Below are positions 1-64,000 of a DNA stretch of 64,000 nucleotides, piece after piece. Within the stretch, counting starts at the first letter, position 1; each line of letters opens with the position of its first letter. A program made the position numbers and the translations under genes. Location of the stretch: assembly GCF_008039875.1 (NCBI RefSeq), contig NZ_VRUU01000002.1, positions 124,001 through 188,000 of the forward strand, read 5' to 3'. Source of the DNA: Methylobacterium sp. WL119 (GTDB lineage: Bacteria > Pseudomonadota > Alphaproteobacteria > Rhizobiales > Beijerinckiaceae). The notes below the pieces were generated by a model. The model was given only the letters and a program-made list of their open reading frames with translations. It made no database searches and had not been told where the DNA came from.

Positions 1-1441
1 CGGTGAGGATGAACAGCGCCTCGAACAGGATCGCGAAGTGATACCAGAACGCCATCATCGCCTTGCCGCCGATGGCGCTGGAGATGATGTGCGCCATGCC
101 GACGGCGAGGGTCGGCGCGCCGCCGGCCCGCGCGACGATGGTGCGCTCGCCGACATCGCTGGCGGTCTGAGCGATCACCTCGGGCGTGGTCGGGAAGCCG
201 AGCTTCGTCACCGCGGCGGCGGCGGTCTCCGGCGTCGTGCCGAGGAGCGCGACCGGCGCGTTCATCGTGAAGTACACGCCCGGATCGATGACGGTGGCCG
301 AGACCAGCGCCATCACCGCGACGAAGCTCTCCATCAGCATGCCGCCGTAGCCGATGAAGCGCGCATCCGCCTCGCTGGCGATCAGCTTCGGCGTGGTGCC
401 CGAGGCGATCAGCGCGTGGAAGCCCGAGACCGAGCCGCAGGCGATGGTGATGAACAGGAACGGGAAGAGCTGGCCCGCCCAGACCGGCCCGGTGCCGTCC
501 ACGAACTTGGTCACCGCCGGCATCTGCATGTGCGGGGCGACGAAGGCGATGCCCAGCGCGAGGCCGACGATCGTGCCGATCTTCAGGAAGGTCGAGAGGT
601 AGTCGCGCGGGGCCAGCAGGAGCCAGACCGGCAGGATCGAGGCGACGAAGCCGTAGCCGATCAGCATCCAGCAAAGCTGCGTCCCGGTGAAGGTGAAGGC
701 CGGGCCCCAGACCGGGCTGTCGGCGATCGCGCCGCCACCGAAGATCGCCGCCATCAGCAGGACGAAGCCGAGGATCGAGACCTCGCCGATGCGGCCGGGG
801 CGGATGTAGCGGGTGTAGACGCCCATCAGCATCGCGATCGGGATCGTCGACATCACGGTGAAGGTGCCCCACGGGCTCTCGGCCAGCGCCTTGACGACGA
901 TGAGCGCGAGCACCGCCAGCAGGATCACCATGATCAGGAACGTGCCGAACAGCGCGATGATGCCCGGGACGGTGCCGAGCTCGGTGCGGATCAGCTCGCC
1001 GAGCGAGCGCCCGTCGCGCCGCATCGAGACGAACAGGACCATGAAGTCCTGCACCGCGCCGGCGAGCACGACGCCGGCGAGGATCCAGAGCAGGCCGGGC
1101 AGGTAGCCCATCTGCGCGGCCAGCACCGGGCCGACGAGGGGACCGGCACCGGCGATCGCCGCGAAGTGGTGGCCGAACAGGACGCTCTTGTTCGTCGGGA
1201 CGTAGTCGAGCCCGTCGTTGTGGAGGACGGCCGGCGTCTCGCGCTTGGGATCGAGCCGCATCACCTTCTCGGCGATGAACAGCGCGTAGTAGCGATAGGC
1301 GATGAGGTAGACGCAGACCGCCGCGACGACGAGCCAGAGCGCGTTCACCGCTTCGCCGCGCTCGACGGCGACGATGGCGAGCGCCGCCGCCCCCAACGCA
1401 CCGACCAGGGCCCAGGGGCCATGCCTACCGATCGCGCCCAT
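1..1441 (-). CDS. cstA: Carbon starvation protein A (CstA), 3' end cut off by the window edge
   Basis: Inner-membrane CstA-family transporter. Characterised members take up peptides or pyruvate during carbon limitation; which of these this one carries cannot be told from sequence. Reading leftward from ATG at 1441 gives 480 open codons and the frame runs off the left edge. The translation has the family's early block (HNDGLDYVPTNK, then FGHHFAAIAGAGPLVGP) followed by many hydrophobic segments. Near the window edge it still contains AIGGKAMMAFWYHFAILFEA, a typical CstA stretch. Full-length members are roughly 500 to 700 residues, so part of the C-terminus is missing. It is transcribed divergently from the dehydrogenase at 1648. 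The long reading frame on the opposite strand here is a GC-rich shadow. Confidence 0.93.
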   Translation of the reverse strand, partial: MGAIGRHGPWALVGALGAAALAIVAVERGEAVNALWLVVAAVCVYLIAYRYYALFIAEKVMRLDPKRETPAVLHNDGLDYVPTNKSVLFGHHFAAIAGAGPLVGPVLAAQMGYLPGLLWILAGVVLAGAVQDFMVLFVSMRRDGRSLGELIRTELGTVPGIIALFGTFLIMVILLAVLALIVVKALAESPWGTFTVMSTIPIAMLMGVYTRYIRPGRIGEVSILGFVLLMAAIFGGGAIADSPVWGPAFTFTGTQLCWMLIGYGFVASILPVWLLLAPRDYLSTFLKIGTIVGLALGIAFVAPHMQMPAVTKFVDGTGPVWAGQLFPFLFITIACGSVSGFHALIASGTTPKLIASEADARFIGYGGMLMESFVAVMALVSATVIDPGVYFTMNAPVALLGTTPETAAAAVTKLGFPTTPEVIAQTASDVGERTIVARAGGAPTLAVGMAHIISSAIGGKAMMAFWYHFAILFEALFILT

Positions 1442-1647
1442 CGTTCCACTCCCGAAGCCGGCACTCGGGGGCCGACGATCCCGCGCGTGATGCCGCAATT
1501 TTGGATTGAGGAAAATCCCCATCGCGGCAGCGAGTGGACAACCGCGCGGCGTTGTCGCGATCCGCTTCGCATCGTCGGCGCCGCGGTTTGACGCTGCGGT
1601 GCGCGATACCTAGACCGCTCCAGCAGCACACGAGACGGAGACGGATG

Positions 1648-2514
1648 ATGGCGAAGGTCGCGTTCCTGGGGCTCGGCGTCATGGGCGCCCCGATGGCCGG
1701 ACACCTGGTCAAGAAGGGCCACTCGGTCACCGTCTACAACCGCACGGCCGCCAAGGCCGAGGCGTGGGTGGCGGCCAACGGCGGCGCGCATGCGCCGACG
1801 CCGCGCGAGGCTTCCGAGGGCGCAGAGATCGTCTTCGCCTGCGTCGGCAACGACGACGACCTGCGCGGCGTCGTGCTCGGTCCGGACGGCGCGCTCGCCG
1901 GCATGGAGGCCGGTGCGATCTTCGTCGATCACACCACCGCCTCGGCCGAGGTGGCCCGCGAGCTTGCCGAGGCCGCGACCGCGAAGGGGCTGGGCTTCAT
2001 CGACGCCCCGGTCTCCGGCGGCCAGGCCGGCGCCGAGAACGGCATGCTCACCGTGATGTGCGGCGGCGGCCAGGGCTGCTACGACAAGGTCGAGAGCGCG
2101 ATCGGCGCCTATGCGCGCGCCTGCCGGCTGATGGGGCCGGTCGGGGCGGGCCAGCTCACCAAGATGGTCAATCAGATCTGCATCGCCGGCCTCGTCCAGG
2201 GGCTGTCCGAGGGCGTGCACTTCGCCAAGAAGGCGGGGCTCGACGTGGAGGCGGTGCTTTCCGTGATCTCGAAGGGGGCCGCCGGCTCCTGGCAGATGGA
2301 GAACCGCGGCTCGACCATGAACGCGGGGAAGTTCGATTTCGGCTTCGCCGTCGACTGGATGCGCAAGGACCTCGGCATCCTGCTCGACGAAGCGCGCCGC
2401 AACGGCGCCAAGCTCCCGGTCTCGGCCCTCGTCGACCAGTTCTACGCCGACATCCAGGCCATGGGCGGCAACCGCTGGGACACGTCGAGCCTCGTCGCGC
2501 GCCTGGAGCGCTGA
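1648..2514 (+). CDS. NAD(P)-dependent beta-hydroxyacid dehydrogenase (3-hydroxyisobutyrate dehydrogenase family)
   Basis: Soluble oxidoreductase of the 6-phosphogluconate/3-hydroxyisobutyrate dehydrogenase superfamily, about 288 residues, the usual length. It opens with the Rossmann dinucleotide motif (FLGLGVMGAPMAGHL). Around residue 120 it has the substrate-binding signature DAPVSGGQAGAENG, and further on GAGQLTKMVNQI, whose lysine is the catalytic residue of the family. The C-terminal half is the all-helical domain. The substrate (3-hydroxyisobutyrate, tartronate semialdehyde or another small hydroxyacid) cannot be assigned. Two ATGs lie in tandem at 1645 and 1648; GGAG at 1637-1640 is better spaced for the second. 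It converges on miaA with only six bases between stop codons. Confidence 0.88.
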   Translation: MAKVAFLGLGVMGAPMAGHLVKKGHSVTVYNRTAAKAEAWVAANGGAHAPTPREASEGAEIVFACVGNDDDLRGVVLGPDGALAGMEAGAIFVDHTTASAEVARELAEAATAKGLGFIDAPVSGGQAGAENGMLTVMCGGGQGCYDKVESAIGAYARACRLMGPVGAGQLTKMVNQICIAGLVQGLSEGVHFAKKAGLDVEAVLSVISKGAAGSWQMENRGSTMNAGKFDFGFAVDWMRKDLGILLDEARRNGAKLPVSALVDQFYADIQAMGGNRWDTSSLVARLER

Positions 2515-2520
2515 GATCCC

Positions 2521-3447
2521 TCAGCCGATTTCCGCCATCGCCGCCTCGGGCGCCAGCCAGCGCCACTCCGCTCCCATCTGGTGGCGGAACCAGGTGAACT
2601 GGCGCTTGGCGTAGCGGCGGGTGTCGGCCTGCCCGCGCACGATCGCCTCCTCCAGCCCGATCGCGCCGTCGAGATGCGCGATCAGGCCGGGCACCCCGTG
2701 GGCGCGCATCACCGGCAGCAGCGGGTCGAGGCGGCGCTCGCGCAGCACCGCGACCTCGTCGAGTGCGCCCCGCTGCATCATCGTGCGGAAGCGCGCGTCG
2801 ATGCGGGCGCGCAGCAGCTCGCGCTCGGGCGCCAGGAAGATCTTCAGCAGCCTTCGCCCCGCGAGCGGACCGGGCACGCGTGGCCCGTGGAACGCGGCGA
2901 TCGGCCGGCCGGTGGCGGCGAGGATCTCGAGCGCGCGCATGACCCGGGCGCGGTCGCTCGGCCGCAACAGGGTGGCGCCGGCGGGGTCGCGTTCGGCGAG
3001 ATCGGCGTGCAGCGCCTCGGTCGGGCGGCCCTCGCTCTCGGAGCGGATCGCGGCGCGCACGGCCTCCGGCACCGGCGGGAGGTCGGACAGGCCCTCCTCC
3101 AGGCTGCGGAAGTACAGCCCGGTTCCGCCGACGAAGACGGGCAGTCGCCCGTCGAGACCGGCCAGCAGCGACGCGGCGTCCCGCGCGAAATGCCCGGCAG
3201 AGTAGTTCACCGCCCCGTCGACATGCCCATAGAGGCGATGCGCGACGCTTGCCTCCTCCGCCCGATCCGGTCGCGCCGAGAGGATGCGCAGGTCGGCGTA
3301 GACCTGCATCGAGTCGGTGTTGACGACGATCCCGCCGTGACGGAGCGTCAGCGCCGTCGCGAGCGCCGACTTGCCCGACGCGGTCGGCCCTGCAATGAGG
3401 ATCGCCTCCGGCCGCCCCTGCGACGACGCACTTGAAAGCGGCAACAC
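2521..3447 (-). CDS. miaA: tRNA dimethylallyltransferase MiaA
   Basis: Transfers a dimethylallyl group to N6 of A37 in tRNAs reading UNN codons, the first step to (ms2)i6A37. The N-terminal P-loop GPTASGKSALA, the NTDSMQVY block, FVGGTGLYF, and the C-terminal RQFTWFRHQ segment that contacts the tRNA anticodon arm are all visible. About 308 residues matches the family. The start is uncertain: GTG at 3447 begins just before the P-loop domain and avoids overlap with the divergent serB, whereas ATG at 3510 or GTG at 3513 would add about 22 residues and overlap the serB start. The miaA/serB head-to-head pair is common in Hyphomicrobiales. Confidence 0.95.
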   Translation of the reverse strand: MLPLSSASSQGRPEAILIAGPTASGKSALATALTLRHGGIVVNTDSMQVYADLRILSARPDRAEEASVAHRLYGHVDGAVNYSAGHFARDAASLLAGLDGRLPVFVGGTGLYFRSLEEGLSDLPPVPEAVRAAIRSESEGRPTEALHADLAERDPAGATLLRPSDRARVMRALEILAATGRPIAAFHGPRVPGPLAGRRLLKIFLAPERELLRARIDARFRTMMQRGALDEVAVLRERRLDPLLPVMRAHGVPGLIAHLDGAIGLEEAIVRGQADTRRYAKRQFTWFRHQMGAEWRWLAPEAAMAEIG

Positions 3448-3463
3448 GAAATCGTCGGCTCCG

Positions 3464-4360
<897 letters not shown>

Positions 4361-4366
4361 CCGCCG

Positions 4367-4780
4367 TCAGTGCAGGCTGCGGACGAGCGCGACGACCGCG
4401 CCGAGGATCGCGACCGTCTGGAACCCGATCATCCCGAACATCCACTTGATGATGTCGGACTTCGCCGTCGCAATGTCCACGCGGGTTGCTAGACGCAGGG
4501 CATCGATGTCCGCCTTCGTCGAGAAGCGCAGCGCATCGATGTCATGTCGGACCGCGACGATGTCGGCCTGCGTCGTCACGCGGAACGCTTCGATGTCGTG
4601 CCGGACATCCGCGATGTCGGTCTTGGTCGGAATGCCGCTGGCGAACACCTCGGACATGGCGTCCGCCATCCCCTCCGCCTGCTCCGGCGTGAGGTGAGCC
4701 TTCTCGTGCAGGTTGCGCGCGAACTTCAACGTATCGAAGGCGATGGCGTTCACGGGGGCGGCCGACTCGCGCGCGGGCAT
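4367..4780 (-). CDS. Coiled-coil protein with C-terminal membrane anchor (DUF1640/CCDC90-like)
   Basis: Small protein of unknown role. An N-terminal motif (FDTLKFARNLHEKAHLTPEQAE) is followed by four imperfect repeats of 11 to 18 residues (TKTDIADVRHDIEAFR, TQADIVAVRHDIDALR, TKADIDALR, TRVDIATAKSDI) predicted to form a coiled coil. A single C-terminal hydrophobic segment (MFGMIGFQTVAILGAVVALV) looks like a membrane anchor. This layout matches the DUF1640/CCDC90 group, related to proteins of the mitochondrial calcium uniporter neighbourhood. The start is unsure: ATG at 4780 is used here, but the family-like N-terminus begins at GTG 4753, and a TTG at 4822 would extend it. None has a clear ribosome site. 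Confidence 0.7.
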   Translation of the reverse strand: MPARESAAPVNAIAFDTLKFARNLHEKAHLTPEQAEGMADAMSEVFASGIPTKTDIADVRHDIEAFRVTTQADIVAVRHDIDALRFSTKADIDALRLATRVDIATAKSDIIKWMFGMIGFQTVAILGAVVALVRSLH

Positions 4781-4849
4781 CCGCCGGATGCGAAGGGTGA
4801 CGGGTTCGATCCTTGCGGGCAAGGCATCCGCCAGCTTTCGTCCGCCACC

Positions 4850-4884
4850 AAAAAGAACGCCGCCGCCCGGATCAGGCGGCGGCG
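4850..4884 (-). terminator. Intrinsic terminator of degP
   Basis: A perfect 10-bp GC stem (4858-4867 with 4875-4884, 7-base loop) is followed on the minus strand by a run reading TTCTTTTT. It lies 31 bases beyond the degP stop codon, the expected position for the end of the leftward transcript. Confidence 0.85.
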
Positions 4885-4914
4885 TCGGTTCGTGCCGTTA
4901 TCTTCGCGAAAAGG

Positions 4915-6438
4915 TCAGTCCAGGCCGATCGCCACGAACCGGACGTCGCCAGTCGCGCTGGCGACCAGCAGAAGCACCGACTTGCGGGAATCCTTGCGAA
5001 GAGCCTCGACGCGCTTGGTCACGTCGGCCGGCGTGTTGACCGCCTCCTGCCCGACCTCGACGATGACTTCGCCCGGCTGGATGCGCTTGTCGGCCGCGGT
5101 CGAGTTCGGGTCGACGCGGGTGACGACCACGCCCTTCACGCCGTCCTTGATGCTGTACTTCCGGCGAAGCTCGTCGGTAAGGCCCGAGAGGTTGAGGCCG
5201 AGCGCCTGACGCGTGGCGCTCTCGGCCTCGGGCTGGCGAAGGTTGGCGAGCTGCGGCTTGTCGCTGTCCTCGAGACGGCCGAGCGTCACGGCCTTGGTGC
5301 TCTCCTCACCCTTCCGGACGACGACGACGTCGACCTTCTGCCCGACCGGGGTCGAGGCGACGATGCGCGGCAGGTCGCTCGAGGCCTTCACCGCCGTGCC
5401 GTTGAACTTGACGATCACGTCGCCGACCTCGAGGCCCGAGGTCTTGGCCGGCCCCTTCTCGTCGACGCCGGCGATCAGCGCGCCCTTGGCGCCCCCCTTC
5501 AGCCCGAGCGCTTCGGCGGTGGCGTCGTCCACGTTCTGGATGCGCACGCCGAGCCAGCCGCGACGGACCTCGCCGAACTCGCGGAGCTGGTCGATCACCG
5601 GCTTGGCCGAGCTCGACGGGACGGCGAAGCCGATGCCGACGGAGCCGCCGGTCGGCGACAGGATCGCCGTGTTGATGCCGATCACCTCGCCGTCCATGTT
5701 GAACAGCGGGCCGCCCGAATTGCCCTTGTTGATGGCCGCATCGGTCTGCAGGTAGTTGTCGTAGGGACCGGACTCGATGTTGCGGCCGCGCGCCGAGACG
5801 ATGCCGGCCGACACCGAGCCGCCGAGGCCGAACGGGTTGCCGATCGCGATGACCCAGTCGCCGGCGCGCATCTTGTCCGAATCGCCGAACGGCACCGCCT
5901 TCAGCGGGCGCTCGGCCGTCGGCTTCACGCGCAGCACGGCGAGGTCGATCTTGGAATCCTTGCCGATGATCTCGGCCTTCAGCTTCGTGCCGTCGTGCAG
6001 GATCACCTGGATGTCGTTGGCGTCGCCGATGACGTGGTTGTTCGTCACCACGATCCCGGACGCGTCGATGATGAAGCCGGAGCCGAGCGAGCTCGACTTG
6101 CGCTGCTGGCGCGGGTTGTCGCTCTCGCCGCGCTGCTCCGGTCCGCCGCGCCCGCCGCGCTTGTTGAAGAATTCCTCGAACAAGTCCTCGAACGGGGTCC
6201 CGGGCGGCAGCTGCGGGCCGGCGCGGTTGCCGGGGCGCGCTTCGACGGTGGTCGACGCCGAGATGTTGACCACCGCGTCGTCGACCTTCTCCGCAAGGTC
6301 GGCGAGCGAATCCGGCCCCTTGGCATAGGCCGGCATCGCCACGGACGAGGATGCGATCAGGATCGCGGCGGCGACGGACCGCGCGGAGCGGCGGAACCGG
6401 GCGAGGGGATGCGCGGGCGCGCTCGCGGCGGGGTGCAT
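4915..6438 (-). CDS. degP: Periplasmic Do-like serine protease (DegP/MucD family)
   Basis: Envelope quality-control protease, 507 residues. An N-terminal signal sequence (hydrophobic stretch around residues 21 to 36, ending MPAYA) directs export. The trypsin-like domain carries the triad His135 (TNNHVIG), Asp165 (KIDLAVL) and Ser241 (NKGNSGGP). Two PDZ domains follow (about 300-390 and 420-505), with the carboxylate-loop WLGVRIQ at the first. The start is ATG 6438, because AAGAGG sits six bases upstream; the TTG at 6453 is unlikely. It follows hflC in the same direction, a conserved alphaproteobacterial order, but the hairpin at 6525-6555 suggests partly separate transcription. Confidence 0.95.
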   Translation of the reverse strand: MHPAASAPAHPLARFRRSARSVAAAILIASSSVAMPAYAKGPDSLADLAEKVDDAVVNISASTTVEARPGNRAGPQLPPGTPFEDLFEEFFNKRGGRGGPEQRGESDNPRQQRKSSSLGSGFIIDASGIVVTNNHVIGDANDIQVILHDGTKLKAEIIGKDSKIDLAVLRVKPTAERPLKAVPFGDSDKMRAGDWVIAIGNPFGLGGSVSAGIVSARGRNIESGPYDNYLQTDAAINKGNSGGPLFNMDGEVIGINTAILSPTGGSVGIGFAVPSSSAKPVIDQLREFGEVRRGWLGVRIQNVDDATAEALGLKGGAKGALIAGVDEKGPAKTSGLEVGDVIVKFNGTAVKASSDLPRIVASTPVGQKVDVVVVRKGEESTKAVTLGRLEDSDKPQLANLRQPEAESATRQALGLNLSGLTDELRRKYSIKDGVKGVVVTRVDPNSTAADKRIQPGEVIVEVGQEAVNTPADVTKRVEALRKDSRKSVLLLVASATGDVRFVAIGLD

Positions 6439-6524
6439 GATCGACCTCTTCAAGAACGCGTTTCCGGTGCTGTCGGGTGCCGCCGATCGGCGGCCGGCGG
6501 TTCGATGGCCGCCTTAAGATCGGC

Positions 6525-6555
6525 GGCGGCCCGCCCCGTTCAAGGGCGGGCCGCC
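6525..6555 (-). terminator. GC hairpin between hflC and degP
   Basis: A perfect 12-bp GC stem (6525-6536 with 6544-6555, 7-base loop) begins 11 bases beyond the hflC stop. The downstream minus-strand sequence has no real T run (only ATCTT), so this may be an attenuating or mRNA-stabilising hairpin rather than a strong terminator. Confidence 0.5.
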
Positions 6556-6565
6556 TGCGTCATGG

Positions 6566-7522
6566 TCAGCGTGCCGGGCCGGTCGAGCCGGTCGTCGCCG
6601 CCGGATCGGACCCGCGCGGCGCCCCGCCCTGCGCCGCCTTGCCCTGCGGATCGCTGAAGTAGCGGAAGAAGTCCGAGTTCGGGCTCATCACCAGCCGGGT
6701 CTCGTTCCCCTTCAGCCCGGTCTCGTAGGCCTGCATCGAGCGATAGAAGCTGAAGAAGCCCGCATCCTTCCCGAAGGCCTCGGCGAGGATGCGGTTCTTG
6801 TCCGCGTCGCCCTGGCCGCGCAGCTTCTCCGCCGTCTGGGTCGCGTCGGCGAGGATCACGGTCACGTCCCGGTCGGCCTTCGCCTTGATCGTCGCGGCGA
6901 TCTGGTCGCCGTTGGCGCGGATGTCGGCGGCCTCGCGCTCGCGCTCGGTCTTCATCCGGCGATAGACCGCGACGCTGTTCTGGGCGGGCAGGTCGACGCG
7001 GGTCATCCGCAGGTCGACGATCTGCACGCCAAGCGCCTTGGCCTCCCGGTTCACGTCCTCCTGGATCTGGTTCATCAGGCGGGTGCGCTCGGTCTTGACG
7101 ATGGCGTCGCGTGTCGAGCGCGCCAGGACGTTGCGCAGGGACGAGTTGGTGAAGCTCGCGAGGCGCTGGTTGGCCAGCGCGACGTTGTTCACCGACTGGT
7201 AGAACCGCAGCGGATCGACGATCCGGTAGCGGGCGAAGGCGTCGACCTCGAGGTTCTGCCGGTCGGCGGTCAGGAGCGTCTGCACCGGCAGGTCGAGGTC
7301 GAGGACGCGCTTGTCGAAGAGCACCACGTTCTCGACGAAGGGCAGCTTGAAGTAGAGCCCGGGCTTGTCCTCGCCGGTCTGGTTCAGGACGGCGCGGACG
7401 CGGCCGAACTGAAGCACCAGCGCCTGCTGCATCTGCCCGACGGTGAAGACCGAGGCATAGAAGGCGAGTGCGAGGGCGGCGGCGACGACCGCCGAGCCCG
7501 TGCGGATGGCCTGTGCGTTCAT
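6566..7522 (-). CDS. hflC: FtsH-modulating membrane protein HflC
   Basis: Band-7/SPFH protein that pairs with HflK in a large inner-membrane complex around the FtsH protease and modulates its access to membrane substrates. The 318-residue product has one N-terminal membrane segment (residues about 8-26) and then the SPFH domain (GRVRAVLNQTGEDKPGLYFK, LLTADRQNLEVDAFARYRI). A long charged helical region follows (RMKTEREREAADIRANGDQ), and then the conserved FFSFYRSMQAYE block. The ATG start overlaps the hflK stop in an ATGA arrangement, indicating translational coupling. The last 30 residues are low complexity. Confidence 0.95.
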   Translation of the reverse strand: MNAQAIRTGSAVVAAALALAFYASVFTVGQMQQALVLQFGRVRAVLNQTGEDKPGLYFKLPFVENVVLFDKRVLDLDLPVQTLLTADRQNLEVDAFARYRIVDPLRFYQSVNNVALANQRLASFTNSSLRNVLARSTRDAIVKTERTRLMNQIQEDVNREAKALGVQIVDLRMTRVDLPAQNSVAVYRRMKTEREREAADIRANGDQIAATIKAKADRDVTVILADATQTAEKLRGQGDADKNRILAEAFGKDAGFFSFYRSMQAYETGLKGNETRLVMSPNSDFFRYFSDPQGKAAQGGAPRGSDPAATTGSTGPAR

Positions 7523-8691
7523 CGGGCCGCTCCATTGGTCTGCGCCGGGGCGGGGGTGCGGGACCCGAACTCGGCCAGCGGCAGCACCGGCACGACGCCC
7601 GCGGCACCGGTCGCGCCGGAGCCGGCGACGCCCTGATCGATGATCACCTTGTTCACGGAGCCGAGCACCTTCTCCATCGTCTCCAGGAAGATCCGCTCGC
7701 GGCTGATCGCCGGGGCGGTCTTGTAGGAGGCGTAGACCTCGTCGAAGCGCGCGGCCTGGCCCGTCGCGTCGGCGGTCGCCTTGGTCTTGTAGGCTTCCGC
7801 CGCCTGGACGATCTGCGAGGCACGGCCGCGGGCCTGCGGGACCTCGCGGCTGGCATAGGTCTTCGCCTCGTTCTGCGCCGTGTCGGCGTCCTGCTGGGCC
7901 GCGTTCACGTCGATGAAGGCGGGCCGGACTTCCGGCGGCGGGTTGACGCTGACGAGCTGCACCACCTCGATGCGCACGCCGGCGCCGTACTCGTCGAGCG
8001 CATTCTGGGTGATCTCCTTGACCTCCTGCGCGACGCTCGACTGCTCGTTCGTCAGGATCGCCTGGATGTTGCGGCGGCCGACCACCTCGCGCATCGCGCT
8101 CTCGGCGATCGCCTTGATCGTGCCTTCCGGGTTCTGGAGATTGAACACGTAGTCCGAGGCCTTGAGTGGGTTCACGCGCCACTGCACCTCGAAGTCGAGG
8201 TCGACGATGTTCTCGTCGCCCGTCAGCATCAGGCTCTCGTCGGGCATGTCGCGCGAGCGCGCCTGGGTTCCGCCGCCGGAGCGGAAGCCGACCTGGATCG
8301 AGTTCACCTGGCCGACGTTCGGCTTGATCACGCCGCCGACCGGATAGGGGAAGTTGTAGCGCAGGCCCTCGCCCTTGGAGCCGACGTAGCGCCCGAAGAT
8401 CGTCTCGATGCCGACCTGGTTGGGGGCGACGGTGTAGAAGCCGGTCGCGAGCCAGAGGCCCACCGCCAAGGCGCCGATCACCACGAAGCTCTTGCCGCCG
8501 CCGAGCGAGCCGCCCGGCATCACGCCGCGCAGGCGGTCCTGGCCGCGGCGCAGAAGATCCTCGAGATTGGGCGGTGTCTTGCCGCCACCGCCACCGCCGC
8601 TGCCCCAGGGGCCGCCGCCATTGCCGCCGCCGCCACGACCCCAGGGACCTCCCCCGCCGCCACTGCCGCCGCTCTGATTGCTCCAAGGCAT
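7519..8691 (-). CDS. hflK: FtsH-modulating membrane protein HflK
   Basis: Partner of HflC. The first 55 residues are the glycine/tryptophan-rich HflK N-terminal region (MPWSNQSGG, several GGGG runs), then a membrane segment (about residues 83-103) and the SPFH domain (NQVGIETIFGRYVG, LTGDENIVDLDFEVQWRV). The NPPPEVRPAFIDVNAAQQD block is the typical SPFH-flanking helix. About 390 residues. ATG 8691 is preferred because AGGAG lies upstream at suitable spacing; an upstream start at 8736 would add a basic 15-residue extension not typical of the family. The gene is first of the hflKC pair and follows folA after a 235-bp gap where the promoter should lie. Confidence 0.95.
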   Translation of the reverse strand: MPWSNQSGGSGGGGGPWGRGGGGNGGGPWGSGGGGGGKTPPNLEDLLRRGQDRLRGVMPGGSLGGGKSFVVIGALAVGLWLATGFYTVAPNQVGIETIFGRYVGSKGEGLRYNFPYPVGGVIKPNVGQVNSIQVGFRSGGGTQARSRDMPDESLMLTGDENIVDLDFEVQWRVNPLKASDYVFNLQNPEGTIKAIAESAMREVVGRRNIQAILTNEQSSVAQEVKEITQNALDEYGAGVRIEVVQLVSVNPPPEVRPAFIDVNAAQQDADTAQNEAKTYASREVPQARGRASQIVQAAEAYKTKATADATGQAARFDEVYASYKTAPAISRERIFLETMEKVLGSVNKVIIDQGVAGSGATGAAGVVPVLPLAEFGSRTPAPAQTNGAAR

Positions 8692-8926
8692 GCTAGCCGT
8701 CTTCTCCTGCCTGCTGCGGGATTGCCCGCGCGCCAACGGTTCGAACCGCCCGAACGGCCCGCGACCGTGTCCAAACCTGCCCGGATGAGGCAGCCACCGG
8801 AACGAGCGGAGGCCTACGCACCTGCGAGGGACCGTCGCCTGCTGTCAAGGCAAGCAGGTGGGCATCGGCGCCGCCTTTGGCAACCGCGACCGGACGCCCC
8901 TCCACATCCGAGGGAAATCGTGGTTT

Positions 8927-9448
8927 TCACGGGATGCGTTCGAGGTCCACGAACGTGTAGGCGTGCTCGTCGTGCGGACCGGCCGGATGCGCCTCGCGGA
9001 AGGTCTCGCGAAACAGGGTCCGGTCGAAGGCGGGGAAGCGCGTATCGCCGTCCGGGCTCGCCGCGACCTCGGTCAGCCTGAGGGCGTCGGCATGGGGGAG
9101 CGCGAGCCGGTAGATCTCGGCGCCGCCGACCACCATCAGCTCCTCGGCCGCCGCGGCCGCCAGCGCCTGCGACCAATCGTGAACCGTCTCGATCCCGTCG
9201 GCCGCGAAGGCGGGATCGCGGGTCATGACCAGCGTGCGGCGACCCGGCAGGGGGCGGCCGATCGAGGCGTAGGTCTTGCGCCCCATCAGCATCGGCTTGC
9301 CCATGGTCACCGCCTTGAACCGTTTCAGGTCGCCGCGCAGGTGCCACGCGAGCCCGTTGTCCCGGCCGATCACGCCGTTCTCGGCCAAGGCTACCACCAA
9401 GGTGATCTTGACCGGCCGCATACCGGCCCCGTGCGTCGGGGACGGCAT
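8927..9448 (-). CDS. folA: Dihydrofolate reductase
   Basis: Reduces dihydrofolate to tetrahydrofolate with NADPH and so regenerates the cofactor consumed by the adjacent thymidylate synthase. The 173-residue product has the substrate loop ENGVIGRDNGLAWHL, the KRFKAVTMGKPMLMGRKTYAS segment with the NADPH-binding MGRKTY, and VVGGAEIY near residue 120. The ATG at 9448 shares a base with the thyA stop (TGATG), so translation is probably coupled. A second in-frame ATG at 9421 would give a start closer to the shortest homologues. The thyA-folA pair is a standard bacterial operon. Confidence 0.96.
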   Translation of the reverse strand: MPSPTHGAGMRPVKITLVVALAENGVIGRDNGLAWHLRGDLKRFKAVTMGKPMLMGRKTYASIGRPLPGRRTLVMTRDPAFAADGIETVHDWSQALAAAAAEELMVVGGAEIYRLALPHADALRLTEVAASPDGDTRFPAFDRTLFRETFREAHPAGPHDEHAYTFVDLERIP

Positions 9449-10245
9449 CAGACGGCCACCGGCGCGCGGATGGCGGGATGGGGCTCGTAGCCCTCGATCG
9501 CGATGTCCTCGTAGCGGAAGGCGAACAGGTCGCGGACCTCCGGGTTGAGGCGCAGCGTCGGCAGCGGCCGCGGCGCGCGCGTGAGCTGGAGGCGCGCCTG
9601 GTCGAGGTGATTCCGGTAGAGATGCGCGTCACCGAAGCTGTGGACGAAATCGCCGGGGCGCAGCCCGGTGACCTGCGCGATCATCGCGGTCAGCAGGGCG
9701 TAGCTCGCGATGTTGAACGGCACGCCGAGGAAGACGTCGGCCGAGCGCTGGTAGAGCTGGCACGAGAGCCGCCCGTCGGCGACGTAGAACTGGAACAGGC
9801 AGTGGCACGGTGCCAGCGCCATCCGGTCGAGGTCGGCCGGGTTCCAGGCCGAGACGATGAGACGGCGCGAATCGGGATTGCGGCGGATCTCGTCGACGAC
9901 CCAGGCGATCTGGTCGACGGTGCCGCCGCCGGGCTTCTCCCAGGAACGCCACTGCTTGCCGTAGACCGGGCCGAGATCGCCCTGCGCGTCAGCCCACTCG
10001 TCCCAGATCGTCACGCCGTTGGCGCGCAGCGCGCCGACATTGGTGTCGCCGGTGAGGAACCACAGCAGCTCGTGGATGATCGAGCGCAGGTGCAGCTGCT
10101 TGGTGGTGACCAGGGGAAAGCCCCGGCCGAGATCGAACCGCATCTGGTGGCCGAACACCGAGAGGGTGCCGGTGCCGGTGCGGTCTTCCTTGGTGCAGCC
10201 CTCGTCGAGGATGCGGGTGAGCAGCTGGTGATACGCGTCCATCAT
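9448..10245 (-). CDS. thyA: Thymidylate synthase ThyA
   Basis: Methylates dUMP to dTMP using methylenetetrahydrofolate. At 265 residues it is nearly the same length as the E. coli enzyme. Visible signatures include [17 protein letters not shown], the [10 protein letters not shown] and GPVYGKQWR blocks, the active-site cysteine in [12 protein letters not shown], and [18 protein letters not shown]. Two tandem ATGs at 10245 and 10242 are possible starts. It heads a leftward thyA-folA operon, and selA starts divergently 118 bases away. Confidence 0.98.
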
Positions 10246-10363
10246 CCGACTTCCTGCCCGCGTTCGCGGGCGTTGCCAAGAGCGGGTCGCGGGCGGAGGG
10301 CCGACGGCGCGCGTGCGGCTTCGCGGGACTGGATGGAGCGGTCCGACCTGCTATCACTCGTTC

Positions 10364-11785
10364 ATGGCTTCACGTGCGTCCGCTCCCCGTCCTCGCGAAC
10401 AGGCACAGGGCGCGCGACCTCCCTCCGTCGAGCGGCTTCTCGGTGACGAAGCCTCCGTCGCGCTGGTCGAGAGGTTCGGCCGAACCGCTCTCCGGGACGC
10501 GATCCGCGACGATCTCGCCGCGATCCGGGCCGGCGGGGACGGCGTGCCGGAGGCGGCCGAGATCCTCGCCCGCGTCGGCCATGCTCTGGCCCGGCAGGCG
10601 AGCCCGTCCTTGCGGCCGGTCTTCAACCTCACCGGCACCGTTCTGCACACCAATCTCGGCCGCGCCCTGCTGCCGCCCGAGGCGGCCGCCGCGGTATCGG
10701 CGGTGATGACGGGCGCGAGCAACCTTGAGTTCGACCTCGCCACGGGCGAGCGCGGCGAGCGCGACGACCATGTCGAGGCGCTGATCTGTCGGCTGACCGG
10801 GGCGGAGGCGGCGATCGTCGTCAACAACAACGCGGCGGCCGTCTTCCTCGTCCTGAACGCGCTCGCGATGCGCAAGGAGGTGGTGGTCTCCCGCGGCGAG
10901 CTCGTGGAGATCGGCGGCTCGTTCCGCGTGCCCGACGTGATGGCGCGGGCCGGGTGTCGCCTGCGCGAGGTCGGCACCACGAACCGGACCCACCTGCGCG
11001 ACTTCGACGAGGCGCTCGGCCCGCGCACCGGCCTGGTGATGCGGGTCCATCCCAGCAACTACGAGATCCGCGGGTTCACGGCGCAGCCCCGCGAGGAGGC
11101 GCTCGGCGCGCTCTGCCGCGAGCGCAGCGTGCCGCTGGCGCTCGACCTCGGCAGTGGCAGCCTGATCGATCTGGCCGCGCATGGCCTGCCGCCGGAGCCG
11201 ACCGTGCGGGCCGCCCTCGCCCATGCCGACCTCGTCACCTTCAGCGGCGACAAGCTCCTCGGCGGGGTCCAGTGCGGGATCGTCGCCGGGCGCGCCGACC
11301 TGCTGCGTAAGGTTCGCAAGAGCCCGTTGAAGCGCGCGTTGCGGGTCGACAAGATGACCTACGCCGCGCTCGAGGCGACGCTGCGGCTCTACCTGCATCC
11401 CGAGCGCTTGGCCGAGCGCCTGCCGACGCTGCGCCTCCTGACGCGCCCGGCCGAGGCGATCGACGCCCAGGCGCGCCGGCTCGCGCCGGAGGTGGCACGT
11501 CGCCTCGCCGGCCGGGCGGAGGTCGCGGTCGCGGCCTGCAGCAGCCAGATCGGCTCGGGCGCCCTGCCGGTGGAGACCCTGCCGAGCGCCTGTCTGGTCC
11601 TGACCCCGCCCGCGGGCGAGGGCGGGCGCCGCGGCGGTGCCTGGCCGAAGCGCATGGCCGCCCTCCTGCGCGATCTGCCGGTCCCGGTGATCGGCCGGAT
11701 CGCCGACGGCGCCCTGCACCTCGACCTGCGCACGCTTGAGGACGAGCCCGGCCTGCTCGCGAGCCTCGACGCGCTCGCCGCCTGA
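10364..11785 (+). CDS. selA: L-seryl-tRNA(Sec) selenium transferase SelA
   Basis: Pyridoxal-phosphate enzyme converting Ser-tRNA(Sec) to Sec-tRNA(Sec), 473 residues. Family signatures are [17 protein letters not shown] near residue 90, [19 protein letters not shown], the [11 protein letters not shown] block, and the PLP-lysine motif [14 protein letters not shown] 10364 begins the typical N-terminus; the upstream GTG would extend into the thyA intergenic region. selB is not immediately downstream and no selB, selD or selC (tRNA-Sec) is visible in this window. The oxidoreductase at 15997 is not visibly a selenoprotein. Function as a true selenium transferase therefore needs those partners elsewhere in the genome. 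Confidence 0.93.
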
Positions 11786-11791
11786 GACGGC

Positions 11792-11825
11792 AAGTGGCTC
11801 CATGCAATAAGTGGCTCTATGCAAT
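11792..11825. repeat. Tandem 17-bp direct repeat upstream of ohrR
   Basis: Two adjacent 17-base copies, 11792-11808 and 11809-11825, differ at one base (AAGTGGCTCCATGCAAT and AAGTGGCTCTATGCAAT). They sit just after selA and about 100 bases before the ohrR start. They could be a regulator site or a simple duplication. Confidence 0.9.
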
Positions 11826-11926
11826 GAGGTTTGCGACGGAATTTCACGTTCGCCCCCTCACCGATCGGACATATCGTGCTATGCGGGAAGGCCGGGGCGA
11901 CGCGCGAGCGCGACGGAGACTCGCGC

Positions 11927-12433
11927 GTGACGATGTGGGCGACTGAGATGGCGTGCATGACGGAGGCGACGCGGGAGGCGCCCGAGGCGGAAGCCGAGCG
12001 GACCAGGGATCCCCTGCTGCTCGACAACCAGCTCTGCTACGCCCTCTATGCGGCCGCGCACCGGATGACGAAGTCATACCGCCCGCTGCTGGAGCGGATC
12101 GGGCTGACCTACCCGCAATATCTCGTGCTGATGGTCCTGTGGGAGACCGACGGGGTCACCGTCTCCGAAATCGGGCGGCGCCTGCGCCTCGATTCCGGCA
12201 CGCTGACGCCGGTGCTCAAGCGGCTCGAGGCGGCCGGCTTGCTCCAGCGCAACCGACGCCGCTCCGACGAGCGCGAGGTCGAGATCGCCCTGACCGAGAA
12301 GGGGCGTGCCCTGCGCGCCGACGCGGCGGAGGTGCGCCAGAGCGTCATGTGCCAGCTCGATCTGACCGAGCCCGAGGTGCAGGCGATGCGCATCGACCTG
12401 AACCACCTCATCGACAGCCTGTCGAAGGACTGA
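11927..12433 (+). CDS. ohrR: Organic-peroxide-sensing MarR-family repressor OhrR
   Basis: MarR winged-helix repressor. The region [23 protein letters not shown] followed by [15 protein letters not shown] is diagnostic of OhrR, and the cysteine in LCYALY is the peroxide-reactive residue of that family. The wing helix carries [18 protein letters not shown] and [18 protein letters not shown] second cysteine (SVMCQL) lies near the position of the resolving cysteine in two-cysteine OhrR proteins. No ohr peroxidase gene is adjacent in this window. GTG 11927 is chosen because GGAG precedes it by eight bases; ATGs at 11933, 11948 and 11957 are alternatives. It converges on the SRPBCC gene with 13 bases between. 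Confidence 0.88.
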
Positions 12434-12446
12434 CCGCACGGCTCGC

Positions 12447-12968
12447 CTAGGGAGCGGCTTCCTTGGCGATGCCGGCGAGGCCCGCCTCGTAGACGCCGGC
12501 GATGTCGGCGACCGCCTCGGCCTCGGTCATCCCCTCCGCCTCGAAGCGCGCGGTCCAGGTGACCGTCGCGCCCTTGCCGATCGGCGTGACCGAGAGCGTC
12601 GACGTGTAGTCCTTCGCGGGCAACGGCCCGGAGACGAGCCTGTAGGAATAGCTCAGCGCCGCCTCGTCCCGCGCGGTCTCGATCTCGATGAGCGTGCCGA
12701 GGCCGCCCGCCGCGACGAGGGCGCGCACCGGGGCGCCGTCTTCCGATGACAGCGTGCAGCGCGTCACCTGCGGGTGCCACCGCGCGATGTCGCAGAAGCC
12801 GCCGATCAACGACCAGATCGCGGCGGGCGGCGCGGCGACGATGCGGGAGCGGGTCACTTCCAGCGCCGAGGCGGCCCCGGCATGCGCGACGATGCCGAGC
12901 GAGACCGCGAAGACGAGGTGCCCGTGCGACGGCTTGCGGATCCCGGTCGTGCGCGCTCGCGTCTGCAT
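12447..12968 (-). CDS. Exported SRPBCC (polyketide cyclase/START-like) protein
   Basis: About 173 residues. An N-terminal signal-like segment ([19 protein letters not shown]) precedes a START-like domain that begins [29 protein letters not shown]. This fold binds small hydrophobic ligands in a deep cavity. Cores of this subgroup end with a helix like the one seen here ([19 protein letters not shown]). No catalytic residues can be assigned and the ligand is unknown. ATG 12968 has GAGG six bases upstream; a GTG at 12998 would add ten residues. It stands alone, convergent with ohrR and close behind the amylase gene. Confidence 0.75.
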
Positions 12969-13019
12969 GGTCGGCCTCGTCCGCTTCACGATCTCCACCT
13001 AGGGCGGCGCGCCTGGCGA

Positions 13020-14354
13020 TCACGCCTTTGCCGCGAGGATCGCCCATCCGTGCGGCGAAAGGCGGATGCGGGCCTGGGCTTCGCCCTCGCCGATCACCTC
13101 GCCCTGCCCGGCTTCGAGGCCGAGCGCGCCCGGCGCCGGCTGCTCCGACGGCTCGTTCGACAGGTTAAGGGCGAGGAGGAGCCGTTGCCCGTCGCCGTGC
13201 GCTTCCAGCGTCAGGGCGGTGTTGGTCAGGTGCAGCGCGCGCGTCCGCGCCGTGTGCAGCCACGGATGCCGCCGGCGCAGGGCGATGAGGTCCTGATGCA
13301 GCCGGTAGGTCGGCCAGCCTTCCGGCGCGAGGTCGTCGGGGCTCGGGGGGAAGGCCGGGCGGACGGCGTCGTCGCCGCCGGCCCGGTCCTCCTTGATGCC
13401 GCGGAAGGCCTGCTCGTCGCCGGCATAGATCGAGGGCGTGCCGCCGACGGTGAGCAGCACCGCCAGGGCATGGGGCAGGTGCCGGATGTCGGCGATCCGG
13501 CTCGCGATCCGGGTGACGTCGTGGTTGCCGACGAAGGTCATCGGCACGAAGGCGTCGAGAAAGTCGTCGTGCCGCTTCAGGGCGTGTGCCAGCTCGAACA
13601 GGTTGCGGTCGTTGAAGCCGCTCCAGATTGCCTTCCACAGCTCGTACTGCGTCACCGAATCGAGGCCGGTCTCGGCGAGCATGCCGGCGTAATCGCCGTG
13701 GATCACCTCGCCGACGAGGTAGGCGTCCGGATGCGCCGCGCGGACCCGCGGCAGGACGCGCGTCCAGAAGGCGCGCGGGACGGCGTAGGCCGCGTCGAGG
13801 CGCCAGCCGTCTGCGCCGCGGGCCAGCCAGTGGTTCATCACCGCGACGACGTGGTCGGCGACCTCTGGGTGGTCGTGGTTCAGGGTGACCAGGGCGCTGT
13901 GGCCCTCGAAGCAGCGGTGGTCCGGTACGTCGCCGGGGTTGGTGCCCTCCGGCCAGGACAGGTGGAACCAGCCGGCCCGGGCGGCGGACGGGCCCTCGTC
14001 GAGGACAGTGCGGAACGCCGGAAAATCCTGCCCGACATGGTTGAACACGCCGTCGAGCAGGACCTTCAGCCCGCGGGCATGGGCCGCCGCGATCAGCCGG
14101 TCGAAGTCGGCCTCGTCGCCGAGCCGCGGGTCGATGCGCAGGTAGTCGATCGTGTCGTAGCCGTGGGTCTCGGACGCGAAGATCGGGCCGAGCGCGAGGC
14201 CGGTCGCGCCGAGATCGGCGGCGTAGTCGAGCCAGGCGACGATGTGGTCCAGGCGATGCGCGACCTCGGCGCCGCGTCGGCGCGTGCCTTCCGCCCCGAC
14301 GAAGCCGAGCGGGTAGACCTGCCACCACACGGTGTCGCGAATCCAGTCGGGCAT
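13020..14354 (-). CDS. Alpha-amylase-family glycosidase (GH13-like)
   Basis: Cytoplasmic enzyme of about 444 residues; no signal peptide. The N-terminus is [17 protein letters not shown]. The four GH13 conserved regions are present: DGVFNHVG (I), GWRLDAAYA with the nucleophile aspartate (II), YLVGEVIHG with the acid/base glutamate (III), and FVGNHDVTR (IV). A short beta domain follows (LLLALNLSN). The substrate could be maltodextrin, glycogen-derived oligosaccharide or trehalose-related; it cannot be narrowed. Start ATG 14354 is the natural one for the family; the in-frame reading region upstream, running through the pentapeptide gene in another frame, is not real. Confidence 0.9.
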
Positions 14355-14416
14355 GAAGGTGCGTGATCCTCGGCCGGCGCGGCCCTGCCCCGTGACATAG
14401 GGCGCACCCGGCAAAA

Positions 14417-15811
14417 TCAGCGGCGCAGCCGGTTGCCGAGCACGAAGCCGTACAACCCCATCAGGATGATGCCGGCGGCGCCTTCGATGCCGACGAGCAG
14501 GTTGGTGAAGCGGCCGATCGGCTTGACGCCGATCTCCGGCGGGTTCGCCGTCATCATGTTGAGCGCGCTGTAGCTCAGCCAGTCGACGGCGTTCCGGGTC
14601 GGCTCGGTCGACCCGTCCGGGATCAGGCCGCCGGCGAAACCGAACAGGACCGCGAAGACGACGATCAGGATGGCGAAGGCGCGGGCGATCCGCGACAGGC
14701 TCTCGCCGTAGTCGCACAGCCACTCGACGAAGCGGTCCGAAGTCCAGCGGTAGCCGTGGCGCAGGAACGCCCGCCCGTCCCGTGCGGTCCAGGCCGCGCG
14801 GGTCTTCTCCCCGGCCTCGAACCGTCCCATCCTTCGGCCGCGCTTGTACGCCCAGCTCGCCTCGTCGTGGCTCCCGATGCTCTTCAGGTTCTGCTCCAGC
14901 GCGAGGTAGCTCGCCTGCGCGCCGGTGTAGTCGCCCGCGGCCTCCTCGCCGACCATGCCGCCGAGCTGCTCGATCCGCATCCGCGTGCCGTTGAGCCAGG
15001 CGCCGGCGAAGCGGGCATGGTGCAGCTTGCACGTGACGAAGTTGAGCCGGACCAGGCTGGTCTCCGAGAGGTCCGCGCCGGAGAGGTCGGCGCCGTCGAG
15101 CTTGACGTTCGAGAGGTTGGCGCCGCGAAGCCGCGAGCCGACGAGGCGCGCCTTGGTCAGGCTCGCGCCCTCGAAGTCCGCGTGCGTCAGGTTCACGTCG
15201 GAGAGGTCGGCCTCGTCGAGCCGCGCCCCCTTGAAGCTGGTGTCGTCGGCATCCGCCCCGGTGAAGTCCGCGCCCCACAGGTCGGCGCCGGAGAAGTTCG
15301 CGCCGTCGAGCAGCGCCTGCGGGAACTTCGCGAAGCGCAACGCCGCGTCGTCGAAGCGTGCATCCTCCAGCATCGCCTCGCGGAAGCTCGCCTGGCCGGC
15401 GACGATGCCCCGGAAATCGGTGCCGCTGAGGTCGGCCTCGCCGAGGTCGGCCTCTTCCAGGTTCGCGCCGGCGAAGGTGGCGGAGCGGCCGACCGCGCCG
15501 GAGAGGTTCGCCCGCCGCAGGTTCGCGGCCGAGAGGTTCGCCCCTTCCATCCGGGCCCGGTCGAGGACCGCGTCGGCGAGGTTCAGGCCGCCGCATTCGG
15601 GGTCCCACCACGCCGGCGCGGGCGCCTCCGGGTCGATGCGCTGCGCGAGCGTTGCGCCCGCGGCGTCGATGCGCACGAGATCGAGCCCGTGCTCGCCGGT
15701 CCCGAAGCGGGTGCTCCCCGCGGCGGCGATCCGGTCGAGGACCGCTTCGGTTCGGGCGTCGCGCGGGGCGTCTGCGGCGCGCGGCAGCGGGGTCTCGTTC
15801 CGGTCGGACAA
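14417..15811 (-). CDS. Pentapeptide-repeat protein with C-terminal two-helix membrane module
   Basis: About 464 residues. Roughly residues 70-275 are A(D/N)Lxx pentapeptide repeats (for example GANLSAANLRRANLSGA), which fold into a right-handed quadrilateral beta-helix. A linker with WAYKRGRR follows. The C-terminus has two hydrophobic helices (IARAFAILIVVFAVLFGFA and NLLVGIEGAAGIILMGLYGF) flanking a re-entrant-like SYSALNMMTAN segment, reminiscent of two-transmembrane ion channels. Function is unknown. The only upstream start seen is TTG 15811 with no convincing ribosome site, and GTG about 45 codons in is an alternative. It runs in the same direction as the amylase gene, 62 bases before its start. 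Confidence 0.82.
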   Translation of the reverse strand: MSDRNETPLPRAADAPRDARTEAVLDRIAAAGSTRFGTGEHGLDLVRIDAAGATLAQRIDPEAPAPAWWDPECGGLNLADAVLDRARMEGANLSAANLRRANLSGAVGRSATFAGANLEEADLGEADLSGTDFRGIVAGQASFREAMLEDARFDDAALRFAKFPQALLDGANFSGADLWGADFTGADADDTSFKGARLDEADLSDVNLTHADFEGASLTKARLVGSRLRGANLSNVKLDGADLSGADLSETSLVRLNFVTCKLHHARFAGAWLNGTRMRIEQLGGMVGEEAAGDYTGAQASYLALEQNLKSIGSHDEASWAYKRGRRMGRFEAGEKTRAAWTARDGRAFLRHGYRWTSDRFVEWLCDYGESLSRIARAFAILIVVFAVLFGFAGGLIPDGSTEPTRNAVDWLSYSALNMMTANPPEIGVKPIGRFTNLLVGIEGAAGIILMGLYGFVLGNRLRR

Positions 15812-15996
15812 TCGGGGGCGTGCTTTCGATGATGGCCGGGGCGAGCCGTAGCACGGCCGACCGTCCGCCGCCGACCCTGCGCGCGCGCGATGTTTGCCGC
15901 ATGCGCCCGACCGGACCCTTTCGCACCGACGGACGGTTCTTCCCCGATGATCGCGCCTTCGGCCCGATCCGCGAACGCGAAGTTGGAGTCTCGGGA

Positions 15997-18288
15997 ATGA
16001 CGGATTCGGTGCAGCTCGATCCCTACGAGGGGCCGGCCGGCGGCTGGGGGTCGGCGAAGTCGCTGACCGAGATCCTGCTGCGCGAGCAGATCCCCGTCAC
16101 CGGCGGGTTGATGCTGCGCCACCAAAACAAGCCCGGCGGGTTCATGTGCGTCAGCTGCGCCTGGGCCAAGCCCGGCAAGCCGGCGGTGTTCGAGTATTGC
16201 GAGAACGGCGCCAAGGCCACCGCGTGGGAGGTGACGCGCAAGCGCGTCGGCGCCGACTTCTTCGCCGCCCATACCGTGACCGAGCTCGCCGGCTGGCGCG
16301 ACTACGATCTCGAGGAGCTCGGCCGCCTCACCGTGCCGCTGCGCTGGGACGCGGCGACCGACCGGTACCGGCCGGTCTCGTGGGACGACGCCTTCGCGGA
16401 GATCGGCGCCGAGCTGAAGGCGCTCGAGCCGAAGCAGGCGGTGTTCTACGCCTCGGGCCGCGCCTCGCTCGAGACCTCGTACATGTACGGCCTGCTGGCG
16501 CGGCTCTACGGCAACAACAACCTGCCCGACTCGTCGAACATGTGCCACGAATCGACCTCCGTGGCCCTGCCCGAGAGCATCGGCTCGCCGGTCGGCACCG
16601 TGTTGCTGGAGGCGTTCGAGCATACCGACTGCATCCTGTTCTTCGGCCAGAACCCCGGCTCGAACGCGCCGCGGATGCTGCACCCGCTGCAGGACGCCAG
16701 CCGGCGCGGCGTCCCGATCATCACCTTCAACCCGTTCCGCGAGCGCGGGCTGGAGCGCTTCACCAACCCGCAGGCGCCGCTCGAGATGCTGACGCGATCC
16801 GAGACGCGGATCTCGTCGCAGTACCTCCAGGTGAAGGCCGGCGGCGACCTCGGGGCGATCTACGGCATCTGCAAGGCGCTGCTGGCGCTCGATGACGCGG
16901 CGATCGCGAGCGGGGCGGAGCGGGTTCTCGACACCGCCTTCATCGCCGAGCACACCCAGGGCTTCGAGGCGTTCGCGGCCTCCGTGCGCGAAAAGACCTG
17001 GGACCAGCTCGAGCGGCATTCCGGCCTGACGCGGAAGGCCTTGGAGCAGACGGCCGCGACCTACGCCAAGGCGAAGGCGACGATCGGCGTCTACGGAATG
17101 GGGCTGACGCAGCACCGCATGGGCGTCGAGACGGTGCAGGCCCTGGTCAATCTGCTCCTGATGCGCGGCAACATCGGGAAGCGCGGCGCCGGCATCTGCC
17201 CGGTCCGGGGGCACTCCAACGTCCAGGGGCAGCGCACGGTCGGCATCACCGAGAAGCCGGAGCTGGTGCCGAACGACAAGCTGCGGCAGCTCTACGATTT
17301 CGAGCCGCCGATGGAGAAGGGCCTCAACACCGTCGAGGCCTGCGAGGGCATCCTCGACGGGTCGGTGAAGGCGTTCGTGGCGCTCGGCGGGAACTTCATC
17401 CGCGCCGTCCCTGAGACCACGCTGATGGAGGCGGCCTGGAAGACGCTGCGCCTGACGGTGCAGATCTCGACCAAGCTCAACCGCAACCACCTGATCCACG
17501 GCGAGGTCGCCTACATCCTGCCCTGCCTCGGCCGGATCGAGATCGACCAGCAGGCCGGAGGACGGCAGGCGGTCTCGATGGAGGATTCGACCGCGTGCAT
17601 CCACGGCTCGAAGGGCTATGCCGAGCCGGCGGGACCGGAACTGCTTTCCGAGCCGCGGATCGTCGCCGGGATCGCCAAGGCGACGCTGGCGCCCAATCCG
17701 CGAATCGACTGGGATCGCTGGGGCAGCGACTACGCCAGCGTGCGCGACGCGATCGAGGCGACCTATCCGGATCAGTTCAAGGACTTCAACGCGCGGATGT
17801 GGACGCCCGGCGGCTTCCGCCGTCCGATCCCCGCGGCCGACCGCGATTGGAAGACCGAGAGCGGCAAGGCGAACTTCGTCACCCCCCGCGGGCTGTCGGC
17901 CGATCCCGACACCGAGCAGGCTGATCCGGACGTGATGCGTCTCATCACGATGCGGTCGAACGATCAGTTCAACACCACGATCTACGGCTACGACGATCGC
18001 TTCCGCGGCGTCAAAGGCACGCGCATGGTGCTGTTCATGAACCGCGACGACATCGCCCGCCTCGGCCTGCGCGATGCGCAGAACGTCGATCTCGTCGGTG
18101 CGGCCAACGACCAGGTCGTTCGGCGGGTGGATGGGTTTCGGGTGCTCGCCTACGACATCCCGAAGGGTTGCGTCGGCGGCTACTACCCCGAATGCAATCC
18201 GCTGATCCCGCTCTGGCACCATGCCGAGCGCAGCAAGGTGCCCGCGGCGAAGTCGGTCCCGGTGCGGATCGAGGTCGCCTCGGCCTGA
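15997..18288 (+). CDS. FdhF/YdeP-family molybdopterin oxidoreductase, candidate formate dehydrogenase FDH4 alpha subunit
   Basis: 763-residue Mo/W-bis-MGD enzyme. The N-terminus has CVSCAW and then FEYCENGAKATAWE, the shortened cysteine pattern of the YdeP subgroup. The central domains carry FYASGRASLETSYMYGLLAR, NMCHESTSVAL and LFFGQNPGSNAPRM. RGNIGKRGAGICPVRGHSNVQG is the cofactor-binding signature. The C-terminal beta-barrel contains RSNDQFNTTIYGYDDRF. Methylobacterium extorquens has an enzyme of this type (Fdh4A) needed for formate oxidation, so that role is plausible here by homology. No in-frame TGA is present. ATG 15997 has GGAG eight bases upstream. No fdhD or second subunit is adjacent. 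Symbol withheld because related oxidoreductases cannot be excluded. Confidence 0.85.
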   Translation: MTDSVQLDPYEGPAGGWGSAKSLTEILLREQIPVTGGLMLRHQNKPGGFMCVSCAWAKPGKPAVFEYCENGAKATAWEVTRKRVGADFFAAHTVTELAGWRDYDLEELGRLTVPLRWDAATDRYRPVSWDDAFAEIGAELKALEPKQAVFYASGRASLETSYMYGLLARLYGNNNLPDSSNMCHESTSVALPESIGSPVGTVLLEAFEHTDCILFFGQNPGSNAPRMLHPLQDASRRGVPIITFNPFRERGLERFTNPQAPLEMLTRSETRISSQYLQVKAGGDLGAIYGICKALLALDDAAIASGAERVLDTAFIAEHTQGFEAFAASVREKTWDQLERHSGLTRKALEQTAATYAKAKATIGVYGMGLTQHRMGVETVQALVNLLLMRGNIGKRGAGICPVRGHSNVQGQRTVGITEKPELVPNDKLRQLYDFEPPMEKGLNTVEACEGILDGSVKAFVALGGNFIRAVPETTLMEAAWKTLRLTVQISTKLNRNHLIHGEVAYILPCLGRIEIDQQAGGRQAVSMEDSTACIHGSKGYAEPAGPELLSEPRIVAGIAKATLAPNPRIDWDRWGSDYASVRDAIEATYPDQFKDFNARMWTPGGFRRPIPAADRDWKTESGKANFVTPRGLSADPDTEQADPDVMRLITMRSNDQFNTTIYGYDDRFRGVKGTRMVLFMNRDDIARLGLRDAQNVDLVGAANDQVVRRVDGFRVLAYDIPKGCVGGYYPECNPLIPLWHHAERSKVPAAKSVPVRIEVASA

Positions 18289-18391
18289 GACCGGTCGCGG
18301 GCGAGGGACGACCGGCGCTTGGCGGGCGCCGATCCGACGGGTGATCGATCATGGAACGCCGGCCCGAGCCTTTCGGGTCGGCGTTGGGCCG

Positions 18392-18607
18392 TCAGCCCTC
18401 GGCCTGTATCTCGGGCGCCATGTAAGGGCGGCCCTCGGCGGTCAGCGCCCGGTCGACGGCCTCGATCGCGACGAGGATGCGGGTCAGGTCCTCGGCCATC
18501 GAGACCGGCGCGAGATCGATCCCGGCGAGCCGCTTGGTCATCGCGTTGCGCTGGCGTGCGAGCACGGTTCGGGCGCGGTGCAGGTCTTCGATTTCGTCGG
18601 CCATCAT
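18392..18607 (-). CDS. Small helical protein of unknown function
   Basis: About 71 residues, highly charged, predicted alpha-helical (MADEIEDLHRARTVLARQRN then an amphipathic helix IDLAPVSMAEDLTRILVAIEAVD). No signal peptide, membrane segment or known motif is recognised. ATG 18607 (or the adjacent ATG 18604) is supported by AAGGGA at good spacing. It converges on the FdhF/YdeP gene, ending 103 bases from that stop. The proximity does not establish a link to formate oxidation. Confidence 0.6.
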   Translation of the reverse strand: MMADEIEDLHRARTVLARQRNAMTKRLAGIDLAPVSMAEDLTRILVAIEAVDRALTAEGRPYMAPEIQAEG

Positions 18608-18651
18608 GATGTGAGTTTCCCTTCGGCCCGGCACGGTATCCGGCCGGCAGC

Positions 18652-18684
18652 AAAAAGCCCCGCGACCCTCTCGGCCGCGGGGCT
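18652..18684 (-). terminator. Intrinsic terminator of the BA14K gene
   Basis: A 9-bp stem AGCCCCGCG/CGCGGGGCT (18656-18664 with 18676-18684, 11-base loop) followed on the minus strand by TTTTT at 18656-18652. It lies just beyond the stop of the leftward gene at 18709. Confidence 0.85.
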
Positions 18685-18708
18685 CTCCTTCAGTTCGGTA
18701 CGATGCCG

Positions 18709-19377
18709 TTACGGGCAGGAATGCCGCTGGCCGTCGTTGCCGAGGTAGGTCTGCGACCGCACATCGTAGGAGCGGAAGCGCTGGATGCAGTAGCTCACCG
18801 ACTCCTGCGGCCCCGGCGCCACCTCGGTCTGAACCTCGGTGTATCCCGGATTGTAGCCGTAGCCGTAGCCGGCCGGCGCATAGCCGCTGCCGTAGTAGTT
18901 GTCGTCGTAGCCGTATCCGCCGTAGCCGTAACCCAGGCCGCCGCCGATCAGCGCGCCGGTCGCCAGCCCGAGGCCGAGCCCGGCAGCGCCGTATCCGAGG
19001 CCGCGACCGTACCCGCCGCGGTAACCGCGCCCATAACCGGCGCCGTAGCCCCGGCCGATCCCGCGGTTGGCGAAGCCCGCGTTGTTGGCGAAGCCGCGGT
19101 TTCCGCCGAATGCGCCGCGATTGGCGAAGCCGGCATTTCCGCCGAACGCACCTCGGTTGGCGAAGCCGCCGCCGCCGATGCCGCGACCCGCGAAGCCGCC
19201 ACTACCGAAGCCGCGGCCACCACCGAAGCCACGGCCGCCGCCGAACCCGCCGCCGCCGAAGCCGTGACCGCCGCCGATGCCGCCGCCGCGACCGCCGAAG
19301 CCGCGGGCGTCGACCGTCGCCGGAAGCATCGCGAGTGCGCCGACCATCAGCGCGGATGTCAGAACAATCCGTTTCAT
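18709..19377 (-). CDS. Secreted glycine-rich protein with C-terminal BA14K motif
   Basis: About 222 residues. A signal peptide (MKRIVLTSALMVGALAM, cleavage near VDA-RG) precedes about 120 residues of glycine-rich low complexity with repeats of the type GFANRGAFGGN. A glycine-zipper-like hydrophobic stretch (AAGLGLGLATGALIGGGLG) and tyrosine-rich YGYGG repeats follow. The last 30 residues, SVSYCIQRFRSYDVRSQTYL through HSCP, match the BA14K signature with two cysteines found at the end of many Hyphomicrobiales surface proteins. The original BA14K is a Brucella immunoreactive, lectin-like protein; whether this one binds sugar is unknown. Confidence 0.8.
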   Translation of the reverse strand: MKRIVLTSALMVGALAMLPATVDARGFGGRGGGIGGGHGFGGGGFGGGRGFGGGRGFGSGGFAGRGIGGGGFANRGAFGGNAGFANRGAFGGNRGFANNAGFANRGIGRGYGAGYGRGYRGGYGRGLGYGAAGLGLGLATGALIGGGLGYGYGGYGYDDNYYGSGYAPAGYGYGYNPGYTEVQTEVAPGPQESVSYCIQRFRSYDVRSQTYLGNDGQRHSCP

Positions 19378-19493
19378 AAGATTCTCACTCGTTCATCGAC
19401 ATGATGTTGTCGGATAAACAACGCGCGAGAGAGAGAAACGTACCGTTGTATCGTGTGCCCGCGGCGAAACATCCAATCGTCGCGGTCCTCCGT

Positions 19494-20726
19494 TCAGAAG
19501 AAGGCCTGCAGCCCGGTCTGCGCACGCCCGAGGATCAGGGCGTGGACGTCGTGCGTGCCCTCGTAGGTATTGACCGTCTCAAGGTTCTGGGCGTGCCGCA
19601 TCACGTGGTACTCGCCCATGATGCCGTTGCCGCCGTGCATGTCGCGGGCGGTCCGCGCGATGTCGAGCGCCTTGCCGCAATTGTTGCGCTTGATCAGCGA
19701 GATCATCTCCGGCGCCATCTTGCCCTCGTCCATCAGGCGGCCGACGCGTAAGGACGCCTGCAGCCCGAGGGTGATCTCGGTCTGCATGTCGGCGAGCTTC
19801 TTCTGGATCAGCTGCGTCTGCGCCAGCGGACGGCCGAACTGCTTGCGCTCCAGGGTGTAGGACCGCGCCCGGTGCCAGCAATCCTCGGCGGCGCCCATCG
19901 CCCCCCACGAGATGCCGTAACGGGCGCGGTTGAGGCAGCCGAACGGCCCCTTCAGCCCGGAGACGTTCGGCAGCAGCGCGTCCTCGCCGACCTCGACGCC
20001 CTCCATCACGATCTCGCCCGTGGTCGAGGCGCGAAGCGACAGCTTTCCCTTCAGCGTCGGGGCGGAGAGCCCCTTCATGCCCTTCTCCAGGATGAAGCCG
20101 CGGATCGCGCCGTCATGCGCGTCGGACTTCGCCCAGACCACGAACACGTCGGCGAAGGGCGCGTTCGAGATCCACATCTTGGCGCCCGACAGGCGGTAGC
20201 CGCCGTCGATCTTCTCGGCTCGCGTCTTCATCCCGCCGGGATCCGAGCCGGCATCGGGCTCGGTCAGGCCGAAGCAACCGATGAACTCGCCGGACGCGAG
20301 CTTCGGCAGGAACTTGCGGCGCTGCGCCTCGGAGCCGTAGGCGTGGATCGGGTACATCACCAGGGACGACTGCACGCTCATCATCGAGCGGTAGCCGGAA
20401 TCGACCCGCTCGACGGCGCGGGCCACCAAGCCGTAGGCGACGTAGCCGGCGCCGGCGCAGCCGTACTCCTCCGGGATCGTCACGCCGAGCAGGCCGAGCG
20501 CGCCCATCTCGCGAAACAGGTCCGGGTTGGTCTTCTCCTCGGCGTAGGCCTCGACGATGCCGGGCAGCAAACGCTCCTGCGCGAAGTCGTGCGCCACGTC
20601 GCGGATCGCGCGCTCGTCCTCGGTGAGCTGGTCGTCGAGCAGGAACGGGTCGTCCCAGACGAAGCCGGCCGACGCCTTGGCCGTGGGGCCGGCGCTTCCG
20701 GCAGGCGCGCGCATCGGTGCGTTCAT
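19494..20726 (-). CDS. gcdH: Acyl-CoA dehydrogenase, probably glutaryl-CoA dehydrogenase
   Basis: FAD enzyme of about 410 residues that oxidatively decarboxylates glutaryl-CoA to crotonyl-CoA in lysine, tryptophan and aromatic breakdown. Family features include [40 protein letters not shown] and the catalytic glutamate in [20 protein letters not shown], a motif that separates GcdH from short-chain acyl-CoA dehydrogenases. ATG 20726 has GGAGAGG upstream; an earlier in-frame start would add 30 unlike residues. The downstream neighbourhood (AEC transporter, 3-hydroxyacyl-CoA dehydrogenase) is compatible with acyl-CoA metabolism but is not a clear operon. Confidence 0.92.
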
Positions 20727-20854
20727 GGTCGGTCCCTCTCCGAGACTGTCTTCGCCGGTTCGGTGGTCCGCCGGTCCGTTGCTCGAGAAGATAGACGGAT
20801 GCGCGCCGACTTCCACCGCGCCCGGCGCGGCGAAGGGTCAGCCGCGCGCCGCTG

Positions 20855-21784
20855 TCACGCCCGGCCGAGCAGGGTCAGCCAGGCGATGGTGGTGAAGGGC
20901 GCGAGCAGCGTCGAGACCAGCAGGGAGGCCGCGATCAGCCCGGTCTCGGTGCGGTAGCGCATGGCGAGCAGGTAGGCGTTGATGCCGACCGGCATCGCCG
21001 CGAACAGGGTCGCGACGCCGGCATAGGCCGGCGGCATCGCGAACACCTTGGTCGCCAGCAGCCACACGATCAGCGGATGCACGACGAGCTTGAGCAGCGC
21101 GATCACCACGGCACCCGGCAGGTCGAACAGCACCCGGTAGCGCCGCAGCCCGGCGCCGAGCGCGATCAGCGCGCAGGTCGAGGCGGTCGCCGCGAACATG
21201 TCGATCAGCGACTTCGGGATGACGGACGGGACGACGCCGCCCTGCTTCAGCGCCATCCCGATGAGCAGCGCCACGAAGATCGGGTTGCGGATCAGCACGA
21301 GAGCGAGGCCGCGCAGGCGCTGCCACAGGGAGCGACCGGCCTCCGCCTCGATCAGGAAGGTGGCGCAGCCCATCATCAGCGGCAGGTGGACGGCGAGCAG
21401 CAGGAAGAGCGGGAACGCGCCCTCCTCGCCGTAGGCCTGCAGGATGGTCGGCACGCCGACGAAGATCGTGTTGGACTGGCTCGCAGCGAAGCCGTGCAGG
21501 ATCGCGCCCTGACGCCCGATGCCGTCCCGCCTCCGCGCAATCAGCGAGCCGGCGAGCCACGACACGCCGGCGCCGCCGAAATAGGCGATCCAGTAGCCCC
21601 AGGCGATCTCGCCTTCGAGGCCGGGCCTGGTCAGCGTCGCGATGATCAGCGACGGCACGGCGATGGCGAAGACGTATTCCGACAGGCCCTCGCTCACCTT
21701 GTCGGAGAGCAGGCCGGCGAGCGCGGCGCCCCAGCCGATCAGGATGATCCCGAAGATCGGGACGATGATCATCACGGCGTTCAC
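20855..21784 (-). CDS. AEC-family transporter (auxin efflux carrier type)
   Basis: Inner-membrane transporter of about 309 residues with ten hydrophobic segments in two groups of five. The N-terminus is [19 protein letters not shown], and other typical segments are [14 protein letters not shown] and [13 protein letters not shown]. Bacterial AEC proteins export or import organic acids such as malate or malonate; the substrate here is unknown. Three starts are possible: GTG 21784, GTG 21775 and ATG 21772. None has a clear ribosome site. It lies between the 3-hydroxyacyl-CoA dehydrogenase gene and gcdH, all leftward. Confidence 0.85.
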
Positions 21785-21888
21785 GGGATGGCCGACCGGT
21801 TCGTGTTCGAGGAGGTGCCGCGCATAGCACGCCCGTTGCGGCCGTCGCGCTGCGCCCGGCGCATGGCCGCAGCGAACCCTTGCGCCGG

Positions 21889-22821
21889 CTACGGCCCGGC
21901 GACCTCGGTCCGGGCCTTCAGGATGTCGATCAGCGCCCGGTCGCGGCGGGCTTCGAGGTCGGCGAGCGAGCGTCCGGCCGCCTCCGCCGCGACGCCCTCG
22001 ACGATGGCGTCCTTCACCGCCTCGCTCAGGTCGGGATGGCCGAGGCTCTCCCAGCGGCGGACCTGGCTCGGGCCAAGATGGTCGAGATAGTGCCGGATGC
22101 CGCCCGCGCCGCCGCCGAGATGGTAGGTCATGTGCGGCCCCATCGCCGCCCAGCGCAGGCCCGGCCCGTTGCAGAGCGCGGCGTCGATGTCGGCGACGCT
22201 CGCGACCCCCTCGGCAACGAGGTTCACCGCCTCGCGGTACAGGGCCGAGGCGAGGCGGTTGGCGACGTGGCCCGGCATCTCGCGCCGCAGGATCACCGGG
22301 CGCCGTCCGAGCCCGGCGTAGAACGCTGCCGCGCGCTCGGCGATCGCGGCGTCGCCGGCGACGATCTCGACCAGCGGAACCAGGTGCGGCGGGTGGAACG
22401 GGTGGGCGACGATCACGCGCTCGGGCGTGCCGCAATCGGCGACGATCCGGCTGCGCAGCATCGCCGAGGTGCTCGACGCGACGATCACGCCGGGGGCCGC
22501 CCGCGCGTCGAGCTCGGCCAGGATCGCGCGCTTGACCGCCTCGTTCTCCGGCGCGTTCTCCTGGACGAAGACGGCGCCGGACACGGCTTGGTCGAGCGTC
22601 TCGCAGATCTCGAGGCGACCCGTGCCGGTCGGGCCGAGCTCGGCCAGCTGATCGCGGTATCGGGCGACGGACGCAAGCATCCGATCGGCGAAGCCGGGGG
22701 CGGTGTCGTAGGCCGCCACATCGAAGCCGTGCGCCAGGAAGAGCGCCGCCCAGCTCGCGCCGAGCGTGCCGCAGCCGACCACGGCTATCGGGCCGGTTTC
22801 ATCCGTTTCAACAGCTGTCAC
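21889..22821 (-). CDS. 3-hydroxyacyl-CoA dehydrogenase-family NAD-dependent enzyme
   Basis: About 310 residues. The Rossmann motif VVGCGTLGASWAALFLAHG opens the protein. Central STSAMLRSRI and HPFHPPHLVPLVEIV (catalytic histidine region) and the C-terminal helical domain (REMPGHVANRLASALYREAVNLVAEG) are the hallmark of the 3-hydroxyacyl-CoA dehydrogenase/lambda-crystallin group, which also contains carnitine and L-gulonate 3-dehydrogenases. The exact substrate cannot be fixed. The start appears to be GTG 22821. It is divergent from the ABC importer that begins at 22936, with 114 bases shared for promoters. Confidence 0.87.
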   Translation of the reverse strand: MTAVETDETGPIAVVGCGTLGASWAALFLAHGFDVAAYDTAPGFADRMLASVARYRDQLAELGPTGTGRLEICETLDQAVSGAVFVQENAPENEAVKRAILAELDARAAPGVIVASSTSAMLRSRIVADCGTPERVIVAHPFHPPHLVPLVEIVAGDAAIAERAAAFYAGLGRRPVILRREMPGHVANRLASALYREAVNLVAEGVASVADIDAALCNGPGLRWAAMGPHMTYHLGGGAGGIRHYLDHLGPSQVRRWESLGHPDLSEAVKDAIVEGVAAEAAGRSLADLEARRDRALIDILKARTEVAGP

Positions 22822-22935
22822 CGCGTCGCCTCCCTGCGCTTTACTTTCAGTCGAGCCCGCGCCTAGTCAATGCGACGGCCGGCGTACAGCGTCGGGCCAA
22901 ACGCAGGCGGGACGACCTGCGACCGGAGGACATTG

Positions 22936-23916
22936 ATGTTCAAGCGCGCTTCGGCTGCCGCCGCCGCAATCCTGTTCCTGGCCGCCGGAGCGGCGCAGGC
23001 CGACGACGTCGTCCGCCTCGGGAACCTGAAGTTCGCCCATTACGGCGCGATCTCGTACATGAAGGAGATCGCCCCGAAGTTCGGCCTGAAGATCGACGAG
23101 AAGCAGTTCGCCAAGGGCGCCGACATCTATCCGGCGATGGCGGTCGACCAGATCGACATCTCGGCCTCGGGCGCCGACGGCGCGGTGGCGGCGCGCGGCA
23201 ACGGCGTGAAGCTCTACGTCGTGGCGGGCTTCGCCAACGGCGGCGTGCGGATCCTGAAGCGGCCGGACCTCGACGCGGTGAAGACGCTGAAGGACGTGAA
23301 GGGCCTCAAGGTCGCCACCGTCCGCGGCGGGACGCAGGACCTGATGCTGCTCGCCGAGCTCGACAAGCACGGCATGACCTGGGGCGAGCGCGCCGGCAAG
23401 GACGTGCAGCTGATCTACTTCAACAACTACGCCGACCTGAACCAGGCGCTGGCGCAGAAGTACGTCGACGTGATCTGCCAGTCGGAGCCGCAATCGACCC
23501 AGGCGATCAGCGCCGGCTGGGGCGTCGAGGTGGTCAAGCCCTACGACACGCCGATCGGCATTCCGGTGCGTCCGCTCGTGATGACCGAGAAGATGTACAA
23601 CGAGAAGCCTGAGATCGCCGGACGCGTCCTCAAGCTGTTCGTGGCCGCGACCAAGGCGTTCATCGACGACCCGGCGCTCGCCGAGAAGTACGTGCGGGAA
23701 TCGGTGTTCAAGGGCCAGCTCTCGAGCCAGGACTTTCGCGACGGCATGGCCAACGCGAGCTACACCTACGACGTCCCGGCCGGCCACATGCAGACGACCA
23801 CCGACTACATGATGAAGTACGGCCTGGGTAAGATGGTGACCCCGCCCAAGAGCGACGCCGAGTGGGTGAAGACCGATCTTCTCGACAGGGCCAAGGCCGA
23901 GCTGAAGATCAAGTGA
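22936..23916 (+). CDS. ABC importer substrate-binding protein (NMT1/SsuA type)
   Basis: Periplasmic binding protein of 326 residues. A signal peptide (MFKRASAAAAAILFLAAGAAQA) is followed by a two-lobe binding fold: VRLGNLKFAHYGAISYMKEIAP in lobe one, LKVATVRGGTQDLMLLAELDKHG and YFNNYADLNQALAQKYVDVICQ in lobe two. This family binds sulfonates, nitrate, thiamine precursors or other small anions and amines; the ligand here is unknown. ATG 22936 has GGAGGA upstream. Its stop overlaps the next start (TGATG), so it is cotranslated with the permease. Confidence 0.9.
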   Translation: MFKRASAAAAAILFLAAGAAQADDVVRLGNLKFAHYGAISYMKEIAPKFGLKIDEKQFAKGADIYPAMAVDQIDISASGADGAVAARGNGVKLYVVAGFANGGVRILKRPDLDAVKTLKDVKGLKVATVRGGTQDLMLLAELDKHGMTWGERAGKDVQLIYFNNYADLNQALAQKYVDVICQSEPQSTQAISAGWGVEVVKPYDTPIGIPVRPLVMTEKMYNEKPEIAGRVLKLFVAATKAFIDDPALAEKYVRESVFKGQLSSQDFRDGMANASYTYDVPAGHMQTTTDYMMKYGLGKMVTPPKSDAEWVKTDLLDRAKAELKIK

Positions 23917-24725
23917 TGCGGCTGTCCTCGCTTCGCGGCGCCGTCGTCCCGGTCGGGCTGCTGGTCCTTTGGGAGATCCTGAGCCGGGTCGGGGTGTTTT
24001 CGCCGATCGTCCTGCCGCCGCCGAGCGCGGTTGCGGTGAAGTGGTATGCCGGCCTCCTGCCCGCCCTCCCCTACGAGCCGGGCCAGGAGAGCTACGTCGC
24101 CTGGCTCTTCTCCGGCGAGATGCCGCACGACGCGGTGTCGAGCCTGACGCGGGTGCTGTCGGGCTTCGTCATCGGGGCCGGGCTCGCGGTGCCGACCGGG
24201 CTGATGCTCGGCACCAGCGACCGGCTCTACGCGCTGTTCAACCCGCTGCTGCAGGTGCTGCGCCCGATCCCGCCGATCGCCTACATCCCGCTCGCCATCG
24301 TTTGGTTCGGGCTCGGCAACCCGCCCGCCCTGTTCCTGATCGCGCTCGGCACCTTCTTCCCGGTGCTGGTCAACACCATCGCCGGCGTCCGGCAGGTGGA
24401 CTCGATCTACATCCGCGCAGCCCGGAACCTCGGGGCGAATTCCTGGACGATGTTCCGCCGCGTGATCCTGCCGGCGGCGAGCCCCTACGTGCTGGCCGGC
24501 ATGCGGATCGGGATCGGCACGGCCTTCATCGTCGTGATCGTCGCCGAGATGATCGCGGTCTCCGACGGCCTCGGCTACCGCATCCTCGAGGCGCGCGAGT
24601 ACATGTGGTCGGACAAGATCATCGGCGGCATGCTGACGATCGGCATCCTCGGCCTGATCATCGACGGCGCGATGAGCCGCCTCAACGACCACCTGCTGCG
24701 CTGGCATCGCGGCCTCGAGCGATAG
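23916..24725 (+). CDS. ABC importer permease (SsuC/TauC type)
   Basis: 269-residue inner-membrane subunit with about six hydrophobic segments. It has the periplasmic-facing N-terminus common to this family (PIVLPPPSAVAVKWY) and the ATPase-contact EAA loop (YIRAARNLGANSWTMFRRVILPAASPYV). Start ATG 23916 overlaps the stop of the binding-protein gene. An unusual 15-residue insert (LPYEPGQESYVAWLF) before the first core domain is seen. It makes a complete importer with the genes on either side. Confidence 0.92.
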   Translation: MRLSSLRGAVVPVGLLVLWEILSRVGVFSPIVLPPPSAVAVKWYAGLLPALPYEPGQESYVAWLFSGEMPHDAVSSLTRVLSGFVIGAGLAVPTGLMLGTSDRLYALFNPLLQVLRPIPPIAYIPLAIVWFGLGNPPALFLIALGTFFPVLVNTIAGVRQVDSIYIRAARNLGANSWTMFRRVILPAASPYVLAGMRIGIGTAFIVVIVAEMIAVSDGLGYRILEAREYMWSDKIIGGMLTIGILGLIIDGAMSRLNDHLLRWHRGLER

Positions 24726-24732
24726 GCCGTTC

Positions 24733-25527
24733 ATGTCCGCAGAGATCGTCGTCGCGAACGCCGTGAAGGTGTTCGGCTCCGGAACCGCCGCGGTCGCGGC
24801 GCTGCAGGACATCACCGCCACGGTGCCCGAAGGCCAGTTCCTGTGCCTGCTCGGTCCGTCGGGCTGCGGCAAGTCCACCCTGCTGAACGCCATCGCCGGC
24901 TTCACCCCGCTGACCGACGGGCGGATCACGCTGGGCGGCCGCCCGGTGACCCAGCCGGGGCCGGACCGCGGCATGGTCTTCCAGGAATACGCGCTGTTCC
25001 CGTGGATGAACGTCGAGGACAACGTGCGCTTCGGCCTCGACATCAAGGGGGTGCCCAAGCCCGAGGCGACCGTCACCGTCGACCGCATCGTCGCGACGCT
25101 CGGCCTTTCCGACTTCCGCAAGCGCTATCCGAAGGACCTGTCCGGCGGCATGCGCCAGCGCGTCGCGATCGCCCGCATCCTGGCCCTCGACCCGCCGGTG
25201 ATGCTGATGGACGAGCCCTTCGGCGCGCTCGACGCCCTGACCCGCCGAACGCTGCAGGACGAGCTGCTCCGGATCTGGTCGGAATACCGCAAGACGATCG
25301 TGTTCGTGACGCACTCGATCGAGGAGGCGATCTACCTCGCCGACCGCATCCTGGTGATGACCTACCGCCCGGGCCGGATCAAACGCGACGTCGTCGTGCC
25401 GATGCCGCGCCCGCGCGATCCGGCGAGCCAGGACTTCAACGCGATCAAGCGCGAGCTCGGCGCGCTGGTGATGGAGGAGCAGCAGCGCTTCACCAACGCC
25501 GAGTTGCACGCCCCGGCCGTCGATTAG
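24733..25527 (+). CDS. ABC importer ATPase (SsuB/TauB type)
   Basis: 264-residue nucleotide-binding subunit. Walker A LLGPSGCGKST, Q-loop MVFQEYALFPWM, signature LSGGMRQRVAIAR, Walker B PPVMLMDEPFGALD and the switch histidine (FVTHSIEEA) are all intact. The C-terminal tail is short. It starts seven bases after the permease stop, completing a binding protein-permease-ATPase operon. The FPWMNVEDNV stretch is typical of the nitrate/sulfonate/taurine group. Confidence 0.95.
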   Translation: MSAEIVVANAVKVFGSGTAAVAALQDITATVPEGQFLCLLGPSGCGKSTLLNAIAGFTPLTDGRITLGGRPVTQPGPDRGMVFQEYALFPWMNVEDNVRFGLDIKGVPKPEATVTVDRIVATLGLSDFRKRYPKDLSGGMRQRVAIARILALDPPVMLMDEPFGALDALTRRTLQDELLRIWSEYRKTIVFVTHSIEEAIYLADRILVMTYRPGRIKRDVVVPMPRPRDPASQDFNAIKRELGALVMEEQQRFTNAELHAPAVD

Positions 25528-25621
25528 GCGCGCGGCCGGCCATCCTCAGATTCGCCGTTTTCGGTGCGCACAGCCGCGGGGCGACCTGCCGACCCGGTCG
25601 CGCCGAGGAGACCGGCCCGCG

Positions 25622-26275
25622 GTGATCCGCTTCGAGAACGTCACCAAGATCTACAAGACCGACGGCCACCGCCGCACGATCCTGGAGCGGGTGTCGCTGA
25701 CGCTGAAGCCCGGCATCAGCTACGGCATCCTCGGGATCAACGGCGCCGGCAAGTCGACGACGATGCGCATGATCGGCGGCACCGAGGAGCCGACGAGCGG
25801 CAAGATCAAGCGGAACCTCCGGGTCTCCTGGCCGCTCGGCTTCGGCGGCGGCTTCCACCCGATGATGACGGGGCGCGACAACGTGATCTTCGTCGCCCGG
25901 GTGTACGGCGAGGACCCGAAGCGGGTGCTCGACTACGTCGAGGACTTCTCCGAGCTCGGCAGCTACCTCGACGTGCCGATCCGGACCTACTCCTCGGGCA
26001 TGGGCTCCCGCCTCGCCTTCGGGATGAGCATGGCGATCCCGTTCGACTGCTACCTGATCGACGAGGTCACGGCGGTCGGCGACGCGCGCTTCCAGCGGCG
26101 CTGCTCGGAGGTGTTCGCCGAGCGGCGCAAGTCGGCCGACGTCATCATGGTGTCCCACTCGATGGAGACCATCCGCGAGTGGTGCACGCAGGGCATCGTG
26201 CTGATCAACGGCCGCGCGATCATCTACGAGGACGTCAACGACGCGATCGAGGTCTATCGCCGCCTGAACGCGTGA
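25622..26275 (+). CDS. kpsT: Polysaccharide-export ABC ATPase (KpsT family)
   Basis: 217-residue ATPase of a capsule or surface-polysaccharide exporter. Walker A is INGAGKSTTMRMI. The diagnostic FGGGFHPMMTGRDNVIFVARVYG replaces the usual Q-loop surroundings, followed by signature TYSSGMGSRLAFGMSMAI and Walker B DCYLIDEVTAVGDARF, with SHSMETIREWC last. This pattern belongs to the KpsT/BexA/CtrD (group 2 capsule) branch. The start appears to be GTG 25622 with GAGGAG upstream. Its partner permease KpsM is not adjacent; the next gene encodes KpsE. Confidence 0.88.
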   Translation: MIRFENVTKIYKTDGHRRTILERVSLTLKPGISYGILGINGAGKSTTMRMIGGTEEPTSGKIKRNLRVSWPLGFGGGFHPMMTGRDNVIFVARVYGEDPKRVLDYVEDFSELGSYLDVPIRTYSSGMGSRLAFGMSMAIPFDCYLIDEVTAVGDARFQRRCSEVFAERRKSADVIMVSHSMETIREWCTQGIVLINGRAIIYEDVNDAIEVYRRLNA

Positions 26276-26363
26276 GGATGCGCGGCGCGGCGGACATCGT
26301 TTCGCCGCGCACGAAGCCGAGGGTGGTCGCCGCCTCCGCCGGGACAACGGAAACAGCAGGTCC

Positions 26364-27605
26364 ATGAACGTCGAGATCCGCAATCCCCAGGGCCAGCCGC
26401 TGACGACCGCCGACCGGTCCAAGGCGGTGGCGGAGTCGCTGAGCCAGATCGCGCGGCTGTCCCGCTTCGCCGACCGCAAGAAGGGCATCCGCTCCTACCA
26501 GAGCCACGTGAAGAGCGATCCGTGGCTGCCGATCCTGTTCGTGCTCTGCTTCGTCCTGCCGACCGCGCTCGGCGGGATCTATTACGGCCTCATGGCCTCC
26601 GACCGCTTCGTCACCGAGGCGCGCTTCGCGCTGCGCCCGGCGCTCGGCGGCGCCGAGAAGGCGACCCCCGACGCGGTCGGCACCAACGCCGGCGTTCCCA
26701 AGGAGATGCTGGCCCAGGACGTGCTGATCACGCACCAGTACGTCCTCAGCCGGCCGATGCTGGAAGTCATTCAGGCGAAGCTGCCGATCCGGGAATGGTT
26801 CAGCCGGGATCAGATCGACTTCCTCTCCCGCTTCGACGCCGAGAAGCCGATCGAGAAGTTCCTGAAATACTGGCGCGAGCGCGTGAACGTCGAGCTCGAG
26901 GGCAGCTCCGGCATCATGTCGCTGACGGTGTCGGCATTCGACCCGGCCGAGTCGCTGGCGATCACCAAGGCGGTGATGGCGGAAGCCGAGCGGATGGTGA
27001 ACGAGCTCAGCATGCGCGCGCGCACCGACGCGGTCGCCGAGAGCAACCGCGAGATGCGCCTCGCCGAGGAACGCCTCGCCAAGATCCGCCTCGCGGTGCG
27101 CGACCTGCGCAACCGGGACGGCGTCCTCGACGCGCAGAAGGCCAACGAGACCAATCTGAAGGTGATCGGCGAGCTTCGTGCCGCGCGCATCAACCTGTCG
27201 GTTCAGCTGACGATGTCGCTGCGCGACCTCGCACCGGAATCGCGCCGGATCCAAGACATGAAGGCGCAGATCAAGGACCTCGACGACAACATCAGCCGGA
27301 TCGAGCGTCAGTCGGCGAGCCAGGATCCGGAGCAGAAGCGCCTGCTTTCCGACGCGCTGACGCGCTTCGAAGCCTTGGACAACGAGCGCAAGGACACCGA
27401 GAAATACTACGCCAAGGTCATCGCCGCCAACGAGCGCGCGCGGATGATCGCGGCGCGGCAGATCGAGTTCTTCAGCCCGATCGTCGAGCCGGTGCTGGCG
27501 GAATCCTCGACGCAACCGCGGCGCCTGCTGATGAGCAGCCTGGTCGCGGCGGGCGCGGCGGTGTTCTTCGCCGCCGCCCTGTTCGCCCGCAAGCAGATAA
27601 CCTGA
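26364..27605 (+). CDS. kpsE: Capsule-export inner-membrane protein (KpsE/CtrB family)
   Basis: 413-residue polysaccharide co-polymerase-like protein. The N-terminal cytoplasmic tail is followed by a first membrane segment (PWLPILFVLCFVLPTALGGIYY), then a long periplasmic region with extended coiled coil (EMRLAEERLAKIRLAVRDLRNRD and ERKDTEKYYAKVIAANERARM). A second membrane segment lies at the end (LLMSSLVAAGAAVFFAAALF). The sequence ASDRFVTEARFALRP after the first segment and QPRRLLMSSLV before the last are typical of KpsE/BexC/CtrB. It follows kpsT by 88 bases and converges on the disrupted stress gene. Confidence 0.87.
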   Translation: MNVEIRNPQGQPLTTADRSKAVAESLSQIARLSRFADRKKGIRSYQSHVKSDPWLPILFVLCFVLPTALGGIYYGLMASDRFVTEARFALRPALGGAEKATPDAVGTNAGVPKEMLAQDVLITHQYVLSRPMLEVIQAKLPIREWFSRDQIDFLSRFDAEKPIEKFLKYWRERVNVELEGSSGIMSLTVSAFDPAESLAITKAVMAEAERMVNELSMRARTDAVAESNREMRLAEERLAKIRLAVRDLRNRDGVLDAQKANETNLKVIGELRAARINLSVQLTMSLRDLAPESRRIQDMKAQIKDLDDNISRIERQSASQDPEQKRLLSDALTRFEALDNERKDTEKYYAKVIAANERARMIAARQIEFFSPIVEPVLAESSTQPRRLLMSSLVAAGAAVFFAAALFARKQIT

Positions 27606-27633
27606 TCGCCGCAAGGCGACTAGGTTCGGGCGG

Positions 27634-28261
27634 TCAGCGGCGGTCCGATCCGAAGGTCTGGGTCGGCGCAGGCGGCGTGCCGGCGGCCTTGTGCTCCTCC
27701 GCCGGCAGCAGGGTGTGACCGCTCTCGGTGTCGAGCCCCGTCGTGGTCGAGCCCGCGGCGCCGATCGCGGTCGACCCGATCTCACCCCTCGCCCCGTCCG
27801 AGCCGGTCATCCCGCCGGTCCAGCCCTGTGCCCGCCAGCCCTGCGCCCGCTCGTCGAGATCGATCGAGCCGTGCCGATCGAGGATGGCGAGGACGCGGTC
27901 GGCATGGCCCTCGTCGACGCGCGCGGTGACGAGGGTCCCGCCCCGGCGCACGCCCTCCGCATAGGTCTCCGCCTCGTGCTCGCTGAGGCCGGCGCCGGTC
28001 AGCGCGCCGAGCAGCCCGCCCGCCGCCGAGCACGGTGCCGAGCGTCGCGCCGGTGCCGGCGCCTCCGACGTTGGCGTCGTTCGGGTCGGACGAGCGCGTC
28101 GGATCCCCGACGGGGGCCAAGCGCCCGGCGTGCCGATCCTCGGCGTTGTTCGCGACGATGCTGATGTCGCCGTGCGGAATGCCCTCGGCCTCGAGCTTGT
28201 CGACCGCGCGGGCTGCCGCGTCGTAATCGTCGAACAGGGCGGTGATGGCTCGCATCGCCAT
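27634..28261 (-). pseudogene. General stress protein (YflT-like), disrupted by internal deletion and frameshift
   Basis: The N-terminal part, from ATG 28261 with GGAGGA six bases upstream, reads MAMRAITALFDDYDAAARAV then GTGATLGTVLGG, a typical start for this stress-protein family. At about 28020-28030 the frame shifts: the continuation AGGLLGALTGAGLSEHEAET and YAEGVRRGGTLVTARVDEGH is in another frame and ends at 27634. In intact relatives, a hydrophobic hairpin of about 40 residues lies exactly between these two blocks and is absent here. A single deletion between short GGCGG-rich repeats would explain both the loss and the shift. An assembly error is a possible alternative. Confidence 0.75.
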
Positions 28262-28458
28262 GGGCATTCCTCCGGTGTCGAACCTCGGATCGCGCAACCC
28301 GCCTGGACGGCGGGCCCGATCCCGAGCCCGTTCAAGCCCCGGGATCCGAGCCGGGTTCCAGCTTGGCCTTAGGCATCGATCGCGTCCGTTAAGGCGCCGC
28401 TAACCATCCGCCCGGCAGATCTTGCCGGGTCCGCCTATCGCGGGCGGGAGCGGTGGAC

Positions 28459-30606
28459 ATGAGCGAGACGGCGATCGCGTCGGAGCGGAGCGGAGGCCTG
28501 TCGGCGCTCGCCGGCTTCTCGATGCCGAACCGCGCCAGCCTCGATGCGCTCACCAAGCGCACCGACCTGTTCTTCGCCACCGCGGTGATGGGCATCCTCG
28601 CGGTGCTGATCTTCCCGCTGCCGTCGGTGCTGCTCGACCTGCTGCTCGCCGTGTCGATCATCATGTCGGTGCTGATCATGATGACCGGGCTGTTCATCGA
28701 CAACCCGCTCGAGTTCACCGTCTTCCCGACGCTGCTGCTGATGGCGACCATGCTGCGGCTGGCGCTCAACCTCGCCTCGACCCGGCTGATCCTCGGGCAC
28801 GGTCACGAGGGCACGGCGGCGGCCGGCCACGTGATCGAAGCCTTCGGCAACTTCGTGATGGGCGGCAACTTCGTCATCGGGATCATCGTGTTCGCGATCC
28901 TGATCATCGTGAACTTCGTCGTGATCACCAAGGGCTCGGGCCGCATCGCCGAGGTCGCGGCGCGGTTCACCCTCGACGCGATGCCCGGCAAGCAGATGGC
29001 GATCGACGCGGACCTCTCGGCCGGCCTGATCGACGAGAAGGTCGCCAAGGCGCGGCGCTCGGCGCTCGAGGAGGAATCGTCGTTCTTCGGCGCCATGGAC
29101 GGCGCCTCGAAGTTCGTCCGCGGCGACGCGATCGCGGCCCTGCTCATCACCTTCATCAACGTTGTCGGCGGCATCATCATCGGCGTCGCGCAGCAGGACA
29201 TGGCGATCGGCGCGGCGGCCAAGAGCTACACCCTGCTCACCATCGGCGACGGCCTCGCCTCGCAGGTTCCGGCGCTGATCGTCTCGACCGCGGCCGGCAT
29301 CCTCGTCTCGAAGGCCGGCGTGAAGGGCTCGGCCGACAAGGCGCTCGGCAAGCAGCTCGCCAACTACCCGAAGGCGCTCGGCATGTCCTCGGGCGTGATG
29401 GTGCTGATCGCGCTGATGCCCGGCATGCCGATGCTTCCGTTCCTCGCCCTCGCCGGCGCCTCCGGCTACGCCGCCTGGCGGTTCGCGAAGACCGCCCGCG
29501 AGGCGCCCCCGCTCGATGCCGCCGGCGTGCCGATGGACGCGGCGGCGGTGGCGGCCGCGGCCAAGGAGAAGGAGGAGACGGTCACCGACCTCCTGAAGCT
29601 CGACGAGCTCAAGCTCGAGATGGGCTACGCCCTCCTCGCCCTCGTCAACGGCGAGGGACAGGACCGGCTGACCGACCAGATCAAGGCGCTGCGCCGGCAG
29701 CTGGCGGCCGATCTCGGCTTCGTCATGCCCTCCGTTCGGATCCTCGACAACGTCCAGCTCGATGCCAACGCGTACGTCGTGCGCGTGAAGGAGATCGAGG
29801 CCGGAACCGGCCAGATCTTCCCCGGCCAGTTCATGGCGATGGACCCGATGGGCGGGCAGGTGCAGCTTCCCGGCCAGCACATGCTGGAGCCGACCTTCGG
29901 CCTGCCGGCGACCTGGATCGACGCGTCCCTGCGCGATCAGGCCCAGCTCAAGGGCTACACGGTCGTCGATGCGGCCACCGTCGTCTCGACGCACCTCACC
30001 GAGATCATCAAGGCGCACGTCTCGGAACTTCTCAACCACGTCGAGGTCTCGAAGCTGCTGCGCGAGCTGTCCAAGGAGCACGCCGACCTGGTCAAGGAGG
30101 TCGTGCCCTCGCAGATCAACACCACCGGCATCCAGCGGGTGCTGCAGTTCCTGCTGGCCGAGCGCGTCTCGATCCGCGACCTCGGCGCCATCGTCGAGGG
30201 CATCGCCGAGGTCGCCGGATCGATCAAGAACCCGCGCGACATCGTCGAGCACGTCCGCGCGCGGCTCGGCCGCCAGATCTGTGCGCAGTATCAGGGCGCC
30301 GACGGCATGCTGCCGATCATCACCCTGTCGCCGGCCTGGGAGCAGGCCTTCCTCGATTCGATCGTCGGCGAGCGCGACGAGCGCTACCTGGCGATGCAGC
30401 CCTCGAAGCTCACCGAATTCGTGCAGACGGTGCGCGACCGGTTCGAGACCGCCGCCCGCATGGGCGAGATGCCGGTGCTCGTCACCTCGGTCCAGGCCCG
30501 GCCGTTCGTCCGCTCGATCATCGAGCGCTTCCGCCGCGAGACGCCGGTGATGAGCCAGGCGGAAATTCACGCGCGGGCGCGGCTTCGCAACGTCGGCTCG
30601 GTCTGA
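28459..30606 (+). CDS. flhA: Flagellar type III export protein FlhA
   Basis: Inner-membrane gate component of the flagellar export apparatus, 715 residues. About eight hydrophobic segments fill the first 350 residues (for example LFFATAVMGILAVLIFPLP). The FHIPEP-region equivalent includes MDGASKFVRGDAIA. The cytoplasmic domain spans residues about 370-700 (GFVMPSVRILDNVQL, ATWIDASLRDQAQLKGYTVVD). ATG 28459 has GGAG eight bases upstream; an earlier GTG at 28453 has poor spacing. fliI and fliJ lie 2-5 kb away, consistent with a loose flagellar cluster. The 3' end overlaps a leftward gene by 89 bases. Confidence 0.96.
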   Translation: MSETAIASERSGGLSALAGFSMPNRASLDALTKRTDLFFATAVMGILAVLIFPLPSVLLDLLLAVSIIMSVLIMMTGLFIDNPLEFTVFPTLLLMATMLRLALNLASTRLILGHGHEGTAAAGHVIEAFGNFVMGGNFVIGIIVFAILIIVNFVVITKGSGRIAEVAARFTLDAMPGKQMAIDADLSAGLIDEKVAKARRSALEEESSFFGAMDGASKFVRGDAIAALLITFINVVGGIIIGVAQQDMAIGAAAKSYTLLTIGDGLASQVPALIVSTAAGILVSKAGVKGSADKALGKQLANYPKALGMSSGVMVLIALMPGMPMLPFLALAGASGYAAWRFAKTAREAPPLDAAGVPMDAAAVAAAAKEKEETVTDLLKLDELKLEMGYALLALVNGEGQDRLTDQIKALRRQLAADLGFVMPSVRILDNVQLDANAYVVRVKEIEAGTGQIFPGQFMAMDPMGGQVQLPGQHMLEPTFGLPATWIDASLRDQAQLKGYTVVDAATVVSTHLTEIIKAHVSELLNHVEVSKLLRELSKEHADLVKEVVPSQINTTGIQRVLQFLLAERVSIRDLGAIVEGIAEVAGSIKNPRDIVEHVRARLGRQICAQYQGADGMLPIITLSPAWEQAFLDSIVGERDERYLAMQPSKLTEFVQTVRDRFETAARMGEMPVLVTSVQARPFVRSIIERFRRETPVMSQAEIHARARLRNVGSV

Positions 30607-31039
30607 GGTCCGGCGGCGGATAATCGAGCGGCAGGCTTCGAACGCCGCGGCGATAGGGAAATCGCGCGCGTTGCAGCGGGTCCGGACCCGTGAAGATCAG
30701 GCGAACCCGGAAGGCGACCGGGCTCGCGCAGAGCAGGTAGTCGCGCAGGTTCGGCTCGTCCAGCAGGAACCACGCCGTGGTGAGGTAACGCGCGTCGTCC
30801 CGCACCCATCCGGGGATCGGCAATCCCCAACGGCGTACAAGATGCTCGGCGATCGCACCGAGATAGGCGTCCGCGCGCCGATCGCCGACGAGTCCGGGAT
30901 CGCCGGCGATCATCGCCGCCTGGCGCTCGATCTCGCCGTCGAGCGCGTAGAATGCGTCGAGAAACTCGCGGCTGTGATGATCCCATTCGCCATCCTCGCG
31001 GATGCGGATGGCGAGCGCGTGCAGCGTGGCGGGTCTCAC
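30518..31039 (-). CDS. Hypothetical protein, partner of a nucleotidyltransferase-like gene
   Basis: 173 residues, unassigned. The core reads LHALAIRIREDGEWDHHSRE, RRADAYLGAIAEHLVRRWG, IPGWVRDDARYLTTAWFLLD and SPVAFRVRLIF. It is rich in helices and has no signal or membrane segment. I recall similar short proteins beside nucleotidyltransferase-fold genes, but this is memory, not a search. It begins with GTG 31039 overlapping the stop of the broken gene upstream (GTGA), so the two were cotranslated. Its last 30 codons run antisense across the flhA end; this tail looks unlike the rest and may mark a late frameshift. Confidence 0.55.
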   Translation of the reverse strand: MRPATLHALAIRIREDGEWDHHSREFLDAFYALDGEIERQAAMIAGDPGLVGDRRADAYLGAIAEHLVRRWGLPIPGWVRDDARYLTTAWFLLDEPNLRDYLLCASPVAFRVRLIFTGPDPLQRARFPYRRGVRSLPLDYPPPDLRPSRRCEAAPAREFPPGSSPASRGGSAR

Positions 31040-31600
31040 GGCGACGCGTCCAGGACGCCCGGAAAGCGGAGTTGCGCATCGATCGGCGGGGCTTCGTCGT
31101 AGATCGACGCGTAGAGGGCGTGCAGGCTTTCCAGGTCGAGGATCCCGAGATGGGCGGCGAGCGCGCGGGCATCGTCCATGTCGCGCGTTCCGCGATCGAG
31201 GCTGCTCAGGGCGCGGAGCTTCATGGCGAGGAGATAGTGCGGACGGGCCACGAGCGTCCTCAGCCCCGGGGGGGCCCTCGCTGGGATAGGTGCCCGACAC
31301 ATCGAACAAGCTCTCGGGCTCGTCGAGGGGCGTGAACATGCCGACGGCATTGTTGAGCCAGTCGGGATCGAGGCCCATCAGCCCGGCGACCCGGGCGACG
31401 GATGGCGCGAGCGTCGCCTCGTCGAAACCTTCCCGCACCACCGCGTCGACGTCCCGCGTCGATCACCGCCATGCGACGCGAAGGATCAGAGCGCCGCCAC
31501 GGTGCACGGCCAGTTCGACGAAAAGGCCGCGCGCGGCCAGATCCGCTCCAAGGGCCTCAAGGGCCTGCCGCAAGCGCTCGTGGCCGAGCGGTTGCGCCAT
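31036..31600 (-). pseudogene. Nucleotidyltransferase-like gene with in-frame stop and frameshift
   Basis: Read leftward from ATG 31600, the frame gives MAQPLGHERLRQALEALGAD then GGALILRVAWR, an in-frame TGA at 31463-31465, then STRDVDAVVREGFDEATL in the same frame. The combination of a GGA motif followed by TRDVD resembles the start of DUF6036/AbiEii-type nucleotidyltransferase folds, which inspires the assignment. A second lesion lies at a seven-C run (plus-strand G at 31268-31274), where one base must be dropped to reach LRTLVARPHYLLAMKLRALS and RDMDDARALAAHL. The reading then ends at 31036. Two independent lesions argue for a real pseudogene. Confidence 0.72.
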
Positions 31601-31612
31601 AAGCCCTGTCTC

Positions 31613-32665
31613 TCACACCGTCTTCTGCTTCAGGTCCCGCTCGATCTTCGCCGGATCGAGGCCGGGCGCGACGAGCGGCGGGTCCGGCGTGGGGGCTGCC
31701 GACGTCCCGGTCCCGCGCAGGGCGCCGGCCAGGCGGTTGCGCTCGTAGAGCAGCACCACGATCACCGAGATCAGGAACGGAAGCCAGAAATAGAACATCC
31801 GGAAGACGAGGAGCGCGGCGATGATCGAGGGCCGAGCGATGTCGGGCATCGCCACCACGAAGACCAGCTCGAACACGCCGAGGCCGCCCGGCGCGTTCGA
31901 GACCAGCGCCGCCGAGAACGAGGCGAGGAAGACCGCAAGGACCACGAGGAAGCCGGGATTGTGCGCCTCGGGCAGCGCGAAATAGATGATGCCGGCGGCC
32001 CCCAGCAGCTCCAGCGGGGCCGCGATGATCTGCCGGATCATGATCGGCGGGCGCGGGTACTCGAGCTTGAACGACCGGATCGTCAGCGGCTTCAGCCGGA
32101 GCAGCGAGCCGGCGATGTAGAGCGCGACCGCGCCGAGCAGGACAGCGCCGAGGGTGCGGGCGGTGCTCGGGTTGGTGAGGATCGCCGGCAGGTAGCCCTG
32201 GAGGCGCGTCAGGGTATCGGGGAGCGCGACGAGCACGAAGCCGCCGAGCAGGATCGTCCCGAGGCCGAAGGTGAAGGAGCACAGGGCCACGAGCACCGCG
32301 ACCTGCGCGGCCGACAGGCCCTTGGCGGTGTAGGCGCGGTAGCGCACCACCGCCCCGGAGAACACCGAGGCGCCGATGTTGTGCGACAGCGCGTAGGTGG
32401 TGAAGGAGCAGACCGAGACGAAGAACGTTGAGATGTGCGTCACGCCGAGATGCAGCAGCGCGATCCGGTCGTACCAAGCCAAAGCGGCGTACGCGACCAG
32501 CGTCGACAGGGCGGCGAGCAGGAAGCGGTGCGGCGGGATGGCGGCGAGGCTACCCTTGATCTCTGACAGCGAGATGCCGCGCAATTCACGAAACAGCAGG
32601 TATCCGGAGACGATCACCGCGGCGAGGCCGACGATCGGCCAGATGAAATCGCTGATCTTCTTCAT
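31613..32665 (-). CDS. UPF0104/lysylphosphatidylglycerol synthetase-like membrane protein
   Basis: 350 residues with about eight hydrophobic segments, matching the flippase-like membrane domain of MprF/YbhN proteins but without the catalytic GNAT domain. Typical blocks are YDRIALLHLGV, the SHNIGASVFSGAVVRYRAYT stretch and SNAPGGLGVFELVFV. Members lacking the synthase domain are thought to move lipids or are of unknown role. ATG 32665 is used; a GTG at 32677 is possible. The C-terminus is a proline-rich tail. It sits between the decayed module and the flagellar genes and is transcribed leftward. Confidence 0.87.
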   Translation of the reverse strand: MKKISDFIWPIVGLAAVIVSGYLLFRELRGISLSEIKGSLAAIPPHRFLLAALSTLVAYAALAWYDRIALLHLGVTHISTFFVSVCSFTTYALSHNIGASVFSGAVVRYRAYTAKGLSAAQVAVLVALCSFTFGLGTILLGGFVLVALPDTLTRLQGYLPAILTNPSTARTLGAVLLGAVALYIAGSLLRLKPLTIRSFKLEYPRPPIMIRQIIAAPLELLGAAGIIYFALPEAHNPGFLVVLAVFLASFSAALVSNAPGGLGVFELVFVVAMPDIARPSIIAALLVFRMFYFWLPFLISVIVVLLYERNRLAGALRGTGTSAAPTPDPPLVAPGLDPAKIERDLKQKTV

Positions 32666-32838
32666 GGACACCGACACCTCGGGGGGAACGCCCCTGATGC
32701 GTCAGGACGCGACGCATCGCAAGCACGCCCGCGGGAGCGCGCCTGCGCGGTCTGATGTCATCGGATCATGACGGTTTCGTGCCGCCTTGCCTCTCGCGCG
32801 GACGCGCCCGCGCCTGAGGCGCTGGGGCGCGGCTCGCC

Positions 32839-33246
32839 TCAGGCGCGGGCGCGGGCGAGGCCGATCCCGTCCATCGCCGCCTGCTCGCGGACGGCTTCCG
32901 CAGCGCGCTCGGCCGAGCGCTCGCGATCGTCGAGGATCTCGACCTTCTTCAGGTCCTCGAACGCCTCGCCGAGCTCAGCCTTGGCCTCGGCGAGCTGGCC
33001 TTCCAGGGCGATCGCCGATTGGCGCATGTTGTCCCGGCGCGTGGCGGCGGCGCGGGCGTAGGTCGGGTAGGCGAAATGCCCGATGTCGGTGATACCGGCG
33101 CGGGCCTCCTCGTGGACGACCTCGCGGTCGAGCTCCATCGCCATGCGCTGGAAGTCGGCCATCATCATCTCGATCTGGGTGACGCGGCGGCGCTTCTCGT
33201 CGACCTGAAAGCGGCGCAGCCGGATCAGCGTGTCACGCGATTTCAT
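32839..33246 (-). CDS. fliJ: Flagellar export chaperone FliJ
   Basis: 135-residue, nearly all-helical coiled-coil protein (MKSRDTLIRLRRFQVDEKRR through KKVEILDDRERSAERAA). FliJ binds the FliI hexamer and the FlhA gate and is needed for flagellar substrate export. The length and the N-terminal motif fit, and location immediately after fliI makes the assignment firm. It starts at ATG 33246, 86 bases downstream of the fliI stop in the same direction. Confidence 0.88.
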   Translation of the reverse strand: MKSRDTLIRLRRFQVDEKRRRVTQIEMMMADFQRMAMELDREVVHEEARAGITDIGHFAYPTYARAAATRRDNMRQSAIALEGQLAEAKAELGEAFEDLKKVEILDDRERSAERAAEAVREQAAMDGIGLARARA

Positions 33247-33332
33247 GGGATACGCTCACTCCACACAACGCAGGAGATCCAGGCATATGACCCGAGGAGC
33301 GGAGGCGGCGAAGGGCCGCCGCACCGCACGTC

Positions 33333-34688
33333 TCAGGAACCGCCCACGATCTCCGCGAGCCGTGCGTAACCATCGCCGATGGAGGTTGCTTCTTCCTTAC
33401 CCTGCCCCAGAAAAGCCTCCAATCGCGGCATGAGCGCCACCGCCTCGTCGACCTCGGCCGAGGCGCCGGCGCGGTAGGCGCCGAGGCGGATCAGCTCCTC
33501 CATGTCGGCGAAGGTCGCGAGCAGCTTGCGCGCCCGCCGCACCACCGGGAGGAAGGCCGGGTCGCAGGACCGCGGCATGGTGCGCGAGACCGAGCGCAGC
33601 ACGTTCACCGCCGGATAGCGCCCGCGCTCGGCGATGGAGCGCTCCATCACGATGTGCCCGTCGAGGATGCCGCGCACCGCATCCGCCACCGGCTCGTTGT
33701 GGTCGTCGCCCTCCACCAGAACCGTGAACAGCGCCGAGATCGTCCCCTCCCCCACGCCGGGGCCGGCGCGCTCGAGCAGGCGCGGCAGCTCCGAGAACAC
33801 CGTCGGGGTGTAGCCCTTGGCGGTCGGCGGCTCGCCGGCGGCGAGGCCGATGTCGCGCTGGGCCATGGCGAAGCGCGTGATCGAATCGATCATGCACAGC
33901 ACCTTGGCGCCCTGATCGCGGAAATGCTCGGCGACGGAGAGGGTCACGTAGGCGGCGTTCCGGCGCATCAGGGCCGGCTCGTCCGAGGTCGCGACCACGA
34001 CCACGGACCGGGCGAGGCCGGCGGCGCCGAGGTCGTCCTGCAGGAATTCCTGAACCTCGCGGCCGCGCTCGCCCACGAGACCGATCACCGCGACGTCGGC
34101 GGCGGTGTAGCGGGCGAGCATCGACAGCAGCACGGACTTGCCGACGCCGGAGCCGGCGAAGATGCCCATGCGCTGCCCGGCGCACATCGTCAGGAAGGTG
34201 TTGAGGCAGCGCACCCCGAGATCGAGTGGCGTCCCGACGCGGCGTCGGGCATGGGCGGGCGGCGGGTCGGCCCGCAGCGGGTAGATCTCCGGCCCGCTGG
34301 CGAGCGGGCCGAGGCCGTCCACCGGGCGGCCCAGCGCATCGACGACGCGCCCGAGCCAGGCCGGCGAGGGCCGGATCGCGCCCGCGGCCTCGTCGCGGAC
34401 GAAGGCGGGGCAGCCGCGGCGGACGCCCTCGAGCGAGCCGAACGGCATGGCGAGCGCCCGGTCGCCCTGAAAGCCGATGATCTCGCACGGGATGAGCCCG
34501 GCGCTGCCGGCGCCCTCGACGTCGAGCCGCCCGCCGAGCCGCATCGCGGCGACGGGGCCTGCGACCTCGACGAGCAGGCCGCGAATCGCGACGACCCGTC
34601 CGTAGGTCTCCAGCGGCTCGACGCGCTCCAGCCCGGCGCGGATTCCCGAGAGCGTCCGTGCCGCGGTCCCACCCTGGTCCTGCGTCAT
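33333..34688 (-). CDS. fliI: Flagellum-specific ATPase FliI
   Basis: 451-residue hexameric ATPase that energises flagellar type III export, related to the F1 beta subunit. Walker A is [13 protein letters not shown], the family block [16 protein letters not shown] follows, then Walker [18 protein letters not shown] with the catalytic glutamate in VGERGRE and the [19 protein letters not shown] loop. [20 protein letters not shown] is also typical. It starts at ATG 34688, divergent from ctrA across a 418-bp region, and precedes fliJ. Confidence 0.96.
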
Positions 34689-35106
34689 TCCTGAAGCCCT
34701 AACGGTTCGTTTACCTCCCTCCTTAACACTGCGGTCATCGGGCTTGTAGCGGGGCCGATCGCAGTGCTGGTCCGGGTCCCTCGATCCGCTCAGGACATGC
34801 GTGCTGGATGTGGCGGAACGGTCACAAACGGGTGCGGCCCGTTACGGGTGAAGGACTTGGCTGGGGCGGGGGGCGCGGCGTCGGCCGCGGACGGTTTGTG
34901 CGGTGAGAACAGACCGCAAACACCGGACGCAAAAAGGTCGCGGCGGGGTCAAACGATCGCTTGCCACACAGAATCAGGTTTTGTTAACGATTAACGAATA
35001 GCGTTTCACGTCAATGACGATGGGGCGTCCGTCCACAGGCCGGTGGCGGACGAATGGCGGCGACGTGTCCGAACGCTGATACGGCCGGCCGGGCTGGGGA
35101 TCGACG
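34689..35106. promoter_or_regulatory. fliI-ctrA divergent intergenic region
   Basis: 418 bases without a supported gene. The ctrA-proximal half holds GAATC, a GANTC methylation sequence, at 34971-34975 and a perfect tandem pair TTAACGA-TTAACGA at 34986-34999. A further TTAAC occurs at 34723-34727 near fliI. CtrA recognises TTAA half-sites in Caulobacter and relatives, and ctrA is autoregulated there, so these are candidate control elements. The spacing (three bases between TTAA cores) is not the canonical seven. The remainder shows no clear promoter to me. Confidence 0.4.
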
Positions 35107-35808
35107 ATGCGGGTACTTCTGATCGAGGACGACGGCGCCACGGCGCAGAGCATCGAGTTGATGCTCAAGTCCGAGAACTTCAACACCTACACCACCGATC
35201 TCGGTGAGGAAGGAATCGATCTCGGCAAGCTCTACGATTACGACATCATCCTGCTCGATCTGAACCTGCCCGACATGTCGGGCTACGAAGTGCTTCGCAA
35301 CCTTCGCGTCGCCAAGGTCAAGACGCCGATCCTGATCCTGTCGGGCATGGCCGGCATTGAGGACAAGGTGAAGGGCCTCGGCTTCGGCGCCGACGACTAC
35401 CTCACCAAGCCGTTCCACAAGGACGAGCTCGTGGCCCGCATCCACGCGATCGTCCGCCGCTCGAAGGGCCACGCCCAGTCGGTGATCACCACCGCCGACC
35501 TGATCGTGAACCTCGACCAGAAGACCGTCGAGGTCGCCGGCTCCCGCGTCCACCTCACCGGCAAGGAGTACCAGATGCTGGAGCTCCTCTCGCTGCGGAA
35601 GGGCACGACGCTGACCAAGGAGATGTTCCTCAACCATCTCTACGGCGGCATGGACGAGCCCGAGCTGAAGATCATCGACGTGTTCATCTGCAAGCTGCGG
35701 AAGAAGCTCGCCAACGCCAGCCAGGGCAAGAACTACATCGAGACCGTCTGGGGCCGCGGCTACGTGCTGCGCGAGCCGATGGACGCCGAGGAGCGCATCG
35801 CCGTCTGA
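35107..35808 (+). CDS. ctrA: Cell-cycle response regulator CtrA
   Basis: 233-residue OmpR-class regulator, master controller of cell cycle, division and flagella in Alphaproteobacteria. The receiver domain begins [20 protein letters not shown], the phosphoacceptor is Asp51 ([16 protein letters not shown]), and the switch lysine is in [16 protein letters not shown]. The C-terminal DNA-binding domain contains [18 protein letters not shown] and the winged-helix [21 protein letters not shown] and GRGYVLREP. Length and residue numbering match Caulobacter CtrA (231 residues, Asp51). ATG 35107 follows CTGGGGA. A strong terminator lies downstream. Confidence 0.98.
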
Positions 35809-35838
35809 TCCTCGCCCGCCCCGGCTCTTCCCTCTACA

Positions 35839-35875
35839 GGCACCCGCGGATCGCTCCGCGGGTGCCTTCTTCGTT
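35839..35875 (+). terminator. Intrinsic terminator of ctrA
   Basis: A perfect 12-bp stem (35839-35850 with 35855-35866) with a TCGC loop is followed by a T-rich tail TTCTTCGTT. It starts 30 bases after the ctrA stop codon. Confidence 0.92.
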
Positions 35876-36014
35876 GCGGCGGCCGGTTTCGCCGCTCGGC
35901 CGGTCGACGGTCGCGCTTGTCTTCGGGCCCAACCAGGGATATCCATGCTGCCTGCGTCGCCGGCCCCGCACATCTCCGTGCGGTCCCGAGATCGGCGCCG
36001 AGGAGAGACGAGCC

Positions 36015-36110
36015 TTGGCCAGCGCCGGCTCAGCACCCGTCATCGTCGAGGCCGCGACCGCGGCGTCGCTGACGCGCGCCCTCCGCTCGCTTCTGCTTAC
36101 CCGCCCCTGA
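36015..36110 (+). CDS. Leucine-rich leader peptide of leuA (candidate attenuator peptide)
   Basis: A 31-codon open frame from TTG 36015, preceded by GAGGAGAG seven bases upstream, a strong ribosome site. The C-terminal end reads SLTRALRSLLLTRP and stop. Five leucines occur in the last 13 codons, three of them consecutive (CTT CTG CTT). CTT is a rare leucine codon in this GC-rich genome, as expected if ribosome stalling on leucine shortage is the signal. The stop codon lies at the base of the hairpin 36104-36144. The gene is 113 bases before leuA. This is inferred from pattern; no experimental support. Confidence 0.7.
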   Translation: MASAGSAPVIVEAATAASLTRALRSLLLTRP

Positions 36111-36144
36111 GGGCCGTCCGGGCGTTCGCCTGGGCCTTCAGGGG
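36104..36144 (+). promoter_or_regulatory. Candidate leucine attenuator hairpin
   Basis: A 12-bp stem with one G-U pair: CCCCTGAGGGCC (36104-36115) pairs with 36133-36144. The left arm includes the leader stop codon, so a ribosome stalled at the leucine run would leave it free to form, while termination at the stop would cover it. There is no T run downstream, so the mechanism may be translational or Rho-linked rather than classical. Confidence 0.5.
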
Positions 36145-36223
36145 ATCGCATGGCCGACCTCACAGGCTTCGAAGGCCGCCCGATCCGCTCGGCGGGGGCG
36201 CGCCGCGACAGGGTGGACAACCG

Positions 36224-37786
36224 ATGACCAGCGTTTCCGAGACGAAAAAAGACCGCGTCGTGATCTTCGACACGACGTTGCGCGACGGCGAGCAATGCCC
36301 GGGCGCGACCATGACCCTTGACGAGAAGCTCGCCGTCGCCGAGCTGCTCGACGCGATGGGCGTCGACGTCATCGAGGCCGGCTTCCCGATCGCCTCGAAC
36401 GGCGACTTCGAGGCCGTCTCGGAGATCGCCCGCCGCGCCAAGCGCGCCACCATCGCCGGGCTCGCCCGCGCCATCCCCGCCGACATCGCCCGGGCCGGCG
36501 AAGCGGTGCGGCACGCCCGCCAGGGGCGCATCCACACCTTCGTCTCGACCTCGCCGATTCATCTCGCGCACCAGATGCGCAAGACCGAGGACGAGGTCGT
36601 CGAGATCATCCTCAAGACGGTGGCGCAGGCCCGCGACCTCGTCGCCGACGTCGAGTGGTCGGCGATGGACGCGACCCGCACGCCGATCGACTACCTGTGC
36701 CGCTGCGTCGAGGCGGCGATCAAGGCCGGCGCGACGACGATCAACCTGCCCGACACCGTCGGCTACGCGACGCCGGGCGAGTACCGCGCGATGTTCGAGG
36801 CGGTGCGCGAGCGTGTGCCGAACGCCGACAAGGCGATCTTCTCGGTCCATTGCCACAACGATCTCGGCCTCGCGATCGCCAACACGTTGGCCGGCATCGA
36901 GGGCGGCGCGCGGCAGGTCGAGTGCACGATCAACGGCATCGGCGAGCGCGCGGGCAACGCGGCGCTTGAGGAGGTGGTGATGGCAATCCGCACCCGCTCC
37001 GACGTGCTGCCCTACGAGACCGGCATCGAATCGACGATGCTGACCCGGGCCTCGAAGCTCGTCAGCCACGCCACGAACTTCCCGGTACAATTCAACAAGG
37101 CAATCGTCGGCCGCAACGCCTTCGCGCACGAGAGCGGCATCCACCAGGACGGCATGCTCAAGCACGCCGAGACCTACGAGATCATGACCCCGGCCTCGGT
37201 CGGCCTCACCAAGACCAACCTGGTGATGGGCAAGCATTCCGGCCGCGCCGCCTTCCGCTCGAAGCTCGACGAGCTCGGATTGAGGCTGTCCGACAACCAG
37301 CTGCAGGACGTTTTCGAGCGGTTCAAGGCCTTGGCCGACCGCAAGAAGAACGTCTACGACGAGGACATCGAGGCGCTGGTCGACGAGAATCTCGCCACCG
37401 CGCACGACCGCATCCGCCTGGTCTCGCTCTCGGTCATCGCCGGCACGCGCGGGCCGCAGCGCGCGACCATGAAGGTCGCCGTCGACGGCAAGACGCTCAC
37501 CGAGGAGGCCGACGGCAACGGGCCGGTCGACGCGGTGTTCAACGCGATCCAGGCGCTGGTGCCGCACGAGGCGCAGCTCGAGCTCTACCAGGTCCACGCG
37601 GTTACCGCCGGCACGGATGCCCAGGCGGAGGTCTCGGTGCGGCTGAAGGCCGGCGAGCGCTCGATCACCGCACGCGGCGCCGACCCCGACACCCTCGTCG
37701 CCTCGGCCAAGGCCTACCTCTCGGCGCTGAACAAGCTCTCGGCCTCGGCCGTACGCCTCCACGCGCAGCACGCGGCGGCGGAGTAG
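36224..37786 (+). CDS. leuA: 2-Isopropylmalate synthase LeuA
   Basis: First committed enzyme of leucine synthesis, 520 residues. The catalytic TIM barrel has [20 protein letters not shown], the metal-binding [12 protein letters not shown], and [19 protein letters not shown]. The subdomain has [16 protein letters not shown], and the C-terminal regulatory LeuA dimerisation domain spans about 395-510 ([20 protein letters not shown]), site of leucine feedback. ATG 36224 sets the MTSVSE start. The leader peptide and hairpin upstream suggest leucine-controlled expression in addition to enzyme feedback. The gene is monocistronic as far as seen, followed by tRNA-Lys. Confidence 0.97.
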
Positions 37787-37928
37787 GCCGAAAACCGACC
37801 GGCCCGGGGGAAAATTCCCGCTCGCGGGCAAAAACCGCGAACACGGGGTGGACAGCCCCCGGCCCGGTTGGTATCAGCCCGCATCGCAGCGGGACTTGGT
37901 GGACCGCGGCGGATCGCTCAATGCGATC

Positions 37929-38004
<76 letters not shown>

Positions 38005-38030
38005 AAAGATTCCGAACTTCGATGATGTCA

Positions 38031-38068
38031 GGGCAGGACGCGGTCGCGCGTTCTGCCCTTCTTCGTTT
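38031..38068 (+). terminator. Intrinsic terminator of tRNA-Lys
   Basis: A 12-bp stem with one G-U pair (38031-38042 with 38047-38058, loop GTCG) followed by TTCTTCGTTT, 26 bases after the tRNA 3' end. Confidence 0.88.
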
Positions 38069-38178
38069 GGTCCGGCGCCAGCGATCACGCGTGTCTCGCC
38101 GATTCGGCCTCGCGCCTGCATTCTGCATGCAGTTTGGCCCGGGCCTTGCTGGATCCCGCCGTCAGCGTGGAGCCGGTG

Positions 38179-38976
38179 ATGGATGCGGTTGCGAACGGCC
38201 GGGACGTGCAGCTCGCCCTGCGGGGCATCCGCAAGGCGTTCCCGGCGAAGGGTGGTGCCGTCCCGGTGCTCGACGGGCTGAGCTTCGACATCTACGAGCG
38301 CGACTTCGTCAGCATCATCGGGCCGTCCGGCTGCGGCAAGACCACGGTCTTCAACGTGATCGCCGGCCTGCTCGAGCCCGACGCGGGGACGATGCGCTTT
38401 CGCGGCGAGATCGTGCCCGGCCTGTCCGGCCGCGTCGGCTACATGATGCAGAAGGACCTGCTGTTCCCCTGGCGCACGGTCCTGCAGAACGTGATGCTCG
38501 GCCTGGAGATGAAGGGCGTCGACGCCAGGGCCGCCACCGAGACGGCACGGGACTACCTCGCCCGCTTCGGCCTGTCCGGCTTCGAGAACGCCTCCCCCAA
38601 GACCCTGTCAGGCGGCATGCGGCAGCGCGCGGCGCTGATCCGGACGCTGATCATGGATCCGGACATCCTGCTCCTCGACGAGCCGTTCTCGGCGCTCGAC
38701 TACCAGACCCGGCTCTACCTCGAAGGCGTGCTGCTCGACGCGGTCGAGACCTTCCACAAGACCGTCGTGCTCGTGACCCACGACATCGACGAGGCGGTGG
38801 CGCTCTCGAAGCGCGTTGTGGTGCTGGGCAATCGCCCGACCCGGGTGAAGGCGGTGCACGACATCGCGCTCAGCGATCGGTCGCCGATCGGCGCCCGCAG
38901 CGATCCGCGCTTCTCCGAGTATTTCAATACGCTCTGCGGCGAGCTCGACATCCAGACCAGCGCGAGGGCGGCCTGA
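38179..38976 (+). CDS. ABC importer ATPase (SsuB/TauB/NitT type), second system
   Basis: 265-residue nucleotide-binding subunit: Walker A IIGPSGCGKTTVF, Q-loop MMQKDLLFPWRTV, signature LSGGMRQRAALIR, Walker B DILLLDEPFSALD, and switch VTHDIDEAVAL. Compared with the first system (24733) it has a slightly longer C-terminal tail. ATG 38179 is chosen because GGAG lies six bases upstream; TTG 38134 is less likely. It heads an ATPase-permease-binding protein operon, the reverse order of the first importer, with the ATPase stop overlapping the permease start. Confidence 0.93.
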   Translation: MDAVANGRDVQLALRGIRKAFPAKGGAVPVLDGLSFDIYERDFVSIIGPSGCGKTTVFNVIAGLLEPDAGTMRFRGEIVPGLSGRVGYMMQKDLLFPWRTVLQNVMLGLEMKGVDARAATETARDYLARFGLSGFENASPKTLSGGMRQRAALIRTLIMDPDILLLDEPFSALDYQTRLYLEGVLLDAVETFHKTVVLVTHDIDEAVALSKRVVVLGNRPTRVKAVHDIALSDRSPIGARSDPRFSEYFNTLCGELDIQTSARAA

Positions 38977-39860
38977 TGGCGATCCAGATCCTATCCCACG
39001 AACAGGCACCGCCGGAGGCGGCGAGCCGACCGACGCCGCCGGCCCGACGCCGCCGGCCCGGTGCCCTGGCACGGGCGATCGACACCACGCTCGGGCGCGG
39101 ACTGATCCAGCTCCTCGCGGTGGCCGTGTTCTTCGCGGCTTGGGAGGTCGCGGTCGATGCCGGCTGGCTCACCGAGTTCCTGGTCGGCGCGCCCTCGGGC
39201 ATCTGGCGGGTGTTCGTCAAGAGCGTGCTCGACGGCAGCCTCGCCCACGACACCTGGCTCACGGTGGTGGAGGCCATCCTGGGCTTCGTGATCGGCACCG
39301 CGATCGGCTCGGTCGCGGGGCTCGGGCTCTGGTACTCGGTGCTGGTGGCGCGGATCGTCGAGCCGTTCATCGTCGCGATCAACTCGGTGCCGAAGATCGC
39401 GCTCGCCCCGATCGTGATCCTGTGGTTCGGCACCGGGTTCGTCTCGAAGGTCGCGCTCGCGGTCTCGCTGACGGCGCTGGTCGCGCTGATCGCGGCGTAC
39501 CAGGCCGCCCGGGACGCCGATCCCGACCTGCAGGCGCTGCTGGCCTCGATGGGCGCCTCGAAGAACCGGATCTTCCGCTCGGTGATCGTGCCGTCGACGC
39601 TGCCGGCGATCATCGGGATGTTCCGGATCAACATCGGCTTCGCGCTGGTCGGCGCGGTCGTCGGCGAGTTCATCTCGTCCCAGGCCGGGCTCGGCCACCT
39701 GATCTACAACGCCTCGTCGCTCTACGACCTCAACGCCGTCTGGGTCGGGCTGTTCGTGCTGATGTTCGTCGGCTTCCTGCTCTACCACGTCATCGATTTC
39801 GCCGAGCGCCGCATCCTGCCGTGGCGGCAGGTCGACACCGCCTGCAGCGTCCAGGTCTGA
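38976..39860 (+). CDS. ABC importer permease (SsuC/TauC type), second system
   Basis: 294-residue permease with about six membrane segments. The cytoplasmic N-terminus is basic and proline-rich (PPARRRRPGALARAIDTTLG). The core has WLTVVEAILGFVIGTAIGSVAG, INSVPKIALAPIVILWFGTG and the EAA loop DLQALLASMGASKNRIFRSV. The protein ends with the LIYNASSLYDLNAVWVGLFV segment typical of the nitrate/sulfonate family. ATG 38976 overlaps the ATPase stop (TGATG). Confidence 0.93.
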   Translation: MAIQILSHEQAPPEAASRPTPPARRRRPGALARAIDTTLGRGLIQLLAVAVFFAAWEVAVDAGWLTEFLVGAPSGIWRVFVKSVLDGSLAHDTWLTVVEAILGFVIGTAIGSVAGLGLWYSVLVARIVEPFIVAINSVPKIALAPIVILWFGTGFVSKVALAVSLTALVALIAAYQAARDADPDLQALLASMGASKNRIFRSVIVPSTLPAIIGMFRINIGFALVGAVVGEFISSQAGLGHLIYNASSLYDLNAVWVGLFVLMFVGFLLYHVIDFAERRILPWRQVDTACSVQV

Positions 39861-39935
39861 GTTCCAAGCCGGCGGAGCGCGGCTCGCCGCGGCCGTCCGC
39901 CCCGCCCTTCCCGCCAGCAGAACGAGAGCCTTCCG

Positions 39936-40901
39936 ATGATCCAGCGTCGTCCCCTCATCGCGACCGTCGCCGCGGCCTGGCTGATGGGGGCCCTGCCCGC
40001 CTCGGCGGCGGCGCTGAAGGCGACCGCGAGCCAGGCCTTCCAGTCGATGCTCTACCTGCCGCTCTACGTCGCCCTGGACGAGGGCCTGTTCGAGAAGGCC
40101 GGCATCGACGTGACCAAGGAGACGGCCGGCGCGCCGAGCGTCGCGCTCTCGGCGGTGATCTCGAAGAGCGCGCAGTTCTCGATCCACGGCCCGGAATGGA
40201 CCGCGGTGGCGGCCTCCAAGGGCGCGCCCGTCGGCGTCATCGCCAACGTCGTCAACGGTGCCGCCGTGTGGATCGCGACGACGCCGGACTTCGTCTTCAA
40301 CGACGTGAAGGACCTCAAGGGGCAGACCATCGTCACCGGGTTGATGCCGACGACGAGCACCTCGCTGTTCCTCAAGCTCTTGAAGGAGAACGGCCTGTCG
40401 AAGGACGACGTGACGCTGACGCAGGTGCAGCTCGGCACCGAGCCGGGCCCGTTCCTCGCCGGCCAGGCCAAGGTCGCCGTGCTGTACGAGCCCGGCCTCG
40501 ATCAGGTCGCCGCCAAGGGGATGAAGGTCGTCCTCGGCTTCCCCGAGAAGTACGGCCCCTACGCGTTCTCGGCGGTGAGCGCGCGCAGGGATGTCGATCC
40601 GGCGGTGGCGCAGGCCTTCGTCGACGGCATGCAGGCGGCGATCCGGCTGATGCAGTCCGATCCGGCCAAGGCGGTCGCGGTGGCGAAGAAGGAGTTCCCC
40701 AACCTCGATCCGACCGTGGTCGAGGCTGCGGTCAAGCGCATGATGGGCGACAAGGTCTATCCGGAAAGCGTCGACATCACGTCCGATGCCCTCAAGATCG
40801 CCCTCGATACGCAGATCGCCCTCGGCAACCTCGCGGCCCAGCCGGACTACGCCACCTTCGTGCGGCGCGATTTCATCACCAAGGCGATGGCCGGCCAGTA
40901 G
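39936..40901 (+). CDS. ABC importer substrate-binding protein (NMT1/THI5-like), second system
   Basis: 321-residue periplasmic binding protein. Signal peptide MIQRRPLIATVAAAWLMGALPASA, then LYLPLYVALDEGLFEKAGIDVT, the classic NMT1/THI5 opening. FSIHGPEWTAVAASKGAPV and TGLMPTTSTSLFLKLLKENG follow. The HGPE stretch is unusual relative to the sulfonate SsuA group. Ligand unknown; this family includes binders of thiamine precursors, riboflavin, nitrate and sulfonates. It is 75 bases after the permease gene and ends the operon, converging on a small secreted protein. Confidence 0.9.
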   Translation: MIQRRPLIATVAAAWLMGALPASAAALKATASQAFQSMLYLPLYVALDEGLFEKAGIDVTKETAGAPSVALSAVISKSAQFSIHGPEWTAVAASKGAPVGVIANVVNGAAVWIATTPDFVFNDVKDLKGQTIVTGLMPTTSTSLFLKLLKENGLSKDDVTLTQVQLGTEPGPFLAGQAKVAVLYEPGLDQVAAKGMKVVLGFPEKYGPYAFSAVSARRDVDPAVAQAFVDGMQAAIRLMQSDPAKAVAVAKKEFPNLDPTVVEAAVKRMMGDKVYPESVDITSDALKIALDTQIALGNLAAQPDYATFVRRDFITKAMAGQ

Positions 40902-40944
40902 CGCCCGGTGCCGTCCGCGATCTCAGCGCGGATGGTCCCCCGTC

Positions 40945-41190
40945 TCAGCGGGCGGCCGGACGCGACGATCGGAGGGACTTCGCTGCCATCGACGCGCTCG
41001 GTGGCAGATCGTTCGCGCTCGGAACCGCCGCGTCCTTCTCCGGGAGGGGGCCGGGCTTCTTCGCCTCCCGTTCGCGCTCGAAGCCGTAGCCGAGGTTCAC
41101 GCCGGCATAGGCGCCGGTGAAATCCTCGGCCCTCGCCTGCTGCGCCGTGGCGAGGGCGAGCAGGATTCCGAACGGTACGGTACAACGCAT
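40945..41190 (-). CDS. Small secreted protein of unknown function
   Basis: 81 residues. A signal peptide (MRCTVPFGILLALATAQQARA) precedes a mature part starting EDFTGAYAGVNLGYGFE, which resembles the first beta-strand of alphaproteobacterial outer-membrane beta-barrels, but the protein is far too short for a barrel. The rest is charged and low in order (KKPGPLPEKDAAVPSANDL). It could be a relic of an outer-membrane protein gene or a genuine small protein. ATG 41190 has GGAG seven bases upstream. Confidence 0.6.
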   Translation of the reverse strand: MRCTVPFGILLALATAQQARAEDFTGAYAGVNLGYGFEREREAKKPGPLPEKDAAVPSANDLPPSASMAAKSLRSSRPAAR

Positions 41191-41220
41191 GAGATGTCTC
41201 CGATTGCCGTCCCGGAACGC

Positions 41221-41248
41221 AAAACGGCGGCCCCGTGAGGGACCGCCG
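41221..41248 (-). terminator. Intrinsic terminator of the double cold-shock gene
   Basis: Stem 41225-41234 with 41239-41248 (10 positions, one C-A mismatch, GTGA loop) followed on the minus strand by TTTT. It lies 64 bases beyond the stop at 41312. Confidence 0.65.
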
Positions 41249-41311
41249 GTTCCAATCGCAGCGGGAAGGCGGCGGAAGCGAGGCCGCCGCGTTCGCCAAA
41301 AACGCCGCCGA

Positions 41312-42112
41312 TCAATCGTCGACGTTGATGCTCTGAGCCTCGCGGCCCTTCTGGCCGTCGACCACACCGAGCGTCACGGTCTGACCCTCGGCAAGCGACT
41401 CGAGGCCGGCCCGCGACAGGGCAGAGCGATGGACGAACACGTCCTTGCCGCCGTCGTTCACCGACACGAAGCCGAAGCCCTTGGCCGGGTCGTACCACTT
41501 CACGGTGCCCTGCATCTCGGTCGAGGGGCCCGAGGCGACGCGGCCACCGCCGCCGTAACCGCCGCCGCCGCCACCGAAGCCGCCTCCGGCGCCGCCGTAA
41601 CCACCGCCGGCACCGTAGCCGCCGGCGCCGCCGAAGCCGCCGGCGCGCGGGGGACGCGCATCGCGCATCTCGCGCCGGGGCGGAGCCGCCTCGGCCGTCG
41701 AGGTGTCGACGCTGGTCACGTTGGTGACCTGCGGACCCTTCTGGCCCTGCGCGGTCTGAACGGTGAGCCGGGTGCCCGGCAGCAGGTCGTCATGGCCGGC
41801 TGCCTCGACGGCGCGGATGTGGAGGAAGGCGTCGCCCGAGCCGTCGCCCAGCTCAACGAAGCCGAAGCCCTTCTCCTTGTTGAACCACTTGACCGTGGCA
41901 TCGCGCTCCGGACCCGTAGGGGCCGCCGCAGCCCGGGGAGCGCCGCGATCGAAACCACCGCCGCCGCCACCGAACCCGCCACCGCCGCCGCCGAAGCCGC
42001 CGCCACCGTATCCGCCGCCACTCGGGGGAGCCTGATCAGGCCATCTTGGCTCTGCGCCACCCTCATCGAAGCCGCGCTTCTGCGGCCCCCGGAAATCACG
42101 ACCACGTCCCAT
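41312..42112 (-). CDS. Protein with two cold-shock domains
   Basis: 266 residues. Two cold-shock (CspA-like, OB-fold) domains bind RNA or single-stranded DNA: the first with TVKWFNKEKGFGFVELGDGSGDAFLH, the second with GTVKWYDPAKGFGFVSVND and DVFVHRSALSRAGL, each with RNP1-like KGFGFV and RNP2-like DVFVH or DAFLH. Glycine-rich low-complexity segments lie before and between them. This arrangement is common in Hyphomicrobiales and is usually part of the constitutive cold-shock set. The RNP motifs in both domains are intact. ATG 42112 follows GGCGAG. Confidence 0.9.
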   Translation of the reverse strand: MGRGRDFRGPQKRGFDEGGAEPRWPDQAPPSGGGYGGGGFGGGGGGFGGGGGGFDRGAPRAAAAPTGPERDATVKWFNKEKGFGFVELGDGSGDAFLHIRAVEAAGHDDLLPGTRLTVQTAQGQKGPQVTNVTSVDTSTAEAAPPRREMRDARPPRAGGFGGAGGYGAGGGYGGAGGGFGGGGGGYGGGGRVASGPSTEMQGTVKWYDPAKGFGFVSVNDGGKDVFVHRSALSRAGLESLAEGQTVTLGVVDGQKGREAQSINVDD

Positions 42113-42417
42113 CGAAAGCTCGCCAAAAACCGTCCGCCGACCACGTCTCGAATACCGCGTGCGCGCCATCCCAGACAGCTCACGCCCCGCACTCCCATTA
42201 CCCCCGGTCGCGGTAACCAAGAATAACGCCTCAGTCCTGACGCAATTGGCCGTTGACCGCAAGGACCTTGTTGTCGATCAGCTCGGAGTTCCATCACTTT
42301 CTCGTCGTCGTGAAACCCAGGCTGCAGAGCGCGCCGTGTTAGGGAAGCGCAAAGGCCGGGCGCGTATGAAGGGGGACAGGCTCCCGCATCCGCCGGGCCC
42401 CGCGTGCCGCCCCCTCG
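42113..42417. other. Intergenic region, no gene seen
   Basis: 305 bases between the divergent double cold-shock gene and the receiver gene. It should contain both promoters and the 5' UTR of the cold-shock mRNA. I see no clear -35/-10 pair, riboswitch or repeat. Confidence 0.6.
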
Positions 42418-42891
42418 ATGATCGCGACCCCGACCTTCCCGGACTTCTCCGCCCTCGTGGTCGACGAGAGCCTCTACATCCGTCGAATCGTGCGCGACAT
42501 GCTGATGCGCGTCGGCATCAAGCGGGTGCTGGAGGCGCCGGACGGGGCCGAGGCGCTCGGCGTGCTCGCCGAGAGCAAGCCCGACCTGACGATCATCGAC
42601 TGGGACCTGGCGATCCTCTCGGGCGAGGAGTTCATCCGGCTGGCACGCACGCCCTCGACCTCGCCTTGCCCGACGATTCCCATCATCCTGATGCTCGCCC
42701 AGCCGCGTCGGAACGTTGTCGACCGCGCGATCACCCTCGGCGTCAACGAGATCATCGCGAAACCGTTTTCGCCCAAGACGTTGTGGTCGCGCCTCGACGA
42801 GGTGATCAACCGGCCGCGACCCTACTCCCAGGTGAAGAGCCTGCTGCGGCCGACCTCCCGCGCCGCCAGCCTCGCCAAGGCGATGGCCTGA
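42418..42891 (+). CDS. CheY-like single-domain response regulator
   Basis: 157-residue receiver without an output domain. The acidic pair is Asp16-Glu17 (VVDESLY), the phosphoacceptor is Asp61 (IIDWDLAILSGEEF) and the switch lysine is Lys115 (IIAKPFSPK). At the conserved Ser/Thr position the sequence reads IILMLAQP, with Ala where relatives have Thr, which may alter phosphorylation-driven switching. The C-terminal tail (SQVKSLLRPTSRAASLAK) is basic. Partner kinase unknown. ATG 42418. Confidence 0.82.
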   Translation: MIATPTFPDFSALVVDESLYIRRIVRDMLMRVGIKRVLEAPDGAEALGVLAESKPDLTIIDWDLAILSGEEFIRLARTPSTSPCPTIPIILMLAQPRRNVVDRAITLGVNEIIAKPFSPKTLWSRLDEVINRPRPYSQVKSLLRPTSRAASLAKAMA

Positions 42892-43120
42892 CGCGACCGC
42901 GTGATCGCGCATCGCATCCGATGTCTCGGCGGCCGGGTCTCGGCGTCGGGCGCATGGTTTTCGATCCTCGTCGCCGGCTGCGGTCGCGCCGACGGCCGTG
43001 GATGCAGTCCCGGCATTCGTGAACGGGACGTTGCAGTTCGCCGCCGAGCGAGTAGGGTCGAGCGTGAATGATGGCCGGGCGGTTCGCCGGGGCCAGGGAT
43101 GGGAAAGCGCGGCGACGCCG

Positions 43121-44209
43121 ATGAGGGACGAGAGTGGCGCGACCGCGCCGGCCCGCCCCCAGGGCGCGCCACCGGCAGGGGCACCCGGTTCCGCCCCCGC
43201 GGTCTCGCATCGCGACGTGCGCCGCAACGCCTACGCGGCCCTGGATCTCGGCACCAACAACTGCCGCCTGCTCATCGCCGAGCCGTCCTCGCACGGATTC
43301 CGGGTGATCGACGCGTTCTCGCGCATCGTCCGGCTCGGCGAGGGGCTCGGCAGCTCCGACCGGCTCAGCGAGGCGGCGATCGAGCGGACGATCGACGCGC
43401 TGCGGATCTGCAAGGGGAAGATGCGCGCCCGCGGCGTCGGGCGGGCCAAGATCATCGCCACGGAGGCCTGCCGGCTCGCCGTGAACGGTGCCGAGTTCGT
43501 TGCGCGCGTGCGGGCCGAGGTGGGCCTCGATCTCGAGATCGTCGACCGGCAGACCGAAGCCTATCTCGCCGTCACCGGCTGCGCCGCGCTCGCCGACCCG
43601 CAAGCCGAATCGGTGGTGATCTTCGACATCGGCGGCGGCTCGACCGAGATCGCCTGGCTCGACGGCTCGGCCGCCAACCCCTCGACCGATCCGACCCTGC
43701 GCATCCGCGCCTGGGATTCGCTGCCGGTCGGCGTCGTCACCCTGGCCGAGCGCCACGGCGGCTCCGAGGTGACGCGGATGATGTTCGAGGGCATGGTCGA
43801 GGAGGTGGCCGAGATGCTGGGCCCCTTCGCGATCCGCGCGGCGGCCGCGGCGACGGCGCCCGGCTTCCACCTGCTCGGAACCTCCGGCACCGTCACCACC
43901 ATCGCGGCGATGCACCTGCGCCTCGTGCGCTACGAGCGTCGCCGGGTCGACGGGCTGTGGATGAGCGACGCCGAGGTCGCCGGTGCGATCGACGACCTGC
44001 TCGACACGCGGCTCGACCAGCGGGCGGAGAACCCGTGCATCGGCCGCGACCGCGCCGACCTGGTCCTCGCCGGCTGCGCGATCCTGGAGGCGATCCGCCG
44101 GGCCTTCCCGGCCGAGCGCCTGCGCATCGCCGATCGCGGCCTGCGCGAAGGATTGTTGATGAACATGATGCGGGAAGACGGCGTGTGGCGCCGCGGGGGC
44201 TACCGGTGA
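43121..44209 (+). CDS. Exopolyphosphatase/pppGpp phosphatase family protein (Ppx/GppA)
   Basis: About 362 residues with the ASKHA actin-like fold. Phosphate-1 motif is AALDLGTNNCRLLIA, phosphate-2 is VVIFDIGGGSTEIAWL with the catalytic-region glutamate, and the adenosine motif is LLGTSGTVTTIAAMHL. Ppx and GppA hydrolyse polyphosphate or (p)ppGpp; the sequence cannot tell which, so no symbol is given. The N-terminal 30 residues are a proline/alanine tail. GTG 43064 with TAGGG upstream is an alternative start. It is fused operonically to rlmE by a GTGA overlap. Confidence 0.88.
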   Translation: MRDESGATAPARPQGAPPAGAPGSAPAVSHRDVRRNAYAALDLGTNNCRLLIAEPSSHGFRVIDAFSRIVRLGEGLGSSDRLSEAAIERTIDALRICKGKMRARGVGRAKIIATEACRLAVNGAEFVARVRAEVGLDLEIVDRQTEAYLAVTGCAALADPQAESVVIFDIGGGSTEIAWLDGSAANPSTDPTLRIRAWDSLPVGVVTLAERHGGSEVTRMMFEGMVEEVAEMLGPFAIRAAAAATAPGFHLLGTSGTVTTIAAMHLRLVRYERRRVDGLWMSDAEVAGAIDDLLDTRLDQRAENPCIGRDRADLVLAGCAILEAIRRAFPAERLRIADRGLREGLLMNMMREDGVWRRGGYR

Positions 44210-44937
44210 CCGACAGGCGTGGCGGAGCGGGCGCGACGGGCGGAGTCCGCGGCGATCTCAAGCAGCGGGTGAAGACCGGGCGCGGGCGCACCCATTCGCA
44301 GAAGAGCTGGCTCGAGCGCCAGCTCAACGATCCCTACGTTCAGCGGGCCAAGCGCGAAGGATACCGCTCGCGGGCGGCCTTCAAGCTGATGGAGATCGAC
44401 GAGCGCTTCAAGCTGCTGAAGCCCGGCCAGCGCATCGTCGATCTCGGCGCCGCCCCCGGCGGCTGGTCGCAGGTCGCGGCGAAGATCGTCGGCGAGACCG
44501 GCCGCATCGTCGGAATCGACCTGCTCGAGATCGAGCCGATGCCGGGCGTCGAGTTCATCACCCTCGACTTCCTCGACCCCGAGGCGCCGAAGCGCCTCAC
44601 CGGCCTGCTCGGCGGCCCGGCCGACCTCGTGCTGTCCGACATGGCCGCCAACGCCACCGGCCACAAGAAGACCGATCACCTGCGCATCATCGGGCTCGCC
44701 GAGACCGCGGCCGAGTTCGCCCGGGAGGTTCTGGCGCCCGGCGGCGCCTACCTCGCCAAGGTGCTGCAGGGCGGCACAGAGACCGCGTTGCTCACCGACC
44801 TCAAGCGCGACTTCTCCCTCGTGCGGCACGTCAAGCCGAATGCGAGCCGGGCCGATTCGAGCGAGCTCTACGTGCTGGCGACCGGCTATCGCGGGCCGAC
44901 GCCGGCCCTCGCCCTCGCCGAGGCGGACGGGGACTGA
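44206..44937 (+). CDS. rlmE: 23S rRNA (uridine-2'-O)-methyltransferase RlmE (FtsJ/RrmJ)
   Basis: 243-residue methyltransferase that modifies U2552 of 23S rRNA in the 50S subunit. After a basic N-terminus (KTGRGRTHSQKSWLERQLND) come YRSRAAFKLMEID with the first catalytic Lys, IVDLGAAPGGWSQVAA (SAM motif), SDMAANATGHKKTDH with the catalytic Asp, AYLAKVLQGG with the second Lys and SSELYVLATGY with the Glu, the K-D-K-E tetrad. GTG 44206 overlaps the ppx stop by GTGA. Confidence 0.96.
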   Translation: MTDRRGGAGATGGVRGDLKQRVKTGRGRTHSQKSWLERQLNDPYVQRAKREGYRSRAAFKLMEIDERFKLLKPGQRIVDLGAAPGGWSQVAAKIVGETGRIVGIDLLEIEPMPGVEFITLDFLDPEAPKRLTGLLGGPADLVLSDMAANATGHKKTDHLRIIGLAETAAEFAREVLAPGGAYLAKVLQGGTETALLTDLKRDFSLVRHVKPNASRADSSELYVLATGYRGPTPALALAEADGD

Positions 44938-45163
44938 TTCGCGGCGCTCCGCCTGCTGCGCGCACGGGCGGTCCGGCTCGAAACGCCGGTGCCGTGGCAC
45001 CCATGCCGGCTCGGTGACCTGCCGCGAGAGCCTATCGCTCGACGCCCGCTGGCACTGCCGGGAGGCCTGGATCTCACGTCTCTCCGGCCCGTTCTCTGCG
45101 TCCGAGCGTATCCCGACCGGATGAAGGCCGGATCGGCCCTTCGGGGACCGAACTTCGGATACG

Positions 45164-45194
45164 AAAAAGGCCGCCCCGGAGATCCGGAGCGGCC
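45164..45194 (-). terminator. Intrinsic terminator of the DUF4167 gene
   Basis: A GC stem GGCCGCCCCGGA/TCCGGAGCGGCC (45169-45180 with 45183-45194, one mismatch) followed on the minus strand by TTTTT at 45168-45164, 23 bases beyond the stop at 45217. Confidence 0.8.
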
Positions 45195-45216
45195 TGTCTC
45201 GCGGGAATGTTGGCGT

Positions 45217-46473
45217 CTACTCGACCGAGGAGGCGCCGTCCGGTGCCATGGTCTCCGGCGAACCTTCGGCCTCGGTCCCCTCGAAGCGCGGGCGCCGCCG
45301 GCGACGGACCTTCGGAGCCGGCGCGTCCTCGCCTTCGGCCGTGGGCGGTCTCGGCGGCTGCGCCTCCGCCACGGGCGCTTCGGCGGCCGGCGGCAGGCGG
45401 GGCGGCGTCATCAGGAAGGCCGGGAGGCCGGCCGCATCCTCGGCGACGGGCCCCGGCTCCTCGCGGCGACGCTCGCGCCGGGCCGGAGCCTCGGCCCGGG
45501 CCGGCGCTTCCGCACGCACCGGCGCCTCGGCGCGGGCCGGCATCTCGGTCCGGGCCTCCTGGCGCGGCTCGCGGCGCGGCTGCTCCGTGCGTCCGTTCTC
45601 GTTACGGTTCTCGCGGGGCGCTTCGGCGCGCGGCTGCTCCTGACGAGACGGATCCTGGCGCGAAAGGTCCTGGCGCGGAAACTCGTCCCGCGACTGATCG
45701 CGGCGGTTGAACTCGGCGCGGTTCTCCTGCCGATTGTCCTGGCGCGGATACTCCTGCCGCCCGTTCTCCTGCCGCCCGCTGTCCTGGCGGTTGAAGGTCT
45801 GCCGGGGCGCGTCCTGGCGATCGTAATCGGCGCGCTGGCCGTGCTCCTGGCGGCCCTGATCCTGCCGGCCGCCGTCCTGGCGGTTGCCGTCGGGACGCTG
45901 GTTGTCGAAGCGGGCGCCGTTGTCGAAGCGCGGCCGGTCGTTGCGGTTGTTCTGGAACCGGTCGCGGCGCTCCTGGCGGTCGCCGCGGTTCTGGTTCTGG
46001 CCGAACCTGTCCTGCTGGTTGCGATCCTGGCCGCGATCCTGGCGCCCGTCCTGCTGGCCGCCCTCGCTGCGGTTGTCGTAGGGCTGCGGCTGTTGGCCCG
46101 GATCGCCGTATTCGGGCGCGTAGCCGGCATAGCCCTGGCCGTTGGCCTCGCCGCCCTGCTCTTCGTCGCCGTCCTCCATGTCGTCGTCGTACGACCGCGA
46201 GGCGTAGCCGGCGCCGGCCTGCGGGCGGCCCTGCTCCTGCGCGCCGGAGATGATCCGGAAATAGTGCTCGCCGTGCTGGAAGTAGTTCTCCGCCGCCACC
46301 GGGTCGCCCGCCGCCTGCGCGTCCCGCGCGAGCTGAGCGTACTTGTCGGCGATGTGCTGGGCGGTGCCGCGGACTTTGACGTCGGGTCCGTTGGATTCGT
46401 AGGACCGGGTTAGCGGGTTCGGGCCCTTCGGCCGGTTCCGGCCGCGCACCCGTCGGTTCTGGTTTGGTCTCAT
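45217..46473 (-). CDS. DUF4167 domain-containing protein
   Basis: 418 residues. The N-terminal DUF4167 domain (about residues 1-80) has RPNQNRRVRGRNRPKGPNPL and VRGTAQHIADKYAQLARDAQ and GDPVAAENYFQHGEHYFRII, typical of all Hyphomicrobiales members. The remaining 300 residues are Arg/Gln/Asp-rich low complexity with repeats such as RQD and RQENGRQEY, then alanine/glutamate-rich segments. The domain's function is unknown; the basic RNA-binding-like composition and conserved position near prmC/prfA suggest a link to ribosomes or RNA. It lies in the conserved prmC-prfA-ptsP-lysC neighbourhood. Confidence 0.88.
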   Translation of the reverse strand: MRPNQNRRVRGRNRPKGPNPLTRSYESNGPDVKVRGTAQHIADKYAQLARDAQAAGDPVAAENYFQHGEHYFRIISGAQEQGRPQAGAGYASRSYDDDMEDGDEEQGGEANGQGYAGYAPEYGDPGQQPQPYDNRSEGGQQDGRQDRGQDRNQQDRFGQNQNRGDRQERRDRFQNNRNDRPRFDNGARFDNQRPDGNRQDGGRQDQGRQEHGQRADYDRQDAPRQTFNRQDSGRQENGRQEYPRQDNRQENRAEFNRRDQSRDEFPRQDLSRQDPSRQEQPRAEAPRENRNENGRTEQPRREPRQEARTEMPARAEAPVRAEAPARAEAPARRERRREEPGPVAEDAAGLPAFLMTPPRLPPAAEAPVAEAQPPRPPTAEGEDAPAPKVRRRRRPRFEGTEAEGSPETMAPDGASSVE

Positions 46474-46891
46474 CGGTCTCAGATGACCCTCGTTACTGCG
46501 AAAGGCGCGTCTGGTCGGGGGGAAGGCTGGGGGCCGGGCTCCCGAGGCGCCGCAGTGCGGGTCCTCGCCGGCGCCCGCGGACGGATCATCGGAATTGATC
46601 CACGAACCGCTCGCCTACCAGCCGTCTGTCCCGATCCCTCGGGGCCTACGCTTGCGTCCAAGACGCCCGTCGATTGTCAGGTTCGAAAACCGCCGCGCCG
46701 CTGCTCGAACCCGAGCCTGCGTCTGATCGACGGTGGAGCGATCGGCCGCCACCCCGTAAAGGATGCGCTATACCGAACCTACGGCTTTCCGTCTTAACGG
46801 ATCGTCCGCGAACCGCAAGTCGAGACGGGGGATCCAGCGCGAAGTTGATGGGGATTCCGGCGAATTTTGCGTGATCGGTGCCATAAATCCC
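46474..46891. other. Intergenic region between prmC and DUF4167 genes
   Basis: 418 bases upstream of the DUF4167 gene and beyond the prmC stop. It must hold the DUF4167 promoter. I find short unsupported reading frames but no RNA gene, repeat or strong hairpin. Confidence 0.6.
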
Positions 46892-47791
46892 CTATGCGGG
46901 CGCCTTGTCGGGCCGACCGACGAACGACGCGACCCGCGTATGCCCGGCGAGATCGCGCGTGATGCCGCTCTGTCGAAGGCCCGCCTTCCGGCCCAGCTCC
47001 GTCACGGCGTCCGCCTGATCGTAGCCGATCTCGAGGTGGAGCGAGCCGCCCGGCGCGAGCAACCCGCCTGCCGTCGCATCGACGATCCGTCGATAGGCCG
47101 CAAGCCCGTCGCCGCCGCCGTCGAGCGCGGCCATCGGATCGTGCTCGCGCACCTCGCGATCGAGGCCGGCGATCACGGCGCTGGCGATGTAGGGCGGGTT
47201 CGAGACCACCCGGTCGAACCGGCCCACGAGCGCCTCGCACCAATCGCCGGCGACGAACAGGGTGCGATGAGCGACGCCATTGTCGAGCGCGTTCGCGCGC
47301 GCCGTGCGCAGGGCATTCCAGGAGCGATCGAGGCCGATGCCGGTCGCGTTCGGCAACGCGCTCAACAGCGCGACCAAGATGCAGCCGCTGCCGGTGCCGA
47401 GGTCGAGGATGCGGAGGGGGGCCGCCGTGTCCGAAACCGTTTCCAGCGTGGCGTCGACCAACGTTTCGGTGTCGGACCGCGGCACCAGCGTTTCCGGGGA
47501 CAGCCGGAACGGCAGGCCCCAGAACTCCCACGTTCCGAGAATGCGGGCCACCGGTTCTCCGGCAACGCGCCGGCGCGCGGCGGCCTCCAACCTGTCCGCG
47601 CCCTCCGATCCGAGGGCTCGGCCGCCGTGCAGCGCGAGGTCGACGGCGCGGAGATCGAGCACGCCGAGCATCAGGAAGCGGGCATCGCCCTCGGGTATGC
47701 CTTCCGCGGCGAAGCATTCGGCGAGGCGCCGCAGGGCAAGGCTGCGCGTATGATCCGGGCGGACGATGCGCGCGTCGGCCCGTCCGCTCAC
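46892..47791 (-). CDS. prmC: Release-factor glutamine N5-methyltransferase PrmC
   Basis: 299-residue SAM-dependent enzyme that methylates the GGQ glutamine of release factors, needed for efficient termination. The N-terminal helical domain is followed by motifs [20 protein letters not shown] (SAM), VVSNPPYIA (catalytic NPPY) and the [13 protein letters not shown] block. The start is GTG 47791, overlapping the prfA stop by GTGA, so it is translationally coupled to its substrate. Confidence 0.96.
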
Positions 47792-48873
47792 GCCATGCCT
47801 TCCGCGGCGAGCAGCTCGGCCTGATGCTCCGTCACGAGCGCGTCGACCAGCTCGTCGAGGGCGGTGCCGGCGAGCATCTCCTCCAGCTTGTACAGGGTGA
47901 GGTTGATTCGGTGGTCGGTCACCCGGCCCTGCGGGAAGTTGTAGGTTCGGATGCGCTCCGAGCGGTCGCCGGTGCCGACCTGCGACTTGCGGTCGGCGGC
48001 GCGGACCGCATCCTTGGCCGAGCGCTCGGCATCGTAGAGCTTGGCCCGCAGCAGCGACATCGCGCGGGCGCGGTTCTTGTGCTGGGAGCGCTCCTCCTGG
48101 ACGAAGATCACGATCCCCGACGGCAGGTGGGTGATGCGGATCGCCGATTCGGTCTTGTTGACGTGCTGGCCGCCGGCCCCCTGCGAGCGCATGGTGTCGA
48201 TCTTCAGGTCGGCGTCGTTGACGACGATGTCGACCTCCTCGGCCTCGGGCAGGACCGCGACGGTGGCGGCGGAGGTGTGGATCCGCCCCTGCGCCTCGGT
48301 GTCGGGCACGCGCTGGACCCGGTGGGCGCCGCTCTCGAACTTCAGGCGGGCGAAGACGCCGCGGCCCTTCACCTCCGCCACGACCTCGCGATAGCCGCCG
48401 ACGGTGCCCTCGCTCTCGGAGATGACCTCGACCTTCCAGCCCTTGGTGTCGGCGTACTTGGCGTACATCCGGAACAGGTCTCCGGCGAACAGCGCGGCTT
48501 CGTCGCCACCGGTGCCGGCGCGGATTTCGAGGATCGCGCTCTTCTCGTCGGCCGCGTCCTTGGGCAGCAGCATCAGCTGCAGGTCGCGGTGCGCCTTGAT
48601 CAGCGCGTCCTCGGCGTCGGGCTTCTCGGCGGCGGCGAGCGCACGCATCTCCGGGTCGCCGCCGGGCTCGTCGATCAGCGCCTCGACCTCGGCCAGGTTG
48701 GCGGCCGCGGCGCGATAGGCGTGGATGCCGGCGACCACGGGATCGAGATCCGACAGCTCGCGGGAGAGCTGGACGATGCTCTCCGAGCTCGCATCGCCGG
48801 CGGCGAGGGTGCCGGTGACGATGTCGTGGCGCACGAGGATGGCGTCGAGGCGGTCGGGGGGAAAGGGGATCAT
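47788..48873 (-). CDS. prfA: Peptide chain release factor 1 (PrfA)
   Basis: 361-residue class I factor reading UAA and UAG. Signature blocks are [22 protein letters not shown], the codon-recognition PxT motif (here P-D-T in RVPDTEAQG), and the catalytic [21 protein letters not shown] with GGQ. Then HLPSGIVIF and [20 protein letters not shown]. Most bacteria have PAT, PVT or PET there, so PDT is a mild variation. It forms a cotranslated pair with prmC and follows ptsP by 60 bases. Confidence 0.97.
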
Positions 48874-48933
48874 CGACCGGGGTCTACTCTGGGACGCTGA
48901 CGGAAACGAGCCTGGTCTTCACGCTGGGCGGGG

Positions 48934-51198
48934 TCAGACCGGGATGCCGTGGGCCTTGGCGAAGGCGGCGAGCGCCGGGCGGATCGAGGCGCCGTCATGG
49001 GCGCGGGCCATCTCGGCGTCGATCACGTCGGCGATCGCCCGCGCATCGAGGCTCAGCACCATCGCCTTGATCGGGCCGATCGAGGCGGGCGACATCGAGA
49101 GGTCGCGGAAGCCCATGCCGATCAGCGCCATCGCCTCGAGCGGCCGTCCGCCGATCTCGCCGCACACCGTCACCGGGCATCCGGCCGCGTTCGCGCGCTC
49201 GGCGATCAACCGGAAGGCGCGGATCGCCGCGGCGCAGAGCGGATCGAACCGGTCCGCGACGCGGCGGTTCTCGCGGTCGACCGCAAACAGGAACTGCATC
49301 AGGTCGTTCGAGCCGACCGACAGGAAGTCGGCCACCTGCGCGATCTCGTCGATCTGGAACAAGAGCGAGGGCACCTCGACCATCGCGCCGAGGCGGCAAT
49401 CGCTCGGCAGCGGATGGCCGTGGCGGCGCAGATGCGCCTTCTCGCGATCGACGATCGCCTTGGCCCGGACGAACTCGTCGACCGTGGCGACCATCGGGAA
49501 CATGATCTTGAGCGGGCGCCCGGCCGCCGCCCTCAGCAGCGCGCGCAGCTGCACACGAAGCAGCGCCGGTCGGTCGAGGCCGATCCGGATCGCGCGCCAG
49601 CCCAGCGCCGGGTTCTCCTCCTCGAGCTTGGGCATGTACGGCAGGATCTTGTCGCCGCCGATGTCGAGCGTGCGGATCGTCACCGGCCGGTCGCCGGTGG
49701 CGGCGAACACCGCCTCGTACAGCGCCTGCTGCTCGGCCGCCGAGGGCATCCGCTGCGCCACCATGAACTGCAGCTCGGTGCGGAACAGGCCGATGCCCTC
49801 CGCGCCGGTCTCGTTGAGGTGGCCGAGGTCGACGAGCAGGCCGGCATTGAGGTGCAGGCCGATGCGGATGCCGTCCCGGGTGATCGCGGGGACGTCGCGC
49901 AGCGCCCGGTACTGCTCCTGCCGCTTGGCGCGCAGGCGCACCATCTCGGCATAGGCCGCCTCGATCTCCGGCCCCGGGCGGACCTGGACCTCGCCGGAGA
50001 CGCCGTCGACGATGATCGCGTCGCCCGAATCGCACAGCGCCGTCGCGTTCTCGACCTCGCCGACGGCAGGGATGCCGAGCGCCCGCGCGACGATCGCGAT
50101 GTGGCTCGTCGGACCGCCCTCCTCCAGCACGACGCCGCGCAGGCGCGATGGATCGTAGTCGAGCAGCGCCGCCGGGCCCATCGAGCGGGCGACCAGGATC
50201 GCGTTGTCGGGCAGGTAGGCGCCCGCGCCCGCGCCCTCCTGCCCGGTCAAGCGGCGCAGCAGGCGGTTGGCGAGGTCGTCGAGGTCGTGCAGGCGATCGC
50301 GCAGGTACGGGTCGCTCTGGCGCATCATCCGGGCGCGGTTGTCCGACTGGACGCGCTCGACCGCCGCCTCCGCGGTCAAGCCCGAGACCACTGCCTCGCG
50401 CATCCGGCGCAGCCAGCCCTTGTCGTGGGCGAACATGCGCACCGTTTCCAGCACCTCGCGAGATTCGCCGGTGCCGATCTTGTCGCCGCGCTCGACCAGG
50501 TCGTCGATCGCCGAGCGCACCGCCTCGATCGCGGCCTCGAGCCGGGCGATCTCGGCCTCGACGTTCTCGGCGATCAGCGTCTTCACGACGATGCGCGGCT
50601 CGTGCAGCACCACGTGGCCGAGGCCGATGCCGTCGGCGAGCACGACGCCGCGGGCGTTGACGGCGCGGCGCGCCGCGGTGCCGGCGTCGGGAGCCAGCCC
50701 CTGCAGCTCGCCAGACGCGATCATCTCCGAGAGCACCATCGCGGTGGTCTGGAGCGCCTCGATCTCCTCGTCGGAATAGACGCGGTAGGTCTTGTTCTGG
50801 ACGGTGAGCACGCCGAGCGTGTTGCCGGCCCGGAGCAGCGGCACGCCGAGGAAGGCGTGATACGCCTCCTCGCCCGTCTCTGGGCGGTAGGAGAAGGCCG
50901 GGTGGGTCTGCGCGTCGGAGAGCGACAACGGCTCGGCCGTCTGCGCGATCAGGCCGACGAGGCCCTCGTCGGCGCGCATCCGGGTCAGGTGGACCGCCTC
51001 GCGGTTCAGGCCCTCGGTGGCGAACAGCTCGAGCGTGTTGTCGTCGCGCAGGACGTAGACCGAGCACACCTCGGCGATGACGTTGGCGGCGATGACCACG
51101 ACGATGCGGTCCAGGCGCGCCTGGGGGCTGACCGGCTCCGCCATGGCTTCGCGGAGGCGGCGCAGCAGCAGGCGCGGGCCTCCGGGCGCAGCGGGCAT
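48934..51198 (-). CDS. ptsP: Phosphoenolpyruvate-protein phosphotransferase PtsP (EI-Ntr)
   Basis: 754-residue first enzyme of the nitrogen-related phosphotransferase system. The N-terminal GAF domain (about 25-165, VCSVYVLRDDNTLELFATEG) senses glutamine/2-oxoglutarate in homologues. The PEP-utilising domains follow: VVLEEGGPTSHIAIVARALG carries the phosphorylated histidine, GLFRTELQFMVAQR and TIRTLDIGGDK are PEP-binding, and VGSNDLMQFLFAVDRENRRV and VCGEIGGRPLEAMALIG complete the barrel. It sits between lysC and prfA in the order conserved across Hyphomicrobiales. ATG 51198 gives the usual GGPRLLLRRLREAMAE start. Confidence 0.96.
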   Translation of the reverse strand: MPAAPGGPRLLLRRLREAMAEPVSPQARLDRIVVVIAANVIAEVCSVYVLRDDNTLELFATEGLNREAVHLTRMRADEGLVGLIAQTAEPLSLSDAQTHPAFSYRPETGEEAYHAFLGVPLLRAGNTLGVLTVQNKTYRVYSDEEIEALQTTAMVLSEMIASGELQGLAPDAGTAARRAVNARGVVLADGIGLGHVVLHEPRIVVKTLIAENVEAEIARLEAAIEAVRSAIDDLVERGDKIGTGESREVLETVRMFAHDKGWLRRMREAVVSGLTAEAAVERVQSDNRARMMRQSDPYLRDRLHDLDDLANRLLRRLTGQEGAGAGAYLPDNAILVARSMGPAALLDYDPSRLRGVVLEEGGPTSHIAIVARALGIPAVGEVENATALCDSGDAIIVDGVSGEVQVRPGPEIEAAYAEMVRLRAKRQEQYRALRDVPAITRDGIRIGLHLNAGLLVDLGHLNETGAEGIGLFRTELQFMVAQRMPSAAEQQALYEAVFAATGDRPVTIRTLDIGGDKILPYMPKLEEENPALGWRAIRIGLDRPALLRVQLRALLRAAAGRPLKIMFPMVATVDEFVRAKAIVDREKAHLRRHGHPLPSDCRLGAMVEVPSLLFQIDEIAQVADFLSVGSNDLMQFLFAVDRENRRVADRFDPLCAAAIRAFRLIAERANAAGCPVTVCGEIGGRPLEAMALIGMGFRDLSMSPASIGPIKAMVLSLDARAIADVIDAEMARAHDGASIRPALAAFAKAHGIPV

Positions 51199-51283
51199 CG
51201 TCTGGTCAATCCCCTGTCAGCGCGACGCCGGGTGTCGGCGCCGGGCAATCTCAGGTCGCACCCGTCGGACGGGCCTGCAAGCC

Positions 51284-52519
51284 TCAGGCCTGATCCAGGC
51301 CGTATAGCGAGTGGAGCGTGCGGACGGCAAGCTCGGTATAGGCCGCGTCGATCAGGACGGAGAACTTGATCTCGGAGGTGGTGATCGCCCGGATGTTGAT
51401 GCCCTTGTCGGCCAGCGCCCGGAACGCCTTGGCCGCCACGCCGGCATGGCTGCGCATCCCGACGCCGATCGCCGAAACCTTCACCACGTCGGTGGCGCCC
51501 TCGATCTGCGCGAACCCGATCGTGTCGTGCGCCCGGTCGAGCACCGTGCGCGCCCGGTCGTAGTCGGCGGCCGGCACCGTGAAGGTCATGTCGGTGGTCG
51601 ACTGGTCGCCCGACACCGTCTGGATGATCATGTCGACGTTGATGTTGGCGTCGGCCAGCGGCCCGAAGATCGCGGCGGCGACGCCGGGGCTGTCCTTGAC
51701 GCGGCGAAGCGTGATCTGCGCCTCGTCCCGCGCGAAGGCGATCCCGGTGATGATCTGCTGTTCCACGTCTGTGTCCTCGTCGCAGATGAGGGTGCCGGGG
51801 CGCGCGGCGTCCGGCGGATCGAAGGAGGAGCGGACCGTGGTCGGCACCCGATGCACCATGGCGAGCTCGACGGAGCGGACCTGCAGCACCTTGGCGCCGA
51901 GCGAGGCCATCTCCAGCATCTCCTCGAAGGTGACGCGCTCCATGCGCCGCGCCTTCGGCACGACGCGTGGGTCGGTGGTGTAGACCCCGTCCACGTCGGT
52001 GTAGATGTCGCAGCGCTCGGCGCCGATGGCGGCGGCGACGGCCACCGCGCTGGTATCCGACCCGCCGCGGCCCAACGTCGTGATCCGGCCGGTCTCGGCA
52101 TGGATGCCCTGGAAGCCGGCGATCACCGCGACCTCGCCGCGCTTGAACCCTGCGTCGAGCCGGGTGCCGTCGATCTCCTCGATGCGGGCCGAGCCGTGCG
52201 CGTCGGACGTCAGGATCGGCACCTGCCAGCCCTGCCAGGAGCGGGCCGGGATCCCGGCTTTGCGCAGCGCGATCGCCAGGAGGCCCGAGGTCACCTGCTC
52301 GCCCGAGGCGACCACGGAATCGTACTCGGCGGCCTCGTATTCGGGGTCGGCGTCCTTGACCCAGCCGACGAGCTCGTTGGTCTTGCCCGACATCGCCGAG
52401 ACCACGACCGCGACCTCGTAGCCGGCCGCGACCTCGCGTGCGACGTGGGCGGCCACGTTGCGGATGCGCTCGACGTTGGCGACCGAGGTGCCGCCGAATT
52501 TCATCACCAGACGGGGCAT
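51284..52519 (-). CDS. lysC: Aspartokinase LysC
   Basis: 411-residue aspartate kinase opening the lysine/threonine/methionine pathway. N-terminal MKFGGTSVANVERI, then VVVSAMSGKTNELV, ASGEQVTSGLLA, GRITTLGRGGSDTSAVAVA and CDIYTDVDGVYTTDPRVVPKA (active site), and FEEMLEMASLGAKVL. Two C-terminal ACT domains (about residues 265-330 and 345-405) mediate feedback by amino acids. It is the usual single monofunctional lysC. It lies 85 bases before ptsP and is divergent from ubiG. Confidence 0.97.
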   Translation of the reverse strand: MPRLVMKFGGTSVANVERIRNVAAHVAREVAAGYEVAVVVSAMSGKTNELVGWVKDADPEYEAAEYDSVVASGEQVTSGLLAIALRKAGIPARSWQGWQVPILTSDAHGSARIEEIDGTRLDAGFKRGEVAVIAGFQGIHAETGRITTLGRGGSDTSAVAVAAAIGAERCDIYTDVDGVYTTDPRVVPKARRMERVTFEEMLEMASLGAKVLQVRSVELAMVHRVPTTVRSSFDPPDAARPGTLICDEDTDVEQQIITGIAFARDEAQITLRRVKDSPGVAAAIFGPLADANINVDMIIQTVSGDQSTTDMTFTVPAADYDRARTVLDRAHDTIGFAQIEGATDVVKVSAIGVGMRSHAGVAAKAFRALADKGINIRAITTSEIKFSVLIDAAYTELAVRTLHSLYGLDQA

Positions 52520-52799
52520 GCAGCGTCCGCGTTTCTCAAACTTCGTCGAACGACCGATCCGGGCTCAGATGTCCGGGCGTGTTCGGCGGCCTCCAACGAT
52601 TCGCGAACGGCCGCGCCGCCGGCTGTACCGGACCGGCGTCCGGCGGGTACAAGCGGGGTCGGGGGCTGTCAACACGCCGCCAAGCTCCACTTACCCGGAA
52701 TGCAGGGTCGGCAGCACCCGCTCGGCCGGTCGCCCGTGCGCGGTCGGCGCGGGACTGCGACCACCGAGCGCGCGCCGTCCCCGAATGGAAAGAGATCGG

Positions 52800-53588
52800 A
52801 TGACCATCGACGAGACCGCCGCCGGGATCGAGGCAGGTGCGAGCAGCAGCGCGGGCCTCGGCTTCGTCGACCCCGGCGAGGTCGCCCGGTTCGATGCGCT
52901 CGCCGCGACGTGGTGGGATCCGCGCGGTCCGATGCGGGTGCTGCACCGCTTCAACCCCGTCCGCCTCGCCTACATCCGCGACGCGGTCTGCCGTCATCAC
53001 GGGCGGTCGGTCGAGACGCCGTTCGCGCTGCAGGGCCTCTCGATCGTCGATGTCGGCTGCGGCGGCGGCGTGCTGTCGGAGCCGCTCGCGCGCCTGGGCG
53101 CCGACGTCACCGGCCTCGACCCGGCGGCGCAGAACATCGCCGCCGCGCGACGCCACGCGGAGGCCGAGGGCGTGCCCGTCGACTATCGCGCCGAGACCAT
53201 CGAGTCTGTGGTCGCCGCGGGCGAGACCTTCGACGTGGTGCTGATCATGGAGGTGATCGAGCACGTGACCGACATGCCGGCCTTCGTCCGCACGGCGGCG
53301 TCGGCGGTGAAGCCCGGCGGCCTGCTCTTCGCCGCGACGCTCAACCGGACGATGCGCTCCTTCGCGCTCGCCATCGTCGGCGCCGAGTACGTCCTCGGCT
53401 GGCTCCCCAAGGGCACCCACGACTGGGAGAAGTTCGTGACGCCGTCCGAGCTGTCGGCGGCGCTCGGCGGCGGCGGCCTGTCGGTCACCGACACCACGGG
53501 CGTCGTCTACAATCCGCTCACCGACGGCTGGCGGCTGGGCCGCGATACGGCGGTGAACTACATGCTGGCGGCCGAGCGCCCGGCCTAG
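52800..53588 (+). CDS. ubiG: 3-Demethylubiquinol/2-polyprenyl-6-hydroxyphenol O-methyltransferase UbiG
   Basis: 262-residue SAM-dependent enzyme performing both O-methylations in ubiquinone synthesis. FDALAATWWDPRGPMRVLHRFNPVR is the UbiG N-terminal signature, IVDVGCGGGVLSEPLARLGADVTGLDP the SAM site, and WLPKGTHDWEKFVTPSELSAAL and GVVYNPLTDGWRLG are characteristic. ATG 52800 has AAAGAG upstream; ATG 52785 is possible. Opposite lysC in the usual Hyphomicrobiales arrangement. Confidence 0.95.
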   Translation: MTIDETAAGIEAGASSSAGLGFVDPGEVARFDALAATWWDPRGPMRVLHRFNPVRLAYIRDAVCRHHGRSVETPFALQGLSIVDVGCGGGVLSEPLARLGADVTGLDPAAQNIAAARRHAEAEGVPVDYRAETIESVVAAGETFDVVLIMEVIEHVTDMPAFVRTAASAVKPGGLLFAATLNRTMRSFALAIVGAEYVLGWLPKGTHDWEKFVTPSELSAALGGGGLSVTDTTGVVYNPLTDGWRLGRDTAVNYMLAAERPA

Positions 53589-53633
53589 CACGCAGGGCAC
53601 TGTTCGACCGGCGTCAGAATCGAAGGAGACCCG

Positions 53634-54194
53634 ATGCTCGAGAAGATCCCCGCAGCGGTCGGCCAGGCCCTGTCCGGCCTCAAGGCCGGCCTCGAGAAGA
53701 CCGTCTTCCACGCCGATTTCGCCGATGCCCCGGAGACGATCGCGCTGACGAGCCCGGCCTTCGCCGACGGCGCCGGCATGCCGGTCCGCTTCACCGCGGA
53801 TGGCGACGGGACGTCGCCGCCGCTCGCCTGGAGCGGCCTTTCCGCGAGCACGGCGAGCGTCGCGATCCTCGCCGAGGATGCCGGCAGCCCGACGCCGCAG
53901 CCGCTGGTGCACCTCATCGTCTGGAACCTCGCGCCGGACGTTTCGGATCTGGCCGAGGGGGCGGCCTCTGCGAACGCGCGCGTCGATCTCGGCAAGAACA
54001 GCTTCCTCAAGGACGGCTGGCTTCCGCCCGACCCGCCCACCGGCCACGGCCCGCACCGCTACCTGTTCCAGGTCTACGCCCTCGACCGCCTCCTCGACCT
54101 GCCGGCCTCGCCGGGCCGCGGCGCCCTGGTCGATGCGATGCGCGGCCACGTCCTGGCCAAGGGATCGCTGGCGGGAATCTACGAGCGGCGCTGA
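53634..54194 (+). CDS. YbhB/YbcL-family (PEBP/Raf kinase inhibitor-like) protein
   Basis: 186 residues of the phosphatidylethanolamine-binding-protein fold. Core motifs are IALTSPAFADG, MPVRFTADGDGTSPPLAW, ILAEDAGSPTPQPLVHLIVWN and GPHRYLFQVYALD. Bacterial YbhB/YbcL proteins have no agreed function. Residues lining the ligand pocket are present. It follows ubiG with 45 bases between, and the quinone oxidoreductase starts 49 bases later; whether these are cotranscribed is not shown. Confidence 0.88.
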   Translation: MLEKIPAAVGQALSGLKAGLEKTVFHADFADAPETIALTSPAFADGAGMPVRFTADGDGTSPPLAWSGLSASTASVAILAEDAGSPTPQPLVHLIVWNLAPDVSDLAEGAASANARVDLGKNSFLKDGWLPPDPPTGHGPHRYLFQVYALDRLLDLPASPGRGALVDAMRGHVLAKGSLAGIYERR

Positions 54195-54243
54195 GGCGAT
54201 CGGCTGGCCTTGGGCAACTGGTGAAACGAACGGAAGGCGCGCG

Positions 54244-55218
54244 ATGAAGGCTCTCCTGTGCACCCGGCTCGGCGGCCCGGACGACCTGTCGATCGCGACG
54301 CTGCCCGATCCCGTCCCCGGCCCGGGCGAGGCCCTGGTGCGGGTCACCGTCGCCGCGCTCAACTTCTTCGACACGCTGATCATCGCCGGGCGCTATCAGG
54401 TGAAGCCCGAGCTGCCGTTCTCGCCCGGGGGCGAGGCCTGCGGCGTGGTCGAGGCCCTGGGACCGGGCGCGGACGGCGTGCGGGTCGGCGATCGGGTGAT
54501 CGTGCATGCCAAGCACGGCACCTGCCGCGAACGGCTCGCGGTGCCCGCACGCATGCTGACGCCGGTTCCGGCCGGGGTGAGCGACGAGCAGGCTGCCGGC
54601 CTCACGATCACCTACGGCACGTCCCTCCATGCCCTGCGCAACCGCGCGAAGATCCGGCCCGGCGAATGGCTCGCGGTGCTCGGGGCGTCGGGCGGGGTCG
54701 GTCTCGCGGCGGTCGAGCTCGGGGCGCTGCTCGGGGCCCGGGTGATCGCCTGCGCCTCCTCGGAGGACAAGCTCGCCATCGCCCGGCAGCACGGGGCGGA
54801 GGTGGGCCTCGTCTACGATCCGGCCACCCTGCGCGACACCCTGAAGGACGCGACCGGGGGCAAGGGCGTCGACGTGGTCTACGACGCGGTCGGCGACGCC
54901 TTCTCGGAACCGGCCTTCCGCGCGCTGACCTGGCGCGGCCGCTTCCTCGTCGTGGGTTTCGCCGCGGGCGAGATTCCCCGCCTGCCCCTCAACATCATGC
55001 TGCTGAAGGAGCTCGACGTGATGGGCGTCCACTGGGGCGTCTTCACCGAGCGCGAGCCGGAGGTGCACCGCGAGAACCAGCGCCAAATGCTCGCATGGGT
55101 CGCCGAGGGGCGGCTGACCGCGCGGGTGCACGGCGCCTACCCCCTCGAGGACTACGCCGCGGCCCTCGGCATCCTCAGCCGGCGCGAGGCGGTGGGCAAG
55201 GTGCTGCTCCGGCCCTGA
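54244..55218 (+). CDS. Zinc-independent NADPH:quinone oxidoreductase-type protein (MDR superfamily)
   Basis: 324 residues of the quinone oxidoreductase branch of medium-chain dehydrogenases. The catalytic domain begins MKALLCTRLGGPDDL, with NFFDTLIIAGRYQVKPELPF and PGGEACGVVEALG. The cofactor-binding domain has AVLGASGGVGLAAVELGALLGA and YDAVGDAFSEPAFRAL. No zinc-ligand cysteines of the alcohol dehydrogenases are seen. Substrate unproved. It ends four bases before the convergent PfkB kinase gene. Confidence 0.9.
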   Translation: MKALLCTRLGGPDDLSIATLPDPVPGPGEALVRVTVAALNFFDTLIIAGRYQVKPELPFSPGGEACGVVEALGPGADGVRVGDRVIVHAKHGTCRERLAVPARMLTPVPAGVSDEQAAGLTITYGTSLHALRNRAKIRPGEWLAVLGASGGVGLAAVELGALLGARVIACASSEDKLAIARQHGAEVGLVYDPATLRDTLKDATGGKGVDVVYDAVGDAFSEPAFRALTWRGRFLVVGFAAGEIPRLPLNIMLLKELDVMGVHWGVFTEREPEVHRENQRQMLAWVAEGRLTARVHGAYPLEDYAAALGILSRREAVGKVLLRP

Positions 55219-55222
55219 TCCT

Positions 55223-56236
55223 TCAGATCAGCCCCTGCGCCTTGGCGAGCGCGACGAGGTCGCCCTGCGGCCGGGCGCCGATGTGCTGGATCACCTCCGC
55301 CGCCGCGAGCGCGCCGAGGCGGGCCGAGGTGACGTAGTCGAGGCCGCGGGCGTGACCGGCCAGGAAGCCGGCGGCGAAGAGGTCGCCCGCGCCGGTGGTG
55401 TCGATCACCTCGCGCACCGGCGAGGCCTCGACCGAGCGGATCTCGCCGCCCTTCACCACCATCGCGCCCTCGGACGAGCGCGTGACGAGGCCGAGCAGGT
55501 GCCGCCCGCGGGCGTCGCGCTCGTCGCGGAGCGCCTTCAGCGCCACGTCCGCGTCGTCGGTCTGGTAGAGGCTCTGCAACTCGCCGATGTTGGCGAACAG
55601 GATGTCGACGCTGCCGTCGCGGATCAGCCCGAGGAACTCGTCGCGGTAGCGGCCGACGCAGAACGCGTCCGACAGGGTCAGCGCCACCGCGTTGCCGGCG
55701 CCGTGGGCGATCGTCACCGCCTTGCGGAACGCGTCCTTGGCGGCCGGCGGGTCCCAGAGGTAGCCCTCGAGGTAGACGACGCGGGCGCTCGCGACCGTCG
55801 CCTCGTCGAGGTCGGCCGGCGACAGGCCCTGGCAGGCGCCGAGATAGGTGTTCATCGTGCGCTCGCCGTCGGGCGTCACGAGGACGAAGCAGCGGGCGGT
55901 GGCCGGCCCGTCGGTCGCCACCGGCACGTCGAACGCGACGCCGGTCGCCTTCAGGTCGTGGCTGAACAGGCCGCCGAGCTCGTCGTCGCGGACCTTGCCG
56001 ACGAAGCCGGTCTTGGCGCCGAGCAGCGCCGCGCCGACCGCCGTGTTGGCGCCCGACCCACCCGACACGATCGTCGCCGGCCCCATCGCGGAGAACAGCG
56101 CCTCGGCGCGCGGCTCGTCGATCAGCGCCATCGCGCCCTTCGGCACGCCCTGGTCGGCGAGGAAACCCTCGTCCGTGCGGGCGATGACGTCGACGATGGC
56201 GTTGCCGAGCACCAGTAGGTCGAGGCGAGCGGTCAT
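55223..56236 (-). CDS. PfkB-family sugar/nucleoside kinase (adenosine kinase-like)
   Basis: 337-residue ribokinase-superfamily kinase. LVLGNAIVDVIARTDEGFL and IVSGGSGANTAVGAALLGA are N-terminal blocks; the C-terminal anion hole and catalytic aspartate are in REVIDTTGAGDLFAAGFLAGHA. This group in Alphaproteobacteria is often called adenosine kinase, but substrates range over nucleosides and sugars. ATG 56236 has GAAGGGAC upstream; the longer frame from GTG 56293 is unlikely. Confidence 0.87.
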   Translation of the reverse strand: MTARLDLLVLGNAIVDVIARTDEGFLADQGVPKGAMALIDEPRAEALFSAMGPATIVSGGSGANTAVGAALLGAKTGFVGKVRDDELGGLFSHDLKATGVAFDVPVATDGPATARCFVLVTPDGERTMNTYLGACQGLSPADLDEATVASARVVYLEGYLWDPPAAKDAFRKAVTIAHGAGNAVALTLSDAFCVGRYRDEFLGLIRDGSVDILFANIGELQSLYQTDDADVALKALRDERDARGRHLLGLVTRSSEGAMVVKGGEIRSVEASPVREVIDTTGAGDLFAAGFLAGHARGLDYVTSARLGALAAAEVIQHIGARPQGDLVALAKAQGLI

Positions 56237-56303
56237 GCGGGCGTCCCTTCGGAAATTCGCTCGCGCTCTCGCACCGGCGCCCGGCAGGGTCAAGCGAGGC
56301 GGC

Positions 56304-56858
56304 TCAGGCGTCGTCGTAGAGTTCGGCGAGCGGGACGGTGATGCCGGGAGGATCGAAGGTCAGCACGCCGTCCGAGACGATACGCGTCTCGATGACGTCG
56401 TCGGCGCGACGATGATGGTGGACGGCGAGGCGTTTGACCGTGTCGATGAGGAGGTAATGCATCACGCTCGGGATGCCGAAGTAGCCTGCGAATTTCGCGC
56501 CCGTATCGATCGATCGCGTGCTCGGCGAGAGGACTTCGACCACGATGACCGGATCCGTCACTTCCACCGTGTCCGGATCGAGACGAGGTCCGCAACGCAC
56601 GAGGGCGTCAGGCTCGAAAGCCGTGGTGCGTTCGATCCGAATCGTCATTCCGTCCGGGAGCACCTGGCAGGGCAAGCCCTCCCGCCGAATGGCAGCCCGC
56701 AACGCGAGTTGAGCGGCGAATTTCGTCTCGGCATGCCGGACCCGTTCCGGCGACATCGCGAAGACCTCGCCGTCGAGCAACTCATGCCGCCCCGGTCGTC
56801 CCTCGCCCCAGGCCAGGAACTCGTCGACGGTCATGCGCGGTTTCGGCTTCACGCTCAT
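56304..56858 (-). CDS. Uma2 family (DUF820) restriction-like nuclease-fold protein
   Basis: 184 residues. N-terminal MTVDEFLAWGEGRPGRHELLDGEVF is the Uma2 signature, and PD-(D/E)XK-like elements are FEPDALVRCG and DPVIVVEVLSPSTRSIDTGAKFAGY, followed by IPSVMHYLLIDT. These proteins are abundant in some bacteria with unknown roles; a nuclease activity is inferred from fold only. A single copy is seen here. ATG 56858. Confidence 0.88.
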   Translation of the reverse strand: MSVKPKPRMTVDEFLAWGEGRPGRHELLDGEVFAMSPERVRHAETKFAAQLALRAAIRREGLPCQVLPDGMTIRIERTTAFEPDALVRCGPRLDPDTVEVTDPVIVVEVLSPSTRSIDTGAKFAGYFGIPSVMHYLLIDTVKRLAVHHHRRADDVIETRIVSDGVLTFDPPGITVPLAELYDDA

Positions 56859-56901
56859 GCGGCGAGCGTAACATGTCCCGATCGGGCCGCGAAGGCGGCC
56901 G

Positions 56902-57222
56902 CTACTGCATCGACTTCACTTCGCACTGCGCGTAATCGGCGCTCGCCTTCACGTAGGCGTTGAGCTTCTGCACGTAGCCTTCCGCGATCGGCCGGAACGC
57001 CTGGAGCTGCAGGTTGTAGGCCTTGATCGCGTCGTTGTAGCTGTAGGCCTCCCAGCCCGGGCACCCGCCCTTGGCATCGAGGCAGGCGGGTTTCGCCGGC
57101 AGGGCCGGCTTCTCCGGCTTGGCCGAGGCGGGCGGCGGCTCCGGAAGCGGGCAGGCGGCGAGTGCCGCGCCGGGGCAGACCAGCGCAAGGACGAGCGAGG
57201 ATCGGCTCAGGAAACCGCGCAT
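56902..57222 (-). CDS. Secreted protein of unknown function
   Basis: 106 residues. A signal peptide (MRGFLSRSSLVLALVCPGAALA) is followed by a proline/lysine-rich linker (PEPPPASAKPEKPALPAKP) and a short helical part WEAYSYNDAIKAYNLQLQAF with four cysteines in the mature chain. No family is recognised. It probably acts in the periplasm. It lies between the Uma2 and msrQ genes on the same strand but shows no operon signs with either. Confidence 0.7.
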   Translation of the reverse strand: MRGFLSRSSLVLALVCPGAALAACPLPEPPPASAKPEKPALPAKPACLDAKGGCPGWEAYSYNDAIKAYNLQLQAFRPIAEGYVQKLNAYVKASADYAQCEVKSMQ

Positions 57223-57299
57223 GGACAGGTCGAGCTCCGTTCGGCCCGCCGCGGGGCCGCGCCGGGTTGTGCGTCAGCGTGCCGGCGGGAGCAAGGCGC

Positions 57300-58181
57300 C
57301 TATGCGGCCGGCTGGACGCGCTGCGGACGGCCCGCACGCGGCGCCGGCGCCTTCGCACCCAGCGGCACGCGCACGAGGGCGACGACGGGCAGCGTCAGGC
57401 CGACCGCGAGGACCCACCAGGCCGGGCGGATCACGTCGGAAAAGTCGAGGTTGGCGCCGAGCACGAGGTCGGCCGGGATGCCGCTCTTGATCCTGTACCA
57501 GGCCGCCTCGATGCCCGCGGTCGCGAGGGCGGCGGCAACGGCGAGCAGCGCGAGCGACCACGGCCGCATCGGCAGCCTGAACCGTTGCATCAGGCGCCAG
57601 CCCATCAGCAGCACGAACAGCCCGGTCCAGAACACCGGATCGGAGACGTCGATCTTCGATTGCAGGAAGTAGTGCAGCAGCCCGAGGATGCCGATCGCGT
57701 AGGCCGCCTTGTGGAGGCGCGACCAGCTCGCGCCCATCCGCCGGATCGCGGCGTCCGTCGACGTCGCCCCGAGGGCGATGAGGCCGACGAGCGCGACGAA
57801 GCCGATCGTGAGGTAGAACCGCAGCGCGATCTCGGAGACAACCTTGGCGAGGTCGAAGTTCTGGTCGACCACGTACAGCGCGAGATGCGCCAGCGCGTAG
57901 GCCGCCGTGGTCACGCCGAGCAGGCGCCGGACGTTGATCAGCTTCGGCCAGTTCGCCACCCGCCGCAGCGGCGTGACCGCGAGGGAGGCCAGCAGGAAGC
58001 GGATCGTCCACTCGCCGGTGCCGTGGATCAGCGCCGTGATCGGCTTCGGCCCGAGCGCGTTCGTCGCGTAGGCGCCGGCGAGGTAGACGGCCGGGGCGAC
58101 GGCGAGCAGGAACGCGACGAGCTTCAGGAGCGAGAGGCGTCCGGCGCGGTCGAGCCAGGGCAGCGGCAGGGCGTGGGACAT
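57300..58181 (-). CDS. msrQ: Heme-binding membrane subunit of the methionine sulfoxide reductase MsrPQ (MsrQ)
   Basis: 293 residues with six or seven hydrophobic segments. MsrQ carries heme in the inner membrane and passes electrons to the periplasmic Mo-enzyme MsrP to repair oxidised methionine. Typical blocks are LIHGTGEWTIRFLLASLAVTPL, LRRVANWPKLINVRRLLGV, YALAHLALYVV with heme-ligand histidine and WSRLHKAAYAIGILGLLHYFL with the second. The tail beyond residue 200 is longer than in E. coli MsrQ. No msrP lies nearby in the window. ATG 58181 has GAAGAG upstream. Confidence 0.87.
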   Translation of the reverse strand: MSHALPLPWLDRAGRLSLLKLVAFLLAVAPAVYLAGAYATNALGPKPITALIHGTGEWTIRFLLASLAVTPLRRVANWPKLINVRRLLGVTTAAYALAHLALYVVDQNFDLAKVVSEIALRFYLTIGFVALVGLIALGATSTDAAIRRMGASWSRLHKAAYAIGILGLLHYFLQSKIDVSDPVFWTGLFVLLMGWRLMQRFRLPMRPWSLALLAVAAALATAGIEAAWYRIKSGIPADLVLGANLDFSDVIRPAWWVLAVGLTLPVVALVRVPLGAKAPAPRAGRPQRVQPAA

Positions 58182-58384
58182 CTCGGCTCTTCGCATGCGG
58201 TGTCGATGATGGTTGGCGGCCTGGTCGGCCGGCACGGCGCGGGGAGCGCACGCGACCCATTCGCCGCGCTGTGCCTCCGGTTACGGGCACGGGCCATTCC
58301 CGGTTCCGAACCTGCGACGACGGTTGACCCTCCGCGATCCCGGCCGAGATACCCCCGCAACCCCACGACGCAGGACCGCCTCCG

Positions 58385-59404
58385 ATGGATTACCGCACGC
58401 TCGGCCGCTCGGGCCTCAAGGTCTCGCCGATCTGCCTCGGCACGATGATGTTCGGCGGTGCCACCGACGAGGCCGATTCCGCGCGCATCGTCGCGAGCGC
58501 CCGGGATGCGGGCGTGAACTTCATTGACACCGCCGACGTCTACAATTCCGGCGCCTCGGAAGCGATCACCGGCCGCGCGATCGCGACGGATCGGCATGCC
58601 TGGGTGCTGGCCACCAAGGTCGCGAACCCGATGGGCGACGGGCCGAACGATCGCGGCCTGTCGCGCGTCCACGTCCTCCGCGCCGCCGAGGAGAGCCTGC
58701 GCCGGCTCGGGACCGACTTCATCGACATCTACTACCTCCACAAGGAGGACCACGCGACGCCGCTCGACGAGACCGTGCGGGCGATGGAGACCCTGGTCCG
58801 CCAGGGCAAGATCCGGCACTTCGGCGTCTCGAACCACCGTTCCTGGCGGATCGCCGAGATCTGCCGCCTGTGCGACGCCTACGGCATCGACCGGCCGGTG
58901 GTGAGCCAGCCGTACTACAACGCGCTCAACCGCATGCCCGAGACCGAGCACCTGCCGGCCTGCGCGCATTTCGGCCTCGGCGTGGTGCCGTACTCGCCGC
59001 TCGCCCGCGGCGTGCTGACCGGCAAGTACGATCCCGACGCCCCGCCGCCGGCCGACACCCGAGCCGGCCGCCAGGACACGCGGATGATGCAGACGGAATG
59101 GCGCCCGGAATCGCTGCGCATCGCCCGCACCCTGAAGGACCATGCCGAGGCGCGCGGCATCACCGCCGGGCAGTTCGCCTTCGCCTGGGTGATGAACAAC
59201 CGCGCCGTGACCGCGGTGATCGCCGGCCCGCGGACCATGGAACAATGGACCGACTACCTCGGCGGGCTCGACTATCGCCTCACGCCCGAGGACGAGGCCC
59301 TGGTCGACGGCCTCGTCGTGACCGGCCATCCCTCGACGCCCGGCTACAACGATCCGGCGTACCCGATCGAGGGCCGGGTGACGGTGAGCGGCACGAAGGT
59401 CTGA
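58385..59404 (+). CDS. Aldo/keto reductase
   Basis: 339-residue NADPH-dependent TIM-barrel oxidoreductase. YRTLGRSGLKVSPICLGTMMFG opens the family. The catalytic tetrad can be placed at Asp (FIDTADVYNSG), Tyr in DVYN, Lys (VLATKVANP) and His (YYLHKEDH). NADPH contacts occur near the C-terminus (NNRAVTAVIAGPRTMEQW). Substrate unknown. It is divergent from msrQ across 203 bases. Confidence 0.9.
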   Translation: MDYRTLGRSGLKVSPICLGTMMFGGATDEADSARIVASARDAGVNFIDTADVYNSGASEAITGRAIATDRHAWVLATKVANPMGDGPNDRGLSRVHVLRAAEESLRRLGTDFIDIYYLHKEDHATPLDETVRAMETLVRQGKIRHFGVSNHRSWRIAEICRLCDAYGIDRPVVSQPYYNALNRMPETEHLPACAHFGLGVVPYSPLARGVLTGKYDPDAPPPADTRAGRQDTRMMQTEWRPESLRIARTLKDHAEARGITAGQFAFAWVMNNRAVTAVIAGPRTMEQWTDYLGGLDYRLTPEDEALVDGLVVTGHPSTPGYNDPAYPIEGRVTVSGTKV

Positions 59405-59406
59405 GG

Positions 59407-59435
59407 CGGATCGGCCTCGTGCCGATCCGATCTTG
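59407..59435 (+). terminator. Possible terminator after the aldo/keto reductase
   Basis: A 9-bp stem (59407-59415 with 59421-59429, 5-base loop) directly follows the stop codon; only a weak ATCTT tail is present, so termination strength is doubtful. Confidence 0.4.
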
Positions 59436-59535
59436 GCGCAGGACGACACGTCGCTTCGGCGAGCGGCTTAAAGGTCGATTCACGCAAACGACCCTAGCGT
59501 GATGGTCGATCCAGTTCCTGCGTATCCGAAGTGCC

Positions 59536-60657
59536 ATGCCCCCATCCGTCGAGGTCGCGCCCGACCTGTCCGGGCTGATCGAACTGTCGCGCATCGCGCA
59601 TCTCGACCTGAAGCCCGTCATCCTGCGGGTCCAGACCGATCTGTTCGTGCAGGCGGCCAACCGCGACAAGTCGGAGCTCGAATCCTTCGCCTCGCTCGCC
59701 GGCGGTCTGATCCCGATCGTCGACGAGGAGACGGCGGCGATCGTCGCGGAGAAGCTCGCGCCCTTCGCCGACACGCCGCAATCCGTCCTCGCCACGCTGG
59801 CCGCCCGCGGCGGACGCGTCCGCGACATCGTGCTGGGGTCGGCGGTGACGCTTTCGCCCGCCCTGATCGATGCCGCGCTCCTCGACGGCGCCGATCTCGG
59901 CTCGGCGATGGCCGGCCGACCCGGCCTCCCCCGCGCGGTGATCGCCGAGCTGGCGCAGCGCGGCGATCCGGCGATCGACCGGGCGCTCGCCGGCAATCTC
60001 GGGATCACGCTCCGCGGCGGCGACGTCCGGCACCTCGTCGGCCGCGGCCGGACCGACCCGGACCTCGCCGGCTTCCTGCTCGCCCGCCCGGATCTCGCCG
60101 CCGGCGAGCTCGCTCCGCTCTACCTGCACGCCGACCCGATCCGGCGCGACGCGATCCGCGAGGCGATCGCCGCCACGGCCGCGCTTCGCCCCTGCCCGCC
60201 CCCGCCGCGCGACCTTGGCGGCATGCTGCTCGGCCTCTCGGCCGCCCACGACGTCCCGGGCTTCCTCGCCGCCCTGTCGGACGGGCTCGGGCTTCCGGCG
60301 AATTTCCTGCGCAGCGCGCCCGACGCCGGCTCGCGCTACGACCTGCTCACGCTGTGCCTGCGCGCCGCCGACCTCCACGAGGAGGAGGCGGTCTACGTCT
60401 TCCTGACCCTCGACGAGGCGGTCTCGCGCTCGGCCGAGCGGGTGTTCGAGCTCGTCCGCCTGTTTCGAACCACCGATCGTCCCGCCGCCCGCGACCTGCT
60501 CTCGGCGATCCTCGACCGGCCGCTGCGCGAGCGCACCGGCGCGTCCGACGCCTACCAGCCGCACCATGCGCCGGACACGGGCAAGATCCGGCAGGCTGCG
60601 GCCGAGCGGCCGGCGAACCGGACGCCCCTGCCGATGCGGGCTCGGAAGTCGTCCTGA
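59536..60657 (+). CDS. DUF2336 domain-containing protein
   Basis: 373 residues; the DUF2336 helical-repeat domain fills most of the chain (LAARGGRVRDIVLGSAVTLS, IDAALLDGADLGSAMAGRPG, VIAELAQRGDPAIDRALAGN, LLARPDLAAGELAPLYLHAD). Members are frequent in Hyphomicrobiales; some act in stress or cell-cycle signalling, but no catalytic residue is seen here. The C-terminal 60 residues are basic and low complexity. No signal or membrane segment. The start ATG 59536 gives MPPSVEVAPDL. Confidence 0.85.
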   Translation: MPPSVEVAPDLSGLIELSRIAHLDLKPVILRVQTDLFVQAANRDKSELESFASLAGGLIPIVDEETAAIVAEKLAPFADTPQSVLATLAARGGRVRDIVLGSAVTLSPALIDAALLDGADLGSAMAGRPGLPRAVIAELAQRGDPAIDRALAGNLGITLRGGDVRHLVGRGRTDPDLAGFLLARPDLAAGELAPLYLHADPIRRDAIREAIAATAALRPCPPPPRDLGGMLLGLSAAHDVPGFLAALSDGLGLPANFLRSAPDAGSRYDLLTLCLRAADLHEEEAVYVFLTLDEAVSRSAERVFELVRLFRTTDRPAARDLLSAILDRPLRERTGASDAYQPHHAPDTGKIRQAAAERPANRTPLPMRARKSS

Positions 60658-60727
60658 GATCGGCCGCGCCGGCCGCCGGCTGGGGCTCACGCATTCCGCG
60701 TCGTCGTATCGTCCAGCACGAACGGCC

Positions 60728-61066
60728 TCAGCGCCCCTCCGATCCCCGCCACGGAGCCTTGCGATCGGCATCCGCGAGGGTGTCGCGCGAGGCGGCCTGC
60801 GGACCGACGTGCCGGCCGAGCTCGGCCATGGCCTCCTGCGCCAGGCGCTGCCGGGACTCCGCCGGCATCGCGCTCCAGGCGGCTGTCGCGGACCCGACCG
60901 TGGCGAGCAACGTCGATCCCGTCGCGGGCGCCGGGGACGCCGCGTCGCGCGGACCGGCCATCTCGGGTGCGGACGGAACGCTCGCGCGTGTCCCCGGCTG
61001 GTCGCGGGTGGCCGCGAGGTACGACAACGCGCCGATCACCAGGGCGGCTCGCAGCAGGAACGACAT
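60728..61066 (-). CDS. Small membrane-anchored protein of unknown function
   Basis: 112 residues. A hydrophobic N-terminus (MSFLLRAALVIGALSYLA) could be an uncleaved signal anchor, followed by an alanine/proline-rich linker and a helical region (ESRQRLAQEAMAELGRHVG). No family is recognised. ATG 61066 is preferred over the upstream in-frame start, which would add a 24-residue basic leader. It converges on the DUF2336 gene. Confidence 0.6.
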   Translation of the reverse strand: MSFLLRAALVIGALSYLAATRDQPGTRASVPSAPEMAGPRDAASPAPATGSTLLATVGSATAAWSAMPAESRQRLAQEAMAELGRHVGPQAASRDTLADADRKAPWRGSEGR

Positions 61067-61373
61067 GGACGGTGATCCGGGAAGCGTGCGGGTCGAAGAC
61101 GCCCGAGGGTGGGGCCGTTTTCCTGAATCCAACGTCAACCGATCGCCTAAAAGGCATTCGATGGTGAACGAGCCCCGACGGGGACACCCTGCGCGTAGTC
61201 ACGGTTACGTTGTGGAAAGCATCCCGGCCATCGCGGGCCGACGCGCAACACTCGTTTAAGCCGGGTCTGCGAGGGTCGGGATCTAGTCGTTCGTCACCGA
61301 ACCGGGGGGCGCGAAGGCCGAGTATTACCAGGCATGCCGCGTTGTTGGCCGTCCTGGTCTTGGGTCTTGTGCG
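61067..61373. other. Intergenic region, no gene seen
   Basis: 307 bases between the small leftward gene and the histidine kinase, presumably with both promoters. I see no RNA gene, repeat or clear motif in it. Confidence 0.55.
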
Positions 61374-63284
61374 TTGCGCGTATCTGCCTTGCGTATTCAA
61401 CACCGGCTGCCCGCGCTGCTCGACGCCCGCCTCGCGAGCTTCGTGCATGAATCAGCGATCGAGGATGCCAGCGTGCGCTTCCGCCACGAGCGCTTCCTCG
61501 TGTCGCGCCTCGCCACCGGCGCGGTGATGATGGCCGGCCTGCCGCCCTACCTGCTGTGGCGCGGCGTGCCGTCGGGCATCGAGGTCCTGGCGATCGCCAG
61601 CCTGTTCCTGCCCGTGCTCGCCGCCGTCCTGCTCTCGCGCACCGGCTCGCTGTGGATCGCGCACGCCGTCTCGTCGGCCGGCCTCACCGGCCTCGTCGTG
61701 TGCCTCGCCAGCCTCACCGGCGGCGTGCAGTCGGCCGCCGCGATCTGGCTCGTGGCGATCCCGCTCGAGGCGGTGGTCTCCGGCTCGAAGCGCGCCACCG
61801 TCGCGGCGTCGCTGCTCGCGATGGTCGGCGTCCTCTGCGTGGCGTTCACCGGATCGTGGATCATCACGAGCCCGACCATGGCGCTGTCGGCCTCCGTCGC
61901 GATGCCGGTCTTCGCCATCACCGCGATCGGCCACGTCGCCGCGCAGGTGCTGGAGCAGATGCGCAACGAGGGCCAGTGGCGCAAGCGCATGCGGGACAAC
62001 GAGGCCCGCGACCGGATGCTGCTCGCGGCCATCGACGACCTCGTGACCTGGCACGACGTCAACGGCCGGGTGATCGAGGCGTCGGCCTCGGCCGAGACGC
62101 TCGTCGGCACTGATGCGATGCGCCTGCGCGGCCATGGCCTGCTCGAGCGGGTGCACGTGGCCGACCGCCCCGCCTTCCTCCAGGCGATCAGCGATGTCGC
62201 GGCTCTGGGCAAGCCGGCGACGGTGCAGCTGCGCCTCAACGTCGACCCGACCGCCCGGCGACAGGACGGCGCGCGGCTGATCCATGTCGAGATGCGCGCC
62301 CACCGGATCGCGCAGTCGCCGTCGGGCCCGGTCGGCGTCGTCGCGGTGACCCGCGACGTGACCGAGCATCGCCGCCACGCCGAGGAGCTCGAGCGCGCCC
62401 GCGCCGAGGCGGAGCGCGCCGACGAGGTCAAGAGCCGGTTCCTGGCCAACGTCACCCACGAGCTGCGCACGCCCCTGAACGCTATCATTGGCTTCTCCGA
62501 GGTCCTGGCCGGCGAAGGCGCGGTCGTGCTCGCACCGGAGCGGGCGCGGGAATATGCCGGCATCATCGGCGCCTCGGGCCAGCACCTGCTCAGCGTCGTC
62601 AACACGCTGCTCGACATGAGCCGGATCCAAAGCGGCAACTTCGACTACGCGCCCGAGCTGGTCGACGCGGCGGCGCTGACGCGCAGCTGCTGCGACCTGA
62701 TGAAGCTCAAGGCCGATGCGGTCGGCGTCGTGCTCGCGCAGGTCGCCGAGCCCGGCCCGATCGAGATCACCGCCGATTCGCGCGCCTGCCGCCAGGTGCT
62801 GATCAACCTGATCTCGAACGCGGTGAAGTTCACGCCGGCCGGCGGCCGCGTCGAGGTGGCGCTGCGCCGGACCGCGGCCGGCCTCGACCTGATCGTGTCG
62901 GATACCGGCATCGGCATCCGCGAGGCCGACCTGCCGCGACTCGGAACGCCGTTCTTCCAGGCCGGCTCCGGCGGCTACAAGCGCACCCACGAGGGCACCG
63001 GCCTCGGCCTCTCGGTGGTGCAGGGCCTCGTCGGCCTGCACGGCGGCACGATCGCGATCGAGAGCGCGCCGGATGCCGGGACCACGGTCACCGTCAGCCT
63101 GCCGAGGGCCTGCCGGTCGGCCGAGAGCCCGGTCGGCACCGCGCCGCTCACCGCCCGGGTTCGCCCGGCCGGCAGGGCTTCGGCCCACGGCGCCGTGGTG
63201 CGGCTGCCGCTCGGCCTGTTCGACACCGGGCCGACGGTGGTGCGGGAGATCGACGATCCCGCGCGCCTGCGCCGCGTCGGCTGA
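61374..63284 (+). CDS. PAS-domain sensor histidine kinase (DivJ-like)
   Basis: 636 residues. The first 200 contain about six membrane segments (for example GIEVLAIASLFLPVLAAVLL). A PAS domain follows (LLAAIDDLVTWHDVNGRVIE through VGVVAVTRDVTEH), then the histidine phosphorylation domain FLANVTHELRTPLNAIIGFS, and the ATPase domain with N-box NLISNAVKFTP, G1 DTGIGIREADL and G2 GTGLGLSVVQGL. This order resembles DivJ-type kinases that work with DivK and CtrA, which is suggestive given ctrA in this window, but similar kinases abound. The start is uncertain: TTG 61374 is the most upstream in-frame option and GTG around residue 34 is possible. Confidence 0.82.
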   Translation: MRVSALRIQHRLPALLDARLASFVHESAIEDASVRFRHERFLVSRLATGAVMMAGLPPYLLWRGVPSGIEVLAIASLFLPVLAAVLLSRTGSLWIAHAVSSAGLTGLVVCLASLTGGVQSAAAIWLVAIPLEAVVSGSKRATVAASLLAMVGVLCVAFTGSWIITSPTMALSASVAMPVFAITAIGHVAAQVLEQMRNEGQWRKRMRDNEARDRMLLAAIDDLVTWHDVNGRVIEASASAETLVGTDAMRLRGHGLLERVHVADRPAFLQAISDVAALGKPATVQLRLNVDPTARRQDGARLIHVEMRAHRIAQSPSGPVGVVAVTRDVTEHRRHAEELERARAEAERADEVKSRFLANVTHELRTPLNAIIGFSEVLAGEGAVVLAPERAREYAGIIGASGQHLLSVVNTLLDMSRIQSGNFDYAPELVDAAALTRSCCDLMKLKADAVGVVLAQVAEPGPIEITADSRACRQVLINLISNAVKFTPAGGRVEVALRRTAAGLDLIVSDTGIGIREADLPRLGTPFFQAGSGGYKRTHEGTGLGLSVVQGLVGLHGGTIAIESAPDAGTTVTVSLPRACRSAESPVGTAPLTARVRPAGRASAHGAVVRLPLGLFDTGPTVVREIDDPARLRRVG

Positions 63285-63307
63285 TCGAAACGCAACGGGG
63301 AGACAGA

Positions 63308-64000
63308 ATGTCCGAGATGCGCGACCATCGCGAGATCACCGTCGCCGGAGACGCCCGCAGCGCCCGCCCGGCCAAGGCCCCCCGCCGCCCGGCGCAGCGC
63401 CGGCCCGCCGCCGACGTGTCGGAATGGCGGATGATGCTCGGCGCCGTCGCCAGCGGGACGTTCCAGATGTGCCGGCGCAATCCCGGCGCGCTGTTCGGCG
63501 GCGTGGTCGCGTTCGGCGCAGTGGTGGTCGTCTCGATGAACGCCCTCGGCTACCAGAACGGGCGCCACCCGGCCCCGATCCTGCCAAAGATCGTGATCCG
63601 CCAAGATGCGATGAGCAAGGATGCGGTGAGCAAGGATGCCGCGAGAAAGGACCCCGCCGCGAGGTCGGTACCTGAGAAGGTCGCCGATGCCGACCGGCCG
63701 GCCGAGACGGCGCGCACGCCTCTCAAGGCAGCAGAGGCCGCCAGGCCCGCCGCCCGCGATCCGATCGCCGACCTGATCCGATCCGACGAGACGACCGCTT
63801 CGGTGACGCCCAAGAGTGCCGTCGCGCCGCCCAAGCCGCAGCCGGCGGTGATGCAGGCGCAGAAGGCCTTGTCGAAGCTCGGCTACGGCCCGCTCAAGGC
63901 CGACGGGCTGATGGGAGCGACCACCCGCGCGGCGATCGAGAAGTTCGAGCGCGACCGCAAGCTGCCGGTGAAGGGCGAGGCCGCTGGCCGCACGCTTCGC
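63308..64000 (+). CDS. Peptidoglycan-binding-domain membrane protein, 3' end cut off by the window edge
   Basis: 231 codons to the right edge, no stop. A cytoplasmic N-terminus (basic, proline-rich) precedes one membrane segment (ALFGGVVAFGAVVVVSMNALG). A low-complexity linker includes the tandem triplet KDAMSKDAVSKDAARKD-like stretch. A PG_binding_1 domain begins VMQAQKALSKLGYGPLKADG and GATTRAAIEKFERDRKLPVK and continues past the edge. Such proteins bind cell-wall peptidoglycan, probably as part of envelope remodelling. It starts 23 bases after the kinase stop and could be its operon partner. Confidence 0.85.
   Translation, partial: MSEMRDHREITVAGDARSARPAKAPRRPAQRRPAADVSEWRMMLGAVASGTFQMCRRNPGALFGGVVAFGAVVVVSMNALGYQNGRHPAPILPKIVIRQDAMSKDAVSKDAARKDPAARSVPEKVADADRPAETARTPLKAAEAARPAARDPIADLIRSDETTASVTPKSAVAPPKPQPAVMQAQKALSKLGYGPLKADGLMGATTRAAIEKFERDRKLPVKGEAAGRTLR

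What the first reader, a model, noticed from the sequence alone, without database searches (positions are those of the whole stretch)
36015..36144. Leucine attenuation leader upstream of leuA
A 31-codon open frame with a strong ribosome site (GAGGAGAG, 7 bases) ends SLLLTRP-stop; three consecutive leucine codons (CTT CTG CTT), two being a codon rare in this genome, sit 3 codons before the stop. The stop codon lies within the left arm of a 12-bp hairpin 113 bases before leuA. Leucine attenuation is established for enterobacterial leu operons and has been proposed for Alphaproteobacteria; here it is inferred from layout. Unusual points are a TTG start and the lack of a T run after the hairpin.
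Basis: partly seen in the sequence, partly recalled or inferred. Interest (0 to 1): 0.6.

Follow-up and report, generated by a model that had tools for sequence, protein, structure and literature searches.

The report
Leucine-sensing leader upstream of leuA
A tiny leucine-rich reading frame and an RNA hairpin in front of a leucine-synthesis gene are kept across much of the Alphaproteobacteria, and comparison suggests that the leucine codons themselves pair with and hide the gene's ribosome-binding site until leucine runs short.

Summary
The TTG-started 31-codon frame (36015-36110) ends SLLLTRP-stop, its stop codon lies in the 5' arm of a 12-bp hairpin (36104-36144), and leuA starts at 36224. 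All 110 leuA loci first read (59 after thinning) keep a CTT leucine codon at position -4, followed by A, and a stop codon at the same place. A covariance model, searched genome-wide, hit 104 of 289 Alphaproteobacteria genomes; in 100 it lies upstream of leuA, eight of these upstream of a second, distantly related leuA type. The hairpin covaries, stop codon included, lacks a U tract and matches no Rfam family.

What changes is the mechanism. The leucine-codon run is complementary to the leuA ribosome-binding region of its own genome more than to that of other genomes (41 families, 0 of 20000 permutations; 45 further loci, 0 of 20000); most control segments show little. This favours translational control: a ribosome stalled on leucine codons would free the leuA start. 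It resembles the actinobacterial LEU element. The window's own copy shows the pairing only weakly, and there is no experiment. I rate it a new variant of a known kind.

The parts
35916..35943 (+). candidate promoter: CTTGTC (35916-35921) and GATATC (35938-35943)
   Evidence: A similar CTTG..TA pair ends 152-172 bases before the hairpin in 19 of the first 40 loci, the window's own included; inferred, no start-site data; the sigma-70 consensus scan finds nothing here.
36000..36007 (+). Shine-Dalgarno site of the leader ORF, GAGGAGAG
   Evidence: similar sites before the TTG/GTG/ATG of the leader in relatives.
36015..36110 (+). leader peptide ORF, 31 codons, TTG start, ends SLLLTRP-stop
   Evidence: C-terminal leucine, proline and stop conserved in leuA loci.
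36090..36103 (+). leucine codons CTT CTG CTT and the following ACCCG; regulatory codons and proposed pairing partner of the leuA ribosome-binding region (UUACCC 36097-36102 with GGGUGG 36211-36216)
   Evidence: Codon -4 is CTT in 110 of 110 first-set loci, CTT 55 / CTA 7 in 62 class-wide loci; swap tests; within the genus, codon -3 ACC goes with AGGGT.
36104..36144 (+). hairpin whose 5' arm (36104-36115) holds the leader's stop codon (36108-36110); 3' arm 36133-36144; inner helix 36119-36123/36128-36132
   Evidence: Covariation; models R1 and R2 find it genome-wide.
36210..36216 (+). AGGGTGG, candidate Shine-Dalgarno of leuA, proposed to be masked
   Evidence: ACAGGGTA or ACAGGA at this place in many Methylobacterium loci.
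36224..37786 (+). leuA, 2-isopropylmalate synthase
   Evidence: NCBIfam leuA_bact TIGR00973 over its cut-off; found in 97 of 99 genomes of the genus.

Best explanation
A leucine-sensing leader that controls translation initiation of leuA. With leucine plentiful, the ribosome translates the leader quickly and releases at the stop codon inside the hairpin's 5' arm; the hairpin closes and the leucine-codon run (CUU CUN CUU A..) pairs with the leuA ribosome-binding region, so leuA is little translated. With little charged leucyl-tRNA, the ribosome stalls on the leucine codons, covers that run and the hairpin's 5' arm, and leaves the leuA start site free. The leucine codons thus do two jobs: they sense leucine and they act as anti-Shine-Dalgarno. 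Shown by comparison: the ORF, the codons, the hairpin with covariation, the genome-specific complementarity. Inferred: stalling, exposure, the direction of control, and that expression responds to leucine.
For: Conservation and covariation (at the stop codon's second position the pair is G-C 73, A-U 9, G-U 6, unpaired 1). Genome-wide specificity to leuA. Simulated ribosome: with codon -8, -6 or -4 in the A site the cost of opening the leuA site falls by 2.3-2.4 kcal/mol (60 class loci), and by most, 1.85, at codon -4 in 54 first-set loci; with codons -24 to -14 the class means are -0.1 to 0.9. Within Methylobacterium, ACC at codon -3 goes with AGGGT (14 of 18) against 1 of 11 otherwise (relatedness not corrected).
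Against: The window's own copy is a poor example: masking the leucine codons changes leuA accessibility by only +0.5 kcal/mol at codon -6 and about 0 at codon -4, and its leucine run pairs better with its own site than with 81% of 62 foreign ones, not all. A ribosome on the stop codon opens the site nearly as well in the simulation (1.8 class, 1.2 first set), so the model needs quick release there. Adjacent segments also score: leucine run x -46..-24 z -3.9, and leader -48..-24 x site z -2.3, though the latter is +0.1 in the hold-out. In 28 thinned first-set loci the test is weaker, z -2.0 to -3.4 by choice of segment. 56 of 147 genomes with this leuA have no model hit upstream. No experiment. 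PMC1262725 (passages read) reports that in Streptomyces coelicolor leuA leader mutations had some effect but not one of classical attenuation, and concludes that leucine-codon mutations do not influence regulation there.
Confidence: 0.7

Rival explanations
1. Transcriptional attenuation: the hairpin, or Rho acting on the untranslated stretch after the leader's stop codon, ends transcription when leucine is plentiful; a stalled ribosome prevents it.
For: A long stable hairpin follows the leucine codons directly and a stalled ribosome would cover its 5' arm. Rho was not tested and cannot be judged from these results.
Against: No U tract in the great majority of loci. It does not explain why the leucine run matches the leuA ribosome-binding region of its own genome.
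Confidence: 0.15
2. The nascent peptide itself arrests the ribosome at the stop codon in response to free leucine, in the manner of TnaC (comparison recalled).
For: The Pro-stop end is nearly constant (CCC before the stop in 110 of 110; 58 of 62).
Against: In 4 of 62 loci the codon is CTC, Leu; in the 90-row alignment that C-to-U change has A opposite in 3 rows and G in 1, so pairing is kept. Residue -3 varies among I, T, S, R and -2 among R, C, S, G, and the N-terminal half is not visibly conserved outside the genus (by eye): base pairing explains the constancy at least as well as the peptide.
Confidence: 0.05
3. The leader serves ribosome re-initiation or mRNA stability without sensing leucine.
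For: Leader genes have been proposed to raise translation by re-initiation (PMC4833913, start of abstract and one reference passage seen). In the window a second small ORF (36150-36227) overlaps the leuA start by ATGA.
Against: Leucine at codon -4 in 172 of 172 loci of both sets and attachment to two distantly related leuA types tie it to leucine. The second ORF is not conserved (a comparable one in 25 of 110).
Confidence: 0.1

Closest known systems
LEU element of Actinobacteria (PMC1262725)
   Same: Leader ORF with a leucine run upstream of leuA, and pairing of the leucine run with the leuA Shine-Dalgarno as base stem (paper's text, passages). Candidate leaders read here in Microbacterium and Nonomuraea have the string CTTCTTAGCTGCC at the end of the leucine run, as has the alphaproteobacterial locus L102.
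   Different: Described only in Actinobacteria and with a pseudoknot; here one hairpin is supported, with the stop codon in its 5' arm, and the gene is mostly the other leuA type. The authors favoured a binding protein over stalling.
Leucine attenuator of enterobacterial leuABCD (leuL; Rfam Leu_leader, name recalled)
   Same: Leucine codons in a short leader ORF upstream of leuA, and a hairpin (recalled for the enterobacterial one).
   Different: No U-tract terminator here and no Rfam match; a terminator/antiterminator pair was not seen.
Translational attenuation, as in erm/cat leaders (recalled)
   Same: A stalled leader ribosome would unmask the next gene's ribosome-binding site.
   Different: The signal is an amino acid sensed by its own codons, which are themselves the masking strand.
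ilvIH / ilvBN attenuator of Caulobacter (PMC4117421, passages)
   Same: Branched-chain amino acid leader in Alphaproteobacteria.
   Different: Described there with a rho-independent terminator; another operon.

Membership tests
LEU element (Actinobacteria) | upstream ORF with leucine run in front of leuA | tested here: met
LEU element (Actinobacteria) | base stem: leucine run pairs with leuA Shine-Dalgarno | tested here: met
   Met for the group: swap tests. Weak for the window's own copy.
LEU element (Actinobacteria) | conserved pseudoknot inside the base stem | not tested
   Only a simple two-helix hairpin was counted; the paper's figures are not held.
LEU element (Actinobacteria) | common descent (shared sequence) | tested here: inconclusive
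   CTTCTTAGCTGCC shared with Microbacterium and Nonomuraea but CTTCTCGG in Nocardia, whose run also pairs weakly with its leuA site (-7.6 against -16.1 and -14.8 kcal/mol); three actinobacterial sequences only, no statistical test.
Classical leucine transcription attenuator | leader ORF with leucine codons | tested here: met
Classical leucine transcription attenuator | terminator hairpin followed by U tract | tested here: not met
Classical leucine transcription attenuator | match to a described leader RNA family | tested here: not met
   Rfam 15: no match at the element in the window (E up to 5) or in 20 related loci (E up to 0.5).
Classical leucine transcription attenuator | expression falls with leucine, relieved by leucine-codon stalling | not testable with these tools
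   No expression data.

The most novel reading that the evidence does not exclude
One ancient RNA switch, shared by Alphaproteobacteria and Actinobacteria, that has been carried on two distantly related leuA types: leucine codons that sense leucine and at the same time are the anti-Shine-Dalgarno of the gene they regulate, with an almost invariant CUUA whose role beyond pairing is unexplained.
Probability: 0.35. Interest if true: 0.72.

Novelty: new variant of a known kind. Interest (0 to 1): 0.55.

Why it matters
If true, it gives much of a class of bacteria a concrete switch for leucine synthesis that works on translation and is not in Rfam, and it makes the long-ambiguous actinobacterial LEU element directly testable, because the class-wide comparison names the pairs to break and restore. 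A search for U-tract terminators would overlook it. The two covariance models could seed an Rfam family.

Tried and rejected
Second small ORF 36150-36227 ending ATGA on the leuA start as a translational coupler: rejected as a shared feature, only 25 of 110 loci have any such ORF and with differing starts. Terminator: no U tract. Frame fusion of leader and leuA, considered because of the CUU-A string: rejected, the distance to leuA varies in length and frame. TnaC-like peptide arrest: held unlikely because of the Pro to Leu changes that keep the hairpin pair. Whole-leader folding energy: not unusual. RNAalifold on 30 Methylobacterium leaders proposes a base stem between GUCGCGCGC of the leader and the stretch just before the leuA Shine-Dalgarno; plausible, but too conserved to test. 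I had no handle for an actinobacterial genome and so did not search that phylum with the models; named plasmid records were read instead. Literature: nine searches listed no paper whose title or abstract start describes an alphaproteobacterial leuA leader; three listings were capped (20 of 29, 20 of 26, 8 of 1197), and only passages of seven papers were looked at (and none beyond). Correction to that count: the papers are PMC1273637, PMC10117765, PMC2965389, PMC1262725, PMC4117421 and PMC4833913, six in all. Vitreschak 2004 is not held and Lopatovskaya 2010 was seen only as a citation, so an earlier prediction there cannot be excluded.

Rows dropped: of the 74 class hits, 62 entered the pairing tests; the window's own genome, L114, L115, L118, L124, L136, L139, L142, L151, L154 and L168 were left out by hand (same family as the window, or another member of a family already in), and L186 because it has no leuA. 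One search's family count covers 73 loci in 42 families; 41 had a usable row. L107 was left out of alignment A1. L001-L110 mix two collections and hold duplicate strains (for example L005/L031). In L005, L006 and L031 the automatic choice of leuA start probably picked a wrong upstream ATG. One search used 60 of the 62 class loci and every second suitable locus of the first set (54). The 45 hold-out loci share some families with the first set (for example f11 aside, f19 and f1), and there the run was anchored on CTTA where present.

Full report
What is there. leuA begins at 36224 and scores over the cut-off of NCBIfam leuA_bact. CTT makes up 52 of 1399 leucine codons in 37 long window ORFs. The upstream neighbour is a ctrA-type response-regulator gene (35107-35808; NCBIfam CtrA over its cut-off) followed by a terminator-like site (35838-35867), so the leader most likely belongs to leuA.

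Conservation. leuA was found in 97 of 99 genomes of the genus, of which 30 loci were given, and 80 loci came from genome contigs. In all these 110 loci (duplicate strains among them) a frame is open to the hairpin's stop codon; codon -4 is CTT in 110 of 110, the codon after it begins with A in 110 of 110, codon -1 is CCC in 110 of 110, the stop is TGA in 109 and TAG in 1. Codon -5 is leucine in 105 and codon -6 in 105. On 59 thinned sequences the hairpin has 7 of 17 pairs with double-sided changes.

Reach. Model R1, from those 59 sequences, was run over 289 whole genomes of the class: 74 have a hit, one place each. 71 of them lie upstream of a leuA of the window's type, 2 upstream of a distant one and 1 (L186) not. 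Model R2 (90 sequences) hits 104 of the 289 genomes. In 91 of these the hit lies upstream of the window's type of leuA on the same strand, at a median 74 bases from the match, out of 147 genomes with such a leuA at E 1e-120. One more is next to a leuA cut by the contig end (L140), and eight are upstream of the other leuA type: G306, G374, G108, G203, G154 and G223, G305, G373. That is 100 of 104; in the four others (L199, L204, L186, L214) no leuA lies in the stretch fetched. The second type scores over the cut-off of NCBIfam leuA_yeast TIGR00970 (L182) and is 25-30% identical to the window's LeuA. The hits in G203 and G154 are weak (E 0.002 and 0.006) and their hairpin differs. In the window's own genome the leuA copy is the only strong hit (E 9e-15; next 0.055). 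In 299 genomes of the phylum, 76 are hit; three hits lie outside the class, E 5e-4 or weaker, and no leuA is near them. That f144 is Rhizobiaceae is my guess. In two Rhizobiaceae plasmid records I saw leaders of the same kind, with CTTATCCGCGG or CTTAGCCGCGG, so the models may under-count. Rfam has no match at the element.

Structure. On 90 sequences (89 distinct) 91.5% of cells pair, against 79.3% after shuffling and 63% or less when slid; 147 cells change on both sides against 44 shuffled (the alignment was fitted to the model, which favours it). The stop codon changes together with its partner strand: its second position pairs G-C in 73 rows and A-U in 9, the stops being TGA 53, TAG 5, TAA 3 and one row TGG without a stop there among 62. 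So both the pairing and a stop at that place are kept.

Mechanism. There is no U tract. Looking at the leucine runs I noticed complementarity to the leuA ribosome-binding region and tested it by exchanging partners between genomes. Own pairs beat exchanged pairs: 62 class loci z -7.65; 48 thinned z -6.0; 28 thinned first-set loci z -2.0 to -3.4 by choice of segment; one locus per family, 41 families, z -6.05, GC-corrected -5.30, 0 of 20000. A hold-out of 45 loci that were not hits of the first class search, with the same segments, gives z -5.2 (GC-corrected -4.9), 0 of 20000; thinned to 40, z -4.9. It shares some families with the first set. Controls: other leader segments against the site z -1.3 to -1.8, -1.0 and -2.3, +0.1 and -0.9; leucine run against the start of leuA z -1.3, -1.2, -1.0. 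The stretch just before the ribosome-binding site also pairs with the run (z -4.1; -3.9), so the masked region is wider than the Shine-Dalgarno. Folding with a simulated ribosome opens the leuA site most when the ribosome stands on the leucine codons: 2.3-2.4 kcal/mol at codons -8 to -4 in 60 class loci, 1.85 at codon -4 in 54 first-set loci; a ribosome on the stop codon still gives 1.8 and 1.2. Within Methylobacterium the codon after the last leucine varies with the leuA Shine-Dalgarno: ACC with AGGGT in 14 of 18, other codons with AGGGT in 1 of 11 (29 of 39 distinct rows, 10 without a recognised site left out; relatedness not corrected).

Against. The window's own copy does not show the simulated opening and its pairing is only moderately better than with foreign sites. 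Its genus as a group does show it (26 loci, 2.4 kcal/mol at codon -4). Stalling, leucine response and direction are inferred. In Actinobacteria a similar element was described with a pseudoknot; there mutations in the S. coelicolor leuA leader are said to have some effect that did not fit classical attenuation, and the paper's conclusion says that leucine-codon mutations do not influence regulation (PMC1262725, passages read). If the latter holds for leuA it speaks against stalling, unless masking dominates.

Relation to known systems. It works like a translational attenuator. Its nearest described relative is the actinobacterial LEU element, whose base stem is the same idea; in three actinobacterial records read here candidate leader peptides are MQFGLLLLSCRDESSD, MLRGLLLSCRGGGL (one of several possible starts) and MQRALLLGRRDGV, two of them with CTTCTTAGCTGCC as in L102. 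Descent from one element is possible, not shown. It is not a classical leu attenuator, since the terminator test fails. Nine searches listed no paper on the alphaproteobacterial form (three listings capped), and two relevant papers are not available here.

Noticed in passing
window 36150-36227: A 25-codon ORF begins 5 bases after the hairpin (CAGGGGATCGC-ATG) and its stop overlaps the leuA start as ATGA. Not conserved: 25 of 110 loci have an ORF of similar end, with differing starts.
   Followed up: yes
L182, L183, L196-L198, L205, L213, L240, L241, L260: The same kind of leader precedes a second, distantly related leuA type in several alphaproteobacterial families; either the leader stayed when the gene was exchanged, or it moved with it, or it arose twice.
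   Followed up: partly
L203 (G504:C14:97500-108000), hit at 107280-107358: A CCCCTGAGCG...CGCTCAGGGG hairpin of the same look stands 46 bases before an ORF that looks like threonine dehydratase (by eye), in a genome where another hit precedes leuA; possible related leader for isoleucine synthesis, or chance.
   Followed up: no
L219 and L220 (Sinorhizobium, Rhizobium plasmid leuA): Rhizobiaceae leuA leaders keep CTTATCCGCGG / CTTAGCCGCGG but with a later stop; in L220 an 11-base stretch before the leader's leucines is complementary to the leuA start region.
   Followed up: partly
window 35107-35808: The cell-cycle response regulator gene ctrA (NCBIfam over cut-off) lies directly upstream, with a terminator-like site at 35838-35867.
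   Followed up: partly
leader codon -4 and next base, both sets: The string CUUA (CUA for CUU in 7 of 62) is nearly invariant although the next residue varies (T, S, I, R, M) and the pairing register with leuA differs between lineages; pairing alone may not explain it.
   Followed up: partly
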